From: an uncultured Mediterraneibacter sp.
Lineage (GTDB): Bacteria; Bacillota; Clostridia; Lachnospirales; Lachnospiraceae
Length of the DNA stretch: 64,000 nucleotides
Assembly (NCBI GenBank): GCA_944381935.1
Contig: CALWMN010000007.1
Coordinates: forward strand, 1 to 64,000
Direction of reading: 5' to 3'
This document shows positions 1-64,000 of the stretch, piece after piece; positions within the stretch are counted from its first letter, which is position 1; each line of letters begins with the position of its first letter. A program made the translations under genes and the position numbers. The notes under the pieces are model-generated. The model did not search any database, was not told the DNA's origin, and was given only the letters and a program-made list of their open reading frames with translations.

Positions 1-250
1 GCAGCTTCTCGCTGGCGGGCGTTTGCCCTATGGAAACCCCGGAGTGCCGGTCCATACGGACAGGTCCGCAGATACCGTCATCCGTGTTTTCCGCACGGCG
101 GTTGATTGTTCCGTCCGTTCGCCGTGGCAGCTCGAATCAGCGGCGCAGCCGCAGCTTCTCGCTGGCGGGCGTTTGCCCTATGGAAACCCCGGAGTGCCGG
201 TCCATACGAACAGGTCCGCAGATACCGTCATCCGTGTTTTCCACACGGCG
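1..250. repeat. 100-bp direct repeat, two copies 150 bp apart
   Basis: Bases 1-100 and 151-250 are the same 100-bp unit with only two differences (59/209 and 93/243). The 50 bp between them (101-150) is unrelated to what follows 250. The first copy starts at the window edge, so more copies may lie to the left. The repeat sits just downstream of ntpK on the minus strand, in what should be the V-ATPase operon. Each unit contains short inverted repeats, for example CCGTG...CACGG at its right end, which the second copy's G-to-A change extends to CCGTGT...ACACGG. Plus-strand open frames through it have no convincing ribosome site and are treated as chance. Confidence 0.85.
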
Positions 251-258
251 AACTGGTG

Positions 259-693
259 TCACAAGTTTCCGAGGATCATAAAGGAGATGATCAGTCCGTA
301 CAGGCAGACGCCTTCTGCAAGTCCTACGAAGATCAGGGATTTACCCAGCACACTGGAATCCTCGCTGATCGCGCCAAGTGCCGCGCTTGCCGCGCTCGCC
401 ACTGCGATACCGCCGCCGATACAGGACAGTCCTGTTACGAGCGCTGCAGCGAGATAGCCAAGTCCCGTTGCGAAACCGGGATCGGAAGCGACAGATTCGG
501 CTGCCTGGACATCGGGACCGCCCAGCATCATGATGGAAGCGAGGGCGAAAGCGCCGAAAAAGAAAAAGGCGTTTACGCTGATTGTGCGTTTGTAGCGCTT
601 CCTGCTTTTCTCGCCGATCAGATAGTATCCGAACGGAATGATGATACTTAAGATCAGTGCTGCGATAAAGATGATTTTTGTTGCTAATGTCAT
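259..693 (-). CDS. ntpK: V-type ATPase subunit K (membrane rotor ring)
   Basis: This is the c-type proteolipid of the membrane rotor, which carries H+ or Na+ across the membrane. The 144-residue protein is almost wholly hydrophobic: a first helix at about 5-25, another at 40-58, then the canonical c-ring hairpin at about 75-100 and 115-142. The second hairpin helix holds the ion-binding glutamate in the motif VGLAEGVCLYGLI, and the first has the glycine/alanine packing face followed by GAISED, both typical of archaeal/clostridial V/A-type rings. A good ribosome site (AGGAGG) precedes the start and it follows ntpI by 15 bp. Coupling ion cannot be decided from the sequence alone. Confidence 0.93.
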   Translation of the reverse strand: MTLATKIIFIAALILSIIIPFGYYLIGEKSRKRYKRTISVNAFFFFGAFALASIMMLGGPDVQAAESVASDPGFATGLGYLAAALVTGLSCIGGGIAVASAASAALGAISEDSSVLGKSLIFVGLAEGVCLYGLIISFMILGNL

Positions 694-708
694 GGTAGAA
701 TCCTCCTA

Positions 709-2649
709 CTACTTTTTATTCGTTTTCTTCTTTGTATATGGATCAAATGCTTTTCCGCTTCCTTTATAGAAACGGCTGAACATTTCATAGTATTCCAGAC
801 GCAGTACCTGGATGCCGACGATCAGTCCCTCAAATCCGCAGACGAACAGGTTGCCGAAGATCACTCCGATCCAGTTGGGGCTGCCGCTTTCGGCGCCGGC
901 AAGCTGCAGCACCACTTCCATGATCGCCGCATGGCTGACGGCAAAAGCTCCGATACGGATGAAGGAGATTGTGTTGGAAAAGTAACTCAAAAGCGTCTCA
1001 AATAATTCAAAAAATCCCTGTACGATGAACATTGCCCTGCCGACTTCCATCTTATCCGTTCTTTTCTGGATCATCCGGGTGATCGGCTCCCGGAACAGAA
1101 TCAGGAGCAGCGGAACCCCGAACATAACGGCAAGCACGATTCCGGCAGGAAGCGGATTGCCTGTCATGAACAGGACGATCGTTGCGACAACCGCTGCGTA
1201 AAATACAAGTCCCGCAAACCCGTTCGGGTCGAACCAGGCGCTTTCGATATCTCTCTGCCGGAACGCATTTATGATATGGAGCACCATAGCGACCATGATA
1301 AGCAGCATTCCGAAGGCAACCGCCACAATAAACACGGTGTTAAGCTTGCCCAGGAACGGAAGCGTTGTCATATTGTCGATGGGCCGTATCCACAGGGGTT
1401 CAATGATGTCCTCAAATCCGAAAATACTTCCGAACATAAACCCGAATATTGTAGAAAACACACCTGCCGAGGCAATGATGCCTGCAAGGGGCGCTTTCTT
1501 AAAGTGGTAGATCAGGGCGCCTCCAATCAGGAGAAGGAGTCCCTGCCCTACATCCCCGAACATGACGCCGAAGATGAAAGAGTAAGTAAGTCCGACAAAA
1601 AGGGTCGGGTCCATTTCATTGTGCGCCGGCAGTCCGTACATCTGAACAAACATCTCAAATGGTTTGAGCAATTTCGGGTTTTCCAGTTTCGTCGGCGGCT
1701 CTCCGAAGTAGGCGTCGTGGTCATCCTCCACAACGACGAATACCTTGTCGTCATCCTTGACTTCTTCTACAAATTTCTCCACGTCGTCCTCTGCCATCCA
1801 GCCGCAGAGGATGTAGTAATCCTCCTTATTATCTTCCATCCGGGCGGCCAGCTTGCGGACGTCAAAGTTGTTCGACAGCTCTTCAAGCCGGTTACGGGCG
1901 GCGATAAGCTGGGGTGCCCTGCCGGAAAGCATCTCGCCGGCCTGCTTATCCAGGTCTTCTATCTCAAGGTTGACCCGGGCGATTTCCCGCTCCAGAGACT
2001 GGTAAGCATAAGCGGGAGTCCCCTCAAACTCATCTTTGAGCTCAATGCGCTCAAAATGCAGGGAACGGAAGACTGCGTCAACTTTCTGTATCTCCCCGGG
2101 AGACGCAAAATAAGCTCCGTAGACAAAGCTCTCATCGCGCTCCCCCTCCACAAAGATCGCGCCCAGATCGTCCATGAGATACTTCTGCATCTTATGGTAA
2201 AATTCTACGGCAATACGCCCGAAACGATAGGCGATATAGCGGTACTGCAGCACCTTGTGGAGGTCGCAGTTTAACGGGCGGAAAGGAGAGATGACCTGCT
2301 GCTTTGCACGAAGCTCTTCCGTCTTTTTCTTTAATTTTTCCTTTTTTTCCTGTAAAGTCTGATAGTCTTCATTTGCCTTCCGGACAACCTCGAACATATC
2401 GTCAAGTCCGATCGATGTGTCGGGTTTGATGTCATCGGCGTTCGGAAGATATCCGACAAATTCGTCCGCTTTGTTGAGTACGTCCCTGTATGGGTTGAGC
2501 TCGACAAAGGGCCTTAAATTATCCACGGTCTTCAGTTCGGACAGAGCGGATTCAAGCTGGATCTCATAGCGGGAGAGATACAGGTCTGTGACACGGTCAA
2601 TGTCGTTCCTCGGACCGGATATGTTAATGAATTTCATTTTAACGATCAT
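709..2649 (-). CDS. ntpI: V-type ATPase subunit I (stator/a-subunit)
   Basis: This 646-residue subunit provides the ion half-channels and anchors the peripheral stalks. The N-terminal half (about 1-330) is soluble with a long coiled-coil section near residues 95-120 (lysine/glutamate-rich) and again near 220-270. The C-terminal half has about seven or eight hydrophobic helices starting near 350 (LFVGLTYSFIFGVMFGDVGQG is the typical entry segment). The ATG at 2649 is chosen because AGGAGG lies eight bases upstream; an in-frame ATG four codons later is possible. It overlaps the 3' end of ntpC by 11 bp, indicating translational coupling. Confidence 0.95.
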   Translation of the reverse strand: MIVKMKFINISGPRNDIDRVTDLYLSRYEIQLESALSELKTVDNLRPFVELNPYRDVLNKADEFVGYLPNADDIKPDTSIGLDDMFEVVRKANEDYQTLQEKKEKLKKKTEELRAKQQVISPFRPLNCDLHKVLQYRYIAYRFGRIAVEFYHKMQKYLMDDLGAIFVEGERDESFVYGAYFASPGEIQKVDAVFRSLHFERIELKDEFEGTPAYAYQSLEREIARVNLEIEDLDKQAGEMLSGRAPQLIAARNRLEELSNNFDVRKLAARMEDNKEDYYILCGWMAEDDVEKFVEEVKDDDKVFVVVEDDHDAYFGEPPTKLENPKLLKPFEMFVQMYGLPAHNEMDPTLFVGLTYSFIFGVMFGDVGQGLLLLIGGALIYHFKKAPLAGIIASAGVFSTIFGFMFGSIFGFEDIIEPLWIRPIDNMTTLPFLGKLNTVFIVAVAFGMLLIMVAMVLHIINAFRQRDIESAWFDPNGFAGLVFYAAVVATIVLFMTGNPLPAGIVLAVMFGVPLLLILFREPITRMIQKRTDKMEVGRAMFIVQGFFELFETLLSYFSNTISFIRIGAFAVSHAAIMEVVLQLAGAESGSPNWIGVIFGNLFVCGFEGLIVGIQVLRLEYYEMFSRFYKGSGKAFDPYTKKKTNKK

Positions 2650-3691
2650 TGGTTTTACCTCCTACGTACGCCAAAGTTTCGCCGGGGGCCAAGCGATATC
2701 GTATGCATTCCATGGCGGTCGTCAGTTTTTTTAATTCCTCATCTTTGAAAAAGAGGTAGGAATTAACCGCGGCTATTGAGTAAGGATTGCGCCGCCGGTC
2801 AATTGTGTACAGATGATGCAGGCAGTCGGCATACATCCGTTCAATGGTAAGGTTCTGAGCGAAATTATAATGCCGGGCATAACTTGTCTGGGAGACAAGC
2901 GCCTGAAACTCATCAAGACCGGGCGCCTCCACCATTTCCTTGATCAGATCCGTTGAGATTTTGTAATGGATCGGAATGAGAAGAAGATAGATATCGGCAG
3001 GCTTCATATTATAATATTTTTTTGCCCGGTATATCCACTGCATGTTCAGAAGATCAATCTGGGACCCGCAGTCCCTTTTGAAAAGTTCAAAGTCTTCTTT
3101 CTTCAGCGTTTTTTTCTGTTCCCTCCACACAGAGGTGAAGTAGTAAAGATTCAGTGTCAGGTCATAGTCATAGAGCGTCACGTCCTGAGAATCCTTCAGC
3201 TTCTTCAGAGGAGCATAATATTCGGTTCCCTTAAGGTTTTCAATCAGTTCATCCGTCGTCCGGGATGTGATCAGCTTCTCGATGGAAAGCTGGGAGTAGC
3301 GGTCAAAAAAGTCCCGTTTATAATTCAGGTCGAAAGGATGCCTGTAGTGGTTTATCACGATCCTGAGACAGTAATTGATCAGTTCGATCTCATAAGGCTT
3401 TATGAGCTGCCTCATGAAACGGCGCTGGGCCTGGCCGCAGAACCGGTAGATCTTCGTATAATCGTGATAAAGCGACTGGACCAGGAGCTTCTCCACGTTC
3501 CCGCGATGGATCTGTTCGTCCGTGAGCGGCTCCAGCGCCTGTGCATAAGCCGTGTTCCTCCGGAGATAATCTACAATCTCGGGAACACTGCCCATATTTG
3601 CAATCGCTTCAAACTGTTCCGGTTTCAGAAGCTTTGCCTCCATTGCCCGGATCTTGGTCACAATCCCGCTGTAAGCAAGTAAATTTCCCAT
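2639..3691 (-). CDS. ntpC: V-type ATPase subunit C (ring-axle connector)
   Basis: A 350-residue soluble protein matching the V/A-ATPase subunit C (AC39-like) family, the socket that joins the central rotor axle to the K ring. The opening MGNLLAYSGIVTKIRAME is the usual N-terminus of the family and the protein is helix-rich throughout with no membrane segments. Length is normal for the family. It begins four bases after the stalk-subunit gene ends and overlaps ntpI by 11 bp, in the order stalk-C-I-K common in clostridial operons. Confidence 0.92.
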   Translation of the reverse strand: MGNLLAYSGIVTKIRAMEAKLLKPEQFEAIANMGSVPEIVDYLRRNTAYAQALEPLTDEQIHRGNVEKLLVQSLYHDYTKIYRFCGQAQRRFMRQLIKPYEIELINYCLRIVINHYRHPFDLNYKRDFFDRYSQLSIEKLITSRTTDELIENLKGTEYYAPLKKLKDSQDVTLYDYDLTLNLYYFTSVWREQKKTLKKEDFELFKRDCGSQIDLLNMQWIYRAKKYYNMKPADIYLLLIPIHYKISTDLIKEMVEAPGLDEFQALVSQTSYARHYNFAQNLTIERMYADCLHHLYTIDRRRNPYSIAAVNSYLFFKDEELKKLTTAMECIRYRLAPGETLAYVGGKTNDR

Positions 3692-3694
3692 AAG

Positions 3695-4006
3695 CTACAC
3701 CTCGGTGATCCGCTCCAGGATGGAGTGGGCATATTCGGTATGCCTTTCGCCATACTCCTTCTGAAGCGCTTCAATGGCAGCGGAGCTGGCATCGTTCTGG
3801 CTTCCCAGCATGCTTGCGGTGCGCTTTTCCAGATTATTCTGAATCTCATGGATACGCGCCTGCGTCTTTGCCTCAAGGTCTTCATCAAACTTCTTACGTT
3901 TTTCGTCAAATTCCCTGTCCAGCTGCGCTTTTTCTTCGTCAGCATGTTGGACAATAGCTTCGGCAGCAGATTCTATTTCCGTCAATCTGTTTACAATAGA
4001 GTCCAT
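3695..4006 (-). CDS. V-type ATPase coiled-coil stalk subunit (G/H-like)
   Basis: First gene of the minus-strand ATPase operon. The 103-residue product is a highly charged, alanine/glutamate-rich helix from about residue 5 to 95 with no membrane segment, as expected for the short peripheral-stalk subunit (called AhaH, G/H or NtpF in different systems) that pairs with subunit E. Assignment rests on size, composition and position immediately before ntpC, not on a strong motif. A Shine-Dalgarno AGGAGG lies just before the ATG at 4006. Its partner E and the catalytic subunits A and B are not in the window and presumably lie left of position 1. Confidence 0.82.
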   Translation of the reverse strand: MDSIVNRLTEIESAAEAIVQHADEEKAQLDREFDEKRKKFDEDLEAKTQARIHEIQNNLEKRTASMLGSQNDASSAAIEALQKEYGERHTEYAHSILERITEV

Positions 4007-4044
4007 ATACAGCCTCCTGTTTGTAAAAAATTCTAATATGTCTT

Positions 4045-4072
4045 ATCATACACCTTTTGCGGAAAAATGCAA
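4045..4072 (-). promoter_or_regulatory. Candidate sigma-A promoter of the V-ATPase operon
   Basis: Reading the minus strand: -35 TTGCAT (4072-4067), 16-bp spacer, -10 TATGAT (4050-4045), about 39 bases before the first gene of the ATPase operon. It is the best-spaced pair in the 209-bp divergent interval 4007-4215. No comparably good promoter was seen for the plus-strand neighbour. Confidence 0.5.
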
Positions 4073-4215
4073 GTTAAGATTTTGTTACAATATTCCGCTG
4101 TTTCTGTCACATTTTCCCATGCCGGCGGCAGGAAAATAACAGAGGGAAATCAGGGATAAAAAGTATGGGAAAAGGCAGAATAAGAGAACAAAAATGAAAG
4201 GGAAACGGTGATGGT

Positions 4216-5169
4216 ATGTGTACATGCATTACTTATAAAAACGGAGCATTTTATTTTGGGAGGAATCTTGACCTGGACCGGTCTTTTCAGGAGAACATTG
4301 TGTTTACACCACGGAATTACCCGCTTTTTTTAAGGCACGGGGAGGGGATGCGCCGGCATTATGCCATGCTGGGGATGGCAGGCACTGCGGCGGATTACCC
4401 TCTGTACGCAGAGGCTGTCAATGAGAAGGGGCTGTGTATGGCGGCCCTGTACTTTCCCGGGAACGCCTGCTATCAGAAGAAAGACAAAGGCCGCACCAGC
4501 CTTGCCTCCTTTGAGGTGATCCCGTGGATATTGGGAAGATGCGCTTCCGTCAGGGAGGCAAAGGAACTGTTGGGAAATGTGGCCGTCACGGACACAGAGT
4601 TTTCCCGGGAGATGCAGCCTGCACCCCTGCACTGGATGGCGGCGGACCGAAAGGCGTGCATCGTGGCAGAACCGGTCAGGGAAGGCGTCAGGATATATGA
4701 CAATCCGTTCGGTGTGCTGACCAACAGCCCGGGATTTGAGTTCCATCAGACGAATATGAACACTTACCTTGGACTCTCAGCCGGTTCGCCCCCAAACCGC
4801 CTGTCAGGCAGGCTTGGGCTAAAACCGTACAGCCAGGGACAGGGCGCTCTTGGCATGCCGGGGGACTTCTCCTCTGTCTCCCGTTTTGTGAGGGCAGTTT
4901 TTTTGAAATTCAATTCGGTATCCGCCGGGGAGGAGGCGCAGAATGTCGCGCAGGTATTCCATATCCTCGGCAATGTCAGCATGGTGAGAGGGACTGTGGT
5001 TACAGAGGAAGGGGGCTATGACATGACAAGATATTCCTGCTGTATCAATGCCGATGAGAGGGTCTGCTATTATAGGGAATATGACAGCCAGAGGCTCAGG
5101 ACTGTCCGGATGGGGGAGGAAGACCCGGAAGGGAGAAGGCTAAGGGTATGTGAAGGAAGAGCGCTTTAA
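4216..5169 (+). CDS. Choloylglycine hydrolase / penicillin V acylase family enzyme
   Basis: An N-terminal-nucleophile amidohydrolase, 317 residues, that should hydrolyse an amide bond of a conjugated bile salt, penicillin V or a related N-acyl compound. Met removal exposes Cys2, the nucleophile. Other family residues are present: Arg16 and Asp19 (FGRNLDLD), the VLTNSP segment at 167-172 with Asn170, and Arg223 in FSSVSRFVR. The C-terminal FHILGNVSMVRGT and TRYSCC blocks match Clostridium perfringens bile salt hydrolase closely. However, the residue aligned with bile-salt-hydrolase Asn82 is Tyr79, the residue found at that site in penicillin V acylases, so substrate is uncertain. No signal peptide, so cytoplasmic. 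Start fixed by the need for Cys2. Divergent from the ATPase operon. Confidence 0.9.
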   Translation: MCTCITYKNGAFYFGRNLDLDRSFQENIVFTPRNYPLFLRHGEGMRRHYAMLGMAGTAADYPLYAEAVNEKGLCMAALYFPGNACYQKKDKGRTSLASFEVIPWILGRCASVREAKELLGNVAVTDTEFSREMQPAPLHWMAADRKACIVAEPVREGVRIYDNPFGVLTNSPGFEFHQTNMNTYLGLSAGSPPNRLSGRLGLKPYSQGQGALGMPGDFSSVSRFVRAVFLKFNSVSAGEEAQNVAQVFHILGNVSMVRGTVVTEEGGYDMTRYSCCINADERVCYYREYDSQRLRTVRMGEEDPEGRRLRVCEGRAL

Positions 5170-5209
5170 ACAGAAAAGAAAGAAAAGCCTGGTTCACCAC
5201 GTTAAAATA

Positions 5210-5238
5210 TTGTAGCAAAAAAAAGGATGTGCTATACT
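5210..5238 (+). promoter_or_regulatory. Candidate sigma-A promoter upstream of aroE
   Basis: TTGTAG (5210-5215), a 17-bp A-rich spacer and TATACT (5233-5238). The -10 matches consensus at five of six positions; the -35 is weaker. It lies about 70 bases before aroE and could drive the aroE-ATPase-prdX run. Confidence 0.55.
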
Positions 5239-5310
5239 GTACCTGTCGTTTGAAAGTGTGGAAAAGCGACATTTCTGAAGTTATTTTCAGCAGGAGGTTA
5301 CAGAAATATT

Positions 5311-6186
5311 ATGGAGACGAGAATTGACGGACGGACCAGGTTATATGCGCTCATTGGCTCCCCGATAGGGCACTCGGGGTCGCCGGCAATGTATAATTAC
5401 AGCTTTCGGAAACTTGGGATTAACAGTGCCTACCTTGCTTTTGACACGCCTCTGGAGAAAACAGAGGCAGCGATCGAGGCGTTTCGGACTCTTAATGTAG
5501 GAGGCTTCAACGCAACGATGCCGTGCAAGGCGATAACAGCGCAGTGTGTGGACCGGCTCTCGCCGGCGGCAGAGCTTGTAGGCGCGTCGAACACGGTGGT
5601 CGTGGAGGAAGACGGCTCGATGACGGGGCATATGACAGACGGGGCCGGCTTTTTCCGCAATTTAAAAGAACATGGCGTTGAGGCGGCAGGGAAGAAGATC
5701 GTGATCCTGGGGACGGGAGGAGCAGCGACTGCCATAGCGGTCCAGGCAGCGCTTGACGGCGTAGAGCAGATCGCCCTGTTTAACAGGAAGGACGAGTTTT
5801 TTGCCAACGGGGAAAAGACAGTGGATAAGATCAAAAAGGCAGTTCCGGGCATCGGGAAAGTCCTCATAGAAGATCTGGACAATACAGAGGCGCTTCAGGG
5901 ATTTATTTCTGAGAGCGACATCCTTGTGAACGGGACCCGGGCAGGCATGAGTCCGCTGGAGGACATCATGCCTGTCCCGGAGGAATTTCTGCGGCCGGAG
6001 CTGGCAGTTGCCGATGTGGTCTATAACCCCAGGGAGACGCTGCTCTTAAAGAAAGCAAAAGAAGCCGGCTGCCGCGCTGCGGTGGGCGGGATCGGGATGC
6101 TGCTCTGGCAGGGGGCAGCGGCGTTTGAACTTTTTACCGGACAGGAGATGCCCGCGCAGGAAGTAATGGACAAATTTTTTTCATAG
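5311..6186 (+). CDS. aroE: Shikimate dehydrogenase
   Basis: NADP-dependent reduction of 3-dehydroshikimate to shikimate in aromatic amino acid synthesis. The 291-residue protein has the substrate domain at about 1-105 with the family signatures GSPIGHSGSP (17-26), the catalytic lysine in NATMPCK (about residue 73; a variant of the usual NVTIPHK), GASNTV and TDGAGF, then the nucleotide-binding loop GTGGAA near 137 and a C-terminal Gly-rich block around GGIGMLLWQGA that completes the active site. AGGAGG precedes the ATG. A paralogous quinate/shikimate enzyme (YdiB-like) is possible, since no other aro genes adjoin it. Confidence 0.88.
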   Translation: METRIDGRTRLYALIGSPIGHSGSPAMYNYSFRKLGINSAYLAFDTPLEKTEAAIEAFRTLNVGGFNATMPCKAITAQCVDRLSPAAELVGASNTVVVEEDGSMTGHMTDGAGFFRNLKEHGVEAAGKKIVILGTGGAATAIAVQAALDGVEQIALFNRKDEFFANGEKTVDKIKKAVPGIGKVLIEDLDNTEALQGFISESDILVNGTRAGMSPLEDIMPVPEEFLRPELAVADVVYNPRETLLLKKAKEAGCRAAVGGIGMLLWQGAAAFELFTGQEMPAQEVMDKFFS

Positions 6187-6210
6187 AGAACGGCAGGGAA
6201 AGGAGACGTC

Positions 6211-7917
6211 ATGCAGACATCAGCAGAACTGAGAAATTTACTGGGGAGGATTGACCGCCGGGGATATCCTGCCTATAAGGATACAAGAGGGATGTATCAG
6301 TTTCCGGGATACATCCTCTCGATTGACCACGTCCAGGGGGATCCCTTTGCGTCGCCGTCAAAAGTGAGCGTCCATGTGAAGGGGAGGGCCGCTGCGTTCC
6401 CGCAAGAGCTGTACAGAGACTCCCATCAGCGGACAGCCCTCCAGGATGAGCTGACAAGACAGTTTGGGAAAAGGGCAGAACAGTTTGCGTTCCGGGCGAA
6501 AGGCTCGGGAAAGAGCGGCCTGATCTCGGTGAGCCGGTGCGGACAGGAGGTGCTGGAGCGCACGGCGTGCAGGATTGATCCTGACACAGGGGACATTATT
6601 CTTCGGATGGAAATCGGGTTCCCGGCGAACGGAAGGACGATCAATGCCCGGGAACTGGAAAAGATCCTCTTCGACTTTGTGCCGGAATGTGTAAAACATG
6701 CCCTGTTCTATAAGAATATGGACCCAGGGCGCCTGCGCTCAATCATTGATCTGGCGGAAGATCAGCACTATATCAGGGAAATGCTGCCGAAGATGGGGCT
6801 GTGCGCCTTTGTGGCAGACGGCAGCATCCTGCCCAGAGAGTCCGGCATTTCCCCAAGGCCCATGAAGGGCGGCATAAAATTCTGCTCCCCGGAGGAATTA
6901 AAGGTCACGATGGAGCTGCCGCACAGGGGAAAGATCACAGGCATGGGGATCCGAAAGGGAATCACCCTTATCGTGGGAGGCGGGTATCACGGAAAATCGA
7001 CTCTTCTCAAGGCGTTGGAGCTGGGCGTATACGACCACATCGCGGGGGACGGCAGAGAATATGTGATCACGGACAGCACGGCGATGAAGATCCGCGCCGA
7101 GGACGGCCGGAGCATCAAAAAGACGGATATCTCCATGTTTATCAACGACCTGCCCAACGGGAAGGATACGGTGAAGTTCTGCACCGAAGATGCCAGTGGG
7201 AGCACCTCCCAGGCGGCCAACGTGGTGGAGGGCATTGAGGCGGGGACCTCGCTCCTTCTGATCGACGAGGATACCAGTGCGACGAATTTCATGATCCGGG
7301 ACGAACTGATGCAGCGGGTCATTCACAGGGACATGGAGCCGATCACCCCGTTTATCGAAAGGATCCGGGAGTTGTACGACAACTATGGCATCTCAACAGT
7401 TATTGTGGCAGGAAGCTCGGGAGCCTATTTCCATATCGCGGATACGATCATCCAGATGGACCGGTATGTGCCGAAAGACATTACAGAGTATGCGAAAAAA
7501 GAAGCGGAGCGTTACCCGATGCTCAGCGTGCCCGAGCAAAGCGCGGCAAAGCCGGACTTTAAGCGATGCCCGAAACCTGGAGCGGCATTTAGAGGGGATG
7601 GGCGGATCAAGATGAAGACGCTGTCAAAAGAGGGAGTTATGATCAATAAGGAAACGATTGACCTCAGATACGTGGAACAGATTACGGACAGTGAGCAGGT
7701 GACGGCGCTTGGATACTGTGTGCGGTATGCACAGAGGCATATCCTGGACGGAAGGAAGGATTTAAGGCAGGTTGTGGAAGAACTGGAGCGGGTGATGGAG
7801 AAGGGAAGCCTCGCCACCCTCTGCGAGAGCAGTTCCAGCGTTTCCTGCATGGCGATGCCGAGGAGACAGGAGATCTTTGCCTGTTTTAACCGGTACAGAG
7901 GCCTGAAGCTGGACTGA
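6211..7917 (+). CDS. Predicted ATPase of the ABC class (ABC_ATPase family)
   Basis: A 568-residue stand-alone ATPase of the family annotated as 'predicted ATPase of the ABC class'; its biological role is not known. No membrane segments, so not a transporter by itself. A P-loop GGGYHGKST lies at about 252-260, an acidic Walker-B-like segment LLLIDEDTSATNF at about 349-361, and a final sensor-like VIVAGSSGAYF at about 398-408, all typical of this family. The N-terminal 200 residues are a family-specific domain. A strong Shine-Dalgarno (AAAGGAGA) sits before the ATG. It starts 24 bp after aroE and precedes prdX by 41 bp, so the three may be cotranscribed without an obvious shared pathway. Confidence 0.85.
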   Translation: MQTSAELRNLLGRIDRRGYPAYKDTRGMYQFPGYILSIDHVQGDPFASPSKVSVHVKGRAAAFPQELYRDSHQRTALQDELTRQFGKRAEQFAFRAKGSGKSGLISVSRCGQEVLERTACRIDPDTGDIILRMEIGFPANGRTINARELEKILFDFVPECVKHALFYKNMDPGRLRSIIDLAEDQHYIREMLPKMGLCAFVADGSILPRESGISPRPMKGGIKFCSPEELKVTMELPHRGKITGMGIRKGITLIVGGGYHGKSTLLKALELGVYDHIAGDGREYVITDSTAMKIRAEDGRSIKKTDISMFINDLPNGKDTVKFCTEDASGSTSQAANVVEGIEAGTSLLLIDEDTSATNFMIRDELMQRVIHRDMEPITPFIERIRELYDNYGISTVIVAGSSGAYFHIADTIIQMDRYVPKDITEYAKKEAERYPMLSVPEQSAAKPDFKRCPKPGAAFRGDGRIKMKTLSKEGVMINKETIDLRYVEQITDSEQVTALGYCVRYAQRHILDGRKDLRQVVEELERVMEKGSLATLCESSSSVSCMAMPRRQEIFACFNRYRGLKLD

Positions 7918-7958
7918 CGGGCACTTTAAGAGAAGCATGCTAAAGGAGATACAGATAT

Positions 7959-8510
7959 ATGGAATTGGCAAACGGAAGACCGGAAAAGACAGAAGGCAGG
8001 CTGGATAAGGAAATCCGGGCATATGACTTCCTCGATTCGCTGGGGGTGGACTACCAGAGAATCGACCATGAGGCAGCCATGACAATGGAAGCCTGCGAAG
8101 AAATTGACAGGACGCTGAGCGAAGGGGCGGAGAAGGGGGTGTCGATCTGTAAGAACCTGTTCCTCTGCAACCGGCAGGAAACAAAGTTCTACCTGCTTCT
8201 GCTCCCGGGGGGCAAGCCTTTTAAGACAAAGGATCTGTCCGCGCAGATCGGTTCCTCCAGGCTGTCCTTTGCAAAAGCCGCATATATGGAGGAATATCTG
8301 GATATCACTCCAGGCTCTGTCAGCATTCTGGGGTTGCTGAACGATCAGGAAAAGAAAGTCCAGCTCCTGATCGACGAAGACGTGCTGAAGGAGGAATATT
8401 TCGGCTGCCACCCATGCATTAACACTTCAAGCCTGAGGATTAGGGTGAGAGATCTGACGGAGAAAATCATCCCGGCTATGGGACATGAGCCAATGGTTGT
8501 GAAGCTTTGA
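7959..8510 (+). CDS. prdX: Ala-tRNA(Pro) deacylase (ProXp-ala / PrdX, YbaK superfamily)
   Basis: Trans-acting editing enzyme that hydrolyses alanine wrongly attached to tRNA-Pro. The 183-residue protein is one YbaK/INS domain: the conserved lysine occurs in CKNLFLCNR (about 65-73) and the GCHP motif in FGCHPCINTSSLRI (about 148-161), both characteristic of the PrdX/ProXp-ala branch, which is typically free-standing in clostridia. AAAGGAGAT precedes the ATG. No prolyl-tRNA synthetase or proline reductase gene is nearby, so the link to Stickland metabolism seen in some PrdX proteins is not supported here. Confidence 0.87.
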   Translation: MELANGRPEKTEGRLDKEIRAYDFLDSLGVDYQRIDHEAAMTMEACEEIDRTLSEGAEKGVSICKNLFLCNRQETKFYLLLLPGGKPFKTKDLSAQIGSSRLSFAKAAYMEEYLDITPGSVSILGLLNDQEKKVQLLIDEDVLKEEYFGCHPCINTSSLRIRVRDLTEKIIPAMGHEPMVVKL

Positions 8511-8563
8511 GAATCGCAGCAGAAGATCGGGCAGGCAAAAGTGCCCTCGCATATCCGAAAAGG

Positions 8564-8590
8564 TTAATATTATCGGTATTCTGCCGATAT
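8564..8590 (+). promoter_or_regulatory. Sigma-28 type promoter for the GGDEF-EAL/PilZ pair
   Basis: TTAA (8564-8567), exactly 15 bp, then GCCGATAT (8583-8590), which is the flagellar sigma (SigD/FliA) pattern seen at six other places in this window. Transcription would begin near 8597, leaving roughly 50 nt of leader before the ATG at 8646. The -10 half overlaps an inverted repeat, TATCGG/CCGATA at 8571-8589. Confidence 0.8.
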
Positions 8591-8645
8591 CCAAAATATA
8601 TGAGTGTCAAGTCGTGACCAGAAAATATCGGAGGACAACCTTGTG

Positions 8646-11624
8646 ATGATGGACATATGGAAATACTTTGAAGATATGGATGAGATTGTATACGTTGTCG
8701 ATGTGGAGGATTATTCTGTCGTCTATATGAATCGTTATGCCCTGAAGGTGTTTGGGTTAAAGTCTGAAGAAGACTACAAGGGAAAAAAATGTTACGATCT
8801 TCTCCAGGGATTCGACAGGCAGTGTCCATTCTGTAATACATCCGAGCTGGAGGAAAACAAATTCAAGGAATGGTCATACCGCAACCCTATCCTCCAGGAG
8901 ATATTCTTCCTTAAGGATACGCTGATCGTCAAAGACGGGAAAAGGTACCGGATGGAGATAGCAATCCGCTCATCAAAAGCCCAGTCTGAGAGCAGCAGGT
9001 TCGTTCAGTATGAGTCTCTGATCAATGACTGCCTGATCGAACAGAATTTTGTTACGGATGCAGAGGAAGCGATCGATACCCTTCTGGATTCCCTGGGGAA
9101 CAGAATGAAGTGCAGATGGCTGTCTCTGTATGAGCAGAACGATGAGGGGGAATTTCTCCAGAGCTATGGATGGCCCAAGAAATACGAGGAGAAAGGGAAA
9201 AGGATCAATGAACAGACCAGGAGCTTTCTCTCAGACTGGGGCAGGAGATTTAAGACAAACGAACCCATTGTTATCAGCAAGGAATATAATATTATCCTGA
9301 TCCCTTTCATGTACAGGGAAAAGAAGAGAGGGGTATTCAACATCATGGACCCGGGGCTCGGGGAGCTGGAGGATATGGCGGAGATCGGCAGGATCATGTC
9401 GAACTTCTTTGTCACGCTTTTGGAGCGCAGGGATCTGATCGACCATCTGAAATACCTGAGTTATCACGATCAGCTTACGAACGCCCTGAACAGGAATGCG
9501 ATGAAAGAACGCATCCATAAGATTGATCCGGAGCGTCCGCTGGGAATCGTATTCTGCGATATCAACGGTCTGAAAAGGATCAATGACCTGAAGGGGCATC
9601 AGAGTGGGGACAGGGTGATCCTGACAGTCTACGACACATTAAACAGCGTCTTTTCAAAAAGTGATATATACCGGATGGGCGGGGATGAGTTCCTTGCCAT
9701 GTCGGACTGCACGGAAGAAGATGAGTTTGAACTCCAGGTCCAGATGTTCCGCAGGATGGTGATGGAGAATAACTGCCGGGTGTCGGTAGGAACCCTTTGG
9801 AAACCCCGGGCGGGGGACAACTTTAACAGCCTTCTCAGGGAAGTGGATGAGAGGATGTATGAAGAGAAAAAGGATTTCTATGCAATAGAGCATTGCGAGA
9901 AGAGAGGGCGGAAGCTTCAGAGCACCGTGATCCCGGAGGAGAAACGGCACCCCTTTGTCGTATTTATTCAGAACTACTACTTTGACGCGGATATATTTTT
10001 TAAATCAATCTCGTCCAGGACATTCACAAATTATGTGTACTGCGGGGATATGAAGCAGAATATATATTATATATCGGATTCCATAAAGCATGATTTCAGG
10101 TTTGCGGATAACCTTGTCTATGATTTTATTTCTCTGATTGAGCAGAGGATTGTAGATTCGGACCGGCGCTTCCACATCGATGAGAGGAAGGAGATGGTGG
10201 AGAAGAAAAAAACGTGGCACAGTATCTATTACCGCATTTATAACAGGGACGGGATTCCCGTCAACATTCACTGCCAGGGAATTATGAAATGGAATGAGGA
10301 CAAATCAGAACCCCTCTTCTTCTCAGGATGCATGGAGATACTGGACAATGAGCCGGATCAGGAGAACCTTCCCGTAAGCCAGCACTTCTCCCAGGTGTTG
10401 GAAGATTTCAGGGCAAAAGACGAGGGGGCAGAAGAGGTGCTTCTTATCTGTGTTGCCCTGAACAATTTCTCAGTGATCAACCAGCTTATGGGCAGCAGAA
10501 AAGGGGACAGCATCATATGGGAGATCATGGGATATATCAGGCGGGAAATGAATGAAAGGATCAAGATGGTCAGGGTCACCGGGGTGAAATTCATCATGAT
10601 AGTGCGGAACACCCCAAACCTGGATAATATGATCAAAATAATCCACAAAGCGGTCAAACAGATATACATGGATAATCAGATATCCATTATCTATCCATGT
10701 GCAATCGGTATTCTGCGCAGCCCGAAAGATGGGAAAGACGCGGAGACACTGATGGAAAATGCAGAGATCGTGATGAATGCCTCGAAGAATACGCCGGACG
10801 CACCGTATGTGGAGTTCTCCCAGGATATGCTGGAAGAGTACAAGAGCGAGAAAGAGCTTTATATGGAACTGAACCGCTGTATCAGAAATCATTTTGAGAA
10901 TTTCAGGATTGTGATTCAGCCTCAGGTGATGGCGGATACCGGGAAAATTTACGGGGGTGAAGTGCTTCTCAGATGGAGGTATAGGGGCAAAGACGTCTCC
11001 CCGGCAAAGTTCGTCCCCATACTTGAGAAAAACGGACTTATCATACCGGTAGGGAAATGGATCATCACACAGGCAGCCAACGTTGCCCGGCAGATGGCGG
11101 ATATCATGCCTGATTTTAAAATATCTCTGAATGTGAGTTATTTTCAGATTAATGACGATTCATTCTTCTCATTTATAAAGAAAACACTGAACATCAATGA
11201 TGTGCCGGGGAAGAATGTAACGGTAGAACTTACGGAGACCCATTTTAACGAAACGCCGGAGATGCTCGATACCTTTATCAAGCAATGCCATGAGCTGGGG
11301 ATCACCTTTGCCCTTGACGACTTCGGAAGCGCATATTCCAGCCTTCAGCTCCTTTTGGAATACCCGGCAGAGGTGATTAAGCTGGATCGGAAAACGACGC
11401 AGAATATTGTCAAGTCCGAGGGGAATTTCAACTTCATTATGAGTATCATATACGCATGCCATAAGTTCGGGAAGAAGATCTGTGTGGAGGGCGTGGAAAA
11501 TGAGAAGGAACTGGAGCTTGTAAAGCAGACCGGATGTGACTATATACAGGGATTCTATTTTTACAGGCCGCTCGAAAAAGACCGGCTTTCTGAAGTTTTG
11601 CAAAAGAATGTAGAACAAGCCTGA
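8646..11624 (+). CDS. PAS-GAF-GGDEF-PAS-(GGDEF-like)-EAL cyclic-di-GMP enzyme
   Basis: A 992-residue soluble regulator combining c-di-GMP synthesis and breakdown modules. Order: PAS-like about 1-105, GAF-like about 115-255, a GGDEF domain with intact RMGGDEF (motif at 345-349) and no clear RxxD inhibitory site, a second PAS-like region about 440-590, a degenerate second GGDEF-like domain about 590-745 lacking the motif, and a C-terminal EAL domain. The EAL signature is EVL (Glu772), with ELTET, DDFGSAYSSL, KLDR and VEGVEN retained, so phosphodiesterase activity is plausible. A longer frame begins with GTG at 8604, but GGAGG at 8630-8634 and the sigma-28 start point favour GTG 8643 or ATG 8646. 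PilZ follows by 22 bp. Confidence 0.9.
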   Translation: MMDIWKYFEDMDEIVYVVDVEDYSVVYMNRYALKVFGLKSEEDYKGKKCYDLLQGFDRQCPFCNTSELEENKFKEWSYRNPILQEIFFLKDTLIVKDGKRYRMEIAIRSSKAQSESSRFVQYESLINDCLIEQNFVTDAEEAIDTLLDSLGNRMKCRWLSLYEQNDEGEFLQSYGWPKKYEEKGKRINEQTRSFLSDWGRRFKTNEPIVISKEYNIILIPFMYREKKRGVFNIMDPGLGELEDMAEIGRIMSNFFVTLLERRDLIDHLKYLSYHDQLTNALNRNAMKERIHKIDPERPLGIVFCDINGLKRINDLKGHQSGDRVILTVYDTLNSVFSKSDIYRMGGDEFLAMSDCTEEDEFELQVQMFRRMVMENNCRVSVGTLWKPRAGDNFNSLLREVDERMYEEKKDFYAIEHCEKRGRKLQSTVIPEEKRHPFVVFIQNYYFDADIFFKSISSRTFTNYVYCGDMKQNIYYISDSIKHDFRFADNLVYDFISLIEQRIVDSDRRFHIDERKEMVEKKKTWHSIYYRIYNRDGIPVNIHCQGIMKWNEDKSEPLFFSGCMEILDNEPDQENLPVSQHFSQVLEDFRAKDEGAEEVLLICVALNNFSVINQLMGSRKGDSIIWEIMGYIRREMNERIKMVRVTGVKFIMIVRNTPNLDNMIKIIHKAVKQIYMDNQISIIYPCAIGILRSPKDGKDAETLMENAEIVMNASKNTPDAPYVEFSQDMLEEYKSEKELYMELNRCIRNHFENFRIVIQPQVMADTGKIYGGEVLLRWRYRGKDVSPAKFVPILEKNGLIIPVGKWIITQAANVARQMADIMPDFKISLNVSYFQINDDSFFSFIKKTLNINDVPGKNVTVELTETHFNETPEMLDTFIKQCHELGITFALDDFGSAYSSLQLLLEYPAEVIKLDRKTTQNIVKSEGNFNFIMSIIYACHKFGKKICVEGVENEKELELVKQTGCDYIQGFYFYRPLEKDRLSEVLQKNVEQA

Positions 11625-11646
11625 GAAAAGGGAGGGGACAGAGAAG

Positions 11647-12330
11647 ATGAACGGCGAGGCTAACGGAGCAGAAGAAAAGAGCAGACTGTTTGTTTATGAG
11701 AACCAGGGAATGGATATGGAGGTGCTCTCGGAGGAGAATGAGTATCTGTTTTCAGGGGTGATCGGGAAGCCCACATCGTCTGGAAAGGAAGTCAGGATAG
11801 AGCTGCGCAGAGGGGATGAAATCCCGGTTTCCATCCAGGAGAAAGACAGGATTAAGCTTGTCACGGACAAGCGGGCAGGAAGCAACCAGATTGCCGTTGT
11901 AAACGGGACCGTGACCGAATGCGGAAAGACATTCATATACATGGCTCCTGAAGGGGCAGAGCAATATACGGAAGGAAGAAAGCATTTTCGGATCTGGGTG
12001 AAAGGGGAATGTTTGGTCAGAAGAGACGGCTCGCAGGAAGATGATCTGTGCCATACAGCGGATATCAGCCTGACCGGCATCCGAATCCTGAGCAGGCAGG
12101 AATACGAACCAGGTGAGAAGATCACGATAAGGGGGCTCAAGCTCATAGAGAATGGGAAAATCCATACATTTCCTGCCGAGATTGTGCGCAAAGCCGGGGA
12201 AGAAAAAGGCGGATGGAATACTTACGGATGCGCTTTCAGGGAAATGCCTGTAAGGGCAGAGGATATGCTGTGCCATGACATCTTTGCACTTGAGCTGGAC
12301 AGGAGAAGAAAAAAGGGAAGACCGAATTGA
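11647..12330 (+). CDS. YcgR-type PilZ domain protein (c-di-GMP receptor)
   Basis: A 227-residue cytoplasmic c-di-GMP effector resembling YcgR/YpfA/DgrA, which in other bacteria act as flagellar brakes. The N-terminal half (about 10-100) is a beta-rich YcgR-like domain; the PilZ domain follows with both ligand motifs, RKHFR (RxxxR, about 110-114) and DISLTG (DxSxxG, about 139-144). GGGAGGGG lies before the ATG. It shares the sigma-28 promoter with the upstream GGDEF-EAL enzyme, so synthesis/degradation and sensing of c-di-GMP are coexpressed with late flagellar genes. Confidence 0.9.
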   Translation: MNGEANGAEEKSRLFVYENQGMDMEVLSEENEYLFSGVIGKPTSSGKEVRIELRRGDEIPVSIQEKDRIKLVTDKRAGSNQIAVVNGTVTECGKTFIYMAPEGAEQYTEGRKHFRIWVKGECLVRRDGSQEDDLCHTADISLTGIRILSRQEYEPGEKITIRGLKLIENGKIHTFPAEIVRKAGEEKGGWNTYGCAFREMPVRAEDMLCHDIFALELDRRRKKGRPN

Positions 12331-12345
12331 GAGGTCTTCCCTTTT
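12315..12345. terminator. Bidirectional intrinsic terminator between pilZ and vanY
   Basis: Perfect 9-bp stem GGGAAGACC (12315-12323) / GGTCTTCCC (12333-12341) with a 9-nt loop, followed by TTTT on the plus strand and flanked by an A-run that gives a T-run on the minus strand. The stem spans the pilZ stop codon and separates two convergent genes. Confidence 0.85.
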
Positions 12346-12352
12346 AAACATT

Positions 12353-13156
12353 CTAATCGTCCTGCAGATATTCCTCAAGCGTGATGCCCAGAGAGTGGAT
12401 CTTGGCGGCAGCCTCCGTCCCCACATAGCGGTAATGCCACGGCTCATAAGTGATGCCCGTGATATCTTCGCTCCCTTCGGGATATCTCAGAATGAACCCG
12501 TATTCATAACAGTGGGCCATCAGCCACTGCTGTTCCGGCATATCTGCCTGGCTCTCTTCCAGAACGGGATAAGATGAAGCGGTGATATCAACGGCAAGTC
12601 CGGCCGCGTGTTCACTCGTGCCGGGCAGCGTGACAGAGCGCACTGTCTCATTGTAAGCCTCCGCAGGGGAAAGACCCTGGGAGATCCGCTCCGTCATCCC
12701 TTCTGCAAACAGGTCAGTCTGCCGTTCATAGGAGCGGTATCCGGATATGACAGACAGCTCGAACCCTTCCGAGCGCGCATCTGAAAGCATCTCTTCCAGG
12801 GAACCGGCAATGCGCGAATCCACCGTGCAGTCAGAACCGATGTCAGAGAGTGATTCCGGGACATAGCTGTGGCTGAGGGGATGCTCCCTGCTGATCAGGG
12901 TCAGCTCCCACCCGTCAGATTTGAGCTGCTCCTCAGGGCAGGCCACGGTGCCGTCCGCATTTTGCCCGGGAGCTGCCTGTGCTGCATCAGAGTCCCCTGT
13001 CCCGTCTGAGGCGGCTGCTGTGGCTGTCCCTTCCGACGGGGCGGCAGAGGGGCCAGGGAAGGCAAAATACAGGATGAGGAACATGGCAGCGGCTCCGCAA
13101 AAGATTCCTGGCAGAAAGTATTTCAGTCTCCTGATAATTCGCTTTTTCTGTAACAT
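12353..13156 (-). CDS. D-alanyl-D-alanine carboxypeptidase, VanY/M15B family
   Basis: Membrane-anchored peptidoglycan carboxypeptidase of 267 residues. A cytoplasmic basic start is followed by one membrane helix (about 16-33), an alanine/serine/threonine-rich linker (34-70) and the M15B catalytic domain. Zinc-site motifs are visible: SGYRSYERQ (about 141-149), SEHAAGLAVDI (about 184-194; His and Asp ligands), and PWHYRYVG near the C-terminus (third ligand). It is the last gene of the minus-strand cheA-cheW-cheR-cheB run, 21 bp after cheB, so it may be coexpressed with chemotaxis genes. Vancomycin resistance is not implied, since no other van genes are present. Confidence 0.88.
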   Translation of the reverse strand: MLQKKRIIRRLKYFLPGIFCGAAAMFLILYFAFPGPSAAPSEGTATAAASDGTGDSDAAQAAPGQNADGTVACPEEQLKSDGWELTLISREHPLSHSYVPESLSDIGSDCTVDSRIAGSLEEMLSDARSEGFELSVISGYRSYERQTDLFAEGMTERISQGLSPAEAYNETVRSVTLPGTSEHAAGLAVDITASSYPVLEESQADMPEQQWLMAHCYEYGFILRYPEGSEDITGITYEPWHYRYVGTEAAAKIHSLGITLEEYLQDD

Positions 13157-13177
13157 ATAGATAAAATGCCTCCTGGA

Positions 13178-14332
13178 TTACAGGGTGTTCAGATGATTCA
13201 CCAGTAAAGTGGCAATTCTGGAACATGGAGCCTCGCTGCATACCGCCCCGAGCTGTTTTGCCACCATAGGCATACCGTATACAACACAGGACTCCCTATC
13301 CTGCCCGATCGTATAAGCACCCTGCTTCCTCATATCCAGAAGCCCTTCCGCGCCGTCTGACCCCATACCCGTCAGGATGATGCCGATGGCTTCGCTGTGG
13401 ACAGTCTCCGCAACAGAGTGAAAGAGAACATCAACAGACGGACGATGCCCGTTCACCTTGCTGCCGGGAACGCAATTTACAAAGTAATTGATGCCTTTCT
13501 TCACGACTTTCAAATGGTAATCTCCGCCGGGCGCAATCAGCACCTGTCCCTGGCGGATCTGATCTCCGCTTTCTGCTTCTTTTACCCGCATGGCACATAA
13601 CCGGTTCAGCCTTTCCGCATACATGCTTGTAAAACCTTCCGGCATATGCTGTGTGACAACAATGCCGGGAGTATCCGCCGGAAGATCCCGCAGAACCTCC
13701 AGTGTCGCCTCCGTGCCTCCTGTGGAAGCGCCCAGGGCGATCACGGTATTTTTCAGCTTGGGGGAGTGGGGATTCTTGATCCGAAGCTGCCCCGCTGCAA
13801 GCTTTGGCAGGCTGATGTGTACATGAGGCACAGCGCCGCCTGCGTCAGGAGCGGCAGTGCCGGAAGGAGTGGCGCCTTTGTTCCTTGCCGTTTCGGAAAT
13901 GCCCTGCGTGAGGTTCCTGGGAAGCTTTACAGAAGCCGTAGAAGCCGTTACGATCTTGGACGCAAGGCTGCGGGCAAATGCTTCCGTAGTGTAGTCCTTG
14001 GACATATCAGGCTTTTTTACAAAATCTACCGCCCCGTATGAAAGTGCATCAAATACACTGACATTAAGCGAGGAGACGAGAACGACCGGGATCCGGTGTT
14101 CCGGGAGAAGTTTCTTCAGGAACTCGATCCCGTTCATTCCGGGCATCTCGACGTCGAGGGAGATGACATCCGGTTTCAGAGAAGCGATTTTCTTCATGGC
14201 GTCATAGGCATTCATAGAATATCCTACGACCTGGATCCTCCTGTTCATCTCGGGGAGACGCGTGCTTAAGAAACGGCAGAACACCATAGAATCATCTACG
14301 ATCATCAGTTTAACTGGATTTGTATTATACAT
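13178..14332 (-). CDS. cheB: Chemotaxis response regulator protein-glutamate methylesterase CheB
   Basis: Removes methyl groups from (and deamidates) chemoreceptor glutamates during adaptation. The 384-residue protein has a receiver domain at 1-120 with acidic residues D13/D14, phospho-acceptor D60 (VISLDVEMPGMNG) and Lys at about 107, a linker, and a methylesterase domain whose triad appears as Ser203 (GASTGG), His229 (TQHMPEGF) and Asp in TGMGSDGAEG near 325. Both halves look intact. It follows cheR by 21 bp in the che operon. Confidence 0.95.
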   Translation of the reverse strand: MYNTNPVKLMIVDDSMVFCRFLSTRLPEMNRRIQVVGYSMNAYDAMKKIASLKPDVISLDVEMPGMNGIEFLKKLLPEHRIPVVLVSSLNVSVFDALSYGAVDFVKKPDMSKDYTTEAFARSLASKIVTASTASVKLPRNLTQGISETARNKGATPSGTAAPDAGGAVPHVHISLPKLAAGQLRIKNPHSPKLKNTVIALGASTGGTEATLEVLRDLPADTPGIVVTQHMPEGFTSMYAERLNRLCAMRVKEAESGDQIRQGQVLIAPGGDYHLKVVKKGINYFVNCVPGSKVNGHRPSVDVLFHSVAETVHSEAIGIILTGMGSDGAEGLLDMRKQGAYTIGQDRESCVVYGMPMVAKQLGAVCSEAPCSRIATLLVNHLNTL

Positions 14333-14353
14333 GAAAAGAATCCTTTCTTATTC

Positions 14354-15175
14354 TTACTTATTCAAAGGTTTCCTGTAAATAGAAGGCTCAACATACTGAT
14401 AATTGATGGTGCCGCGGTCCAGCGATTCGGAGTGGCCGATCATGAGATACCCCCCCGGAACGGTAGCGTTATAGAACCGGTTTACCAGATCATTTTTTGT
14501 CTCCTGGTCAAAATAGATCATGACATTACGGCAGAATATGACGTCGAATTTCAGGCGGAAACGGATCGGATCCATCAGATTGAAGGTGCGGAATATTACG
14601 TTATCCTTCAGTACCTGTGACACTGTATAGACGTCCTTTTCCCCTGTGGACCGGAAGTATTTGCGCACCCATTCAGCCGGAAGCTGGCTTAAAGACTCCT
14701 TGTCATAGACCGCATCCTGCGCCGCCTTCAGGACATTCTGAGAGATGTCCGTGGCAAGGATACGGGTGTCCCACTGCCCGGCTTTTGACCCGAAGTACTC
14801 CTTCAGGATCATAGAGATCGTATACGGCTCTTCACCGGTGGAACACCCTGCGCTCCATATACTCAAAACATGATCCTTCTTTACCCGTTCCAGGTAAGGA
14901 AGGATTGTGTTCCGAAAGAAATTAAAATGAGCTTCTTCACGCATGAAAAAGGTATAGTTTGTTGTAAGATGGTTCAGCAGCGTTTCAATATCAGCCGAAT
15001 TTTTCTTTGAAATGATCCTGTCTGTGTACTCCTTGAAAGAGTGGAGTCCCATAGCGCTGATCGTATTGGAAAGACGGCCGATAATAAGCTGCTTTTTTTT
15101 GCTCAGGTCAATGCCGTAATTATCCTTGACAAAGCGGACAAGCCGGCGAAAATCCTCATCTGTGAGCGTCATCAT
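14354..15175 (-). CDS. cheR: Chemotaxis protein methyltransferase CheR
   Basis: Transfers methyl groups from S-adenosylmethionine to chemoreceptor glutamates. The 273-residue protein has the helical CheR N-domain (about 1-75) and a Rossmann-type methyltransferase domain with SAGCSTGEEPY (about 109-119), an acidic strand-end in ILATDIS and the FDVIFCRNVMIYFD segment (about 211-224), all standard for the family. No TPR extension. It sits 24 bp after cheW and 21 bp before cheB. Confidence 0.95.
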   Translation of the reverse strand: MMTLTDEDFRRLVRFVKDNYGIDLSKKKQLIIGRLSNTISAMGLHSFKEYTDRIISKKNSADIETLLNHLTTNYTFFMREEAHFNFFRNTILPYLERVKKDHVLSIWSAGCSTGEEPYTISMILKEYFGSKAGQWDTRILATDISQNVLKAAQDAVYDKESLSQLPAEWVRKYFRSTGEKDVYTVSQVLKDNVIFRTFNLMDPIRFRLKFDVIFCRNVMIYFDQETKNDLVNRFYNATVPGGYLMIGHSESLDRGTINYQYVEPSIYRKPLNK

Positions 15176-15199
15176 ACCAGATAAATCTCCTTTCGATCT

Positions 15200-15697
15200 T
15201 TATGACTCAGTGATGGCAGGGCAGTTAAGCAGAAGAACGACTTTCCCGTCTTCCTTGGAAATCATGGATGTAGCGAGATGCTGCCGGTCCTCCAGCGGAA
15301 CTGGAGACGCCAGAGACAGATCCAGGGGGAGAACCTGGGATACCGAGTCCACACAGATCCCGATCCGGTCGCTTCCGATGTCGAGTATAATAATACATGT
15401 GGTCGAGCTGTACTCCTGGAATGGTTTTCCCATTCTCAGCCGCATATCAATAATGGGGATAATCTGACCCCTGAGATTGATAATTCCCTGCACATAGTCA
15501 GGCACAAGCGGCAGGCGCCGTATTGAGTGGTTGGTGATGATCTCTATGACCTGTTCCGTAGGAACGCCGTATGTCAATCCATCGGAAACAAATGTCAGAA
15601 ATTCTTTCGTAGAGGTATCTTCTGCCGCAGAATTTTCTTCCATCTCTTCGTTTTCAAGAATTTCCTGGGCAGTAAGTCCTTCCATTTCGTTTGACAT
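15200..15697 (-). CDS. cheW: Chemotaxis coupling protein CheW
   Basis: Adaptor that links chemoreceptors to CheA. The 165-residue protein has an acidic 30-residue N-terminal tail (ENEEMEENSAAED) followed by a single CheW/SH3-like domain; FVSDGLTYGVPTEQVIEII, VPDYVQGIINLRGQIIPIID and DRIGICVDSVSQV are the conserved blocks. It lies between cheA and cheR with 24-bp gaps. The acidic tail is longer than in most CheW proteins. Confidence 0.95.
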   Translation of the reverse strand: MSNEMEGLTAQEILENEEMEENSAAEDTSTKEFLTFVSDGLTYGVPTEQVIEIITNHSIRRLPLVPDYVQGIINLRGQIIPIIDMRLRMGKPFQEYSSTTCIIILDIGSDRIGICVDSVSQVLPLDLSLASPVPLEDRQHLATSMISKEDGKVVLLLNCPAITES

Positions 15698-15721
15698 AGC
15701 TAAATCCTCCTAATCAGTTTA

Positions 15722-17827
15722 TTATGAATGAATGACAGCAGAATGAATGGATGAGATATTCAGAATAATGCTTATGTTGCCGTCGCCAAGTATCGTACAG
15801 CCGCTGATCCCGTAATCCTTGATCCCGAAATTGTTCAGGTACGGCGGGAGCGGCTTTACAACTACCTGCTGCTCTCCGAGCAGGCTGTCAACGAACAGGC
15901 AGAATGACCTGTCATTCTCCTCTACCCACATCAGGATACCATCCTCAATATTCGTGCAGACGTCTTCATAAATGCCATACATGTTGTGGAGCCGGACGAC
16001 CGGATAAAATTCATCCATGCAGCGGATGATCTCATGCCCGGCAGCATCGTAAATCACATCCTCCGCCTGAACCTTAAAGGATGAACGGATATTGGAGATC
16101 GGCACTGTGAAAATAGAATTGCCGACTGAAACCTCCATGCCGTCCACTATGGCGAGAGTGAGAGGGATCTTGAGCGTTGTACAGGAACCCTGGCCCTTTT
16201 CGCTGGTCATGGACACAACGCCGCCTATGCTCTCGATATTCTTCTTGACAACATCCATGCCGACGCCGCGGCCGGAGTATTCTGTAACTTCTGTGTTTGT
16301 GGAGAATCCGGGTTCCATCAGGAGCGCAAGGATGTCCTTCTTTGAATATTCTTCCTCCGGTTTGGTGAGGAAGTTGTTTCTCCTTGCCTTCTCAAGGACT
16401 GCGTCTGTATCCACTCCAACGCCGTCATCCTGGATTGAGATGATGACTTCGTTTCCTGTATGGACGGCTGAGAGAATGATCTCGCCCTGGGGATCCTTGC
16501 CTGCAGCAATACGCTCCTCGCTTGATTCCTCGATGCCGTGGTCCATGGAATTACGGACAATGTGCATGATCGGATCGCTGATGCTGTCCACAATGGACTT
16601 GTCAAGCTCCGTATCTTCCCCCACGAGAGTGAGCCGGACGTCCTTGTTCAGGGTCTTCCTCATGTCGCGCACAATTCGGTTCATCTTCTGGAATACGCCT
16701 GAAACGGAAACCATCCTCAGAGACATGGAGATATCCTGAAGATCGTCTGTAAGCTTGCGAAGCTGACGGGCAGATTTCATAAAGTTATCCAGCTTAAGCC
16801 CCTTAAGGTCCGGGGAGGAAGTCACCATGGATTCAGTGATGACGATCTCTCCGACCAGTGCCATCAGGCTGTCCAGCTTGGAAAGGTTCACGCTGATCAG
16901 ATTCTGCTTGACCGGAGCGTGATGGGAGGATGCCTGCTGTTGCCCTGTCTGCCGGGGGGATGCCGATGCCTTTGCATTGGCGTTCGGTTTGGGAGCGGCG
17001 GATGTATTCTCCTTGCTCTCCTTCTTAGGCTCATCCTTGGCAGAGGGAGCGTTTTCGATCACCTCATAGGAGTGGATATTGTTGCTGCCGGCAACGATAA
17101 CTGCCGCCTTTTTTGCCTGTTCCTCGTCATGGAATCCCAGATAAAAGCCGTGATCTATGATTTCCTGGGTCGTACTGCTGTCCGTCTCAACATCGGCCGG
17201 GGCGTATATAAAGTCATACCCGTTCTCCTGTATCGTTGTGACCAGCATGAAAGCACGGAGGTTCTCCATCCCGCATCCCTCCTCAAAGAAGATACGGATG
17301 CACCACGGGGCATCGGGCATGCCGGGGGCATCTGCCGAACCCGGTGCGCCTGCCTGGGACGGCGCAGAAGCGCCGGATGAAGACGTGCCTTCGGAGGCAG
17401 ATTCTCCGTCGCCCTGCCCACTGATTTTGCTCAGAAAATTATTTATTTCTTCTATAAAACTGTCGATATTAGTACTGAGCGGCTCATTGTTTTCCACCTT
17501 CTCGATTTCCTCGCGAAGGCGGTCGACAGATTTGAACATCAGATTAAACAGTTCATTTTTGTCCTCAGAGTTCAGGGTGGACATTCCGTTTTCCCTGATA
17601 TAAAAGAACAGATCTTCAATATGGTGGGCGATCTCCATGAGAGAATTAAATTCCAGCATGGCAGAAGAACCCTTGATCGTATGCATGCTGCGGAAGATCT
17701 CATTGACTTCATCCTCAGTGAAATCCTTGTTCTGCTCCGCCTCGATCAGAAGTTCATCCAGCCGTTCTAACAGTGAGTTCGTTTCAAATAGATATGTATC
17801 AAGTAAGCTGTCAGTTACATTATCCAT
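15722..17827 (-). CDS. cheA: Chemotaxis histidine kinase CheA
   Basis: Receptor-coupled kinase that phosphorylates CheY and CheB. The 701-residue protein shows P1 with phospho-acceptor His49 (RSMHTIKGSS), an Ala/Ser/Gly linker, a P2 docking domain beginning WCIRIFFEEGCGM, P3 dimerisation helices, the P4 ATPase with N box HIVRNSMDHGIE, G1 DDGVGVD and G2 GRGVGMDVV, and a C-terminal CheW-like P5. The frame extends upstream to 18118, but that part has no family resemblance; ATG 17827 starts MDNVTDSLLDTYL at the P1 boundary with an AGGCGG-like ribosome site. First gene of the minus-strand che operon. Confidence 0.95.
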   Translation of the reverse strand: MDNVTDSLLDTYLFETNSLLERLDELLIEAEQNKDFTEDEVNEIFRSMHTIKGSSAMLEFNSLMEIAHHIEDLFFYIRENGMSTLNSEDKNELFNLMFKSVDRLREEIEKVENNEPLSTNIDSFIEEINNFLSKISGQGDGESASEGTSSSGASAPSQAGAPGSADAPGMPDAPWCIRIFFEEGCGMENLRAFMLVTTIQENGYDFIYAPADVETDSSTTQEIIDHGFYLGFHDEEQAKKAAVIVAGSNNIHSYEVIENAPSAKDEPKKESKENTSAAPKPNANAKASASPRQTGQQQASSHHAPVKQNLISVNLSKLDSLMALVGEIVITESMVTSSPDLKGLKLDNFMKSARQLRKLTDDLQDISMSLRMVSVSGVFQKMNRIVRDMRKTLNKDVRLTLVGEDTELDKSIVDSISDPIMHIVRNSMDHGIEESSEERIAAGKDPQGEIILSAVHTGNEVIISIQDDGVGVDTDAVLEKARRNNFLTKPEEEYSKKDILALLMEPGFSTNTEVTEYSGRGVGMDVVKKNIESIGGVVSMTSEKGQGSCTTLKIPLTLAIVDGMEVSVGNSIFTVPISNIRSSFKVQAEDVIYDAAGHEIIRCMDEFYPVVRLHNMYGIYEDVCTNIEDGILMWVEENDRSFCLFVDSLLGEQQVVVKPLPPYLNNFGIKDYGISGCTILGDGNISIILNISSIHSAVIHS

Positions 17828-17856
17828 GTTATGCACCGCCTTTTCTAAGAGATAGT

Positions 17857-17886
17857 TTGGACAGAACCTTATATGTCGTATATAAT
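17857..17886 (+). promoter_or_regulatory. Candidate sigma-A promoter for the YlqG/YlqH-like pair
   Basis: TTGGAC (17857-17862), 18-bp spacer and a consensus TATAAT (17881-17886), 75 bases before the start of the YlqG-like gene. It lies in the 134-bp divergent interval shared with cheA. Confidence 0.6.
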
Positions 17887-17916
17887 GAGTTATATAAGAC
17901 ACCTCTGTCTTTCTAT

Positions 17917-17943
17917 ACTTCGACAAAAAAGATAAAAATATAA
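17917..17943 (-). promoter_or_regulatory. Candidate sigma-28 type promoter for cheA operon
   Basis: On the minus strand: TTAT (17943-17940), 15 bp, GTCGAAGT (17924-17917), about 90 bases before cheA. It has the same spacing as the stronger sigma-28 sites in this window and nearly the same -10 as the site before the minus-strand chemoreceptor at 21417-21443. Confidence 0.5.
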
Positions 17944-17961
17944 TTACCGGGAGGCGAAAAA

Positions 17962-19401
17962 ATGGCAAATATTTTAAAGGTGACAACACCGGCAACGGGT
18001 TATGAGAATACAGCGAACGTCCGGTCGAACCCGGAAATGCAGAATCCAGCGCATATTCAGGGACCGGTGAACCCGGGAAAAGTCGTACGCCCCGATGCCA
18101 GGAGCGACGCGGCGGCACAGCAGGGAGGGGAAGCTCTCAAATTTAAATTCGAGACGAATTATGACAATTTTATACGCCAGCTCCAGAAAATGCCGTCCAT
18201 AGCGGAAGAACTTCCAAAGCTCCTCTCCGAGCTGTCTTCCACAACGATCCAATCTGGAATGCAGGGGGGGATCGCCCAGGAAATCGCCAGATTCCTCGGG
18301 ATGATCGACATGGGGCCGGAGATGCTCCAGGGCATGCTCCAGAATCAGGGGACAGCGGCCGTGCGGTATACAGGCGCGTTCTTCGGGCTGCTCAGAAAGC
18401 TCATGAGTGAGACAAAATCTGTAGAGCTTAGGACCAATATCCTGAACTTTCTGAAGAAGTACACAGATATGGCAGAGAGCGGAAGCATCATGGAAGATAT
18501 TCAGAGAGATCTCAAGGAAGTGCTTCAAAGGATGTTTCCCCGCCAGAGGGAAGAAGCGGCGCAGATGGGACAGAAGCTCATCAGCAGGGAAGGGGCTTCG
18601 CCGGACCAGCAGGCAGAGAATCTCAAGACGCTCAAATCCGAGATTCTGCCATATTTAAATGAATATATCTCAAAGACACACGACAGGGGGATCCTCAGGG
18701 ATACAGTAGCGCATATGGCAGATCTGATCGGTAGATATGAGAATGGACAGGAACAAAGTGTGCTGCAGGCATTTCAAAAGCTGCTGGATTATCAGGGGTT
18801 CCAGAAATTATTTGGTGACTTTGATGCAAACAGGATATTCCAGATCCTGGCGAATACAGACTTTGAGAAAGCCTCCCTTCAGAACCGTGAGATGAACCAG
18901 TTGGCTCAGATACTCATCAGGGGGGCTGCGGGAGAGGCAGGGACAGAAAATGTACAGGCGTTCCGGCAGCTCATGGAAGCGATCGTGCTCAACGAAAGCG
19001 TTTATATGCCTCTCCTCCACCTGCTTCTTCCCGCGTCAGTGGATGGCACGCTGATGTTTTCGGAGATGTGGGTGGATCCTGACGCCGAGGGCGGGGGCGA
19101 GAAAGAAGACGGAAGCCAGGAGCGCATGATAAAAGGGCTTGTGAAGTTTGACATACAGGATCTCGGGTTTTTTGACCTGTTCTTCCTGTGCGGGGAGGAA
19201 CAGGTGTCCATGCAGATCAATCTCCCGCCGGCGCTGGAAAAAGATGCGGGAAAGATACAGACAGATATCAGGAGAATACTTGAGGAACATTCTCTTAGGC
19301 CGGAAGAGGTCGTAACCGGAAGCAGCGCCTCTTCCATACCGCTCACAGAAGCGTTCCCAAAACTCAGAGAAAGGAAGAATTCAATCAATGTCAGCATTTG
19401 A
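17962..19401 (+). CDS. YlqG-like protein with FliK-C-like C-terminus (putative)
   Basis: A 479-residue soluble protein without signal peptide or membrane helix; not firmly recognised. The first 60 residues are low-complexity, the middle (about 60-330) is helical, and residues about 395-455 (VKFDIQDLGFFDLFFLC, then VSMQINLPPAL and a long helix) resemble the C-terminal domain of flagellar hook-length proteins (FliK/YlqG). It is followed, with a 14-bp overlap, by a free-standing FlhB-C-like gene; the same pair, ylqG-ylqH, occurs in B. subtilis. GGGAGGCG precedes the ATG. Function may be in flagellar export switching; this is inference from domain shape and partner. Confidence 0.7.
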   Translation: MANILKVTTPATGYENTANVRSNPEMQNPAHIQGPVNPGKVVRPDARSDAAAQQGGEALKFKFETNYDNFIRQLQKMPSIAEELPKLLSELSSTTIQSGMQGGIAQEIARFLGMIDMGPEMLQGMLQNQGTAAVRYTGAFFGLLRKLMSETKSVELRTNILNFLKKYTDMAESGSIMEDIQRDLKEVLQRMFPRQREEAAQMGQKLISREGASPDQQAENLKTLKSEILPYLNEYISKTHDRGILRDTVAHMADLIGRYENGQEQSVLQAFQKLLDYQGFQKLFGDFDANRIFQILANTDFEKASLQNREMNQLAQILIRGAAGEAGTENVQAFRQLMEAIVLNESVYMPLLHLLLPASVDGTLMFSEMWVDPDAEGGGEKEDGSQERMIKGLVKFDIQDLGFFDLFFLCGEEQVSMQINLPPALEKDAGKIQTDIRRILEEHSLRPEEVVTGSSASSIPLTEAFPKLRERKNSINVSI

Positions 19402-19759
19402 TGATGTACTGAACCAGAAAGCAGTTGCACTGTCCTATGATGAAGAGGGGCAGGCGGCGCCGGTGATTGTGGCGTCGGGGGTAGGCTATATGGCGCGCAG
19501 GATTATTCAGGCGGCAAAGGACAGCGGGGTGCCGATCTATGAGGATAACTCCCTGGCTACCGTGCTGACACAGCTTGACCTGGGGTCTGAGATCCCGGAG
19601 GAGTTATATGGCGCCATCGTAGATATCTATGTTTATTTCCTGAATTGGGGGAAGAAGGAAAAGAAGAAAGAAACAGAAAGCGGAACGCAGGCAGAGCCTG
19701 GGCCCGAACAGGAAGCCGGGCAGGAGGCAGAGCCTACGCCGGCGCAGGAACAGCAATAG
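19388..19759 (+). CDS. FlhB C-terminal-domain-like protein (YlqH/FhlX family)
   Basis: A 123-residue soluble protein equivalent to the cytoplasmic C-domain of FlhB: AVALSYDEEGQAAPVIVASG, KDSGVPIYEDNSLATVL and EIPEELYGAIVDIYVYF align with the post-cleavage part of FlhB, but there are no membrane helices and no NPTH autocleavage motif (the full FlhB with NPTH is at 38276). The last 35 residues are a Glu/Gln/Pro tail. In other bacteria such FhlX/YlqH proteins can partly replace the FlhB C-domain in export gating. Overlaps the upstream YlqG-like gene by 14 bp. Confidence 0.85.
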   Translation: MSAFDDVLNQKAVALSYDEEGQAAPVIVASGVGYMARRIIQAAKDSGVPIYEDNSLATVLTQLDLGSEIPEELYGAIVDIYVYFLNWGKKEKKKETESGTQAEPGPEQEAGQEAEPTPAQEQQ

Positions 19760-19770
19760 ATGATATAAAA

Positions 19771-19817
19771 GACCCGCAGAGATGAGCCTTTTGGCATAAC
19801 CTCTGCGGGTCCTTTTT
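19771..19817. terminator. Intrinsic terminator between ylqH-like and chemoreceptor genes
   Basis: Eleven-base-pair perfect stem GACCCGCAGAG (19771-19781) / CTCTGCGGGTC (19801-19811), a 19-nt loop and CTTTTT after it; AAAA before the stem supplies a T-run for the opposite strand. It separates two convergent units and abuts the chemoreceptor stop codon. Confidence 0.88.
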
Positions 19818-21306
19818 AGTATTTGTCGTTATTCCCGACGAAGGAACCACTGAATGTGGAAGGACTGGAAACAGTTGTGCTAACTGTGTCTGCCGTCGGG
19901 ATAGGGACTGTGTCGGACAGTGTGTCAGACTGATCTGATTTTGCCGGATCCGCCATGTTAACATCCTGCGGCGGTACAACAGAAGAGGCTCTTCTGAATG
20001 TGCGCCCCGTGTCCAGGCGGAGGGAAGCGGCAAGGCGCTCCATTTCCTGTGCGCTTCGGAACTTGAATCCGGCAACAACCTTGTGGAGAAGCACTGCCTG
20101 GGCTGAAAGCTGCTGGCTTGCTGCCGCGCTTTCCTGGGCTGTGGCAGAGTTGGTCTGAATTACGCTGGAAATCTGATCGATTCCGGTCGTTACCTGTGAA
20201 ACTGCCTCTGCCTGTGTCTTGGAAGTGTCGGAGATCGAACTGATCTGATCCACAACCATCTGGGCATTTGCCACGACTTTGTTCATAGATTCCGCTGTCT
20301 CATCCGCAATCGTAATGCCTTTGTCAACTGCGGAGATCGCATTCTGGATCATCGTTGCGGTATCTTTTGCTGCATTCTGGCTCTTCCCTGCCAGATTGCG
20401 GACTTCATCGGCGACAACTGCAAACCCTTTCCCGGCGGAACCTGCCCTTGCGGCTTCTACTGCTGCATTCAGTGCCAGGATGTTCGTCTGGAAAGCAATA
20501 TCCTCTATTGTCTTGATGATCTTATGTATCTGGTTGGAGGTCTCCTTGATCTCAGCCATCGCATTGGTCATCTCGCTCATATGGAGGTTGCTGTCCATCA
20601 TGTCATTTCCGACGCTGCTGGCAAGTGTGCTGGCGGTTTCCGCGTTGTGTGCCGACTCTGTGATCTGGGTGGAGATGTCATTGATCGTGGCAGCCAGTTC
20701 CTGTACAGAACTTGCCTGTTCCGTGGCGCCCTGCGACAATGCCTGAGCGCCGTCTGATACCTGCCCGCTTCCTGAATCTACCTGGGTAGCGGCTTCATTG
20801 ATCTGGCGAAGTGTATCACTTAAGTGAAAACAGAGGAACTGCATGGAAGTAAGGAGCGGACGGAATCCGTTCGCGTACAGCTCCCTGCACCCGCTGGAAA
20901 GGGTGAAATCACCATTCCCTATCCCGGTGAGGATTCGCTCTTCGTCAGAGATGATCTTGTGGAGCACTGTGATAAGCCTTTCTGTGCTTGAGACCAGTTC
21001 CCCGACTTCCCCGACCTTGTCACACTCCGGCATGGGAGAATCCAGATCTCCTTCAGCAAGGGCGTTCAGGCGGGCTGCGCATTCAGCCAGAGGATGGAAG
21101 ACCTGCTTTCCCGTCATGAAAATCAGCAGGATAAGCAGGACAAGCGAGACGGCGAGAAGCAGGATTTCAATTACAGTCACAAATGAAAAGGAAGCGTTTC
21201 CCTGTACGGAAGCGGCGATTCCTGCAACGGCCGCGATCCACGCTGTCAGCGCAAGAAGAAAACAAACAATGTGTGTTTTCAGTTTTAAAGTTGTTTTTTG
21301 ATACAT
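19816..21306 (-). CDS. Methyl-accepting chemotaxis protein without sensor domain
   Basis: A 496-residue chemoreceptor. Two closely spaced membrane helices (about 12-33 and 41-65) leave only about eight residues outside the cell, so there is no room for a ligand-binding domain. A HAMP region (about 66-118) and a spacer precede the long signalling coiled coil, with the CheA/CheW hairpin tip [22 protein letters not shown] near 266-287 intact. The tail after about 410 is Ser/Thr/Pro-rich and lacks a CheR-docking pentapeptide. It probably senses something inside the cell or membrane, or takes its cue from partner receptors. A weak sigma-28 site lies upstream. Confidence 0.93.
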
Positions 21307-21416
21307 GATTCTTACTCCTTCCGTATTTTGTCAAGTAGTCTGGCTATATTTAGCTTATAAATTTAAGGAAGGCTTTCATTTGAAAGATGAAAGTCATACA
21401 TCCCACCATATTAATA

Positions 21417-21443
21417 CTTTCGACAGGATTCATAAAAAATTAA
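21417..21443 (-). promoter_or_regulatory. Candidate sigma-28 type promoter for the minus-strand chemoreceptor
   Basis: Minus strand: TTAA (21443-21440), 15 bp, GTCGAAAG (21424-21417), about 110 bases before the chemoreceptor ATG. The -10 departs from GCCGATA at two positions but the spacing is exact and the same variant occurs before cheA. Confidence 0.5.
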
Positions 21444-21515
21444 GTAAATAAAATGTAAATCTTTCGTATAATCTTTGTATAATTCTAATTTAATGAGTTT
21501 TTTGGCAATCAAATG

Positions 21516-21544
21516 TTGACAATCCTATAGGGGGGGGGTAAAAT
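21516..21544 (+). promoter_or_regulatory. Sigma-A promoter of the 27-kb flgB operon with G9 spacer
   Basis: Consensus -35 TTGACA (21516-21521), 17-bp spacer, -10 TAAAAT (21539-21544; five of six). Positions 21530-21538 of the spacer are nine consecutive G, ending directly at the -10 box. Start of transcription is expected near 21551. No other good promoter was found before flgB, and no terminator is seen until after 48641, so this site should drive flgB through comFB including the sigma-28 gene. Confidence 0.8.
21530..21538 (+). repeat. Homopolymeric G9 tract inside the flgB promoter spacer
   Basis: Nine G in a row fill more than half the -35/-10 spacer. Runs of this length slip during replication; each gain or loss would move the spacer from the optimal 17 bp. 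It is the longest G run noticed in the window and lies outside coding sequence. Confidence 0.9.
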
Positions 21545-21550
21545 GTATAG

Positions 21551-21673
21551 AATAAAAAGCTAAAGCGTCGAAAATCAGTCGAGAAAAGCAAAAACACGTC
21601 ATTTCCTGCTTCAGACGACATGGCTGATGACTGCTTGAATTTTATATATAAATAAGGAAAGGATGTGTCTTGC
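21551..21673 (+). other. Untranslated leader of the flgB operon, possible RNA structure
   Basis: About 120 nt between the predicted start point and flgB. It holds competing short helices: AGCGTCG (21564-21570) with CGAC...GCT (21616-21625), CAGTC (21576-21580) with GACTG (21629-21633), and GTCAT (21598-21602) with ATGAC (21627-21631). The first two would form a pseudoknot and the last two exclude each other. Core sequences of the c-di-GMP-I riboswitch were looked for and not found. The part of the interval left of the promoter (21307-21515) is AT-rich and contains only the divergent chemoreceptor promoter. Confidence 0.35.
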
Positions 21674-22060
21674 ATGGCGATCAATGGAATTTTTGGAAAT
21701 ACAATCAGCATGGCGTCAAAGGCCCTGGACTTTCTCTGGGAGAAAGAATCCGTCATTTCGGATAATCTGGCAAATGTGGAGACTCCCGGATATAAGTCGA
21801 AATATGTCACATTTGAAGAAGAGTTCAGAAGAAGGCTTGAGGGTGCGGATGGGGATGCACAGTCCATGGCGGGAGCCATAAACTCAAGCAGATACCGGGT
21901 ACATACCTCGGAACAGGAATCGACGAGGGCGGATGGAAATAATGTCAATGCGGATGTGGAGATCATGGAACTGACAAGGACATCTCTTCAGTATCAGTAT
22001 CTCCTCAAAAGTGTCAGCAGCGACGTCAGCCGTCTGAATACAGCGATTACAGGGCAGTAA
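21674..22060 (+). CDS. flgB: Flagellar basal-body rod protein FlgB
   Basis: Proximal rod subunit, 128 residues. The N-terminus carries the rod/hook signature VISDNLANVETPGYKSK (about 24-40) and the C-terminal heptad helix that packs in the rod core is present (VEIMELTRTSLQYQYLLKSV). ATG 21674 has a GGAAAGGA ribosome site at suitable distance; an in-frame GTG three codons earlier is less likely. First gene of the main operon. Unusually it is followed by fliE, not flgC. Confidence 0.94.
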   Translation: MAINGIFGNTISMASKALDFLWEKESVISDNLANVETPGYKSKYVTFEEEFRRRLEGADGDAQSMAGAINSSRYRVHTSEQESTRADGNNVNADVEIMELTRTSLQYQYLLKSVSSDVSRLNTAITGQ

Positions 22061-22116
22061 TTCTGAAGTGTGGGGCAGAAGAGAAAAAAGTCTAATATAC
22101 TAAGGAGATGATAGTT

Positions 22117-22425
22117 ATGGAGACGAATTTTATCACACCGATCCAGTTGTGGGGATCGATTGAAGGCATAAACACCGGTTCTGCAGCAGGTACAGCGGCT
22201 TCCGACGGGATGTTCCGCGGCATTTTTGAGAGCGCGGTTCAGGATGTGAGGGATACGGAGAGTAATCTGCAGACGCAGCAGTACCTCTTGGCGACCGGTC
22301 AGATCGATGATCCTCATTCTGTTCAGATTGCGGCGTCGGAGGCTCAGCTTTCGACCAGCATGCTCGTTCAGCTCAGGAACAAGGCGTTGGATTCGTACAA
22401 CGAGCTGATGCGGATCAGTCTGTAA
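22117..22425 (+). CDS. fliE: Flagellar hook-basal body complex protein FliE
   Basis: Links the MS ring to the rod. The 102-residue protein ends in the conserved helices SVQIAASEAQLSTSMLVQLRNKALDSYNELMRI, as in FliE. The ATG at 22117 (METNFITP) is preferred over one at 22108 because AAGGAG at 22102-22107 is nine bases upstream of the former and abuts the latter. Lies between flgB and fliF, where flgC would normally intervene. Confidence 0.93.
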   Translation: METNFITPIQLWGSIEGINTGSAAGTAASDGMFRGIFESAVQDVRDTESNLQTQQYLLATGQIDDPHSVQIAASEAQLSTSMLVQLRNKALDSYNELMRISL

Positions 22426-22449
22426 TAAAGACAGAGGGAGAAGCATACA

Positions 22450-24069
22450 ATGAAGCTGGATATAAAGAAAAAACTGGAAGAATTAAAAGAATTTATAGGG
22501 CGGCTCGATAAGCGGGTGAAGATTATCAGCGTGGTCGTTGCAGTTCTCATCATTGTGGGAGCTGTGACGACGGCAGTAGTTCTCAACCAACGGAATTACG
22601 TGCCGCTTTTTTCTGAGCTTTCACAGGATGAGGCAAATGAAATCGTGACAAAGCTGCAAGATGACGGCACAGACTACCGGTATGACGGGAACGGCACGAT
22701 CATGGTGGATGAGTCCCAGGCGGATGCCATTCGCGCGGAGCTGGTCTATGAGGGGTATCCCAGCAGCGGCTTTACATACGATATCTTTACAGAGAATGCC
22801 GGGGGCATGGCGACGGATTCCGAGCAGCAGACGTATAAGCTCTATGAGCTCCAGAACAGGATTGGGGCGACAATAGGGCTCTTTGACGGGGTGAGTGACG
22901 CCAAGGTGACGATTGCTCTCGGGGATGAACAGAGATACGTGCTGGAAGATACGGATTCGACCGGGACGTCGGGAGCAAGTGCGTCAGTTGTTGTCACGAT
23001 GCAGAGAGGGGCGGAGTTAAGCGCCAAACAGGCGGAGGCGATCCAGCGCCTGGTGGCGCGCAGCGTGCCGAATATGAGCATGGAGAATGTATCGGTCTTC
23101 GACCAGAATGGGATCGAGCTGTCAGCGTCATCGGACGAGACCTCTTCGTCAGGCACTACAGAGGCGGAACTCTCCAGGATTGTGGAGCAGAAGATTGAGC
23201 AGAAGATTGTAAATCTCCTCGTACCGTTCTATGGAGAGGGCAATGTGCGCGTGGCTGCAAACGGAAGCATCAATATGGACCGCATTGTCCGCGAGACAAC
23301 GACATATACTACACCAGACAAGATCGATGAGAACGACAAGACCGGGATCATCTCCCACGAGGAAGGGTCTACGGATGAAGGGACCGGCACAGGCACTGCT
23401 GCAGGAGTAGCAGGGACGGAAGAGAACGCTGATATTGCAGAATACAATCAGCAGGACGGAAATACGGAGAACACCTACAACAGTGAAACATACAGCAGAG
23501 ATTATCTGGTCAACCAGGTGAAGGAACAGACGGAGATCGACCCGGGAGTCATGGACGACCTGACGGTATCCGTCTCCATAAACGGAACAAACTTTGGCAA
23601 TCTGGATTACGATGAAGTGCGGCAGCTTGTCGCGAATGCAGCGGGGATCCCCCTGGATGAGATTGACCAGAAGATCACAGCGGTAGCTGCGCCGTTCTAC
23701 ACAGATGATACGGCGGCAGATATCGAAACAGCGGCCCAGAATATCATACAGCAGTACGGCTGGCTTATGGCGATTATCGGCGGAGCGCTCCTGCTTCTCC
23801 TGCTGATTGTGTTCCTGGTCATCCGCAGGATCAGAAAACGCAGGGCGTTAAGAGAGGAGATGCTGGCGGCAGAGTCGACTGCGACGGAGATCATCCCGGA
23901 TCTGTCGAAGGAGAAGGAAGATCTCGAGATTCTGAGCATGCAGAACGAGCGGAGCAGAGAACTCAGGGAGAATATCAGGGACTTTGCAGACAGCAACCCG
24001 GAGATCTCCGCTCAGATGCTGAGATCATGGCTGAATGGAGGGGAAGAAGATGTCGCAGACGCAAAGTAG
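22450..24069 (+). CDS. fliF: Flagellar MS-ring protein FliF
   Basis: Forms the MS ring in the membrane on which the rotor and export gate assemble. The 539-residue protein has a first membrane helix at about 22-44, a large external region with ring-building motifs (PLFSELSQDEANEIV, NIQEYN-like repeats further on), an acidic/Thr-rich insertion around 290-345, a second membrane helix at about 435-462 (LMAIIGGALLLLLLIVFLVI) and a cytoplasmic tail that binds FliG. Overlaps fliG by 20 bp. Confidence 0.96.
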   Translation: MKLDIKKKLEELKEFIGRLDKRVKIISVVVAVLIIVGAVTTAVVLNQRNYVPLFSELSQDEANEIVTKLQDDGTDYRYDGNGTIMVDESQADAIRAELVYEGYPSSGFTYDIFTENAGGMATDSEQQTYKLYELQNRIGATIGLFDGVSDAKVTIALGDEQRYVLEDTDSTGTSGASASVVVTMQRGAELSAKQAEAIQRLVARSVPNMSMENVSVFDQNGIELSASSDETSSSGTTEAELSRIVEQKIEQKIVNLLVPFYGEGNVRVAANGSINMDRIVRETTTYTTPDKIDENDKTGIISHEEGSTDEGTGTGTAAGVAGTEENADIAEYNQQDGNTENTYNSETYSRDYLVNQVKEQTEIDPGVMDDLTVSVSINGTNFGNLDYDEVRQLVANAAGIPLDEIDQKITAVAAPFYTDDTAADIETAAQNIIQQYGWLMAIIGGALLLLLLIVFLVIRRIRKRRALREEMLAAESTATEIIPDLSKEKEDLEILSMQNERSRELRENIRDFADSNPEISAQMLRSWLNGGEEDVADAK

Positions 24070-25072
24070 TACCAATACTCTGACTCCTGAACAGAAGGCT
24101 GCCACTGTCGTTGTGGCCCTGGGAGCAGACAAGGCCTCCAAGATATATAAGTATCTGAATGCCGACGAGGTGGAGAAGCTGACGCTTGAGGTGGCGAAGC
24201 TGGGGCACATTGAAGCGGCGCGGACAGAGGAGGTCCTGGACGATTTTTACAAAACCTGCCTGACGCGGAAAGTCGTCACGGACGGCGGTATGGAGTACGC
24301 GAGGACCGTGCTTGAGAAAGCATATGGAGAATCCACGGCGCGCGAGCTGCTCCAGAAGGTTGCGAAATTCCTCAAGAACAGATCCTTTGAGTTCCTGCAG
24401 AAGATGGACAGCAAGAACCTCTTCGCAGTGCTTCAGTACGAGAGACCTCAGACCATTGCGATGGTTCTGTCCTATTCGGATTCGCAGCAGGCGGCTGAAG
24501 TGATCACGGAACTGCCGGAGAATAAGAGAATCAAGGTGGTAGAGTCAATCGCCAGGATGGAGAGCGCTTCCCCGGAGGCGATCAAGATTGTGGAGAAACA
24601 GCTCAGGAACAAGTTCAACAGTATCCTTACCACAGACTTCACCACAATCGGCGGCGTGGATTATATCGCCGATGTCATGAATAATATGGACCGCTCAAAC
24701 GAGAAGTATATCTTCGACGAGATGAGCAAGACCGAGCCGGAACTGGCGGATACGATCCGAAAGAAGATGTTCGTGTTCGAGGATATCGCTACGATGGACA
24801 ACCGCTCGATCCAGAGGTTCATAAGAGAATGCGATATGAAGGATATCGTTTACGCGCTCAAGGGAGCAGACGAGTCGATCGCTTCCCTGTTTTATGCAAA
24901 TATGTCCACGCGTATGGCTGACACGATCCGTTCAGATCTTGAAATTACCGTTAATGTCCGCCTCAGAGACGTGGAAGAAGCACAACAGCGCATTGTCAAT
25001 CTGATCCGCCGCCTGGATGAGGAAGGCGAGCTTGTGATCAGCAAAGGCGGAAAGGATGAGATCATTGTCTAG
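24050..25072 (+). CDS. fliG: Flagellar motor switch protein FliG
   Basis: C-ring subunit that contacts the stator and generates torque. The 340-residue protein has the N-domain that binds FliF (LTPEQKAATVVVALGADKASKIYKYL), the middle domain with YERPQTIAMVLSY (equivalent of the EHPQ region) and the C-terminal torque helix with charged residues (MSTRMADTIRSDLEI). ATG 24050 (MSQTQSS) is favoured by GGAGGGGAAG directly upstream; an ATG five codons earlier is the alternative. Overlaps fliF by 20 bp and fliH by 17 bp. Confidence 0.96.
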   Translation: MSQTQSSTNTLTPEQKAATVVVALGADKASKIYKYLNADEVEKLTLEVAKLGHIEAARTEEVLDDFYKTCLTRKVVTDGGMEYARTVLEKAYGESTARELLQKVAKFLKNRSFEFLQKMDSKNLFAVLQYERPQTIAMVLSYSDSQQAAEVITELPENKRIKVVESIARMESASPEAIKIVEKQLRNKFNSILTTDFTTIGGVDYIADVMNNMDRSNEKYIFDEMSKTEPELADTIRKKMFVFEDIATMDNRSIQRFIRECDMKDIVYALKGADESIASLFYANMSTRMADTIRSDLEITVNVRLRDVEEAQQRIVNLIRRLDEEGELVISKGGKDEIIV

Positions 25073-25811
25073 GATTGTACATGGCCGTGAGGACAGCTCG
25101 TGGCAGGAAATCCCATACCCGGATCTGACGCTGAAAACCGAGGAGAAGCCTGTGGTCAAAATGAAGACCGAGGAAGAGCGGATCAGGGAAAAGAGCGAGA
25201 AGATGTTTCGCGAAAGTGTGGAAAAGGCGCAGACAGTCCTGAACCAGGCCCGCGTGGAAGCTCTCAAAATCAAGAAAGCGGCGTACGAAGAAGGATATGT
25301 AGACGGTATGGAAAAGGGCTGTGAAGACGGCAGGAAGAAGGCATATGAGGAACACAAAGAAGAACTCAAAGAAGAATGCCGCGATTTGCAGAAAAAGATA
25401 GAGGCATATGTCCTTGAGATGGAGCATGCAAAGGAGCGGGTGACGGAAGAATACCTCGATGACCTTAAGAATATTGCCCTTGCCATCGGAGAGAAGATTA
25501 TACAGACAAGCCTTAAGTCCAGCGGAGACGTGGTGAAGAACATGATTCTTGCAGCGACGGACAAGCTGAAAAAGACTGCATGGGCAAAGATATATATTTC
25601 CGACGACCCGGAAGAGAAAGCCGTAGATATCCGGGGGGATGCAGAACTGATGCGGGAGCTGTCCAGAATTTCGGATAATGTAAAGATTATTGTGATGGAG
25701 GATGCGGCGCCCGGCACGTGTATCGTGGAGCTTCCTCAGGAAGTGATGGATATCAGCGTCGGCACCCAGATGGAAAATATCAAAGAGATACTGAATAATG
25801 CGCGCGTATAG
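25056..25811 (+). CDS. fliH: Flagellar export stator protein FliH
   Basis: Peripheral-stalk-like regulator of the export ATPase FliI. The 251-residue protein has a long charged coiled coil (about 35-125) including GYVDGMEKGCEDGRKKAYEEH, a short GxxxG-type stretch typical of FliH, then a globular C-domain (about 130-250) like V/F-ATPase stalk E/delta subunits. The ATG at 25056 overlaps fliG by 17 bp and has only a crowded ribosome site (GGAAAGG just before it), so translation is probably coupled to fliG. Confidence 0.9.
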   Translation: MRSLSRIVHGREDSSWQEIPYPDLTLKTEEKPVVKMKTEEERIREKSEKMFRESVEKAQTVLNQARVEALKIKKAAYEEGYVDGMEKGCEDGRKKAYEEHKEELKEECRDLQKKIEAYVLEMEHAKERVTEEYLDDLKNIALAIGEKIIQTSLKSSGDVVKNMILAATDKLKKTAWAKIYISDDPEEKAVDIRGDAELMRELSRISDNVKIIVMEDAAPGTCIVELPQEVMDISVGTQMENIKEILNNARV

Positions 25812-25829
25812 CTTTAAGGAGGGATGGAC

Positions 25830-27131
25830 ATGTTCAGCGAAATACCGAAACTGATTCTTCAGTCCGAGACGATCAACCATATCGGGCGGATTGAGAACAT
25901 AACGGGAATGTCCATGGAAGCCTCCGGCGGCGGCGCAAATATAGGAGATATTGTGATGATCTATGACGAGGAGCAGCACCGCCAGATCCAGGCTGAGGTG
26001 GTGGGGTTCCGGGAGGACAGAGTCCAGCTCATGGCTTATGAGAGTATGAGCGGGATCGGAACCAACAGCTTCGTCAGAAATACGAAAAAGCGCCTGAAGA
26101 TCCCTGTGGGGGAGTTTTTGAGGGGACGCATCATAGATGCTCTCGGGCGCCCCATTGATGATAAAGGGAGTTTTACTTCTTCCCGATATTATTATGTGGA
26201 AAACCCCAGGATTAATCCCCTCAGGCGCCCGAGAATCTCAGAACCTCTGGGATTTGGGATAAAGGCGATCGACGGTCTTAATACGATCGGAAAAGGGCAG
26301 CGTATCGGGATTTTCGCCGGCAGTGGTGTCGGGAAGAGTACCCTGATGGGGATGATCGCACGGAATGTCCGCACAGACATTAACGTTATAGCACTTGTCG
26401 GAGAGCGAGGCAGAGAGGTCCTGGAGTTTGTCGAGAAGGATTTGGGACCGGAGGGAATGGCAAGGTCCATCCTGGTTGTGGCGACGTCTGACCAGCCTGC
26501 CATGCTGCGTATGAAGTGTCCTCTTGTGGCGACTACAATCGCAGAATACTTTAAAGACAGAGGAAAGGACGTACTCCTGATGATGGATTCGCTGACCCGC
26601 TTTGCCATGGCACAGAGGGAGATCGGGCTTGCCACGGGAGAGCCGCCCGTGGCAAGAGGGTATACTCCCTCAATTTATGCGGAGTTTCCAAAGCTGCTTG
26701 AGAGAAGCGGGAATTTTGAGAAGGGTTCCATTACCGGGGTCTACACAGTCCTGGTGGAAGGGGACGACACGAATGAGCCTGTGGCAGATACGGTCAGGGG
26801 TATACTGGACGGACATATCGTCCTTACCAGGAAACTGGCCAACTCGAACCACTTTCCTGCGATTGACATCAACGCCAGTATTTCAAGGCTTATGACCGAG
26901 ATCGTGGGGGATGAGCATAAGGCGCTGGCCTCAGAGATGCGAGATATCCTCAGCCTGTACGCGCAGAATGAAGACCTGATTTCCATCGGGGCGTACAAGA
27001 CAGGGACCAACCCCCGTCTTGACCATGCGATCGCACGCATACAGAAGATCAATGAATTTCTCATGCAGAAGACAGGTGAGTCGTTTACGATGGAGCAGAC
27101 TGTACAGAAGATGAAAGAGATATTGAAATGA
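25830..27131 (+). CDS. fliI: Flagellar type III export ATPase FliI
   Basis: Hexameric ATPase that energises substrate entry into the flagellar export gate. The 433-residue protein has a beta-barrel N-domain, Walker A GIFAGSGVGKST (about 161-172), Walker B VLLMMDSLTRF (about 248-258), and the signature PPVARGYTPSIYAEFPKLLE. All catalytic motifs are intact. ATG 25830 (MFSEIPK) is chosen since AAGGAGGG lies seven bases upstream; an ATG two codons earlier is too close to it. Followed by fliJ after 34 bp. Confidence 0.96.
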   Translation: MFSEIPKLILQSETINHIGRIENITGMSMEASGGGANIGDIVMIYDEEQHRQIQAEVVGFREDRVQLMAYESMSGIGTNSFVRNTKKRLKIPVGEFLRGRIIDALGRPIDDKGSFTSSRYYYVENPRINPLRRPRISEPLGFGIKAIDGLNTIGKGQRIGIFAGSGVGKSTLMGMIARNVRTDINVIALVGERGREVLEFVEKDLGPEGMARSILVVATSDQPAMLRMKCPLVATTIAEYFKDRGKDVLLMMDSLTRFAMAQREIGLATGEPPVARGYTPSIYAEFPKLLERSGNFEKGSITGVYTVLVEGDDTNEPVADTVRGILDGHIVLTRKLANSNHFPAIDINASISRLMTEIVGDEHKALASEMRDILSLYAQNEDLISIGAYKTGTNPRLDHAIARIQKINEFLMQKTGESFTMEQTVQKMKEILK

Positions 27132-27165
27132 CAGAATGATCTGATTAAGACAGGAGGAGCAGTCC

Positions 27166-27627
27166 TTGAAGAAGTTTCGCTTTACGTTGGAGCGTGTGCT
27201 CGACTATAAGGAGCAGGTGGAACAGAACCTGCGGAACGAGCATGGACAGGCTGTCCGGGAGGTAAAAGAGCAGGAACAGAAGATCGGAGAACTGGAAGTC
27301 GGCTTCCAGTCGTTCCGGGAACAGATAGAGGATGTGAAAAAGACAGAGATATCCTCTGCCAGGCTCCTTAGCTATTCCGGTTATCTGAGCACGCTGATCG
27401 GGAAGATCGCATCGGAAAAGGAAGAACTCGCAAGGCGCAAGAAGGAAGAAGAGCGCAGGCGCGAGCTGGTAATTGAGGCGAAGAAGGAGACCTCCTCGAT
27501 CCAGATGCTCAAAGATAAGAAGAGAAGAGAATATGACGCCCTTGCCGCAAAAGAGCAGGAGCGGGAAGTGGAAGAATTTGTATCCAACCGTTCCATAGCA
27601 GGCAGGCAGGAACATAAGGAAGGGTAG
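27166..27627 (+). CDS. fliJ: Flagellar export chaperone FliJ
   Basis: Coiled-coil protein that sits in the centre of the FliI ring and links it to FlhA. The 153-residue product is one long charged antiparallel coiled coil opening with KKFRFTLERVLDYKEQVEQ, the usual FliJ N-terminus. The start is a TTG at 27166, fixed by AGGAGG eight bases upstream and by alignment of the family N-terminus. Position between fliI and fliK is canonical. Confidence 0.92.
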   Translation: MKKFRFTLERVLDYKEQVEQNLRNEHGQAVREVKEQEQKIGELEVGFQSFREQIEDVKKTEISSARLLSYSGYLSTLIGKIASEKEELARRKKEEERRRELVIEAKKETSSIQMLKDKKRREYDALAAKEQEREVEEFVSNRSIAGRQEHKEG

Positions 27628-27688
27628 TCCTGTTTTCCGCGGAAGACAGATTACCATAGATATCATACGGAAAAGGAGGTGAAGGAAA

Positions 27689-28837
27689 ATGGAGATGATT
27701 ATGCAGAACCTGATGATGCAGCAGCCGTCGGCGCCGCTTGCGGGAAAGGAAATGGCATCCGGCATGAAGGGCCAGCCGGCGGAGAATGGCAAGGATACCT
27801 TTGCCCAGATGATGGAGGCAGCCGGGGGAGAGGCCGGAAGCCAGATCGACGGCCCGGAGGAAAGCGACGGGTTGGTTCAGAGTCTGGCAGGGCAGTTCAT
27901 GCAGAATATGCAGATGAATCCGCTGTTGAATGTTCTGCCCGCTGACCCGGCAGGACAGGCAGAGATGCCTGTGGCAGAGATACAGGTGGAAGGGAACATT
28001 CCCGGCATGGAGATGCAGAATATGCAGGTACAGGACGGCAGTGCTCAGACTTTAGAGAATCCTGTTGCCGGAAATATGGCATCCGCAGTCAATACGGATA
28101 CCGCTCCAAAAGAGGGCACAGCGGCAGACCAGCCGGTTATCCGGGAGAACATCCAGGCGGCAGAGGGAAGCGCACGGCCCGTGACGGACGTGGGGAATGG
28201 CCAGCCGTCAGCAGCGCAAAAGGATATATCCCAGGGACAGTCCGGGATGCAGCAGGCATATGCAGGCATGGCGTCCGCTTCAGAGGGGAATCCGAAGACC
28301 GAAAGCGAGACACCTGCGGCGCCGGAACAGGCAAATGTTTCCCAGGTCCAGACGGCATCAGCTACGGCAGCATCCAGGTCAGGTGCACCGGTACAGCAGA
28401 ATACGGCAGCGTCTGAGACACTGTACGTTAATGTGTCAGACCGGGCGGAGAACATCCAGAACCTGACGGAGCTGATCAAGAATGCGGTCGACTCTCAGGT
28501 AAAGGAACTGGAGATTCAGCTTGAGCCGGCGAATCTTGGAAAGATTACCGTGAAAGCGGTCTATGAAAGCGGCAAGGCGGCAGTTGTGATAAGCTGTACG
28601 AATCAGGCGGCTCTCGAGGCGCTTTCAGGGAAAGCGGCGGAGCTTGGAGGCCTTTTGCAGGAACGCATGGGCGGGCAGACAGAGATCATAGTGGACCAGC
28701 CGCAGCAGCAGTACTTAAACCAGGACGGACGGAACGGGAACCAGGAAAGCCGCGAAGAGCAGCACAGGCAGCAGAAGCAGGACGGCCGTCCGCAGACAGG
28801 AGATTTCCTGGAACAGCTTCGGCTGGGATTGATTTAA
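27689..28837 (+). CDS. fliK: Flagellar hook-length control protein FliK
   Basis: Molecular ruler that switches export from hook to filament proteins. The 382-residue protein is Met/Gln/Ala/Gly-rich and poorly structured for about 240 residues, then has the FliK C-domain (about 255-335: VKELEIQLEPANLGKITVKAV and VVISCTNQAALEALSG), followed by a Gln-rich tail. AAGGAGGTG precedes the ATG. A second protein with a FliK-C-like end is encoded at 17962. Confidence 0.9.
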   Translation: MEMIMQNLMMQQPSAPLAGKEMASGMKGQPAENGKDTFAQMMEAAGGEAGSQIDGPEESDGLVQSLAGQFMQNMQMNPLLNVLPADPAGQAEMPVAEIQVEGNIPGMEMQNMQVQDGSAQTLENPVAGNMASAVNTDTAPKEGTAADQPVIRENIQAAEGSARPVTDVGNGQPSAAQKDISQGQSGMQQAYAGMASASEGNPKTESETPAAPEQANVSQVQTASATAASRSGAPVQQNTAASETLYVNVSDRAENIQNLTELIKNAVDSQVKELEIQLEPANLGKITVKAVYESGKAAVVISCTNQAALEALSGKAAELGGLLQERMGGQTEIIVDQPQQQYLNQDGRNGNQESREEQHRQQKQDGRPQTGDFLEQLRLGLI

Positions 28838-28861
28838 CAGACAGAGCAGGAGGAAGAAAAA

Positions 28862-29452
28862 ATGCCAGATATATCGGCACTGAACAACGTCAGCGCGCTG
28901 AATACTGTAAGCGCCCAGACGGCGGCACAGACTACCGCATCAACACAGGGCACCTCGTCAATACGGGACACTGCGCTGGTGGCGAATACAGAGAATGTGG
29001 TGAACACGAGCGCATATGACCTCACCATGTCGGACTTCTACAAACTTCTGGCCACCCAGATCCAGTATCAGGATGCGGACAACCCGATGGATACGGCAGA
29101 GATGATGAGCCAGCTTGTACAGAACCAGATGTCAACTGCCATCACAGCGATGTCAACGGCGGTTTCCGACCTCACGACAGTGAACCTTATGAATTATGCC
29201 AGCTCCATGATGGGCAAAGAGGTCACACTGGCGGAAATCGATGACAAGGGGATCTATACGGGAGAAGAGACAAAAGGTGTTGTCACGGGCGTGACGCTTG
29301 GCACGACGCCGACAGTAGTCGTAAACGGGAAAGAGTACAGCATCGTCCAGATCATGGGCGTAGGTGAAGTCCCGGAGAAGGAAGATACCCAGGATCCGGA
29401 AGAAGGCGGCACACAGGGATCTGAGCCGACAGAGGGGACAAAGACTGTATAA
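28862..29452 (+). CDS. flgD: Flagellar hook assembly protein FlgD (hook cap)
   Basis: Scaffold for polymerising hook subunits. The 196-residue protein has the conserved FlgD N-region DFYKLLATQIQYQDADNPMD (about 58-77) and MMSQLVQNQMSTAI, then a short beta-rich C-part with YSIVQIMGV. The tail is acidic. It lacks the large Tudor/Fn3 domains of enterobacterial FlgD, as is common in clostridia. GGAGGAAG precedes the ATG; followed by the TIGR02530-like gene and flgE. Confidence 0.9.
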   Translation: MPDISALNNVSALNTVSAQTAAQTTASTQGTSSIRDTALVANTENVVNTSAYDLTMSDFYKLLATQIQYQDADNPMDTAEMMSQLVQNQMSTAITAMSTAVSDLTTVNLMNYASSMMGKEVTLAEIDDKGIYTGEETKGVVTGVTLGTTPTVVVNGKEYSIVQIMGVGEVPEKEDTQDPEEGGTQGSEPTEGTKTV

Positions 29453-29473
29453 GGAAGATGAGGTGAACAGCAC

Positions 29474-29851
29474 GTGCATCACACAGGGAAGATCACAAGC
29501 TCTCAGTCATTGCTGGTACAGCATGAACTCGGGCGCACCGGTAGAACTGCCGGGACGGAGTTTGCCGAGCGTCTCAAAGAAGCGGCCGCCCAGGCCGGGA
29601 CACTGCAGTTTTCCCGCCACGCATCTCAGAGGATGGAACAGCGGGGGATAGAGCTGACCGGAGAGAATCTCAAAGAGCTTTCGCAGGCGGTTGAGAAGGC
29701 ACGCCAGAAGGGTTCAAAGGAAACCGTAGTGATCGGAAGCCACGGTGCGTTCATCGTCAATGTGGCGAACAACGTAGTTGTGACGTCCATTACAGAGCAG
29801 GAAATGAAGCATAACATATTCACAAACATCGACAGCGCCGTCTTTATGTAA
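29474..29851 (+). CDS. Flagellar operon protein, TIGR02530 (flg_new) family
   Basis: A 125-residue protein of unknown biochemical role found between flgD and flgE in many Firmicutes flagellar operons. Family hallmarks seen are LQFSRHASQRMEQRGIEL (about 44-61), the middle helix LSQAVEKARQKGSKE and the C-terminal NVVVTSITEQEMKHNIFTNID. Start is a GTG at 29474 with AGGTG nine bases upstream. Soluble, no signal peptide. Its position suggests a part in hook assembly, perhaps as an export or assembly factor; this is inference from context. Confidence 0.88.
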   Translation: MHHTGKITSSQSLLVQHELGRTGRTAGTEFAERLKEAAAQAGTLQFSRHASQRMEQRGIELTGENLKELSQAVEKARQKGSKETVVIGSHGAFIVNVANNVVVTSITEQEMKHNIFTNIDSAVFM

Positions 29852-29939
29852 GCCGGACCTCAAGGAGGGGGCGAAGCCCGGAAGTGCGACTGACGGCCGG
29901 GCAGGAACAGCGCTGCGGAAAAGAAAAGGAGCAGAAACA

Positions 29940-30869
29940 ATGATAAGATCAATGCAGTCGGCAATTGCCGGATTGAAATCACATCAGACGAAGATGGATG
30001 TTATCGGTAACAATATCGCGAACGTCAATACATGGGGATATAAGTCAAAGAGCGCTAACTTCGCGGACGCCATGTACCAGAACTACATCACCGGAGGGGC
30101 TGGAAACAATACCCTGGGCAATCTCGGAGGCATCAATGCTTCCCAGGTCGGATACGGGGCGAACGTAAGCTCCATTACATCAAACTCGGAGACCGGTACA
30201 CAGTCCTATACCGGAAGAGCGTTTGACTGTATGATCGACGGCCCGTCATACTTCATCGTGGGACCGTTTCCGGAGAATGGCGAGGTAGACCCGGATGCCC
30301 TCGTGGGCAGCGGCCTGAGCCTCTCCCGCGTGGGAGTCTTCAACATGGACAGCAACGGCTATCTTGTGGACGATCAGGGAAATTACGTGTACGGATATGT
30401 GACCGGTACTGGAGACGGGAACGGAAACATCACCGTAGACACAACAACAACCCTGCAGCCTATCAAACTGAATGTAGGAATTGAGGATAATCCCGCCGGC
30501 GGACAGGTAGATATAGTCTACAGTTCCATCAAGATCGGAACGGACGGCATCATCACCGTTGTGGACAAGGAGTCGAACCAGGCATATGTCGTCGGGCAGA
30601 TCGCGCTGGCCACAGTCGAGAATGTGGGCGGCCTGGTACAGGACAGCGGCTATCTCTATGAGATCGGAGACAATGCCGGGCAGGTCGACGTCGGCGTCCA
30701 GACAGCAGCCACAGGGCGCGTGCTCAGCGGCTACCTGGAGATGTCAAACGTAGACCTCGCCACAGAGATGTCCTACATGATCACCACCCAGAGAGGATAT
30801 CAGGCAAACACAAGAATGATCACAGTATCGGACCAGATGCTCGAAGAGCTTGTAAACATGAAACGCTGA
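29940..30869 (+). CDS. flgE: Flagellar hook protein FlgE
   Basis: Main hook subunit. The 309-residue protein carries the N-terminal rod/hook motif MDVIGNNIANVNTWGYKSK (about 19-37) and the C-terminal helix with SNVDLATEMSYMITTQRGYQANTR. At 309 residues it is short for a hook protein, so the outer D2-type domains are reduced. It is assigned as the hook and not a rod subunit because it follows flgD and the TIGR02530 gene. An 87-bp gap upstream contains a GCCCGG/CCGGGC hairpin (29876-29902) but no promoter. Confidence 0.9.
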   Translation: MIRSMQSAIAGLKSHQTKMDVIGNNIANVNTWGYKSKSANFADAMYQNYITGGAGNNTLGNLGGINASQVGYGANVSSITSNSETGTQSYTGRAFDCMIDGPSYFIVGPFPENGEVDPDALVGSGLSLSRVGVFNMDSNGYLVDDQGNYVYGYVTGTGDGNGNITVDTTTTLQPIKLNVGIEDNPAGGQVDIVYSSIKIGTDGIITVVDKESNQAYVVGQIALATVENVGGLVQDSGYLYEIGDNAGQVDVGVQTAATGRVLSGYLEMSNVDLATEMSYMITTQRGYQANTRMITVSDQMLEELVNMKR

Positions 30870-30920
30870 TACGCAGCCGCATGGTCCACGTGATCATACA
30901 TAGTCTGTCATACCGCACAG

Positions 30921-30949
30921 GTCTGCGGGGCAGGAAACGCCCCGCAGAC
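30921..30949 (+). other. Strong hairpin between flgE and flbD without T-run
   Basis: Perfect 11-bp GC-rich stem GTCTGCGGGGC (30921-30931) / GCCCCGCAGAC (30939-30949) with a 7-nt loop, followed by AGAAAAAGG and not by T residues. It is not a standard intrinsic terminator. It could protect the 3' end of a processed flgE message or dampen read-through between an abundantly needed hook gene and the stator genes. Confidence 0.7.
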
Positions 30950-30969
30950 AGAAAAAGGAGAACCATATT

Positions 30970-31170
30970 ATGGTAAAGTTTACGAAGCTTAACGGAGAAA
31001 CAATACTGATCAATCCTTTCCAGATCGAGTATGTAGAGCTGATCCCCGAGTCAAAGATTATCATGATGAACGGGCATTTCCATATCGTGAAGGAAAATGA
31101 CGATGAAATCATAAGGAAGATCACTGAATATAGAACAGAAATCTGCCGGAAGGCGGATTCGGAGGTATAG
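30970..31170 (+). CDS. flbD: Flagellar protein FlbD (SwrD)
   Basis: A 66-residue protein of the FlbD/SwrD family, which in B. subtilis increases flagellar motor power. FTKLNGETILINPFQIEYVE and the ILMNGxxHIV-like segment IIMMNGHFHIVKEN are the family pattern. It is followed after two bases by motA, and by motB, the expected flbD-motA-motB order. Confidence 0.9.
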   Translation: MVKFTKLNGETILINPFQIEYVELIPESKIIMMNGHFHIVKENDDEIIRKITEYRTEICRKADSEV

Positions 31171-31172
31171 CT

Positions 31173-32006
31173 ATGGACATTACAAGTATTATTGGCATAA
31201 TAGCGGGATTCGCTTTCACCATTTATGGAATTCTAGGAAGCGGAAGCATCTGGAACTTTTACGATGCTCCCAGTATACTGATCGTAATAGGAGGAACGAT
31301 CAGTGCGATCGTTGCCAGCTTCCCGCTCAGTATTCTGAAAAATGTAGGAAAGCATATGGTCATCATATGCAGCTCAAAAAGGTTCCAGCCTGAACCTGTC
31401 ATCGAAATCCTGGCGGATTTCGCTCAGGTGGCAAGAAAGGACGGACTCCTTGCGCTTGAGGGAAGAGTTGCGGAAGTAGATGACCCGTTCCTGAAAAAGA
31501 GTGTCATGTATGTCGTGGATGCCATGGATCCTGACAAAATCCGCAGCACGCTTGAGCAGGACATTGACAACATGTCCCAGCGCCACTCAGAGCAGGCGGA
31601 CATGTACATCCGAGGCTCAGCATATGCCCCGGCGTTCGGTATGATCGGAACGCTGATCGGCCTGATCAACATGCTCAAGGACATGGACCTCTCGTCAGGA
31701 GCGTCAGAAAGTCTTGGCGCCAACATGTCAGTAGCACTTGTAACAACATTCTATGGATGTGTACTTGCCAATCTGGTATTTCATCCCATCTCCTCGAAAC
31801 TCGCATTGCGGGATGATGAGGAAAGACTGTACAAAGAGATCATTGTGGAGGGCGTACTCGCTATTCAGGAGGGCGATAACCCGAAGGTTCTGAAAGAAAG
31901 ACTTGCCTCCACGCTTGCCCAGAAACGTCAGCTCCAGGTAACGGAGGGCGAGGGCGATGGCGGCTCAGGCAAGCAGAAAGCAAAGAGAGGCAGAAAGAAA
32001 AAATAG
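31173..32006 (+). CDS. motA: Flagellar motor stator protein MotA
   Basis: Ion-channel stator subunit of 277 residues with four membrane helices: about 4-24, 30-50, 145-168 and 180-202. The cytoplasmic loop between helices 2 and 3 carries the charged residues that act on FliG, and PAFGMIGTLIGLINML at about 152-167 is the channel-lining signature. The C-terminal tail is highly basic (KQKAKRGRKKK). Overlap-free, 2 bp after flbD, with GGAGGT before the ATG. Confidence 0.94.
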   Translation: MDITSIIGIIAGFAFTIYGILGSGSIWNFYDAPSILIVIGGTISAIVASFPLSILKNVGKHMVIICSSKRFQPEPVIEILADFAQVARKDGLLALEGRVAEVDDPFLKKSVMYVVDAMDPDKIRSTLEQDIDNMSQRHSEQADMYIRGSAYAPAFGMIGTLIGLINMLKDMDLSSGASESLGANMSVALVTTFYGCVLANLVFHPISSKLALRDDEERLYKEIIVEGVLAIQEGDNPKVLKERLASTLAQKRQLQVTEGEGDGGSGKQKAKRGRKKK

Positions 32007-32018
32007 AGGAGGAAGGAT

Positions 32019-32819
32019 ATGAAAAAACCGAAAAGCAAAGCTTCGGGTGGTTCATGGATGGACACATATGGAGATATGGTCACCCTTCTTCTCTGTTTCT
32101 TCGTCCTTCTCTATGCGATCTCTTCGGTGGATCAGTCCAAGTGGCAGAATTTTGTTGCCAGTGTGAACCCGGAAGCTGCGCAGCAGCTAGAAGAGATGAG
32201 AAGTGCGGAAGCTGCAGAAGCACAGGCGGAAGAGGATGCACTTCAGCAGATGTATGAGAGCCTCACCAGCGAATTTCAGTCTATGGGACTGGACGCCAAT
32301 GTGGATGTAGTCAGGGGAGACGGCTACAATTTCATCTCTTTTAGCGATGAAATTTTCTTTGAAGGAAACAGCTATGCAGTAACTGATAACGGACAACTGG
32401 TACTGGATGGTTTTGCAAGGGCGATTGCCCCTGCCGCAGACGAGATTCATGAGATCCAGATACTGGGGCACACGACGGAAATTCCGAGCCGGTTCAATGT
32501 AGTGGAGGACCGGATGCTTTCCGCAGAGCGTGCCGCGCAGGTAACCGCCTATATTCAGTCCAAAGATATCGTCGATCCGGCAAGGATGTTAAGTATCGGA
32601 TATGGTCAGTTCCGCCCGATTGCGGACATCAATACGGAAGAAGGACGGAGCAGGAACCGGCGTGTGGAGATCCTTATCACAAGTGATGACGCCGTGTTGA
32701 AAAGCCTGACAGAGTACTATGCGGAAGTTTATGGGGAGGATGTGGCAGCAATGCAGCCTGACGCAGATTCTCTGAACAATACCGCAGCCGCTCCGGCTGA
32801 AGGAGACGGTGGAGCATGA
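32019..32819 (+). CDS. motB: Flagellar motor stator protein MotB
   Basis: Stator subunit of 266 residues: basic N-terminus, one membrane helix (about 20-40) with the ion-carrying Asp in YGDMVTLLLCFFVLL, a Glu/Ala-rich plug/linker, and an OmpA-like peptidoglycan-binding domain (about 110-230) containing GYGQFRPIADINTEEGRSRNRRVEI. The helix wording (CFFVLL) is reminiscent of the sodium-type PomB, but H+ versus Na+ coupling cannot be settled by eye. The gap to fliM (72 bp) is too small for fliL, which usually sits here. Confidence 0.94.
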   Translation: MKKPKSKASGGSWMDTYGDMVTLLLCFFVLLYAISSVDQSKWQNFVASVNPEAAQQLEEMRSAEAAEAQAEEDALQQMYESLTSEFQSMGLDANVDVVRGDGYNFISFSDEIFFEGNSYAVTDNGQLVLDGFARAIAPAADEIHEIQILGHTTEIPSRFNVVEDRMLSAERAAQVTAYIQSKDIVDPARMLSIGYGQFRPIADINTEEGRSRNRRVEILITSDDAVLKSLTEYYAEVYGEDVAAMQPDADSLNNTAAAPAEGDGGA

Positions 32820-32891
32820 GAGGGCAGAAAGGCTGCCCTGCACGCGCGGAAAGGAATACGGCGCAGCAGTCTGTAGATTAGGAGGAGAGAC

Positions 32892-33953
32892 ATGGCAGAA
32901 GTACTGTCCCAGAGTCAGATCGATGCTCTGATGAAAGAAATGCGAAGCGGCGGAAAGAAAAAGGAAGAAAAAAATCCTGCCGCAGAAGAAAAGAAATATC
33001 GGAAATATGATTTTAACAGTCCGAAGAAGATAACAAAAGACAAGATCAAGCTGCTCAAAGGGATCTATGACAATTATTCACGGATTGCCTCCTCCCGTCT
33101 GAACGGGATACTGAGAGTAGGGTGCGAACTGACGGTTCTCACCGTAGAGGAACAGAGATTCTATGAATTCAGCAATGTGCTCAGTGATAACGATATCTTT
33201 ATCACTCAGAAGCTTAAGCTTCCGAACCAGACCAGCCAGCCGCCTATTCTGATGCACATTAATCAGGCGCCGATCCTGAGTATGATCGACAGGCTCCTCG
33301 GCGGGGACGGCTCAGACCTGGAAGGTGTGGACAGCAATTACAGCTATACGGATATCGAGATCGAGCTGTACCGAAAGATTATGGGATATTTTCTTGATTT
33401 CAATCTGGATGCATGGGCGAATTACATCCATATTGAGACCGACAATGCATACGTGGAGGAGAACCCGAGCCTGTTTCAGGAGATCAGCCTGGATGAGACG
33501 ATCGCCATTATCATGCTCGATGTCGTCACGGGAGTCACAGAGGGACGGATCACAGTCTGCATCCCGAGAACGCTCCTTACCGAGCTGTTCAGCATTATAG
33601 ATTCCAGGAAGCACACCATAGATCCCAGTGGTTCTGACCTGACAGACAGCAAAGCGATTATCATGTCAAAGATCAAGAGTTCTGCGCTCACGGTACAGGC
33701 CGATATGGGAAGAGTAGATGTCTCTGTCAGGGATATCCGGGATCTTCAGGTGGGCGATATCATAGATCTCGAGAAACCGAAGGATTCGGAAGTATTCTTG
33801 AGAATCGGAGGAGAGCCGTGGCTGAAAGGAAGGCTTGGCACTTTCAAGAAGAACAGTGCCGTGCTGATAAGCGGGCGGTCTGAGGAAGAAAAAGAGACAG
33901 GCCATGAGATAGAAGAAAAAGAAAAAATGGAAGAGCCAGCACTGGCAGAATAA
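32892..33953 (+). CDS. fliM: Flagellar motor switch protein FliM
   Basis: C-ring subunit that receives phosphorylated CheY. The 353-residue protein starts with the CheY-binding peptide LSQSQIDALMKEM (about 5-17), a flexible lysine-rich linker, the CheC-like middle domain (about 50-235) and the SpoA/FliN-like C-domain (about 255-330). The last 30 residues are an acidic tail. AGGAGGAG precedes the ATG. cheY follows directly. Confidence 0.95.
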   Translation: MAEVLSQSQIDALMKEMRSGGKKKEEKNPAAEEKKYRKYDFNSPKKITKDKIKLLKGIYDNYSRIASSRLNGILRVGCELTVLTVEEQRFYEFSNVLSDNDIFITQKLKLPNQTSQPPILMHINQAPILSMIDRLLGGDGSDLEGVDSNYSYTDIEIELYRKIMGYFLDFNLDAWANYIHIETDNAYVEENPSLFQEISLDETIAIIMLDVVTGVTEGRITVCIPRTLLTELFSIIDSRKHTIDPSGSDLTDSKAIIMSKIKSSALTVQADMGRVDVSVRDIRDLQVGDIIDLEKPKDSEVFLRIGGEPWLKGRLGTFKKNSAVLISGRSEEEKETGHEIEEKEKMEEPALAE

Positions 33954-34007
33954 ATCTGCTGTGTATATAAAAATCCAATGAATGAAGAAAGTGAGAGGAA
34001 CAGAAAA

Positions 34008-34367
34008 ATGGCAAAAATATTAATCGTGGATGATGCGGCATTTATGAGGATGATGGTAAAGGATGCTCTGAAAAAAGGCGGATACGAGGATGTAGTGGAA
34101 GCAGTAGACGGCGCTGACGCTGTTGAGAAATACAAAGAACTCCATCCAGACCTTGTGATCATGGATATCACAATGCCGAACATGGACGGGCTTGAGGCAT
34201 TAAAAGCGATCAAAGAGGAAAATCCTGATTCTCAGGTGGTCATGTGTTCCGCAATGGGACAGGAAAGCATGGTAATCGAGGCGATCAAATCAGGGGCAAA
34301 GGACTTTATCGTGAAACCTTTCAAACCGGAGAGGATTCTGAGTACGGTCTCAAACATTATCGGATAG
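34008..34367 (+). CDS. cheY: Chemotaxis response regulator CheY
   Basis: Single receiver domain, 119 residues, that carries the signal from CheA to FliM. All key residues are visible: acidic pair D8/D9, phospho-acceptor D53 (IMDITMPNMDG), Ser81 and Lys103 (FIVKPF). The frame is open from 33978 but the family N-terminus MAKILIVDDA and a GAGAGG ribosome site nine bases upstream fix ATG 34008. Confidence 0.95.
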   Translation: MAKILIVDDAAFMRMMVKDALKKGGYEDVVEAVDGADAVEKYKELHPDLVIMDITMPNMDGLEALKAIKEENPDSQVVMCSAMGQESMVIEAIKSGAKDFIVKPFKPERILSTVSNIIG

Positions 34368-34380
34368 AGGAGGTAGCCCT

Positions 34381-34827
34381 ATGTCATTTTTAAGTACACT
34401 GAACATAAGCGGCAGCGGAATGACTGCACAGCGCCTCCGTCTGGATGTTGTCTCTGACAATATTGCGAATCTTGAGACTACGCGTACAGAAGACGGCGGT
34501 CCCTATCGGAGGAAAATGGTGGTCCTTGAGGCAAAGGAACCTTCCTTCCGGGAAATACTGGACGGGGTGAGAGCGGGACAGGCGCAGAATACAGCGGGTG
34601 ACGGGGTGAGAGCCGTTGCTATTATAGAGGATCAGACAGAGCTGAAGCCTGTATATGACCCGACGCATCCCGATGCGGATGAAGACGGCTATGTGATGAT
34701 GCCGAACATTGATCTGGTGAAGGAGACAGCGGACGCTATGGCGGCCTCTCATGCATATCAGGCGAATATTACGGCATTTAACACCACGAAGCAGATGGCG
34801 CAGAGCGCCCTTGAGGTCGGCCGATAA
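34381..34827 (+). CDS. flgC: Flagellar basal-body rod protein FlgC
   Basis: Proximal rod subunit of 148 residues. It opens with STLNISGSGMTAQRLRLDVV and SDNIANLETTRTEDGGPYRRK, and ends with the rod core helix DLVKETADAMAASHAYQANITAFN, clearly FlgC. It is misplaced relative to the usual flgB-flgC-fliE order: here it lies about 12.3 kb downstream of flgB, between cheY and fliY. GAGGAGG precedes the ATG. It appears intact. Confidence 0.94.
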   Translation: MSFLSTLNISGSGMTAQRLRLDVVSDNIANLETTRTEDGGPYRRKMVVLEAKEPSFREILDGVRAGQAQNTAGDGVRAVAIIEDQTELKPVYDPTHPDADEDGYVMMPNIDLVKETADAMAASHAYQANITAFNTTKQMAQSALEVGR

Positions 34828-34850
34828 TAAGCAGGTAGGGAGAGATAGTG

Positions 34851-36113
34851 ATGAATGAAAAAAAATTAAGCACGATGGAAATTGACGCCATAGGCGAAAT
34901 ACTGAATATCAGTCTCGGGGCTTCCGCAACTGCGGTTTCATCCATGCTGGACGCCCGGGTAGACATCACCACACCGGTTGTCCGTGTGGTGAAGAAGGAG
35001 GATTTTTCCTTTAGCAGCCTCAAACCCGCTATTGGCGTGGAAATTTCCTATATAGAAGGCCTCTCGGGCAAAAACGTTATGCTGCTGAAGCGGAGCGATG
35101 TCAAAGTCATAGTGGAAATGCTGATGGGGGTATCTTTCACAGATGAAGAGTTTGAACTCAATGAGATGAACATCAGCGCTATCAGCGAGGTCATGAATCA
35201 GATGATGGGTGCGTCCGCTACCGCTTTGTCAGAGCTGTTCGGGCGTGCGGTCAATATCTCAACTCCCCATTCCTTTGAGGTGTCGGGGGAAGAAGATTTT
35301 AAAGAGAAATATTTTACGACGGAAGATCCTATGGTGGTAATTGGATTCTCGCTGAGCATCGACGATAAGATGAAGAGCGAGTTCCTGAATCTGATGAGCA
35401 TTGAGCTGGCGAGAGAGCTTGTGTCCGGTTTCTTTACGGACGGACTGCCGGACGCAGAGCCTCCGAAGAAAGAAGAGCAGCCGTCCCAGCCGTCGGCACA
35501 GAGCGTGCCTGAGCAGCCGCAGGCGGCTCCGTCTGTACAGGAAGCACCAGCAGCCCAGGCGGCAGCACCAGCGGCCCAGGCGGCAGCACCGGCAGCACAG
35601 GAAACTCCACCGGTTCAGGTGGCAGTCCAGGCCGGGCAGGCAGTTCCGCCGGTCCAGGCCCAAGCCACACCGCAGCCGGGAACTCCAGCGCAGGCAGGGG
35701 CCCAGGTGCCCGCGGGTACGATCGAGCAGATGATGCAGACGATGATGCAGATGCAGCAGACGATGATGCAGATGCAGAACAGCCGGGAGGAAAGAAGGAT
35801 ACCGGTGAGAAAAGCGCCGGCCCCGGCTCTTCGCAGCGAAGAGTCAGAGGTCGACCCGGATGCAAACCTGGATCTGCTCATGGGAGTCCCGCTGGAATTG
35901 TCCGTAGAGATCGGACGGACCAAAAAGCTTGTAAGGGATATCCTGGAGCTGAACAAGGGATCTCTTGTTGTGCTTGACACGATTGCAGGAGAGCCGGTAG
36001 ACCTTTACGTCAATGGGGAATGCATTGCAAAGGGAGATGTCGTAGTTGTGGACGACAACTTCGGAATCCGTATCACAGAGATCCTTCAGGAAGATGCAGC
36101 AACAGAGGAGTAA
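34851..36113 (+). CDS. fliY: Flagellar motor switch phosphatase FliY (CheC-FliN fusion)
   Basis: C-ring protein that also dephosphorylates CheY. The N-terminal CheC-like domain (1-195) keeps both ExxN active-site pairs, E16/N19 and E113/N116. A long Gln/Pro/Ala linker (about 205-290), including 18-bp-type DNA repeats near 35550-35600, runs into a Met/Gln stretch (QMMQTMMQMQQTMMQMQ) and then the C-terminal FliN/SpoA domain (about 330-420). The ATG at 34851 is better spaced from GGGAGAG than the GTG just before it. The linker is unusually long for FliY. Confidence 0.94.
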   Translation: MNEKKLSTMEIDAIGEILNISLGASATAVSSMLDARVDITTPVVRVVKKEDFSFSSLKPAIGVEISYIEGLSGKNVMLLKRSDVKVIVEMLMGVSFTDEEFELNEMNISAISEVMNQMMGASATALSELFGRAVNISTPHSFEVSGEEDFKEKYFTTEDPMVVIGFSLSIDDKMKSEFLNLMSIELARELVSGFFTDGLPDAEPPKKEEQPSQPSAQSVPEQPQAAPSVQEAPAAQAAAPAAQAAAPAAQETPPVQVAVQAGQAVPPVQAQATPQPGTPAQAGAQVPAGTIEQMMQTMMQMQQTMMQMQNSREERRIPVRKAPAPALRSEESEVDPDANLDLLMGVPLELSVEIGRTKKLVRDILELNKGSLVVLDTIAGEPVDLYVNGECIAKGDVVVVDDNFGIRITEILQEDAATEE

Positions 36114-36119
36114 TGTCAG

Positions 36120-36467
36120 ATGTTGGAAGGAATAATCACCGGCATGGGGACGCTGCTGATCGTAGTCGCCGTGCTTTTCGCAGCATGGTGGGTGACGCGT
36201 AAAATTGCGGGCAGCGCACAGTTTGGCAGCCGGTCACGCTATATGAAGATCATAGACAGGATGCCCATTGCCCAGGATCGGTTTCTCGTTCTTGTCCAGC
36301 TTGGGGAGCGGGTATATCTTGTGGGAGTCGCATCTTCCGAGATCACGCTTCTTGCGGATATAGAGGGAGAACCGGTCCCCCTTCAGGATTCAGACCAGGC
36401 AGTGCCAGTTCCGACAGATTTTCGGGAGCTGATGAAGAAGATAGGGAGGAAGAACAATGGACGGTAA
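36120..36467 (+). CDS. fliO: Flagellar biosynthesis protein FliO
   Basis: Small membrane protein that helps the FliPQR export-gate core assemble. The 115-residue product has one membrane helix (about 5-27), a basic cytoplasmic turn and the FliO domain (SRYMKIIDRMPIAQDRFLVLVQLGERVYLVGV). It overlaps fliP by 11 bp and lies in the standard fliY-fliO-fliP-fliQ-fliR order. Confidence 0.9.
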   Translation: MLEGIITGMGTLLIVVAVLFAAWWVTRKIAGSAQFGSRSRYMKIIDRMPIAQDRFLVLVQLGERVYLVGVASSEITLLADIEGEPVPLQDSDQAVPVPTDFRELMKKIGRKNNGR

Positions 36468-37119
36468 TTCCCTGATCAACATAAACGGGAACGGGGTCCC
36501 CACACTGGATATCATGATTTTGATGACGGTTCTCATGCTTCTCCCATCCATTCTGATCATGATGACGTCCTTTAGCCGAATCCTGATCATCCTCTCTTTT
36601 ACGAGGAATGCGCTGGGGATCCAGCAGACGCCGCCCAACATGGTGCTGGTGGGGATTTCCCTGTTCCTGACGCTGTTCATTATGAGGCCGGTGCTCAGCG
36701 ATATCAATGATACTGCCTATCAGCCCTATGTACAGGGAGAGATAACCCAGGAGGAGGCGCTGGATGCCGCTTCCATACCTATGAAGGACTTTATGCTGCG
36801 CCAGACAGAAGTGGATACGCTGGATATGTTCATGGATTTTGCGGGACTGGAACCCACAGAGGATGTGCAGGACATCCCCATGACGGTTGTGATCCCGTCC
36901 TTTATGACAAGTGAGCTGGAGCGGGGCTTTATGGCAGGATTCCTTATATTTATTCCCTTCCTGCTGATCGATGTTATTGTGGCAAGCGTGCTGATGTCGA
37001 TGGGTATGATCATGCTTCCTCCGGCAACAATATCGCTGCCCTTTAAGCTGCTTCTTTTTGTAACGGTAAACGGATGGGAACTCCTGTTTGCAGCCCTCGT
37101 ACAGGGATTTAATTATTAG
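36457..37119 (+). CDS. fliP: Flagellar export gate protein FliP
   Basis: Core subunit of the FliPQR export channel, 220 residues. Membrane helices are seen near 16-38, 50-72, 155-180 and 190-212. FSRILIILSFTRNALGIQQTPPN is the family signature. There is no separate cleavable signal peptide of the enterobacterial kind before the first helix. AGGGAGG lies before the ATG inside fliO. Confidence 0.95.
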   Translation: MDGNSLININGNGVPTLDIMILMTVLMLLPSILIMMTSFSRILIILSFTRNALGIQQTPPNMVLVGISLFLTLFIMRPVLSDINDTAYQPYVQGEITQEEALDAASIPMKDFMLRQTEVDTLDMFMDFAGLEPTEDVQDIPMTVVIPSFMTSELERGFMAGFLIFIPFLLIDVIVASVLMSMGMIMLPPATISLPFKLLLFVTVNGWELLFAALVQGFNY

Positions 37120-37159
37120 CGCGGGTGTGTCCCGGGGATGAAGAAAGGAGAATGCTGTT

Positions 37160-37423
37160 ATGATGACTTCCGGGGAAATCAACGACTTGATGTATGAAGT
37201 GTTTATCCTGACTGTACAGCTCGGAGGGCCGGTGCTGATCGTCAGCATGGTGGTCGGCGTGGTGATTTCTATCCTTCAGGCAGCAACGCAGATCCATGAG
37301 CAGACGCTTACATTTGTTCCGAAGCTTGTCGTGGTCGGATGTATCCTCATCATGACGGGCGGCTCAATGATGGAGAGGCTGCAGGATCTGACCATACAGG
37401 TCTTCCGGCTGATCGCAGGATAG
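37160..37423 (+). CDS. fliQ: Flagellar export gate protein FliQ
   Basis: Small export-channel subunit of 87 residues with two membrane helices (about 15-39 and 51-74) joined by the conserved loop ILQAATQIHEQTLTFVPK. Length is normal. GGAG nine bases before ATG 37160. Sits between fliP and fliR. Confidence 0.95.
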   Translation: MMTSGEINDLMYEVFILTVQLGGPVLIVSMVVGVVISILQAATQIHEQTLTFVPKLVVVGCILIMTGGSMMERLQDLTIQVFRLIAG

Positions 37424-37433
37424 GAGGAGAAGA

Positions 37434-38216
37434 ATGCTGATCGCAGGTACTCCTGAATTTATGCTGTTCTGCCTGATCCTTATGCGGATGTCAGGCTTTA
37501 TCATGCTCAATCCGGTCCTGGGACGGAGGAATGCTCCGGCTATGTTCCGAACCGGACTTGCCCTTGTCCTTACCCTGGTCATTTACCAGGCAGAGAGTGC
37601 GGCAGGTACAGAAGTCCCGGAAGTATACAGCCCGGTGGCGTTCGGAATGATGCTTCTTCTGGAGTTCGGACTTGGATATCTGCTGGGATTTGTTGTTGTA
37701 CTGTTTGACTTTGTCATGACGCATGCAGGTTCTGTCATTGATTTTCAAATGGGACTGTCTATGGCGATGGTATATGATCCCCAGAACGGGGTGCAGATCG
37801 CCCTTACGGGACAGATCCTGGAGATCTACTTTATCCTGCTTTTTTTTGCGGTCGACGGACATCTGGCTCTGATCCGGATACTCCTGACATCGTCCCAGGC
37901 TGTCCCTTACGGAGCCGTGGTAATCGGCCAGCTCCAGGCGAATGCACTTGTCACCCTCTTCACCGAGTGCGTGGTGCTTGCCATGAAGCTTGCATTTCCC
38001 GTCATTGCCATCGAATTTCTCGTAGAAATCTCGATTGCGCTCCTGACAAAGATTATCCCGCAGATCAATCTCTTTGTCATGAACATTGACTTAAAGGTAA
38101 TAGTCGGGCTTCTTTCCATGCTCTTCCTGATATCCCCTATCGGAAACTACCTCAGCAGCATGGTGCAGGAGATGATCGCCGAGATTCAGGAGATGCTTCG
38201 CCTGATGGCAGGATAA
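37434..38216 (+). CDS. fliR: Flagellar export gate protein FliR
   Basis: Export-channel subunit, 260 residues, with about six hydrophobic helices and the conserved MRMSGFIMLNPVLGRRNAPAM N-region and QINLFVMNIDLKVIVGL near the C-terminus. AGGAGGAG precedes the ATG. Separate from flhB here; in some clostridia the two are fused. Confidence 0.95.
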   Translation: MLIAGTPEFMLFCLILMRMSGFIMLNPVLGRRNAPAMFRTGLALVLTLVIYQAESAAGTEVPEVYSPVAFGMMLLLEFGLGYLLGFVVVLFDFVMTHAGSVIDFQMGLSMAMVYDPQNGVQIALTGQILEIYFILLFFAVDGHLALIRILLTSSQAVPYGAVVIGQLQANALVTLFTECVVLAMKLAFPVIAIEFLVEISIALLTKIIPQINLFVMNIDLKVIVGLLSMLFLISPIGNYLSSMVQEMIAEIQEMLRLMAG

Positions 38217-38275
38217 AAAGTGGCAAGGCACAGGCATACACCGAAGAAGCTGTGAATGAAGGAGTGTGATGGAGA

Positions 38276-39337
38276 ATGGCGGACAGTTCCAAAACAGAAA
38301 AAGCCACCCCGAAAAAGCGGCGTGACGCACGGAAAGAGGGTAATATATTCTTCAGCTCTGACGTCGTTATGATCGTGGGTCTGGCAGGCACATTCTATGC
38401 GTTTAAGGTTCTGTTCCCGGGCATGTATGAAGCCGTAGGGCAGTTCACGAGACAGCTGATCGTTATGGGAGGCGGGCTGGAGGACGCCTCGGGACAGCAC
38501 CTGGAAGCGGTGGTGGAGGACTTTATCAGTGTGTTCCTGCGCACAGCCTTCCCGATCATGCTCATCAGTATGGCGCTTGCCATTCTGGCAACAGGGGTAC
38601 AGACAAGATTCCTTTTTACAGCAAAAAAGTTCTCGCCTAAGCTGCAGAATATCAGCCCTCTCCAGGGGATCAAGAAACTGTTCTCCCTGAAAAATGTCAT
38701 TGAACTGTTGAAAAACATTATCAAAATCATCATCCTGACCATCATTCTGTACACGATACTGAAGGATGACTTCATAGCGGTTGTGCGGACGATGGATATG
38801 GGAATCACCAGGTCGTCGGTCTATATGCTCAACCTTGCCATGGACCTTGTGGTCAACGTGGCGCTTGTCTTTGCCGTGATCGCCGTGGCGGATTATTTTT
38901 ACCAGAGGTGGGAATATGAGCGCCAGCTTCGGATGTCTAAGGAAGAGATAAAAGAAGAGGTGAAGCAGACGGAAGGAAATCCGGAGATCAAGGGCAGGAT
39001 CCGCAATGTGCAAAGACAGATGGCGAGAGCCAGGATGATGCAGGCTGTTCCGTCTGCGGACGTCATCATCAGAAACCCGACCCACTTTGCCGTAGCGCTT
39101 AAATATGATATGGAGAAAAATGCCGCACCCGTCGTGGTGGCAAAAGGCCAGGATGAGCTTGCCCTCCGTATTGTGAAGGTCGGCGAGGAAAACGGAGTGG
39201 CGGTGATCGAGAACAAGCAGCTTGCGCGCGGCCTGTATGCCTCGTCTGAAGTGGATCAGGAAATACCGAGAGAGTACTACAGTGTAGTCGCTGAGATTCT
39301 CGTGAAAGTGTACAGGCTGAAGAAAAAATTGGAGTAG
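38276..39337 (+). CDS. flhB: Flagellar export switch protein FlhB
   Basis: Export-gate protein whose autocleavage changes substrate specificity from hook to filament. The 353-residue protein starts with the typical DSSKTEKATPKKRRDARKEG, has four membrane helices (about 30-50, 87-107, 145-165, 185-207) and a cytoplasmic domain with the intact cleavage motif N267-P268-T269-H270. A free-standing FlhB-C-like protein (19388) is also encoded in the window. Confidence 0.96.
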   Translation: MADSSKTEKATPKKRRDARKEGNIFFSSDVVMIVGLAGTFYAFKVLFPGMYEAVGQFTRQLIVMGGGLEDASGQHLEAVVEDFISVFLRTAFPIMLISMALAILATGVQTRFLFTAKKFSPKLQNISPLQGIKKLFSLKNVIELLKNIIKIIILTIILYTILKDDFIAVVRTMDMGITRSSVYMLNLAMDLVVNVALVFAVIAVADYFYQRWEYERQLRMSKEEIKEEVKQTEGNPEIKGRIRNVQRQMARARMMQAVPSADVIIRNPTHFAVALKYDMEKNAAPVVVAKGQDELALRIVKVGEENGVAVIENKQLARGLYASSEVDQEIPREYYSVVAEILVKVYRLKKKLE

Positions 39338-39349
39338 ACAAAACAGATT

Positions 39350-41407
39350 ATGAAGAGATTACTGAATAATGCGGTGTCACTTTTCGTGATAACGATCGTG
39401 CTGCTGCTTATCATTCCATTGAGTCCGGTGCTTCTGGACGTCATGATCATCCTAAATATATCCATTTCAATGGTCATCCTTCTGATCAGCATGAACATCA
39501 AGTCGCCGCTGGAATTTTCCATTTTTCCGTCGCTGCTTCTGATTACTACGCTGTTCAGGCTTGGAATCAATGTGTCTTCCACCAGGAATATCCTGACGAA
39601 CCAGGGAGAGGCCGGAGCGGTGATCCGTGCGTTCGGAGATTTCGTCCTGCAGGGCAACCCGGTCGTAGGTTTCATTATCTTTATCATCATACTCCTCGTG
39701 CAGTTCATCGTCATCACCAAGGGAGCCGAGCGTGTGGCAGAGGTTGCCGCAAGGTTTACGCTTGATGCGATGCCCGGAAAACAGATGGCTGTTGATGCGG
39801 ATTTAAGTTCAGGGCTGATTACAGAGGACCAGGCGAGAAAGCGTCGTTCCGATATCCAGAGAGAAGCCGATTTTTACGGGGCTATGGACGGTGCGACAAA
39901 GATCGTCAAGGGAGATGCGATTATGTCGCTTCTCATCGCATTGGTCAACCTCGTGGGAGGTTCCGCGATCGGAATGCTCCAGAACGGGATGGGATTTACA
40001 GAAGTGCTTTCCGTATACTCCATCGCGACCATCGGTGACGGGCTGGTCTCCCAGATTCCGGCGCTTCTGATCTCGACTGCCACCGGTATGATCGTCACAC
40101 GTTCGGTTTCCGAGGGAAGCATGAACGAGGATGTGTCCCATCAGTTCCTTGCGCAGCCCCGTGCGATCATGACGGCAGGCCTGGTCCTGCTTGTCCTCCT
40201 GTTCGTGCCTGGCATGCCCAAGCCCCAGCTTCTCATTCTCGGCGTGGGCCTCATGATTGTGGGATACCGCCTGTCGCAGAAAATGCAGGATATGGCGGAG
40301 CAGGCGGAGGAACAAAAGCCGCAGGCTGCCCCGGAGGAGGAAACGACTCCCGAGGAATACTACAGGGATATCAGCAATGTGTATTCCCTGATCGGGGTGG
40401 AACCGGTGGAGATGGAATTTGGCTACAGCCTGATCCCGCTGGTGGATGAGGCGAGCGGAGGCAAGATGATGAACCGTATCGTGATCTTCCGCCGCCAGTA
40501 TGCGCAGGAGATGGGGCTCGTTATTCCGTCGATCCGCCTCAGGGACAGTTCGGCTCTCAACACGAACCAGTACCGGATCAAGATCAGGGGCGAGGAGGTG
40601 GCAAGAGGGGAGATCCTGGTGGATTACTACCTTGCGCTTGAGCCGTCGAATCCGTCCGGCGTGATAGACGGCATTGAGACCATTGAACCGGCGTATGGCA
40701 TCCCGAGCAGATGGATACTTCCCGAGAACAAAGAGATGGCAGAAATTTACGGATATACTGTAATCGACCCCCTCTCCGTCATGGTCACACATCTTTCTGA
40801 GACAATCCGGAGACACGCGTCTGAGCTGCTGAGCAGACAGGAGACTGTACAGCTTGCGGAGAACCTGAAGAAGACGGCTCCGGAGCTTGCGGAGGAAAGC
40901 ATCCCGCAGGTAGTCTCCTACAGCCTTCTGCAGAAGATCCTGGTCAGCCTGCTCCAGGAAGATATCCCGATCAAGGATCTGGAGACTATTGTGGAGACTG
41001 CGTCAGACTGTGTGGCAGCGGGGACAGACTTCCACAATACGGTTGAGAATGTCAGAACAGCCTTAAAGAGGACGATCACCAGAAAATTCTGCCAGGAAGG
41101 ACAGATGAGTGTCATCACATTGGACGCCGACCTGGAGCGGATGATGGTGGAGAACCTGGTCAAAGGGGAGTCTGGAGTGCAGATTTCCCTGAATCCCGAT
41201 ACCGTACAGAATATGATTACCCAGCTCGGGACGGAGATGAAGAAGTTCCAGGATCTCTCCAGGGATCCGGTGCTGCTGACCAGCCAGGTGCTCCGCTTCT
41301 ATGTGCGCCAGCTCCTGGAGCCGGTATACCCTGATCTGAATGTGCTGGCATTCCAGGAAGTGACGAACAACATCCAGATCCAGGTAGTCGGCAACATCAC
41401 CCCGTAA
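39350..41407 (+). CDS. flhA: Flagellar export gate protein FlhA
   Basis: Large export-gate subunit, 685 residues. The N-terminal half has about eight membrane helices with the conserved cytoplasmic FHIPEP-type region (AERVAEVAARFTLDAMPGKQMAVDADL); the C-terminal half (about 335-685) is the cytoplasmic docking ring for FliI/FliJ and chaperone-substrate pairs. It is followed by fliA, with no flhF or flhG between, which is unusual for clostridia. Confidence 0.96.
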   Translation: MKRLLNNAVSLFVITIVLLLIIPLSPVLLDVMIILNISISMVILLISMNIKSPLEFSIFPSLLLITTLFRLGINVSSTRNILTNQGEAGAVIRAFGDFVLQGNPVVGFIIFIIILLVQFIVITKGAERVAEVAARFTLDAMPGKQMAVDADLSSGLITEDQARKRRSDIQREADFYGAMDGATKIVKGDAIMSLLIALVNLVGGSAIGMLQNGMGFTEVLSVYSIATIGDGLVSQIPALLISTATGMIVTRSVSEGSMNEDVSHQFLAQPRAIMTAGLVLLVLLFVPGMPKPQLLILGVGLMIVGYRLSQKMQDMAEQAEEQKPQAAPEEETTPEEYYRDISNVYSLIGVEPVEMEFGYSLIPLVDEASGGKMMNRIVIFRRQYAQEMGLVIPSIRLRDSSALNTNQYRIKIRGEEVARGEILVDYYLALEPSNPSGVIDGIETIEPAYGIPSRWILPENKEMAEIYGYTVIDPLSVMVTHLSETIRRHASELLSRQETVQLAENLKKTAPELAEESIPQVVSYSLLQKILVSLLQEDIPIKDLETIVETASDCVAAGTDFHNTVENVRTALKRTITRKFCQEGQMSVITLDADLERMMVENLVKGESGVQISLNPDTVQNMITQLGTEMKKFQDLSRDPVLLTSQVLRFYVRQLLEPVYPDLNVLAFQEVTNNIQIQVVGNITP

Positions 41408-41440
41408 GAATACCGGGGCGGAGGAAGCAGAGGAGGAGAG

Positions 41441-42244
41441 ATGAGCCACAGCACAGAATCATACGAAAATATGACAAACGAAGAGCTTCTCGAAGCGTAC
41501 AGCCGTACCAGAAGCCTGGAAATGAAGCAGGAACTGGTTCTCCGGTATGTGTATGTAGTGCGGACGATCGCCCTGCAGATGCGGGACATTTATCTGGGGT
41601 TCACTCAGGTCGAGGATATTATCCAGGAAGGAGTGATTACACTGATGAATCTTCTGGACAAATACGACAGTACGAAAAATGCTAAGTTTGAAACTTATCT
41701 TTCGCGCAGGATGCGAGGCCTGATTATAGACATTGCACGGAAACAGGAATGGGGGTCCCGCAACGTGCGCAAGAACATGAGGGAGATTGAGAATGCCGTG
41801 GCAGAATTGACGGTTAAGACCGGGAAGACTCCTGATTCCAGAGCGGTAGCGCAGCATCTCGGGATTCCCTATGAAAAGTATCAGGAAATCATTGGCAAGA
41901 ACAACCTACTCTCCATAGCTTCCCTGGATACGATACTGGAAGAGGCGCAGGAAAAAAAGAGGGCGGCGCAGGTTCCGTCAGCAGAGGAGCGACAGCAGCC
42001 GGAGGAATCATATCTGCGCAAGGAACTCTCCGAAGTTCTTGAGAAAGGAATTGACAGCCTCAAGGAGAAAGAGAAGATTATTATTTCCCTCTATTATGTC
42101 GAAGAATTAAATATGAGGGAGATTGCCCGGGTGCTGGAGGTCAGTGAGCCCCGTGTCTCACAGCTCCATGCCGGAGCAATCAAGAAATTGAAAGAATATA
42201 TTGAACGGGAATTTGAGATGACTCCCGGTCAAAAGAAAGGATGA
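41441..42244 (+). CDS. fliA: Flagellar sigma factor sigma-28 (FliA/SigD)
   Basis: RNA polymerase sigma factor for late flagellar and chemotaxis genes, 267 residues. Region 2 (about 25-95) has YVYVVRTIALQMR and EDIIQEGVITLMNLLDKYD; region 3 (about 105-150) and region 4 (about 200-260, with a helix-turn-helix MREIARVLEVSEPRVSQLH) are complete. Its antagonist FlgM is encoded at 53964. Being inside the flgB operon, its level should follow the G-tract promoter at 21516. Confidence 0.94.
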   Translation: MSHSTESYENMTNEELLEAYSRTRSLEMKQELVLRYVYVVRTIALQMRDIYLGFTQVEDIIQEGVITLMNLLDKYDSTKNAKFETYLSRRMRGLIIDIARKQEWGSRNVRKNMREIENAVAELTVKTGKTPDSRAVAQHLGIPYEKYQEIIGKNNLLSIASLDTILEEAQEKKRAAQVPSAEERQQPEESYLRKELSEVLEKGIDSLKEKEKIIISLYYVEELNMREIARVLEVSEPRVSQLHAGAIKKLKEYIEREFEMTPGQKKG

Positions 42245-42250
42245 GTGAAA

Positions 42251-43000
42251 ATGTTTCAGGGATTTTATACACTTACATCCGGCGTACTTACACAGAACCG
42301 GAACCTCAATGTGATCAGCAACAATATGTCTAATGCCATCACCCCCGGCTTTAAGTCGGACAGGTTCGTTATCTCAGACTTCTATAATGAGATGATGATC
42401 CGCACAGGCAATAAGAACAAGTCTGACACCACGCGCATTGGCTCCATGTCGCTGATCGCAGGAGGAGACGAGACCGTGACCGACTATACCCAGGGAGTCT
42501 TAAGCGTATCCACCAGCACGCTGGATTTCTCAATCACCGGAAACGGATTCTTCTCCATCCAGACTGACAATGGCACGGTCTATACAAGAAACGGGAATTT
42601 CTCCCTGGATAATGACGGGTATCTCTGCCTGCCGGGAGTGGGCAGGGTTCTTGGCACCGGCGGGGAGATCTATCTGGGAACGGACAGGATCACAGCCGAC
42701 AGCCAGGGGCGCCTCTATAATGAGCAGACAGGAGCCCAGCTCGGTCAGCTCATGGTTGTAGATTTTGCCGATTATGCCCAGCTCAACAAAGAGAACGGCA
42801 ACGTGTTTACCACGAATGCCAACGCCGTGGCAGCAGATGTGGACATCCGGTGGAAAACACTGGAAAATTCCAATGCTGATCCCATCGACCAGATGACGAG
42901 GATGATGGCAAGTCAGAGAGCTCTCCAGAGTTCTGCCCAGATCCTCACGATCTACGATGAGCTCATCAGCCAGATGAGAACGATGGGACCGGCAAGCTGA
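42251..43000 (+). CDS. flgF: Flagellar hook-basal body protein, FlgF-type (FlhO-like)
   Basis: Rod-type subunit, 249 residues, with MFQGFYTLTSGVLTQNRNLNV at the N-terminus, SNNMSNAITPGFKSD motif, a central VxxTSIxGNGFF-like segment (FSITGNGFFSIQTDNG) and the C-terminal helix DPIDQMTRMMASQRALQ. ATG 42251 is preferred over the in-frame GTG at 42245, which touches the ribosome site. Paired with the next gene, as FlhO-FlhP in B. subtilis; which of the two is proximal rod cannot be told by eye. Confidence 0.85.
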   Translation: MFQGFYTLTSGVLTQNRNLNVISNNMSNAITPGFKSDRFVISDFYNEMMIRTGNKNKSDTTRIGSMSLIAGGDETVTDYTQGVLSVSTSTLDFSITGNGFFSIQTDNGTVYTRNGNFSLDNDGYLCLPGVGRVLGTGGEIYLGTDRITADSQGRLYNEQTGAQLGQLMVVDFADYAQLNKENGNVFTTNANAVAADVDIRWKTLENSNADPIDQMTRMMASQRALQSSAQILTIYDELISQMRTMGPAS

Positions 43001-43051
43001 TAACGGCAGAAATGCCATCTGCATGAAGGAAGAGAAAAGGAGGAAAATACT

Positions 43052-43765
43052 GTGGACACTTCATTTTATACGGCGGTGCGGGGAACCATGACACAGCAGA
43101 CACACATGGATATCCTCTCCAATAACATAGCCAACCTGAACACGAACGGGTACAGGACAAAGAACGCTTCGTTCCTTGACCTGATGTATTACAATATTCG
43201 TGGGACGGAGGATCAGATGGGAGATCTCCGTGCGGGGACAGGGACAGTCGTGGAACGGACCGAATCAGATTTCACGAACGGCGTCCTGATACAGACGGGC
43301 GGCGCGTACGACTATGCGATCCAGGGAAACGGATTCTTCATGCTCCGCAACCCTCAGGATAACACTGTAGAGTATACGCGGGACGGAAGCTTTGCGCTCT
43401 CGCAGAGAGCCGACGGGTTCTACCTCGTGGACGCGGAAGGGTGGCTGGTGCTGGATGCACAGCAGAACCCGATCCGGTACGACGGCGGTGAACTGGGCGC
43501 CAATCCGGCGATTTTTGATTTCGTCACGACGAACGGTATGCTGAGCACCGGGAGCAACAGGTTTATTCCTGTAGAGAAGAACGGGGCGCCATTCCTGGCA
43601 GGAGCCGAATCAAGGCTTGTGACCGGGGCGCTGGAAAGCTCCAATACGGATCTGGCTCAGGAGATGTCAAAGGTAATCATATCCCAACGGGCGTACTCCT
43701 ATATGCTCAAGATGATACAGACATCCGATGAAGTGGAACAGACGATCAACGGACTAAGAAGATGA
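43052..43765 (+). CDS. flgG: Flagellar hook-basal body protein, FlgG-type (FlhP-like)
   Basis: Rod-type subunit, 237 residues. N-terminal MDILSNNIANLNTNGYRTK, central DYAIQGNGFFMLR and C-terminal SSNTDLAQEMSKVIISQRAYSYMLK are standard. Translation starts at a GTG (43052) with AAGGAGG eight bases upstream. It follows the FlgF-type gene and precedes cheC. Confidence 0.86.
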   Translation: MDTSFYTAVRGTMTQQTHMDILSNNIANLNTNGYRTKNASFLDLMYYNIRGTEDQMGDLRAGTGTVVERTESDFTNGVLIQTGGAYDYAIQGNGFFMLRNPQDNTVEYTRDGSFALSQRADGFYLVDAEGWLVLDAQQNPIRYDGGELGANPAIFDFVTTNGMLSTGSNRFIPVEKNGAPFLAGAESRLVTGALESSNTDLAQEMSKVIISQRAYSYMLKMIQTSDEVEQTINGLRR

Positions 43766-43784
43766 CATAAGAGAGGGCATTGAG

Positions 43785-44414
43785 ATGAAAATTCAAAGGT
43801 ACGAAGATATGGGGGCAATGGAGCTGGACATTATCCGCGAGATCGCCAGCATCGGGACCGGATATGCTGCCACATCCCTGGCGAGTATGCTCGGCAGCGA
43901 AGTGAGGATGACGATACCAGAGATCAATCTTCTCGGGTACAGCGAGACGATCGATAAGATGGGGGATCCCGAGGAGTGCATCGCGGCAGTCCTCACACAG
44001 ATGTCCGGCGACGTCGAGGGAATCATGCTCTTCCTGCTCCGGCTGGACTTTATCAACGAGGTCTTAGGCAAGATGCTGGGAAAGACGGTCGACAGCTACG
44101 AAGAAATGACAGAGATGGAGATTTCTGTCCTGACAGAGCTGGGTAATATCATTATCTCATCCTATGCAAACGCAATCTCCCAACTGGCAGGGATACGAAT
44201 TAAGCTCAGCGTGCCGGGGGTGTCGGTCAATATGTTAGGCGGCATACTGACAGTGCCTATGGCAGAGTTCGGATATGTCACGGACAAGCTGCTCCTGATT
44301 GACGGGCAGCTCCTGGTGAATCAGAAGAGACTCAACAGTACGCTTCTGATGCTGCCGGAGATGGAATCTCTTAATGTGCTGATGCAGAAACTGGGGGCAG
44401 TTTATGAGGGATGA
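43785..44414 (+). CDS. cheC: CheY-phosphate phosphatase CheC
   Basis: Adaptation protein that dephosphorylates CheY and binds CheD. Of the two active-site repeats (D/SxxxExxN), the second is intact (S114, E118, N121) but the first reads D15, E19, Ser22, so its Asn is replaced by Ser and that site may be weak or dead. The 209-residue length matches CheC. It overlaps cheD by 11 bp, which supports their working together. Confidence 0.92.
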   Translation: MKIQRYEDMGAMELDIIREIASIGTGYAATSLASMLGSEVRMTIPEINLLGYSETIDKMGDPEECIAAVLTQMSGDVEGIMLFLLRLDFINEVLGKMLGKTVDSYEEMTEMEISVLTELGNIIISSYANAISQLAGIRIKLSVPGVSVNMLGGILTVPMAEFGYVTDKLLLIDGQLLVNQKRLNSTLLMLPEMESLNVLMQKLGAVYEG

Positions 44415-44880
44415 AGTTAAGATCGGGATCGGCGATATGAAAGTGCTCAGGCAGCAGGGCACTCTCATTACATATGCGCTTGGCTCCTGCATCGGGATCA
44501 CCCTGTATGACCCGGTGATCAAGCTGGGGGGGCTTCTGCATATCATGCTTCCCAAGGCGGGGGACCAGGGAGCGGCTACACCCTTTAAATTCGCCGATAC
44601 CGGTATCCGGGAGATGATCCGCAAGATGGCGGCGTACGGAGGGGTGACGAGACGGTATGTATGTAAGATTGCCGGCGGAGCGCAGATGTTCCAGATGACA
44701 GGACCGATTGGGAATATCGGAGAGAGGAATATTGCCAGCGTGCGCCAGGAGCTGGCAGCGCAGCAGATACGGATACAGGGAGAAGACGTGGGCAAGAACT
44801 ATGCGAGGACAATGCTGATGGATGTCAGCACCGGGACGGTCAGAGTCCGCACAATGGGACGGAATGAGATCATATTATAA
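44404..44880 (+). CDS. cheD: Chemoreceptor glutamine deamidase CheD
   Basis: Deamidates receptor glutamines and, with CheC, adjusts signalling. The 158-residue protein has the nucleophile Cys29 in YALGSCIGITLYD and His46 in GGLLHIMLP, with the remaining CheD blocks KIAGGAQMF and IGERNIASVRQEL. Overlaps cheC by 11 bp. Confidence 0.94.
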   Translation: MRDEVKIGIGDMKVLRQQGTLITYALGSCIGITLYDPVIKLGGLLHIMLPKAGDQGAATPFKFADTGIREMIRKMAAYGGVTRRYVCKIAGGAQMFQMTGPIGNIGERNIASVRQELAAQQIRIQGEDVGKNYARTMLMDVSTGTVRVRTMGRNEIIL

Positions 44881-44908
44881 CAGCAGATAGAAAAAGGGAG
44901 GAAAGGAA

Positions 44909-45829
44909 ATGGCAGAAACATCAATTTTACTGGAATCAGGCACAAATGAGATTGAGATCATGGAATTTACCATTTACGGAGAGCTTTACGGCATCAATGT
45001 AGCCAAGGTAAAAGAGATCATGATGTCGGCGAAGGTTAAGCCGATCCCACATTCAAATCCGGCAGTGGAAGGGATTTTCAAGCCGAGAGATATTATGCTG
45101 ACAGTAGTGGACCTGCCCTACTATCTGAGTGGAAAGCCGACGGTCCCTGCAGAGAAGGATCTGTTTATCATTACCAATTTTAATAAGATGAATATTGCTT
45201 TCCGTGTGAACACAGTAGTCGGGATCAGGAGAATATCCTGGGCGGATATCCGCAAGCCGGACAAGACGCTTAACAGCGGACAGGAGGAAGGCATTGCAAC
45301 AGGGATCGCACAGTGCGATGGGGAACTGATCACAATACTGGATTTTGAGAAGATCGTAGCGGAGATCGCCCCGGAGACAGGCATCCAGATCGACGAAGTG
45401 TCACAGGCGCCGGAGAATATAAGGAAGAACGAGCCGATCCTGTTTGCGGAGGACTCGCTCCTTCTTGCAAGAATGGTGGAAGAGTCCCTGCATAAAGCGG
45501 GATATACGAACATTACAAAATTCAATAACGGGCAGGAGGCATGGGACTATCTCAGCCAGATCCGCGACGATTCGGATCTGGACCAGAAAGTGTCTGTGAT
45601 CATAACGGATATCGAGATGCCGGAGATGGATGGGCATCATCTGACAAAACTGATCAAGACAGACAGCAAATTACAGCATATCCCGGTCATTATCTTCTCC
45701 TCTCTCATCAACGAGCAGATGGAGGTAAAAGGAAAAGAGGTGGGAGCAGACGAGCAGCTCTCCAAGCCTGAGATCGGGCATCTTGTATCCATTATAGACG
45801 GACTGCTTGAAAGGAGGAAGAACGCATGA
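44909..45829 (+). CDS. cheV: Chemotaxis protein CheV (CheW-receiver fusion)
   Basis: Coupling protein whose receiver domain gives a further adaptation route. Residues 1-160 form a CheW-like domain; residues about 172-305 are a receiver with acidic pair E181/D182, phospho-acceptor D234 (IITDIEMPEMDG) and Lys in LSKPE. GGGAGGAAAGG precedes the ATG. Its stop overlaps the next start as ATGA. Confidence 0.93.
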   Translation: MAETSILLESGTNEIEIMEFTIYGELYGINVAKVKEIMMSAKVKPIPHSNPAVEGIFKPRDIMLTVVDLPYYLSGKPTVPAEKDLFIITNFNKMNIAFRVNTVVGIRRISWADIRKPDKTLNSGQEEGIATGIAQCDGELITILDFEKIVAEIAPETGIQIDEVSQAPENIRKNEPILFAEDSLLLARMVEESLHKAGYTNITKFNNGQEAWDYLSQIRDDSDLDQKVSVIITDIEMPEMDGHHLTKLIKTDSKLQHIPVIIFSSLINEQMEVKGKEVGADEQLSKPEIGHLVSIIDGLLERRKNA

Positions 45830-47136
45830 AACATTTTGTAGTCAGACGTGCGATAAAAGCCGCAGATGCGGACACAATATTGGGGTACGAACTTTTATTT
45901 GAGCAGGGCGGGGAGAGCCTGTACGGGGAAAAGGAGAATGCAGCGGCGGACACGATCGCAAGCTTTCTTATGAACAACAGCGGAAAGATCTTCAAAGACA
46001 AGAAGATATTCATGACCTTTACTCCGGCGCTTCTTCTGCGGAATACGCCAAAGATATTCCAGAAAGACAAGATCATTATCCAGATATCGGATAACCTGAT
46101 CATCCACCCCCTTGCAATGTCGATCATAGACAAGTTCTATAAGGCGGGATATCGGTTTGCAATCAATGATTTCCAGTTCTCACCGAAGTATTTCAGCATG
46201 CTCGATTATGCCGAGTATGTGCGCCTCAGGATGAAAGAGTCGCTCACGCCGAAAGAGCAGACGTCGATCGAGAACATCATCAATATGGCACACGGCTTCG
46301 GGAAAAAGTGCATCATGACGGATGTGGACACGAAGGAAGAATATGAGAAAGCGCTCTCCCTGAAGGCGGACTATGTTGAGGGCAATTATATTGCAGAAAC
46401 GCTGTATGTGAAGGAAGAGAAGGTCAGCTACATGCAGGGAAGCTTCTTCCAGCTCATTGTGGCTCTCTCTAAAGATGAGCCGGATGTGGCAGAGATCGAG
46501 GAGATCATAAGCCGTGACGCAGGACTGAGCTACTCCATTCTGAAGCTGGTCAACTCAGCTTATTACGCGCTTCGCCGCAGGACAGCCTCCATACAGCAGG
46601 CTGTCATGACGATGGGAATCGGGCAGCTCCGCCAGTGGGTATACATGCTCAGCCTGCGCGGGGACGAGAGCGAGGGCTCGGACGAGATTCTGAGGCTTTC
46701 CTTCCTCAGGGCGAAATTCGCAGAGGAGCTTGTCCAGAGTAAGGGTATGAAATTCCTCACCCCGGGCGAGGCTTATATGATGGGAATGTTCTCCACCCTG
46801 GAATACATGGTAGACGCCACGATGGAAGAGATCCTTGCGGAGATCCCGATCAGCGACGACATTAAGGCGGCCTTGATCAGCAGGGAGGGTGACGCAGGAA
46901 AACTCTTAAGCCTGGTGATTTGCTACGAGAAGGCGGACTGGAAACAGTGCCAGGTCCTCGCAGGGGAACTCGGCGTCCAGACTTCCCAGCTGTCCCAGAT
47001 CTATATCAACTGTGTGGAAGAAGTCAGCACAGTATGGGAGAGCCTGACCGGAGAATACGCAAGGCCGGGCGAGGCGAATCTGTTTGCCCCTGAGAAAGGG
47101 GAGGAGGGCGAAAAGCTCGAGGACGTCCTGCAATAA
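45826..47136 (+). CDS. EAL-HDOD protein (YuxH-like), degenerate EAL
   Basis: A 436-residue soluble signalling protein with an EAL-like N-domain (about 1-205) and an HDOD C-domain (about 205-400; LIVALSKDEPDVAEIEEIIS and VNSAYYALRRRTASIQQAV). The EAL part has ELL for EAL, and the usual DDFG metal site reads NDFQ, so phosphodiesterase activity is unlikely; it may bind nucleotide or act as a scaffold. Linked to cheV by ATGA overlap and followed by parA. Resembles B. subtilis YuxH and CdgJ-like motility proteins in layout. Confidence 0.88.
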   Translation: MKHFVVRRAIKAADADTILGYELLFEQGGESLYGEKENAAADTIASFLMNNSGKIFKDKKIFMTFTPALLLRNTPKIFQKDKIIIQISDNLIIHPLAMSIIDKFYKAGYRFAINDFQFSPKYFSMLDYAEYVRLRMKESLTPKEQTSIENIINMAHGFGKKCIMTDVDTKEEYEKALSLKADYVEGNYIAETLYVKEEKVSYMQGSFFQLIVALSKDEPDVAEIEEIISRDAGLSYSILKLVNSAYYALRRRTASIQQAVMTMGIGQLRQWVYMLSLRGDESEGSDEILRLSFLRAKFAEELVQSKGMKFLTPGEAYMMGMFSTLEYMVDATMEEILAEIPISDDIKAALISREGDAGKLLSLVICYEKADWKQCQVLAGELGVQTSQLSQIYINCVEEVSTVWESLTGEYARPGEANLFAPEKGEEGEKLEDVLQ

Positions 47137-47148
47137 AGGAGGAAGAAG

Positions 47149-47937
47149 ATGGCAGTTACGATCGTATTAACCAACCAGAAAGGCGGAGTAGGCAAGACGA
47201 CTACGACGGCGGCACTGGCAGCAGGACTCGCGGAAGAAGGGAAGCGGGTCCTGGCAGTGGACCTGGATCCCCAGGGGAATCTGGGTTTCAGCCTTGGGCT
47301 GGACATCGATACTGACCAGGCAGCTACAATTTATGAGGTGCTTCGGAACAGAGTCCCGATCCGGGGGGCGCTGCACGAGACAGAAGTGTGCGACGTCATA
47401 CCGTCCAATATCCTGCTGAGCCAGGCGGAGATCGAACTTCAGACAGACAACAGAGTGATGCTTTTGCAGGAGAGCCTTAAAGAGGTGGCAGCGGACTATG
47501 ACTATGTCGTCATAGACACGCCGCCATCGCTCAATATCTTGACAATGAATGCCTATGCAGCATCGGATTACCTGATCATCCCTATGGCGGCGGAGATCTT
47601 AAGCCTGGTGGGACTGATACAGCTCCAGGAGACAGTGGAAGGCGTGAAAGGTTCTGTGAACCCTCGCCTTAGGGTGCTCGGCATCCTTCTTACGAAATAC
47701 AACAGGAGGACCCGCCTTGCGGCAGACGTCCTCGAGATGGCGACCACAGTGGCAGAGCAGACAAACACGGCTCTTTTTGACGCCAAGATCCGTGCGGGAG
47801 TGGCTGCGGCCGAGGCCCCGGCGCACGGGGAAAATATCTTCGCATACGCGCCCAGGTCAAACCCGGCAAAAGACTATAAATGCTTTGTCAGCGAAGTGTT
47901 AGAGCGGATCGGGGACCAGAAGAGAGGAACGTTATGA
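47149..47937 (+). CDS. ParA/Soj-family ATPase in the flagellar-chemotaxis operon
   Basis: A 262-residue ParA-type ATPase. The deviant Walker A KGGVGKT has both lysines (K11, K16), Walker A' is VLAVDLDPQGN (about 41-51) and Walker B is YVVIDTPPS (about 120-128). It lacks the N-terminal activation helix of FlhG/YlxH and the sequence QGNLGFSLG is Soj-like, so it is not a clear FlhG. No chromosomal parB or parS context exists here; the next gene, overlapping by ATGA, has a short basic N-terminus that could stimulate ParA. It may place chemoreceptor arrays or flagella, as ParC does in Vibrio; this is inference. Confidence 0.9.
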   Translation: MAVTIVLTNQKGGVGKTTTTAALAAGLAEEGKRVLAVDLDPQGNLGFSLGLDIDTDQAATIYEVLRNRVPIRGALHETEVCDVIPSNILLSQAEIELQTDNRVMLLQESLKEVAADYDYVVIDTPPSLNILTMNAYAASDYLIIPMAAEILSLVGLIQLQETVEGVKGSVNPRLRVLGILLTKYNRRTRLAADVLEMATTVAEQTNTALFDAKIRAGVAAAEAPAHGENIFAYAPRSNPAKDYKCFVSEVLERIGDQKRGTL

Positions 47938-48641
47938 GCAGGAAGACAAACAAAACGACGCATGTGCTGAATCTGCTCTCAAATGGAGTGAAAAAGCAGG
48001 AGGACAGCGCGGCGGAGGAAAACACAGAAGCAGTAAAACAGGAAACAGAAACTGCGGCAGAAAACAGGCCTGATAAAGAACAGATAAAAGAAGAACAGCC
48101 GGAAAAGGAGCAGTCACAGGGAGAGAAAGAAGAAGAGATCCCGGGCGTATCAGTAGTACACAGAGGGAAGGGCTCTGTCGCTGACCTTATAAAGGAAAGC
48201 CTTGAGGAAGAACTGCAGAGGGCAGAGGAACCAGAAGAGAAGGAACCCGATGAAGAACCGGAGCCCCGGAATACAGAGGGACAGGCGCAGGAGAAAAAGG
48301 CAGAGGACCCTGCGCCGCCAGCACCAGTCGAAGAAGGGGAGGCGGAGGATGAATTTGTAACAGTCAACGTAATGGAGAGACTGGTGAAGGAACGCGTCCC
48401 CAAGTATATCCAACAGTTCCATATCTGCGGATGCAGGAGATGCCTTGCGGACGTGACGGCGCTCGCCCTGACCGGTCTCCCGGCAAAATACGTGGTGATC
48501 AACAGAAACGCAGTCTCTCCCCTGATGAATTTCTATACGGTGAAATATGCGGGACTGGTCACCGTGGAGGTCACGAAAGCCTGTATGACAGTCCAGGCAA
48601 AACCCCATCACGATACAGGGAACGTCGGGGAAAAGAATTGA
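47934..48641 (+). CDS. Basic-tip, acidic-linker, ComFB-domain protein
   Basis: A 235-residue protein in three parts. Residues 1-21 are basic (MSRKTNKTTHVLNLL), like the short N-terminal peptides of ParB-type partners that stimulate ParA ATPases. Residues 22-140 are a Glu/Lys/Pro-rich linker with one ordered segment (about 71-95). Residues 141-225 match the ComFB (late competence) family: VMERLVKERVPKYI, then Cys165, Cys167, Cys170, DVTALALTGLPAKYV, and Cys217, likely metal ligands. ComFB domains have been reported as c-di-GMP receptors in cyanobacteria. Start ATG 47934 overlaps the parA stop and has AGAGAGG upstream. Last gene of the flgB operon. Confidence 0.82.
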   Translation: MSRKTNKTTHVLNLLSNGVKKQEDSAAEENTEAVKQETETAAENRPDKEQIKEEQPEKEQSQGEKEEEIPGVSVVHRGKGSVADLIKESLEEELQRAEEPEEKEPDEEPEPRNTEGQAQEKKAEDPAPPAPVEEGEAEDEFVTVNVMERLVKERVPKYIQQFHICGCRRCLADVTALALTGLPAKYVVINRNAVSPLMNFYTVKYAGLVTVEVTKACMTVQAKPHHDTGNVGEKN

Positions 48642-48657
48642 ATTTGGCGAAGGGAAC

Positions 48658-48684
48658 TTAATCAAACAGAATTTTTGCCGATAA
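48658..48684 (+). promoter_or_regulatory. Sigma-28 type promoter for fliD-fliS-fliT
   Basis: TTAA (48658-48661), 15-bp spacer, GCCGATAA (48677-48684), about 60 bases before fliD. Same spacing as the flagellin and flgM sites. Confidence 0.85.
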
Positions 48685-48745
48685 TCATAACAGATAGGTA
48701 GAAGCAACCGAATACGATTATGATTCAGGCAAAGGAGATGTAATT

Positions 48746-51127
48746 ATGGCAACAATAGATGGACTTACATCAACAAGTACAAATTCGATCAGAGGCTACG
48801 GCGGGCTTGCCAGCGGGCTCGACAGGGATACCCTGATCGAACAGCTCACGTCAGGGACGCAGGCAAAGATCGACGCTGCGAACCAGCAGAAGACCAAGCT
48901 GGAGTGGGAGCAGGAGGCGATCCGCAATATCACGGACATGATCTATGACTTTACGCAGAAGTATACGTCATATTCTTCCTCGACCAACCTGCTTGGCTCT
49001 GCCTTTTACGGTCGTACCGACATATCGGCGAGCGGGGAGAACAGCAAGTATATCTCAGTGAGCGGTTCCACCCAGACGTCAGAACTCATGACAGTGCTGG
49101 GCGTCAAGCAGCTTGCCCAGAAGGCGACGCTTAATACGCTTAAGGACGCGTCAGACCGCACCCTCTCCCTGGGAGAACTGTCCATGACCCTGAGTGAGAC
49201 GACGGATGTGAACGTGGTCGGCGGGGAGAGCCTCAAGCTGAAGGTGGGAAGCACCACCTATACCGTAAAGCTGGGAAGGGGCGACGACTACTCTTATGAT
49301 AATGCCCAGGAGACAGCGGAGTCCATTAACAAGTCGCTGGCACAGGTGTCGCTTTCCAACGGCAGGACGCTGGCGGACGTTATGAAAGTCGAGGCGAGCG
49401 GGGAGAAGCTGGTTTTCAAGAATACAGACAGTGCGGGCAACACGGTCGCTATCACAGGCGGGACCGGGGAGGTCCTCGACGCGCTCGGCCTGGGAGACAA
49501 GCCGGAAGGCGGATTTAAGATTAATTCAAAAGATCAGCTGGAAGCCACAAATAGCGTGAATGCAGTCCAGAAGAAGACGATCGCATCCCAGCTTGCCGGG
49601 CAGTCCATAAGCTTCCAGTACAACGGCACGACGAAACGGATCAAACTGCCTTCCGAGGATGAGTTAGGAAGCAACCTGACAGACGTGAAGAATCACCTCC
49701 AGGAACAGCTCGACAGCGCTTTCGGAAAGGGCAGGATCAGGGTTGACCTTACGGAGTCTTCAGACGGGAGCAAAGGTACTCTTTCCTTTGTCACAACTAC
49801 GCCCAAGACGGAGTCGGATGGCAAGGTCACTAACGGCGATCCTGACGAGACTTCCGTGCTCTCGATCACGGCGTCCACCGGGAACCTGACCGGAGAGGAC
49901 TCGCTCTTTGGAACCGAGAATGGGGTGTCCAACAGGCTGAACCTGAATGCAAGCCTGTCAGAGGCAGGGCTTGCGAATGAGTTCAAGGAGGATCCAAGCC
50001 AGCCCCTGCTTAAGGTCAATGGGAAGGAGATCCAGGGAATCTCGAAGGACAGCACGATCCAGGAGATCATGGATGCCATCAACAGCTCGGATGCGGGTGT
50101 GAGCATCACCTACCAGAAGAACACAGACCGTTTCATCATCACTTCCACCCAGGATGGGGCAAGCGGCCAGGTGACCGTAGAAGGAAGCATAGCAAACGCC
50201 CTTTTCGGGGACAGTAGCACAGGATATAAGGTGGAAGCCGGAAAGGACGCCGTCATCGCCGTGCAGTATGCGGGCAGCAATGAGGTGACGGAGATCGTCA
50301 GAGGTTCCAATACCATCAGCGTGGACGGACTGAACATCACGGTAAACGGGACCTTCGGATATGATGAGGACGGGAACAGGATCGAAAAGACAGAGGCAGT
50401 GACCTTTACGGCAAAGGTGAACACAGATACAGTGGTTGATGCGGTCAAGTCGATGGTTGATGAGTTCAACGCCATTATCGAGCATATCAACACCCAGGTG
50501 ACGACCAAGCCGAACAGGGACTACCAGCCGCTGACCTCCAGCCAGAAAGCAGAGATGAGCGAGGAGCAGATTAAACTCTGGGAGGACAAGGCTAAAGAAG
50601 GCCTTCTCTTCATGGACAGCGATATCCGGGGGCTGGCGGACGCCCTGCGTTCCGCGATACCGGAGAACTTCCGCATTGCTTTGGAGGGGATCGGGATCAC
50701 AGTCTCGACAGACTATTCGGATAACGGGAAGCTGACGCTTGACGAGAGCAAGCTAAGAGCTGCCCTCGAGTCCGACCCGGAAGCTGTCAGGAATGCCCTG
50801 GCGTCCAGCGTGCAGACAAACGATAACGGCACCTCGACAAAGGGCGGCCTGATGACGAACATTAAGGCCATCATGGACAGATATGCCTCCATGACCGGGG
50901 CGACAAAGGGTATCCTTGTGGAGAGGGCAGGTTCGACCCATTCTATGACAAGCATGCTGAGCAATTCGCTGCTGACGCAGATTAACGAGATGGATGACAG
51001 GATCTCCTCGCTGACAGACCGGCTTACGACGGAACAGGACCGGTATATATCCCAGTTTACCCAGCTGGAGCTTCTGATCTCTCAGATGAACAGCCAGAGC
51101 AGCTACCTGTCGTCGCTGATGGCATAA
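48746..51127 (+). CDS. fliD: Flagellar filament cap protein FliD (HAP2)
   Basis: Cap on the filament tip that folds flagellin into place. The 793-residue protein has the FliD N-domain (ASGLDRDTLIEQLTSGTQAKI, about 25-45) with heptads, a long beta-rich central part, and the C-terminal FliD domain (VDEFNAIIEHINTQV; GIGITVSTDYSDNGKLTLDESKL) closed by heptads. At 793 residues it is long, pointing to extra outer domains. fliS follows after 24 bp. Confidence 0.94.
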   Translation: MATIDGLTSTSTNSIRGYGGLASGLDRDTLIEQLTSGTQAKIDAANQQKTKLEWEQEAIRNITDMIYDFTQKYTSYSSSTNLLGSAFYGRTDISASGENSKYISVSGSTQTSELMTVLGVKQLAQKATLNTLKDASDRTLSLGELSMTLSETTDVNVVGGESLKLKVGSTTYTVKLGRGDDYSYDNAQETAESINKSLAQVSLSNGRTLADVMKVEASGEKLVFKNTDSAGNTVAITGGTGEVLDALGLGDKPEGGFKINSKDQLEATNSVNAVQKKTIASQLAGQSISFQYNGTTKRIKLPSEDELGSNLTDVKNHLQEQLDSAFGKGRIRVDLTESSDGSKGTLSFVTTTPKTESDGKVTNGDPDETSVLSITASTGNLTGEDSLFGTENGVSNRLNLNASLSEAGLANEFKEDPSQPLLKVNGKEIQGISKDSTIQEIMDAINSSDAGVSITYQKNTDRFIITSTQDGASGQVTVEGSIANALFGDSSTGYKVEAGKDAVIAVQYAGSNEVTEIVRGSNTISVDGLNITVNGTFGYDEDGNRIEKTEAVTFTAKVNTDTVVDAVKSMVDEFNAIIEHINTQVTTKPNRDYQPLTSSQKAEMSEEQIKLWEDKAKEGLLFMDSDIRGLADALRSAIPENFRIALEGIGITVSTDYSDNGKLTLDESKLRAALESDPEAVRNALASSVQTNDNGTSTKGGLMTNIKAIMDRYASMTGATKGILVERAGSTHSMTSMLSNSLLTQINEMDDRISSLTDRLTTEQDRYISQFTQLELLISQMNSQSSYLSSLMA

Positions 51128-51151
51128 TACCGGGGAGGAAACACAGTAGAA

Positions 51152-51523
51152 ATGGCGGAGAATCCATATCAGAGATACAAAGAAGAGGCAGTCATGACCA
51201 TGACACAGGGGGAGATGCTGCTCCTTCTCTATGATGAAATGCTCAAGCGGCTGCGGGCTTGCGAGCTCCTGCTTGAGCAGAAGGATTATAAGAACTTCGA
51301 GGCGCAGGCGGACAGGGTGGCAGCAATCGTGCGGTACCTCAGGGATGTACTGGACTATGACTACCCGATCAGCAGCCAACTCTATCAGATGTATGGCTCC
51401 TTCCTCGTAGATATCAGCAGGATCAAGGCGGCAAGGAAACCGGAGCGCATAGAGGAACTCAAGCAGTTCATAGAGGAGCTCCGGGACGCATTCAGGGAAG
51501 CAGAAAAGAAGGTGGACGCATGA
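51152..51523 (+). CDS. fliS: Flagellin chaperone FliS
   Basis: Export chaperone for flagellin. The 123-residue, four-helix protein has the typical start NPYQRYKEEAVMTMTQGEMLLLLYDEMLKRL and interior LRDVLDYDYPISSQLYQMY. Stop overlaps the next start as ATGA. Confidence 0.94.
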   Translation: MAENPYQRYKEEAVMTMTQGEMLLLLYDEMLKRLRACELLLEQKDYKNFEAQADRVAAIVRYLRDVLDYDYPISSQLYQMYGSFLVDISRIKAARKPERIEELKQFIEELRDAFREAEKKVDA

Positions 51524-51936
51524 AAGCGCCGGAGGAAAAGGATGATAGGACTGAGCTGGAGGAGATGTTGCTCAGGCTCGCACAGCGGGAGTACAGGAAA
51601 TGCTGTGAGATTGAAGACCTTACCAGACAGATGGCGGAGGCGCTTGACCACGACGACCAGGTGTCATTCGGCATGCTCCTGAAGATGAGGGGCGAGACCA
51701 TGGCCGAGGTCGAGAAGGCAAGGCGGGACCGCAACACGCTGCTGAAGGCGTGCGGCAACCTCCGAGGGCGCTTTGAGGAGCTGAACAAAGGGCAGGAGGT
51801 TCCCGGCATGAGCGGGATAGAGAACCGAATCCTTGCCCTGTCTCTGAGCAGGCGGGAGGCTCTCGGGCGTGCAAAGGAGTCTGACAAAAGGGTGAGCCGA
51901 CGGCTGGCAGGCGACAAATCTTATTATTCCAGTTAA
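51520..51936 (+). CDS. FliT-like coiled-coil protein (putative FliD chaperone)
   Basis: A 138-residue helical, charged protein not confidently matched to a family by motif. Its place directly after fliD-fliS with an ATGA overlap, small size and helical content fit the FliD chaperone FliT. Arg/Glu-rich heptads run from about 8 to 125; no membrane segment. Called FliT-like from context only. Confidence 0.75.
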   Translation: MKAPEEKDDRTELEEMLLRLAQREYRKCCEIEDLTRQMAEALDHDDQVSFGMLLKMRGETMAEVEKARRDRNTLLKACGNLRGRFEELNKGQEVPGMSGIENRILALSLSRREALGRAKESDKRVSRRLAGDKSYYSS

Positions 51937-51940
51937 GGAC

Positions 51941-51999
51941 GACCGGAAACGCAACACTTACTTTTCACAGAAAAAGAAGAGGTGCGCTTCCGGTCTGTT
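51941..51999 (+). terminator. Possible terminator/attenuator after fliT-like gene
   Basis: GACCGGAA (51941-51948) pairs with TTCCGGTC (51988-51995), extended by CGCA/TGCG next to it, with a large loop, and is followed by TGTTTT. The loop is long for an efficient terminator, so partial read-through into the ABC-type ATPase gene is likely. Confidence 0.45.
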
Positions 52000-52017
52000 T
52001 TGATTGAGAGGAAATAT

Positions 52018-52812
52018 ATGGAAGCAGTCATTTTTGAAAATGTGAATAAAGTATTTGCACGGGGCGAGGTGGCAGCGGAAGATGTGTCCTTCCGTATCAG
52101 AAAGGGAGAGTTCGTCTTTGTCATCGGACGCAGCGGGGCGGGCAAGAGCACGCTCCTTCGGCTGATGAGTGCGCAGGAGAGTGCGACCTCGGGGCGGATC
52201 TGGATAAACGGGCAGGAACTGGAGAAGATCCAGGGGAAGGAGATGCCCTATTTCCGAAGGCAGATCGGGGTGATGCAGTCGGACCTCGGCCTGTTGGAAG
52301 ACCGGACCCTGTTCGACAATGTATATCTTCCTGTCATTGCGACAGAGCAGCAGGGGCGGAAGGGAAGAAGGCGGGTAGAGGGACTCCTCAGGGCAATGGG
52401 GATCCTTGACCGCGCCCGCTTCTATCCGAGGGAGGTCTCAATGGGAGAGGCGGCGCGGGCGCTCCTGGCGCGGGCTATGGTGACGGGACCGTCGATCCTG
52501 ATTGCAGATGAGCCGACTGCCAATCTTGATCCGGACGCATCATGGGACGTGATGTGTCTCCTGGCGGAACTGAACCGCCAGGGTGTCACTGTAGTGGTGG
52601 CAAGCCACAATCAGGAGCTGGTCTCCATTATGCGCAGACGGGTGATTACACTCTCGGCAGGACGGCTCGTGGCAGATGAAAAGAATGCCGTCTACAATGT
52701 ACGGGCGGCAGATGCCATGGAAGAAAGAAGGGTATTGCATGAGCGCGAACATAGAAAGCAGAATGGAACGCTATCTGATCAATCTGATAGCCGAGACAGT
52801 CAATCAGGGTGA
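52018..52812 (+). CDS. FtsE-like ABC ATPase, no permease partner, altered signature motif
   Basis: A 264-residue ABC ATP-binding protein similar in layout to FtsE. Walker A GRSGAGKST (37-45), Q-loop Gln87, Walker B ILIADEPT (Asp164, Glu165) and H-loop His197 are intact, but the ABC signature reads EVSMGEAAR where family members have LSGGEQQR, so the LSGGQ core is replaced by SMGEA. No FtsX-like permease adjoins. ATG 52018 has GAGAGG upstream. The last 74 bp overlap the next gene in another frame. Its position between fliT-like and flgM suggests a motility or envelope role, not shown. Confidence 0.85.
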   Translation: MEAVIFENVNKVFARGEVAAEDVSFRIRKGEFVFVIGRSGAGKSTLLRLMSAQESATSGRIWINGQELEKIQGKEMPYFRRQIGVMQSDLGLLEDRTLFDNVYLPVIATEQQGRKGRRRVEGLLRAMGILDRARFYPREVSMGEAARALLARAMVTGPSILIADEPTANLDPDASWDVMCLLAELNRQGVTVVVASHNQELVSIMRRRVITLSAGRLVADEKNAVYNVRAADAMEERRVLHEREHRKQNGTLSDQSDSRDSQSG

Positions 52813-53887
52813 ATCCGTTGAAACCAGATGGAAACCCTCATGGGGGTGGATTTATAAGATGTCGGATTACCACCATGTGGCGAATCTTGTCTATTACAAA
52901 ATTATGTGGTCGGATGATGTCCATGTTCTGAAATGGAAGGAACGGTTTGAGACAAGATACCGGGATGCAATGCGGCTGCAGGAAAGGAACCGCATCCTGA
53001 GAGGGCAGCTTGAGGCTGAGCTTGAGAAGAGAGAGATACATGCTTTCCTTGCAGGCGAATCCCTGATACTGGAATACTATCAGAGACCGGAGATGAGGAC
53101 ACCGGAGCCAATTGAGCTGCTTGTGCAGAAGAAAAAATATGACAGTGCCCGAAGACTTCTTGTATCCATGGGATTTGAAGAGATCCTGGATAAACAGGGG
53201 AAGAGGACGGGGCTGTTCGCCCGGATACCGGATCAGAAGATCAGGCTCTACGATGAGCTCCCATTCACCGGAAAAAAGATTAAGGCGTGGTTTCATGAAC
53301 TGCCCGTAGAACTCCCGAAAGAGGAGGGGTACGATTATATACACTGTATGAATGAGGAGACCATGTATATCTACCTGGTCTGCAGGCTGGCTGACAGGTT
53401 TGCCAGGGGGCAGATGGAGATACGGGATATGGTGGATCTCTGGCTGTTCCTCTCAAGGGAGGGTTCTCAACTGAAGTGGAAGGAAATCAAAGAAGAGCTG
53501 GAGAGCCTGGAGCTTGATACCTTCGGAGAATACATCGTGAAGCTTGCCGGAAAATGGTTTGGCAATATGTATTTCCATGAGGATAATGATATGCTCAATG
53601 ATATACAGACATATATTATCTCAAAGGGGGAGCACGGCAGACGCGAGAGCGGGGATGTGCTCCCGTTGATCACAAGTGTGGTGGACAGCTATCACAGAGA
53701 TCTTAAGAAGGAAGAGAAGAAAAGAATCCGCCAGTGGCGTTTCCCTTCCATTGATTACATGGAGGTTTCTTTTCCGCGGTTGAAAAAATGGCCCATGTTC
53801 CTTCCATTCTGCTGGATCATAAGACTGATGAGAAACAGGAAATATACAAAAAAAAGAGAGGCAGAAACACAGGAAAGCGGAGAATAA
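52739..53887 (+). CDS. Nucleotidyltransferase-fold protein, catalytic motif degenerate
   Basis: A 382-residue soluble protein resembling the NTP_transf_5 nucleotidyltransferases found near cell-surface polysaccharide genes. The core segment, at about 100-130, reads HAFLAGESLILEYY then RTPEPIELLV; active members have KG..L and R...DxDLLV, so the first metal-binding Asp is Pro and the second Glu. It is therefore probably inactive as a transferase. The frame is open from 52676, but ATG 52739 has AGAAGGG six bases upstream. Translationally overlaps the ABC-type ATPase, implying joint production. Function unknown. Confidence 0.7.
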   Translation: MSANIESRMERYLINLIAETVNQGESVETRWKPSWGWIYKMSDYHHVANLVYYKIMWSDDVHVLKWKERFETRYRDAMRLQERNRILRGQLEAELEKREIHAFLAGESLILEYYQRPEMRTPEPIELLVQKKKYDSARRLLVSMGFEEILDKQGKRTGLFARIPDQKIRLYDELPFTGKKIKAWFHELPVELPKEEGYDYIHCMNEETMYIYLVCRLADRFARGQMEIRDMVDLWLFLSREGSQLKWKEIKEELESLELDTFGEYIVKLAGKWFGNMYFHEDNDMLNDIQTYIISKGEHGRRESGDVLPLITSVVDSYHRDLKKEEKKRIRQWRFPSIDYMEVSFPRLKKWPMFLPFCWIIRLMRNRKYTKKREAETQESGE

Positions 53888-53890
53888 GGC

Positions 53891-53917
53891 TTAATATTTC
53901 CCAAAAAGTGCCGATAG
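53891..53917 (+). promoter_or_regulatory. Sigma-28 type promoter for flgM operon
   Basis: TTAA (53891-53894), 15-bp spacer, GCCGATAG (53910-53917), 46 bases before flgM and directly after the nucleotidyltransferase-like gene. Confidence 0.85.
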
Positions 53918-53963
53918 AAATAACAGAATCTATTGTTTAGGAACAGCAGGGAGGTGCACAGCG

Positions 53964-54281
53964 ATGAAAATAGGAACAGAGAACCTCTTGAGCACATACA
54001 ATGTAATGTCTGCAGGAGAAGCAGCGGTATTATCCAGGGATAATGGGGTGAAAGACCGTGGGAAGAACTATGACGAAATCGTATTTTCATCAAATTCTCG
54101 GCAGATGGAAGAGAAGATTTTTATCGGGAAGGTTGCAGAGGCACTCAAAGCCGAAGTACGTGATGTGAGCGGCCAGGATGCGAAGATCGAACGTCTCAGG
54201 GAGGCCGTGAAAAACGGGACCTACGTTCCCGATTCCCGGGAGACGGCAGCAAAGATGCTGCTTCTGGGAGGTGGCAGATAG
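53964..54281 (+). CDS. flgM: Anti-sigma-28 factor FlgM
   Basis: Binds and silences FliA until the hook is complete, when it is exported. The 105-residue protein has a variable N-half and the sigma-binding C-half with SNSRQMEEKIFIGKVAEALKAEV and IERLREAVKNGTYVPDSRETAAKML. GGGAGGTG precedes the ATG. It opens the flgM-flgN-flgK-flgL block and overlaps flgN by one base. Confidence 0.92.
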   Translation: MKIGTENLLSTYNVMSAGEAAVLSRDNGVKDRGKNYDEIVFSSNSRQMEEKIFIGKVAEALKAEVRDVSGQDAKIERLREAVKNGTYVPDSRETAAKMLLLGGGR

Positions 54282-54727
54282 TGGACGAACTGGTACAGAT
54301 ACTCACAGAGATGAAAAATGCGCTGACGGAGGCACTGCCGCTTGAGAAGGCGAAGTTCAAAGCGGTTGAGGAGGAGAAGATCGGCATCCTGGAAGAATGT
54401 ATGGCAAAAGAGCAGGCGTTCGCCCTCAGGATCAAAGGGCTGGAACAAAAGCGCATGAAGTATATGGAAGAGCGCGGATACGGGAACATGACGCTCAGGG
54501 AACTGGCCGACGGCATGGAGGGGGAGGAACAGAGAAAGCTGAGAACCCTTCTGGACGAACTGGTCCTGGCTGTCCAGAACTTCACCTCCTACAACGACGA
54601 ATCCATGAAGCTTGTAAGGCTCAGGCTGCACAATCTTGAGCGGGCAGCTTCGCCGGACGGGGGGATGACCTATGGCAGAGAACAGAGCGCAGACGACGAG
54701 AAGCATATTATAAGTAAGCGCATGTAG
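54281..54727 (+). CDS. flgN: Export chaperone FlgN
   Basis: Chaperone for hook-filament junction proteins FlgK and FlgL. The 148-residue helical protein starts at a GTG (54281) inside the flgM stop region, with GGAGGTG upstream. DELVQILTEMKNALTEALPLEKAKFKAVEEEKI is the FlgN-type first helix. Identified from fold, size and its place between flgM and flgK. Confidence 0.88.
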   Translation: MDELVQILTEMKNALTEALPLEKAKFKAVEEEKIGILEECMAKEQAFALRIKGLEQKRMKYMEERGYGNMTLRELADGMEGEEQRKLRTLLDELVLAVQNFTSYNDESMKLVRLRLHNLERAASPDGGMTYGREQSADDEKHIISKRM

Positions 54728-54788
54728 ACTTGCATGCGCAGGAGTGATACACGGACGAACAGATAAGAAGAGAAGGAGGAGACAGACA

Positions 54789-56312
54789 ATGGTACGATCT
54801 ACATTCGCAGGATTTTCCGTCGCACAGCTTGCGATGGCGGCAAGCCAGACCGCACTGAATGTGGTGGGACAGAATGTATCGAATATAAATACGACCGGAT
54901 ACACAAGGCAGAGGCTGGATCAGCAGAGCGTATCCCCTACAGGGCACAGCGTGATGAGCAGCCAGTTTAACATAAAGGTAGGCCAGGGAGTCATGGCAAC
55001 GGGGGTATCACAGATCCGGGACCCCTTCCTCGATATCCAGTATCGCGGCCAGCTCGCAGAAGTGGGTACAGTAGATGCGATGGACTCTGTGCTGGAGCGG
55101 CTGGGAGATATTTTTGACGAGACCGCGTCGTCCAAGATCGGGACAGCGTTAAACGAGGTGATCAGCCAGCTTGAGAATATGGCAAGACCGGATACAGGAA
55201 ACCAGGGGACCTACGACACACTGGTGCGCTCGGCTATGGAGACGTTCATCAACCTCATCCACGACAATGCAAAAGAGCTCACCTCCCTGAGAGAAGAGTA
55301 TGTCAACAAGCTGACCGGGACGGACGGGCTGGAGATCGATTCCATATTGTCCAAGATCGTGGAGCTTAACAAGTCGATCAAGAACAGCCAGGTGCTGGGC
55401 AATCCGGCGCTGGAACTCCAGGATCAGAGAAATGAGCTGATCGACTCCCTTGCAACCTATCTTCCGATTGACGTTACCTATGAGGAGAAGACTATGGGCG
55501 CCAACATCAAGATTGAGACGCTCAAAGTCACGTTTACGGATGCGGACGGCAACCAGCATACGCTCATTGACGACCAGGATAAGGGTACGGTCAGGATTGA
55601 GGAAACAGCAGACATGGGCGTGGGCATCTTTATCACGAGCGCAGGCGGCGCTCCGGCGAATGTGGACGTGACGGATATACTCGGCGACGGCGTGATCAAG
55701 GGTTACGCAGATATGCTCAACCAGAGAGGGGTATTCGACGGAAGCGATACGAAGGGGATCGGATTCTACGAGGATTACTTTGATACGTTCATTAACGCAT
55801 TTGCAACGGAGATGAATAACCTTAATCAGCAGGCGGGCGGTACCCTCTTTACCACTTCAGACGGATCCACCACATTTACGGCAGAGAACATCCGCATATC
55901 GGACGAGTGGATGAACGGCACGGTAAAACTTGTGGCGTCTACCGACCCGGACGCCGGGGCTGGGGCATATGAGAATATCCAGAGGATGATCAACCTGCTG
56001 AGCAAGGATGATTACGATTTCCAGGGGGGCGGCGGAACCGTATTCACGGGGACCTTCCTGGAGGGTTACGACTTCCTTCAGAATACGCAGTCGGTGGAGA
56101 GGTCTTCCGTTTCCACCATCCTGACGAACCGGACGACGATGCTGAACCAGATCGCGAACTCAAAGGACTCTGTTTCAGCCGTATCGCTGGATGAGGAAGT
56201 GATGAACCTGATGAGATATTCCCAGTCTTACAACGCGGCGGCGAGACTTATGACGACGCTGGATGAAGCGTTGAATACACTGATTAACAACACCGGCGTT
56301 GTCGGCAGATAA
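54789..56312 (+). CDS. flgK: Hook-filament junction protein FlgK (HAP1)
   Basis: First junction protein between hook and filament, 507 residues. It starts STFAGFSVAQLAMAASQTALNVVGQNVSNINTTGYTRQRL and ends with EEVMNLMRYSQSYNAAARLMTTLDEALNTLINNTG, both conserved ends of FlgK. ATG 54789 is chosen since AAGGAGGAG lies nine bases upstream; the frame is open from 54744 without family resemblance. flgL follows after 12 bp. Confidence 0.95.
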   Translation: MVRSTFAGFSVAQLAMAASQTALNVVGQNVSNINTTGYTRQRLDQQSVSPTGHSVMSSQFNIKVGQGVMATGVSQIRDPFLDIQYRGQLAEVGTVDAMDSVLERLGDIFDETASSKIGTALNEVISQLENMARPDTGNQGTYDTLVRSAMETFINLIHDNAKELTSLREEYVNKLTGTDGLEIDSILSKIVELNKSIKNSQVLGNPALELQDQRNELIDSLATYLPIDVTYEEKTMGANIKIETLKVTFTDADGNQHTLIDDQDKGTVRIEETADMGVGIFITSAGGAPANVDVTDILGDGVIKGYADMLNQRGVFDGSDTKGIGFYEDYFDTFINAFATEMNNLNQQAGGTLFTTSDGSTTFTAENIRISDEWMNGTVKLVASTDPDAGAGAYENIQRMINLLSKDDYDFQGGGGTVFTGTFLEGYDFLQNTQSVERSSVSTILTNRTTMLNQIANSKDSVSAVSLDEEVMNLMRYSQSYNAAARLMTTLDEALNTLINNTGVVGR

Positions 56313-56324
56313 GGAGGCAGAGCG

Positions 56325-57332
56325 ATGAGAATTACGACGAATATGATCATGAGAGATTACCAGAACAGCCTGTACAGCAATCTTGGCGGGCTGGAACTCG
56401 CGCGCAAGCAGGTCGATACCGAGATGCGGATCCAATCTGCCTATGAAGATCCGGGGGCGGCGGCAAATGCGTCTGTGCTCAAGAGCCGCTATGCGCGTAC
56501 GGAGGATTACCTGAATAATCTTGGAAGTGTAGAGAAATGGCTCAATGAGCAGGAGAGCGCGGTCTATGAGGTAAGCAAGATCGCCTCGAATATCAGCGAG
56601 AACTATTCGCTGCGGGCAATCACGGATACGATGGATGAGACGGGGCGTGCCACGTATGCGGAGCTTCTGCGCAATCTGCAGAACACGATGGTGCAGTTTA
56701 TGAACTCCAAATTCGGCAATACCTTTGTCCTGGGAGGGAATGCCGGGACGGAAGAGGCGCCATTTGAACTGTCTGAGGATGGGAAGACGCTTCTCTACAG
56801 AGGAGTGGATGTTAATGATCCGGCAAACCAGGCTGAGCTGGAGCGCCTTGCCGGGGAGACTTCGTATGTGGATATCGGATATGGCATGTCATTCGATGCA
56901 ACCAACACCAGCATCATCTCGTCCACTGCCCTTGACGCTGCCCTTCCGGGGATCAATGCCATCGGCTATGGGCAGACGGACGACGGTACGAGCAAGAACA
57001 TGGTCCTTCTGGCAGGGCAGATGGCAGAGCTTCTGGATGCGGAGACATTCGACCGGGAAGCCTATGAAAAGCTCTGGACACAGTTCCAGGAAGGTGCAAA
57101 CAAGCTTCAGGATGTGATGACAGGGATCGGGGCAAAGTCGAATATGGTCGAAACGACGACGTCGAAGCTTGAGAATGAGAAGATTGCCATCCAGGACCAG
57201 TTCAATAACCTGATCGGCATCGACCCGGCGCTCGCGATCACGAATTATTCATATGCCATGTATACATATAACAGTGCACTGAAGGTAGGGACGAGTATTC
57301 TCAGTCCATCTCTGCTGGATTTCCTCTCCTGA
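56325..57332 (+). CDS. flgL: Hook-filament junction protein FlgL (HAP3)
   Basis: Second junction protein, 335 residues, flagellin-like at both ends: MRITTNMIMRDYQNSLYSNLGGLELARKQ at the N-terminus and a C-terminal helix with NLIGIDPALAITNYSYAMYTYNSALK. It shows flagellin-type N motif AYEDPGAAANAS. AAGGAGG before the ATG. Standard length. Confidence 0.94.
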   Translation: MRITTNMIMRDYQNSLYSNLGGLELARKQVDTEMRIQSAYEDPGAAANASVLKSRYARTEDYLNNLGSVEKWLNEQESAVYEVSKIASNISENYSLRAITDTMDETGRATYAELLRNLQNTMVQFMNSKFGNTFVLGGNAGTEEAPFELSEDGKTLLYRGVDVNDPANQAELERLAGETSYVDIGYGMSFDATNTSIISSTALDAALPGINAIGYGQTDDGTSKNMVLLAGQMAELLDAETFDREAYEKLWTQFQEGANKLQDVMTGIGAKSNMVETTTSKLENEKIAIQDQFNNLIGIDPALAITNYSYAMYTYNSALKVGTSILSPSLLDFLS

Positions 57333-57380
57333 TCTGCACACGTTATATTATAAATATAGCAAAGGAAAGGAGGAGGAATT

Positions 57381-58001
57381 ATGGAACCCCTGCTGAAGAT
57401 TACAAGAATACCGATGGAATACGAACTCACGATCCAGCACGCGCGGCTTGAGCGGAGCCAGAGCAGGCCCCCGGTGGTGGAGATCTCAAGACAGAGAGGC
57501 GGATTTAAGATGCGCAGCCAGCCGGCAAGGCTGAATCTTGATACCTATGAAGCGCGCAACAGCATATCACCTTCGACACGGACCGCGATTTACCAGAATG
57601 CACAGAAGGGGATCCGTGCTGCAGGTGAAGCGGCTCAGAGCTATTCAAATGAAGCGGCTCAGATGAGATGGTCCAGGCCGGGAGAGGGCGGAGAGATGCT
57701 CTCGCAGATATTTGAACAGAGAGTGCAGATGCCCACCGGGCAGTTTCAGTTGACCTTCCTGCCGTCGGCAGGAGTGGACATCACATATCAGGCGGGAAAC
57801 CTGACCACATCCTATCAGATGGACCGGCTGACCTTCAACCTGAAGCTGAACAACAGCGATGTGGAATACATCCCGGGCAGTGTCAACATTGAAGTGACAC
57901 AGTATCCTGATGTACTTATCGAGTACATGGGAACCCCGCTTTTTGTGCCGCCCAGCGCGGCGGAGTTCTTTACCGGTGAAACAGTAGACACAGTCGCCTG
58001 A
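57381..58001 (+). CDS. YviE-like protein (DUF6470)
   Basis: A 206-residue protein matching the YviE position between flgL and fliW in B. subtilis and many clostridia; function unknown. Typical features are MEPLLKITRIPMEYELTIQHARLE at the start, PARLNLDTYEARNSI (about 52-66) and a beta-rich C-half. No signal peptide or membrane helix. AAGGAGGAGG before the ATG. A hairpin CCGCTGCC/GGCAGCGG (58022-58053) lies in the gap to fliW. Confidence 0.85.
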   Translation: MEPLLKITRIPMEYELTIQHARLERSQSRPPVVEISRQRGGFKMRSQPARLNLDTYEARNSISPSTRTAIYQNAQKGIRAAGEAAQSYSNEAAQMRWSRPGEGGEMLSQIFEQRVQMPTGQFQLTFLPSAGVDITYQAGNLTTSYQMDRLTFNLKLNNSDVEYIPGSVNIEVTQYPDVLIEYMGTPLFVPPSAAEFFTGETVDTVA

Positions 58002-58085
58002 GCCGGCTGTGCAGCGCCGACCCGCTGCCGTTTGACAGAGCGAATGGCAGCGGCGGCAGAAAAGATATGAGGGATGGAGACTTTT

Positions 58086-58532
58086 ATGGACGACAAAGAG
58101 AAACAGCCTGCAGAAATAACATCCGCTGAGGAAGAAGGAGTTGTCTGCTTCGAGGAAGGGCTTTTTGGATTTGAAACATGCAAAAAGTTCCTTCCTGTTG
58201 CTGTTGAGAAGGACAGCGATGCAGTGCTGACACTTTTAAGCATAGAGAATGAAGATCTTGCATTTATCATTATGAATCCTTTTTTGCTGAAGGAAGATTA
58301 CCATCCGCAGGTCAGCAAAGGAGAGCTGGAGTCCCTGGGGGAGGCAGGAGACCAGGATTATTCCTGGTATGTGATCTGCACCGCCCATCAGCCGCCGGAG
58401 GAGAGCACAGTCAATCTCAGATGTCCGATCGTGGTCAACACGCGGAACAGAAGAGCAAAGCAGCTGATACTCGACAATACAGAATACACGTTCCGGTACA
58501 GACTGGGCGACCTGGCGCATAAGGAGACATAG
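58086..58532 (+). CDS. fliW: Flagellar assembly factor FliW (CsrA antagonist)
   Basis: Binds free flagellin or CsrA, so that flagellin translation matches filament growth. The 148-residue protein contains VVCFEEGLFGFETCKKFLPV, NPFLLKEDYHPQ, and the C-terminal PIVVNTRNRRAKQLILDNTEY, all diagnostic. ATG 58086 is preferred (GGAG seven bases upstream); another in-frame ATG at 58074 has its ribosome site too close. csrA begins two bases after the stop. Confidence 0.94.
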   Translation: MDDKEKQPAEITSAEEEGVVCFEEGLFGFETCKKFLPVAVEKDSDAVLTLLSIENEDLAFIIMNPFLLKEDYHPQVSKGELESLGEAGDQDYSWYVICTAHQPPEESTVNLRCPIVVNTRNRRAKQLILDNTEYTFRYRLGDLAHKET

Positions 58533-58534
58533 AT

Positions 58535-58813
58535 ATGCTGACACTGACCAGAAAAAAGGGAGAAGAGATCGTCATAGGAGACAATATCGTGATTGCTGTC
58601 AGAGAAATCAGCTCTGACAGTGTGAAGATATCTGTGTCGGCCCCCCGTGATGTGCCTGTATTCCGCAGAGAGCTTAAGATAGCTGTGCAGGAAAACAGGA
58701 AAGCTGCAGCGGCAAGTGCCGAGGCGGCAGGAATCGCGGCTCTGTTGGCACAGGGGGGAAAGAAAAGATCAGAAAAAAGAAGGGAGGATGAAGACCAATG
58801 CGATACGAAGTAA
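58535..58813 (+). CDS. csrA: Carbon storage/translation regulator CsrA with C-terminal tail
   Basis: RNA-binding dimer that blocks flagellin translation. Residues 1-55 are the CsrA fold: MLTLTRKKGEEIVIGDNIVI, VKISVSAPRDVPVFRREL. The protein is 92 residues, longer than the roughly 60-75 usual, because of an Ala-rich helix (57-75) and a basic/acidic tail (KKRSEKRREDED). Such extensions contribute to FliW binding in B. subtilis. It overlaps the hemerythrin gene by 16 bp. Confidence 0.94.
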   Translation: MLTLTRKKGEEIVIGDNIVIAVREISSDSVKISVSAPRDVPVFRRELKIAVQENRKAAAASAEAAGIAALLAQGGKKRSEKRREDEDQCDTK

Positions 58814-59214
58814 CACCGGATCTGATTACCGGTAACCGCATGATCGACAGTGAACACAGACAATTATTTGATGCTGCGAACAAGCTGCTGGACGCTTTTG
58901 CGGACAGTAAATCAGATGGAGGAAAGCAGATAGCCCAGACAAGCAGTTTCCTGAAAAGTTATGTGGACAAACATTTTGGGCATGAGGAGGAGCTGCAGAA
59001 GAAGAATGAATGGCGCGAATATGAGACTCATGTGCGTTTTCATGACCAATACAAGAAGACGTTAGCCGAGATCCTCGATAAACTGCCAAAGGACGGCCCG
59101 CCGTCAGTGGAAAATATAAGTGAACTGAACCTGCATATCGTAAGGCTGATCACGCATATCCGTACTATGGACAAACGTTTGGGGAGTTACCTGCAGTCCC
59201 GGGGAGTGGTGTAA
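58798..59214 (+). CDS. Bacteriohemerythrin
   Basis: Single-domain, 138-residue O2-binding di-iron protein. The seven ligand positions are all present: H20, H59, E63, H78, H82, H120 and D125, with spacing as in known bacteriohemerythrins. No membrane segment. GGAGG lies before the ATG and the 5' end overlaps csrA by 16 bp. It precedes a chemoreceptor by 44 bp; an O2-storage or O2-sensing role in aerotaxis/oxygen avoidance fits an anaerobe but is inference. Confidence 0.93.
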
Positions 59215-59258
59215 TCTTCCATTATACTATCAGGATAAAGGAAAAGGAGAAAGTAACA

Positions 59259-61280
59259 ATGAAAAGTATACGCACAAGGATTTTGGTAGGCTCATGTCTG
59301 ATCACAACAGTATTCGTACTCATTTTGGGAGTGGTAAGCTCTGTTTTGAATTACACGAGTACTTTCAGCCAGGTGAATCAGAATATGGAAGATATGGCCA
59401 ACATTGCATCACAGAGAGTGGAGTGGGAGATTTCAAATTATGTCAATATAGCACAGGCGTTCGGAGGACGCAGCGACATAGCGGATCCCGATGTCTCTGC
59501 AGAGGAAAAGGAAGAGATCCTGTCATCATGGGCAGAAAGATACGGCCTTATCAGGGCCAACCTTCTGGATTCCAATGGGCGGAGCCAGTTTGATGGCCAG
59601 GATTTTTCGGACAGGGATTATTTCCAGCGGTGCATGCAGGGGAATACATATGTATCCACACCGGTTGTGAGCAAACAGACAGGGGAGCTTACCATTGTTG
59701 TGGCGGCTCCGGTCTGGGCAAACGGGGAGCCGGACACACAGGTTACGGGAGTTGTCTACTTTGTGCCCGGGGAGACGTTCCTCAACGACATCATGTCGAG
59801 CATCCAAATAAGCGACAACAGCGGGGCTTATATGATTGACAAGGAAGGCAATACGATCGCTGACACTACACTGGACACGGTCATGACACAGAATATTGAG
59901 AACGAAGCTGCGGAGAACAGCGAGCTTCGGTCCCTGGCAGATGTCCATGCAAGGATGCGTGAGGGAGGAAGCGGCGTTGCTGAGTATAAGATGGACGGTC
60001 AGCAAAAGCTTATTGCATATGCACCGGTGGGAGGTACGGACGGATGGAGCATCGGGATCACGGCTCCGGCAAGTGACTTTATGTCATCCACCTATACATC
60101 CATCGCTGTGATCGCGGTACTTGTCATCCTCTCCCTGATCATTGGCGCTATCGTGATCAGTGCGATATCAGGAAGGATTGCCAGGCCGATCCGTGTATGT
60201 GCAGACAGGCTTAAGGCTCTCTCAGAGGGCGACCTGCATTCAGAGGTTCCGGTCGTCAATGCACAGGATGAAACAGGAGTGCTTGCAGCCGCTACGAAGT
60301 CCATCGCAGACTGTCTGCAGGGACTGATCCGTGACGAAGAATATGTGCTTGGCGAGATGGCCCGCGGCAACTTCGATATCACGGCGGACGCATCGGTATA
60401 TCGGGGAGACCTCCAGGATATCCTCAAAAGCCTGCGCGGTATCAACCGTACCCTGTCACTGACACTGCTTGAGATCAATGAGACGGCGAACCAGGTGGCA
60501 GCGGGCGCAGAGCAGGTGGCATCAGGCGCCCAGGCTCTCAGCCAGGGGGCGACAGAGCAGGCTTCCAGCGTGGAAGAGCTTGCGGCTACCATCAATGATA
60601 TCAATGGGAACATCCAGGCGAATACAAAGCTGGCGACCGAATCCAACGAGCTTTCCGGACAGGCGGGTACGCTCCTTGGCGAGACGATCGATAAGATGAA
60701 TGAGCTTGTAGGGGCAATGGATGAGATCAATTCAAGCTCCAATGAAATCAGCCGTATCATTAAGACGATTGAAGACATTGCGTTCCAGACGAATATCCTG
60801 GCGCTCAATGCCGCGGTTGAGGCGGCAAGGGCAGGAAATGCCGGAAAAGGATTTGCAGTGGTGGCAGATGAAGTAAGGTCGCTTGCAGAGAAGAGCGCGG
60901 AGGCGTCCAAGACGACTTCTGAGCTTATTGAACATTCCATACATGCGGTTGAAAACGGGACACGGATCGCCAGCGATACAATGCAGTCCATTCAGAACAC
61001 AGGATCGTCTGCAAAAGAGGCGATCAGCATGAACGCAGAGATCGTGAAGAACTCCAAGACACAGGCAGAGGCAGTCGCCCAGGTGACGGTCGGAGTAGAC
61101 CAGATTTCAAGCGTGGTACAGACCAATTCTGCTACGGCGCAGGAGAGTTCTGCGGCAAGCGAAGAGCTTTCCGGACAGGCTGAGATACTTAAGAAAGCAG
61201 TCGGAAGGTTTAAACTGAAAGACAGGAGCGCATTTAACACTGATGATTACAGTGCAAGTACGTTCAACTCTGATAACTAA
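59259..61280 (+). CDS. Methyl-accepting chemotaxis protein with dCache-type sensor
   Basis: A 673-residue chemoreceptor. Membrane helices are at about 9-31 and 283-305; between them is a dCache-type extracellular sensor (about 35-275) with [20 protein letters not shown] and VVAAPVW typical of Cache domains. HAMP follows (about 306-358) and then a signalling coiled coil with the conserved tip [22 protein letters not shown] near 507-528. The C-terminus lacks an NWETF-type pentapeptide. Its ligand is unknown. Its cytoplasmic half closely resembles the receptor at 19816. Confidence 0.93.
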
Positions 61281-61289
61281 AAAGGAAAT

Positions 61290-61339
61290 AAAGAGACCGG
61301 GAGGCTCCCACATAAATGTGGGAGCCTCCCGGTCTCTTT
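61290..61339. terminator. Long perfect hairpin terminator between convergent genes
   Basis: A perfect 24-bp inverted repeat (61290-61313 / 61316-61339) with only two bases between arms, starting AAAGAGACC and ending GGTCTCTTT, so it is a terminator on both strands. It separates the chemoreceptor from the minus-strand FliD-like gene. The stem is unusually long and perfect. Confidence 0.9.
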
Positions 61340-61359
61340 GGAAGGATATCCGATATCCC

Positions 61360-62649
61360 TTAAATCAAATAGTTCATCATTATGCCGACCGCATAGAAAT
61401 TATTTTGCAAATAGGCGCTGTTGCGGGAATACATTCCCATCACATTAAACGGGCTGTTCATCAGCTCATACTGAGCCTGTGCAACATCGTTGTTGATCAG
61501 AGAGCTGGAATTGACGTTCATGCCGCCGGAAGCCTTGTTAAAGGCCGTATCGGCGACGCCGCCTGCGCCGGATATAATACTGCGCACAAGAGACGGCTCT
61601 TTTTCCATGCTTGAGGCGAAGACATCAGCGTCGAACTCCAGCGTCGCATCCTTATTCACCGTGATGCCGATCTTTTCAAGCGACTGCTCGGATCCGAGGC
61701 CCCTCACGAGATTCCGAAGCTGACGGTCCACGCCGGTTCCCCTGCCGTAGTTGTCGTTGAGGACTTTCAGGGCACTGTTGTAGCTGCTCACAAGATCCTG
61801 CAGGGCGGAGGATACCTTCTCCTGGTCCATCTCAGAACGGATCGTGACTTCCCCGGTTCCCTTCAGATCCACGCCGATCCTTCCGGCGCCGATGGTAACG
61901 CTGTTCCCCGAGGATGTATAGCTGCGGGTGATGCCGTTCTCCGTAACGGAATACTCTGCGTTCTGCGCGGCTGTCTGCACCTGATCCGCTCCCGAGGCGG
62001 CGCCGAACTCACCTTCTGCACGGAAACCGTACACTTCTCCGGTGTTCAGGCTTTCCAGCCTTAAGGACGCTTCGCCGTTCTCCTCTATGACAGAGGCACG
62101 GACGCCTGCGTTCTGGCTGTTGATCTGGCTTGCAGCCTCGCGCAGCATCGTCCCGTTCGTCTTCGCTGTGCCGTCATCATATGTACTGCTGACCTGGACA
62201 GAAGCTGTGCCAAGGCTTCCGCTGACTGTAAAGTCCATATCTGCGGAAGCAGTGCCGGAAGCCGTTACCGCATCGCTGACGTTTACCTGGGCGCGCGCCG
62301 TCTGGCTGACGTCAAGGACATACTCGCTGTAATTGCGCACCGGAAGGCGCTCTGTCACAGCCGCGACGTCAGTGTCGGAGCTGGTAACGGCCAGGTCATT
62401 CACTGCGCTGGCCGAAGAGCTGGCGCCTTTTAGTTCGCTTGCCGCCTGCATCAGCGAGGACATACTGGATGTGTACTCTTTTACGAAGCTGAAGCTGTCT
62501 GAGAGCGACGAGTTCGCCGGAGCCACAGTTTCCGTGATCTCGCTGAGTTTCGGGTTGCGGGAGAGCGCCTGGACAAGACGGGCGTTGTTGATTGCAGCCT
62601 GGTAATTATAATATCCTGAGCCATAAGAATTAATTCCGTTGATCCACAT
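61360..62649 (-). CDS. FliD-like / flagellar cap-like protein (orphan)
   Basis: A 429-residue protein lacking signal peptide or membrane helix. The C-terminal part (SYNSALKVLNDNYGRG, then EKIGITVNKDATLEFDADVF) matches the FliD C-domain pattern, and the middle LRLESLNTGEVYGF resembles Flagellin/HAP2 inner repeats, but the N-terminus (MWINGINSYGSGYYNYQ) is unlike canonical FliD. True fliD is at 48746. ATG 62649 has AAAGGAG eight bases upstream; a GTG three codons earlier is possible. It has its own sigma-28 promoter, so it belongs to the late flagellar set: an alternate cap, adhesin or filament-associated protein. Confidence 0.75.
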   Translation of the reverse strand: MWINGINSYGSGYYNYQAAINNARLVQALSRNPKLSEITETVAPANSSLSDSFSFVKEYTSSMSSLMQAASELKGASSSASAVNDLAVTSSDTDVAAVTERLPVRNYSEYVLDVSQTARAQVNVSDAVTASGTASADMDFTVSGSLGTASVQVSSTYDDGTAKTNGTMLREAASQINSQNAGVRASVIEENGEASLRLESLNTGEVYGFRAEGEFGAASGADQVQTAAQNAEYSVTENGITRSYTSSGNSVTIGAGRIGVDLKGTGEVTIRSEMDQEKVSSALQDLVSSYNSALKVLNDNYGRGTGVDRQLRNLVRGLGSEQSLEKIGITVNKDATLEFDADVFASSMEKEPSLVRSIISGAGGVADTAFNKASGGMNVNSSSLINNDVAQAQYELMNSPFNVMGMYSRNSAYLQNNFYAVGIMMNYLI

Positions 62650-62681
62650 ACATTCCACTCCTTTCTTTCTTATTTATAAGA

Positions 62682-62708
62682 ATATCGGCAAAAAAAAACG
62701 GAATATAA
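62682..62708 (-). promoter_or_regulatory. Sigma-28 type promoter for the FliD-like gene
   Basis: Minus strand: TTAT (62708-62705), 15 bp, GCCGATAT (62689-62682), 33 bases before the ATG at 62649. Nine consecutive T (62698-62690) adjoin the -10 box in the spacer, another slip-prone tract, though weaker than G9. Confidence 0.78.
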
Positions 62709-62776
62709 GGCTGGCGGAGGATGGAAGACAAGACAGAAAGATTTTGAAAAAATTTTAAGAGAAATGAAAAAAAAAC

Positions 62777-62803
62777 TTAATTTCCCGAAAATGAAGCCGA
62801 TAT
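62777..62803 (+). promoter_or_regulatory. Sigma-28 type promoter for flagellin
   Basis: TTAA (62777-62780), 15-bp spacer, GCCGATAT (62796-62803), the strongest match to the B. subtilis sigma-D consensus in the window. It gives an expected start near 62810 and a leader of about 255 nt. Confidence 0.9.
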
Positions 62804-63063
62804 TGATAATAGACAGGGGAATGGAAAGCGATGAAATGTCTTGGAACTCTCTTTCTTCCGCTGGTTCCGTTCAGAACTGTCCACTCAACAGGGAGCATGG
62901 GGGATCCTGAATCCGTCACGCCCCGGGCAGCCGGATGTATGCCTATTGTCCGCCAGTGCACAGAGAATCGATTCGCGGACAGGAGATATCAGACTGCAGG
63001 AGAACATAATATACTAAGCGAAGCCACGGACGGCTTCGGGAAAATTACCAGGGAGGTATTAAG
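62804..63063 (+). promoter_or_regulatory. Long flagellin leader with candidate CsrA-binding hairpins
   Basis: The leader ends in two small hairpins that display ANGGA-type loops: AAGCC-ACGGAC-GGCTT (63021-63036; six-base loop ACGGAC) and TACC-AGGGA-GGTA (63046-63058), the second covering the flagellin Shine-Dalgarno. This is the arrangement CsrA uses on the B. subtilis hag leader. Further GGA triplets occur upstream (for example 62897-62907). A 78-codon frame (62831-63067) ends as ATGA over the flagellin start but has a poor ribosome site. The rest of the leader is unexplained. Confidence 0.6.
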
Positions 63064-63882
63064 ATGAGAATCCAACATAATATTTCAGCACTCAATTCTT
63101 ACCGTAACTTGACAACAAACAACAGCGCACTGAGCAAGAACCTTGAGAAACTGTCTTCCGGTTACGCAATCAACCGCGCAGGCGACGACGCAGCAGGACT
63201 TGCTATTTCCGAGAAGATGCGTGCTCAGATCACAGGTCTTGAGACAGCTCAGAAGAACGCTAATGATGCGATTTCTCTCGTACAGACAGCAGAGGGTGCC
63301 CTGACAGAAGTTCACTCCATGCTGAACCGTATGGTAGAGCTGGCTGTTCAGTCTGCAAACGGTACATATGATAATGATGTTGACCGTGCAAACCTTCAGG
63401 CTGAGGTTGACGCTCTTACAGAAGAGATTGACCGTATTTCAGAGTCCACAAACTTCAACGGAATCAAGCTGCTGGATGGTTCTTATTCCGGAACTCTTCA
63501 GATCGGCGACACAGCTGACGCGTTCAACCAGTTAAGCGCTCAGATTTCTGCGACAGATTCTGCTGCACTTGGGATTGATGGCGTTTCTGTTGCAAGCCAG
63601 GCAGGCGCTTCGGCAGCGATTTCCTCTATCAGGGCAGCCATCAACACGGTATCTTCTATCCGTGGTGGTCTTGGAGCGATCCAGAACCGTCTGGAGCACA
63701 CGATCAACAACCTGAGTGTTCAGACAGAGAACATCACCGCAGCAGAGAGCCGCATCCGCGACGTAGATATGGCGAACGAGATGATGGCTTACACGAAGAA
63801 CAACATCCTGGTACAGGCTTCACAGGCAATGCTTGCACAGGCAAACATGGTACCGCAGGGCGTTCTTCAGTTATTACAGTAA
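63064..63882 (+). CDS. hag: Flagellin
   Basis: Filament subunit of 272 residues. It has complete D0/D1 ends ([39 protein letters not shown]-terminal [42 protein letters not shown]) and almost no D2/D3, as in B. subtilis Hag. The TLR5-contact segment [14 protein letters not shown] (about 87-100) retains the key Arg (R89) but has Val for the second Arg of the enterobacterial site. GGGAGG precedes the ATG. The codon usage is more biased and U-rich than that of neighbours, in line with high expression. Confidence 0.96.
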
Positions 63883-63897
63883 GCGGGAACTTTCCAG

Positions 63898-63929
63898 ACT
63901 CCCATCCCACCGTGGGATGGGGGTTTTTC
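63898..63929 (+). terminator. Flagellin intrinsic terminator
   Basis: Stem CCCATCCC (63901-63908) / GGGATGGG (63914-63921) with loop ACCGT, extended outward by ACT/GGT, followed by TTTTTCT. It ends transcription 16-47 bases after the flagellin stop. Confidence 0.9.
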
Positions 63930-63962
63930 TTATGGAAAATGCCAGAATCTTCCATAAGAAAA
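63925..63962. repeat. 13-bp inverted repeat directly after the flagellin terminator
   Basis: TTTTCTTATGGAA (63925-63937) and TTCCATAAGAAAA (63950-63962) are perfect inverted copies with a 12-base gap. Its left arm uses the terminator's T-run. On the minus strand it would be a hairpin followed by a T-run-like AT region; it may be a second terminator facing left, or an operator for a gene beyond the window. Nothing further is recognised to 64000. Confidence 0.7.
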
Positions 63963-64000
63963 GCCTATAAAAAGATACCATAGAGGAAGGGCAGGACGAG

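Follow-up and report, generated by a model that had tools for sequence, protein, structure and literature searches.

The 64,000-nucleotide stretch of DNA analysed here (the window) carries a long run of flagellar genes preceded by a promoter-like sequence whose spacer contains nine consecutive G. The run (21665–48641) consists of 33 ORFs on the + strand, none separated from the next by more than 100 bases, and those ORFs that were scanned are mostly flagellar and chemotaxis genes. Its first gene, flgB (21674–22060, +), matches NCBIfam TIGR01396 with 97.3 bits against a cutoff of 59.05. Other NCBIfam matches within the run are FliE, a FliI-type ATPase, FlgC, FliP, and a FliA/WhiG-type sigma factor (sigma-28; 41441–42244, +; TIGR02479, 212 bits, cutoff 189.6), and Pfam adds FliF, FliM, a FliR/export family member, FlhA (FHIPEP), CheC, and CheD. 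The first-pass annotation had described a 33-gene flgB operon. The 33 ORFs, with the sigma-28 gene among them, are indeed present on the + strand, and we infer from their layout that they form one operon read as a single transcript. A chemotaxis receptor gene lies upstream of the promoter on the opposite strand (19816–21306, −). The gene order has its own peculiarities: fliE comes after flgB, and flgC (34381–34827) is 12 kb away rather than adjacent. A segment inside the flagellar cluster (51982–53887) holds an ORF that by eye resembles an ATP-binding protein and a nucleotidyltransferase-like ORF (PF14907).

The sequence proposed to drive this run lies at 21516–21544 on the + strand. It is the top promoter-like match in the interval 21300–22200, agreeing with the consensus hexamers at 11 of 12 bases, and comprises a −35 hexamer TTGACA (21516–21521), a 17-bp spacer (21522–21538), and a −10 hexamer TAAAAT (21539–21544). 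A leader (21545–21673) follows, placing the flgB start ∼130 bases downstream of the promoter. The spacer reads ATCCTATA and then nine G; this G9 homopolymer (21530–21538) stands directly against the −10 hexamer and is the tract proposed to slip. Both the TTGACA-17-TAAAAT promoter and the nine G abutting its −10 hexamer had been claimed at first reading and are borne out. The sequence at 21516–21544 is best explained as the principal promoter, of sigma-A type, for the flagellar genes of the run. It also belongs by definition to a wider class of poly-G-spacer promoters, described below, which combine TTGACA, at least seven G, and TANNAT in spacer register.

Nine G in a row within 64 kb would be unremarkable by themselves: dinucleotide shuffles of the window contain such a run in 44 of 100 cases (mean 0.81). 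Across the whole genome (3.04 Mb, 54 contigs), by comparison, long G-runs are rare: G/C runs of at least nine number four and those of at least eight number nine, against genome-wide expectations of ∼29 and ∼106 from a first-order Markov model fitted to the window. The G9 before flgB falls precisely within a consensus spacer. Nor are poly-G spacers a general habit of this genome. Just one of its 23 TTGACA-N15-19-TAAAAT sites contains a run of at least seven G (the reversed pattern has six matches), and a search relaxed to G5 gave four sites against two reversed matches, with the flgB site alone reaching seven G. The variable-G-number form of the promoter was also searched for among viral contigs and had no match there.

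The flgB promoter was compared with those of close relatives. FlgB was found at an E-value of 1e-20 or better in eight of the 58 genomes of the genus; the nearest named relatives that have it are bins from metagenomes, under the labels Mediterraneibacter, Ruminococcus, Dorea, and uncultured Eubacteriales bacterium, which makes a Mediterraneibacter-like Lachnospiraceae the likeliest source of the window. Nine species have a readable flgB promoter, namely that of the window, L053, L054, L055, L057, L058, L059, and L012, all within the genus, and L056. Pairs of loci with equal coordinates in two collections (L010/L053, L066/L054, L011/L055, L067/L057, L068/L058, and L069/L059) were each counted once. 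All nine promoters have 17 bp between the boxes; the scoring scheme favours this distance, but the boxes are nevertheless recognisable by eye at the same place. The spacers contain G9 in the window and L053, G7 in mid-spacer in L058, and G5 against the −10 hexamer in L056 and L012, where the runs are interrupted or shorter (GGAGGGGG and GGGGAGGGGG, respectively). The remaining four spacers (L054, L055, L057, and L059) do without any run of at least five G, and the tract is accordingly dispensable for promoter function. The promoters of the window and the sister species L053 are identical at 28 of 29 bases, G9 included, while the upstream regions share 95 of 150 bases with a further 81 gap columns, the leaders 77 of 128 aligned bases (60–63% for the flanks overall), and the flgB genes 313 of 387 bases. 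The promoter has thus been retained amid flanks that have drifted, spacer and G9 as well as boxes.

Promoters of the same build recur in the genus and the family. The searches covered poly-G spacers. In the genus, the pattern TTGACA-N2-12-G7-N0-8-TANNAT returned 16 rows. These represent 15 distinct sites, spread over 11 of the 58 genomes; the reversed pattern had no match. A slightly narrower pattern matched in 50 of 397 genomes of the family, about one in eight, with one reversed match. After overlapping double readings and a repeat from the window's own genome had been dropped, the pooled class comprised 83 distinct sites. The G-run stands directly against the −10 hexamer in 63 of these, with tracts of 7–11 or 14 G, and other bases intervene in the other 20.

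The genes downstream of these promoters often appear to encode secreted proteins. A signal-peptide-like first gene was called at 28 of 42 class loci, some of them mutually homologous, compared with four of 26 ordinary TTGACA/TATAAT promoters (Fisher p = 4.6e-5). The call is a home-made hydrophobicity rule that asks for an N-terminus resembling a signal peptide and allows no more than one additional hydrophobic segment. It was applied to the 43 of 83 sites for which the locus was fetched, one of which lacks an ORF of 100 aa; the controls began as 30 loci, taken from eight genomes in which poly-G sites occur as well; of these loci, L199 and three lacking a 100-aa ORF were removed. Two class loci that the rule scored negative (L152 and L153) have shorter in-frame ORFs whose beginnings look signal-peptide-like by eye. 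In a Pfam scan of 20 downstream proteins, ten had no match. The matches above the curated cut-off include BspA-type leucine-rich repeats (L155), LRR (L144), Ig-like domains of the Big_2/Big_3 kind (L146 and L156, the former also with CAP), a choline-binding repeat (L166), a dockerin (L163), and an Rrf2 regulator (L148). Not every first gene fits this pattern: flgB itself (the window and L147) and, by eye, the gene of a hydantoinase-like protein (L149) do not, nor do other ORFs that lack a signal peptide. The flgB promoter of the window thus departs from the prevailing tendency, FlgB being a flagellar rod protein. As a separate observation, the sequence GGATA occurs within 22 bases after the −10 hexamer in eight of 43 poly-G promoters (L140–L144, L151, L153, and L165, several of them homologous) and in none of 29 controls (p = 0.018).

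Spacer lengths in the class are scattered. Among abutting sites with spacers of 14–21 bp, seven of 59 have a 17-bp spacer; the corresponding figure for the control rows is 72 of 147 (p = 2.7e-7). This comparison leaves out the 20 non-abutting sites and four abutting sites with spacers under 14 bp. The class counts are seven at 17, 13 at 18, 18 at 19, and seven at 20 bp, whereas ordinary promoters peak at 17 bp. The control rows are the 147 listed of 368 matches, drawn from genomes G090, G123, and part of G033; three of them are poly-G sites themselves, and some must be chance matches since the reversed control totals 49. The controls demand TATAAT where the class allows TANNAT; repeating the test with TATAAT alone gave two of 19 at 17 bp (p = 0.0012). 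This scatter fits what slippage would predict. The mode at 18–19 bp could reflect a longer optimum for G-rich spacers, instead of a class in which most promoters are OFF.

Tract length also differs between some homologous promoters. L141 and L142 have identical sequence over the ten bases that precede the tract but carry different numbers of G, AAAATATTCC-G9 (19 bp) and AAAATATTCC-G11 (21 bp), respectively; their downstream proteins belong to one secreted protein family and are 57% identical. Only six bases separate the start of the L142 locus from the end of its contig. In genome G161, two sites have G7 and G8 and one other base difference, and two in G159 differ in the G-run and at two bases. 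Similar sites within a genome can also have equal tracts, as in G012 (G11 and G11), G157 (G10 and G10), and G293 (G7 three times).

Tracts near flgB are found in other genera as well, in a different setting. In a sample of 26 other genera drawn regardless of tracts, two have a run of at least eight G in the 450 bases upstream of flgB (G10 in L076 and G13 in L087). A background from ten genomes (0.0006 per region and strand) gives P ≈ 1e-4 when only the coding strand is considered, and roughly four times that, by estimate, for either strand. The genera of genomes G200 and G094 were followed up and yielded tracts of 12, 11, 8, and 8 G in four of nine further species; they had been chosen because a tract was present, so these counts stand outside the chance estimate. 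L106, with a weaker FlgB match, was left out of the tract counts. In all eight flgB-upstream tracts, the two from the genus included, the G lie on the coding strand. By eye, L100 has G12 between TAGACA and TAAAAA at 19 bp, L076 has G10 against TAAAAT with no recognisable −35 hexamer, the runs in G200, G389, G094, G396, and G398 lie outside a recognisable full spacer, and G388 has a weak one. Since most sit outside a clear spacer, the tracts of other genera may act differently. The loci with runs of 8–13 G upstream of flgB are L087, L100, L105, L076, L107, and L108. L100, L101, and L103 also share a similar-looking ORF of ∼50 codons between the promoter-like site and flgB (by eye).

The closest known counterpart is porA of Neisseria meningitidis, where, according to the relevant passages of PMC7864442 and PMC2791445, a poly-G tract between −35 and −10 sets their distance around 17 bp by its length. 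The flgB promoter at 21516–21544 likewise has a pure G-run in its spacer: the homopolymer lies between the hexamers, and they are 17 bp apart. By analogy, each slip would change promoter strength. The two systems differ in that variation and its effect on expression have been measured for porA and are inferred for the flgB promoter, and in that porA controls one porin whereas the G9 tract precedes the flagellar gene run of a gut Lachnospiraceae. The first-pass annotation had drawn the analogy to both porA and opc. Its porA half holds anatomically; for opc, passages in PMC2791445 put the poly-C tract between the boxes and passages in PMC7864442 put it over −35, and we regard porA as the cleaner analogue. 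Another spacer poly-G, in tp0126 of Treponema pallidum, is described in part of PMC7864442, where transcription reportedly varies with the full −35/−10 distance; it resembles the flgB promoter in this respect and differs in serving a single outer-membrane protein gene. Homopolymer slippage is known to control flagella in Bacillus subtilis swrA (an A-run) and Campylobacter coli flhA (a T-run), as excerpts of PMC3874003 and PMC2831843 report, but there it shifts the reading frame of a coding sequence, whereas a change in promoter spacing is proposed at flgB. In Clostridia, motility-linked phase variation is described for the invertible promoters of Clostridioides difficile pdcB and pdcC in a portion of PMC11868660. 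The passages of this 2025 review that were read hold no prior description of poly-G promoter phase variation in Lachnospiraceae. The same subject appeared in no title or abstract start among the listed matches of full-text searches confined to open-licence papers.

We propose that replication slippage would add or remove G in the G9 tract, with each gained or lost base moving the −35/−10 distance from 17 to 16, 18, or 19 bp (G8 would give 16 bp, G10 18 bp). Off-17 spacing would weaken binding of RNA polymerase and leave a minority of cells with less of the FlgB-to-FliA transcript, and consequently with less sigma-28 and fewer flagella. With FliA encoded among these genes, weakening the promoter would be expected to lower the late flagellar genes too. 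The individual steps, slippage within a population, control of expression by spacing, and variable motility as the outcome, are all putative at this promoter.

Phase variation of the flagellar promoter nonetheless appears likely. The suggestion of a phase-variation or tuning switch, made at first reading, gains from the comparison, since the recurrence of the class, its bias towards secreted proteins, the scatter of its spacers, and the differences in G number favour a slippage-tuned class. It loses in that both flagellar G9 promoters stand at 17 bp and that four of nine relatives have no run of at least five G; the equal tracts at several paralogous sites also speak against it, as does flgB not being a gene for a secreted antigen, in which it differs from most of the judged class. 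Without these two promoters, five of 57 class sites are at 17 bp, and the probability that both flagellar promoters would be at 17 is ∼0.008 (5/57 squared), a figure that assumes an independence that sister species violate. Both being at 17 is thus unlikely under the drift seen in the class, which points to a held length or to slow slippage. The 17-bp spacing indicates either that the sequenced majority is ON or that the length is held. Because the sequenced clones are at the presumed ON length, the G9 tract is most likely a default-ON, occasionally-down tuner. We consider it probable, from sequence comparison, that 21516–21544 is a promoter prone to slippage yet kept close to its ON length, and that it is one of a class of poly-G-spacer promoters that extends across the Lachnospiraceae and often drives secreted proteins.

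The strongest competitor supposes that the spacer is fixed: the sequence would be an ordinary sigma-A promoter in which the G-run is preserved because it shapes the DNA or binds a regulator, with no meaningful slippage. The constant 17 bp in nine of nine close relatives and the single base that separates the spacers of the window and L053 speak for it, and the interrupted or shorter runs of L056 and L012 would fit selection for G-richness better than for a perfect homopolymer. It accounts poorly for class runs of 7–14 G with scattered spacer lengths, for unequal G numbers at some homologous promoters, and for the four of nine relatives that manage without a G-run, and we judge it possible but rather unlikely. 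A chance homopolymer in an ordinary promoter, inherited by two sister species, is very improbable. The shuffles do produce G9 in 64 kb often enough, but the genome has only four G/C runs of at least nine, the architecture recurs in the genus and the family where reversed matches number zero and one, and the G9 promoter is conserved amid diverged flanks. As a sole explanation, chance was rejected on the genome-wide rarity of such runs together with the recurrence of the class.

Two other proposals place control outside the G-run. Motifs flanking the promoter, TTCGACA upstream (21419–21425; TGTCGAA on the − strand) and CGTCGAA downstream of the predicted start (21566–21572, +; one mismatch to TGTCGAA), resemble what we take to be the Spo0A box, so that sporulation control may overlap the putative flagellar promoter. 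If flagellar control were mainly through Spo0A, the G-run would be secondary. The upstream motif is exact in eight of nine species and differs at a single base in L012; TGTCGAA, allowing for one mismatch, occurs 37–54 bases after the start of the −35 hexamer in eight of nine, L056 being the exception. The motif is short, however, the species share common ancestry, and Spo0A control would be compatible with slippage rather than exclusive of it; as the main explanation we think it very improbable. Still less credible is an invertible promoter of the C. difficile flagellar type. Invertible promoters are known for flagella in Clostridia, the C. difficile flg switch being one, and this precedent is what recommends the idea. 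That switch works by site-specific inversion, and the flgB promoter lacks suitable repeats: of the two inverted-repeat pairs found here, the longer measures 17 nt, is AT-rich, and has 76% complementarity. With no good pair around the promoter, inversion was rejected.

If the reading of a slippage-prone promoter held near ON is correct, a switch acting in cis would generate mixed motile and non-motile populations with no dedicated regulator. Flagellin from bacteria of the gut signals strongly to the immune system. The class also points to particular loci, in roughly one of every eight sampled genomes (50 of 397), whose expression would be predicted to vary with G number. We conjecture, at slightly better than even odds, that family-wide poly-G contingency promoters set surface proteins randomly and independently of one another, and in two species the flagellar cascade as well, amounting to a porA-type phasome in gut commensals.

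Long G-runs were also noticed within genes outside the window. A G8 in a DNA-methyltransferase-like gene (L049:1501–1508; G000:C7:107060–107067) coincides with a break in the reading frame; the gene apparently has a second frame break (by eye), and it was set aside as support for a phasevarion. At G000:C7:87019–88065 (L046 and L047), two neighbouring methyltransferase-like genes contain in-frame runs of G8 and G9 and adjoin DNA-methyltransferase-like and HAD-like genes (names by eye); these two runs are possible coding contingency loci.
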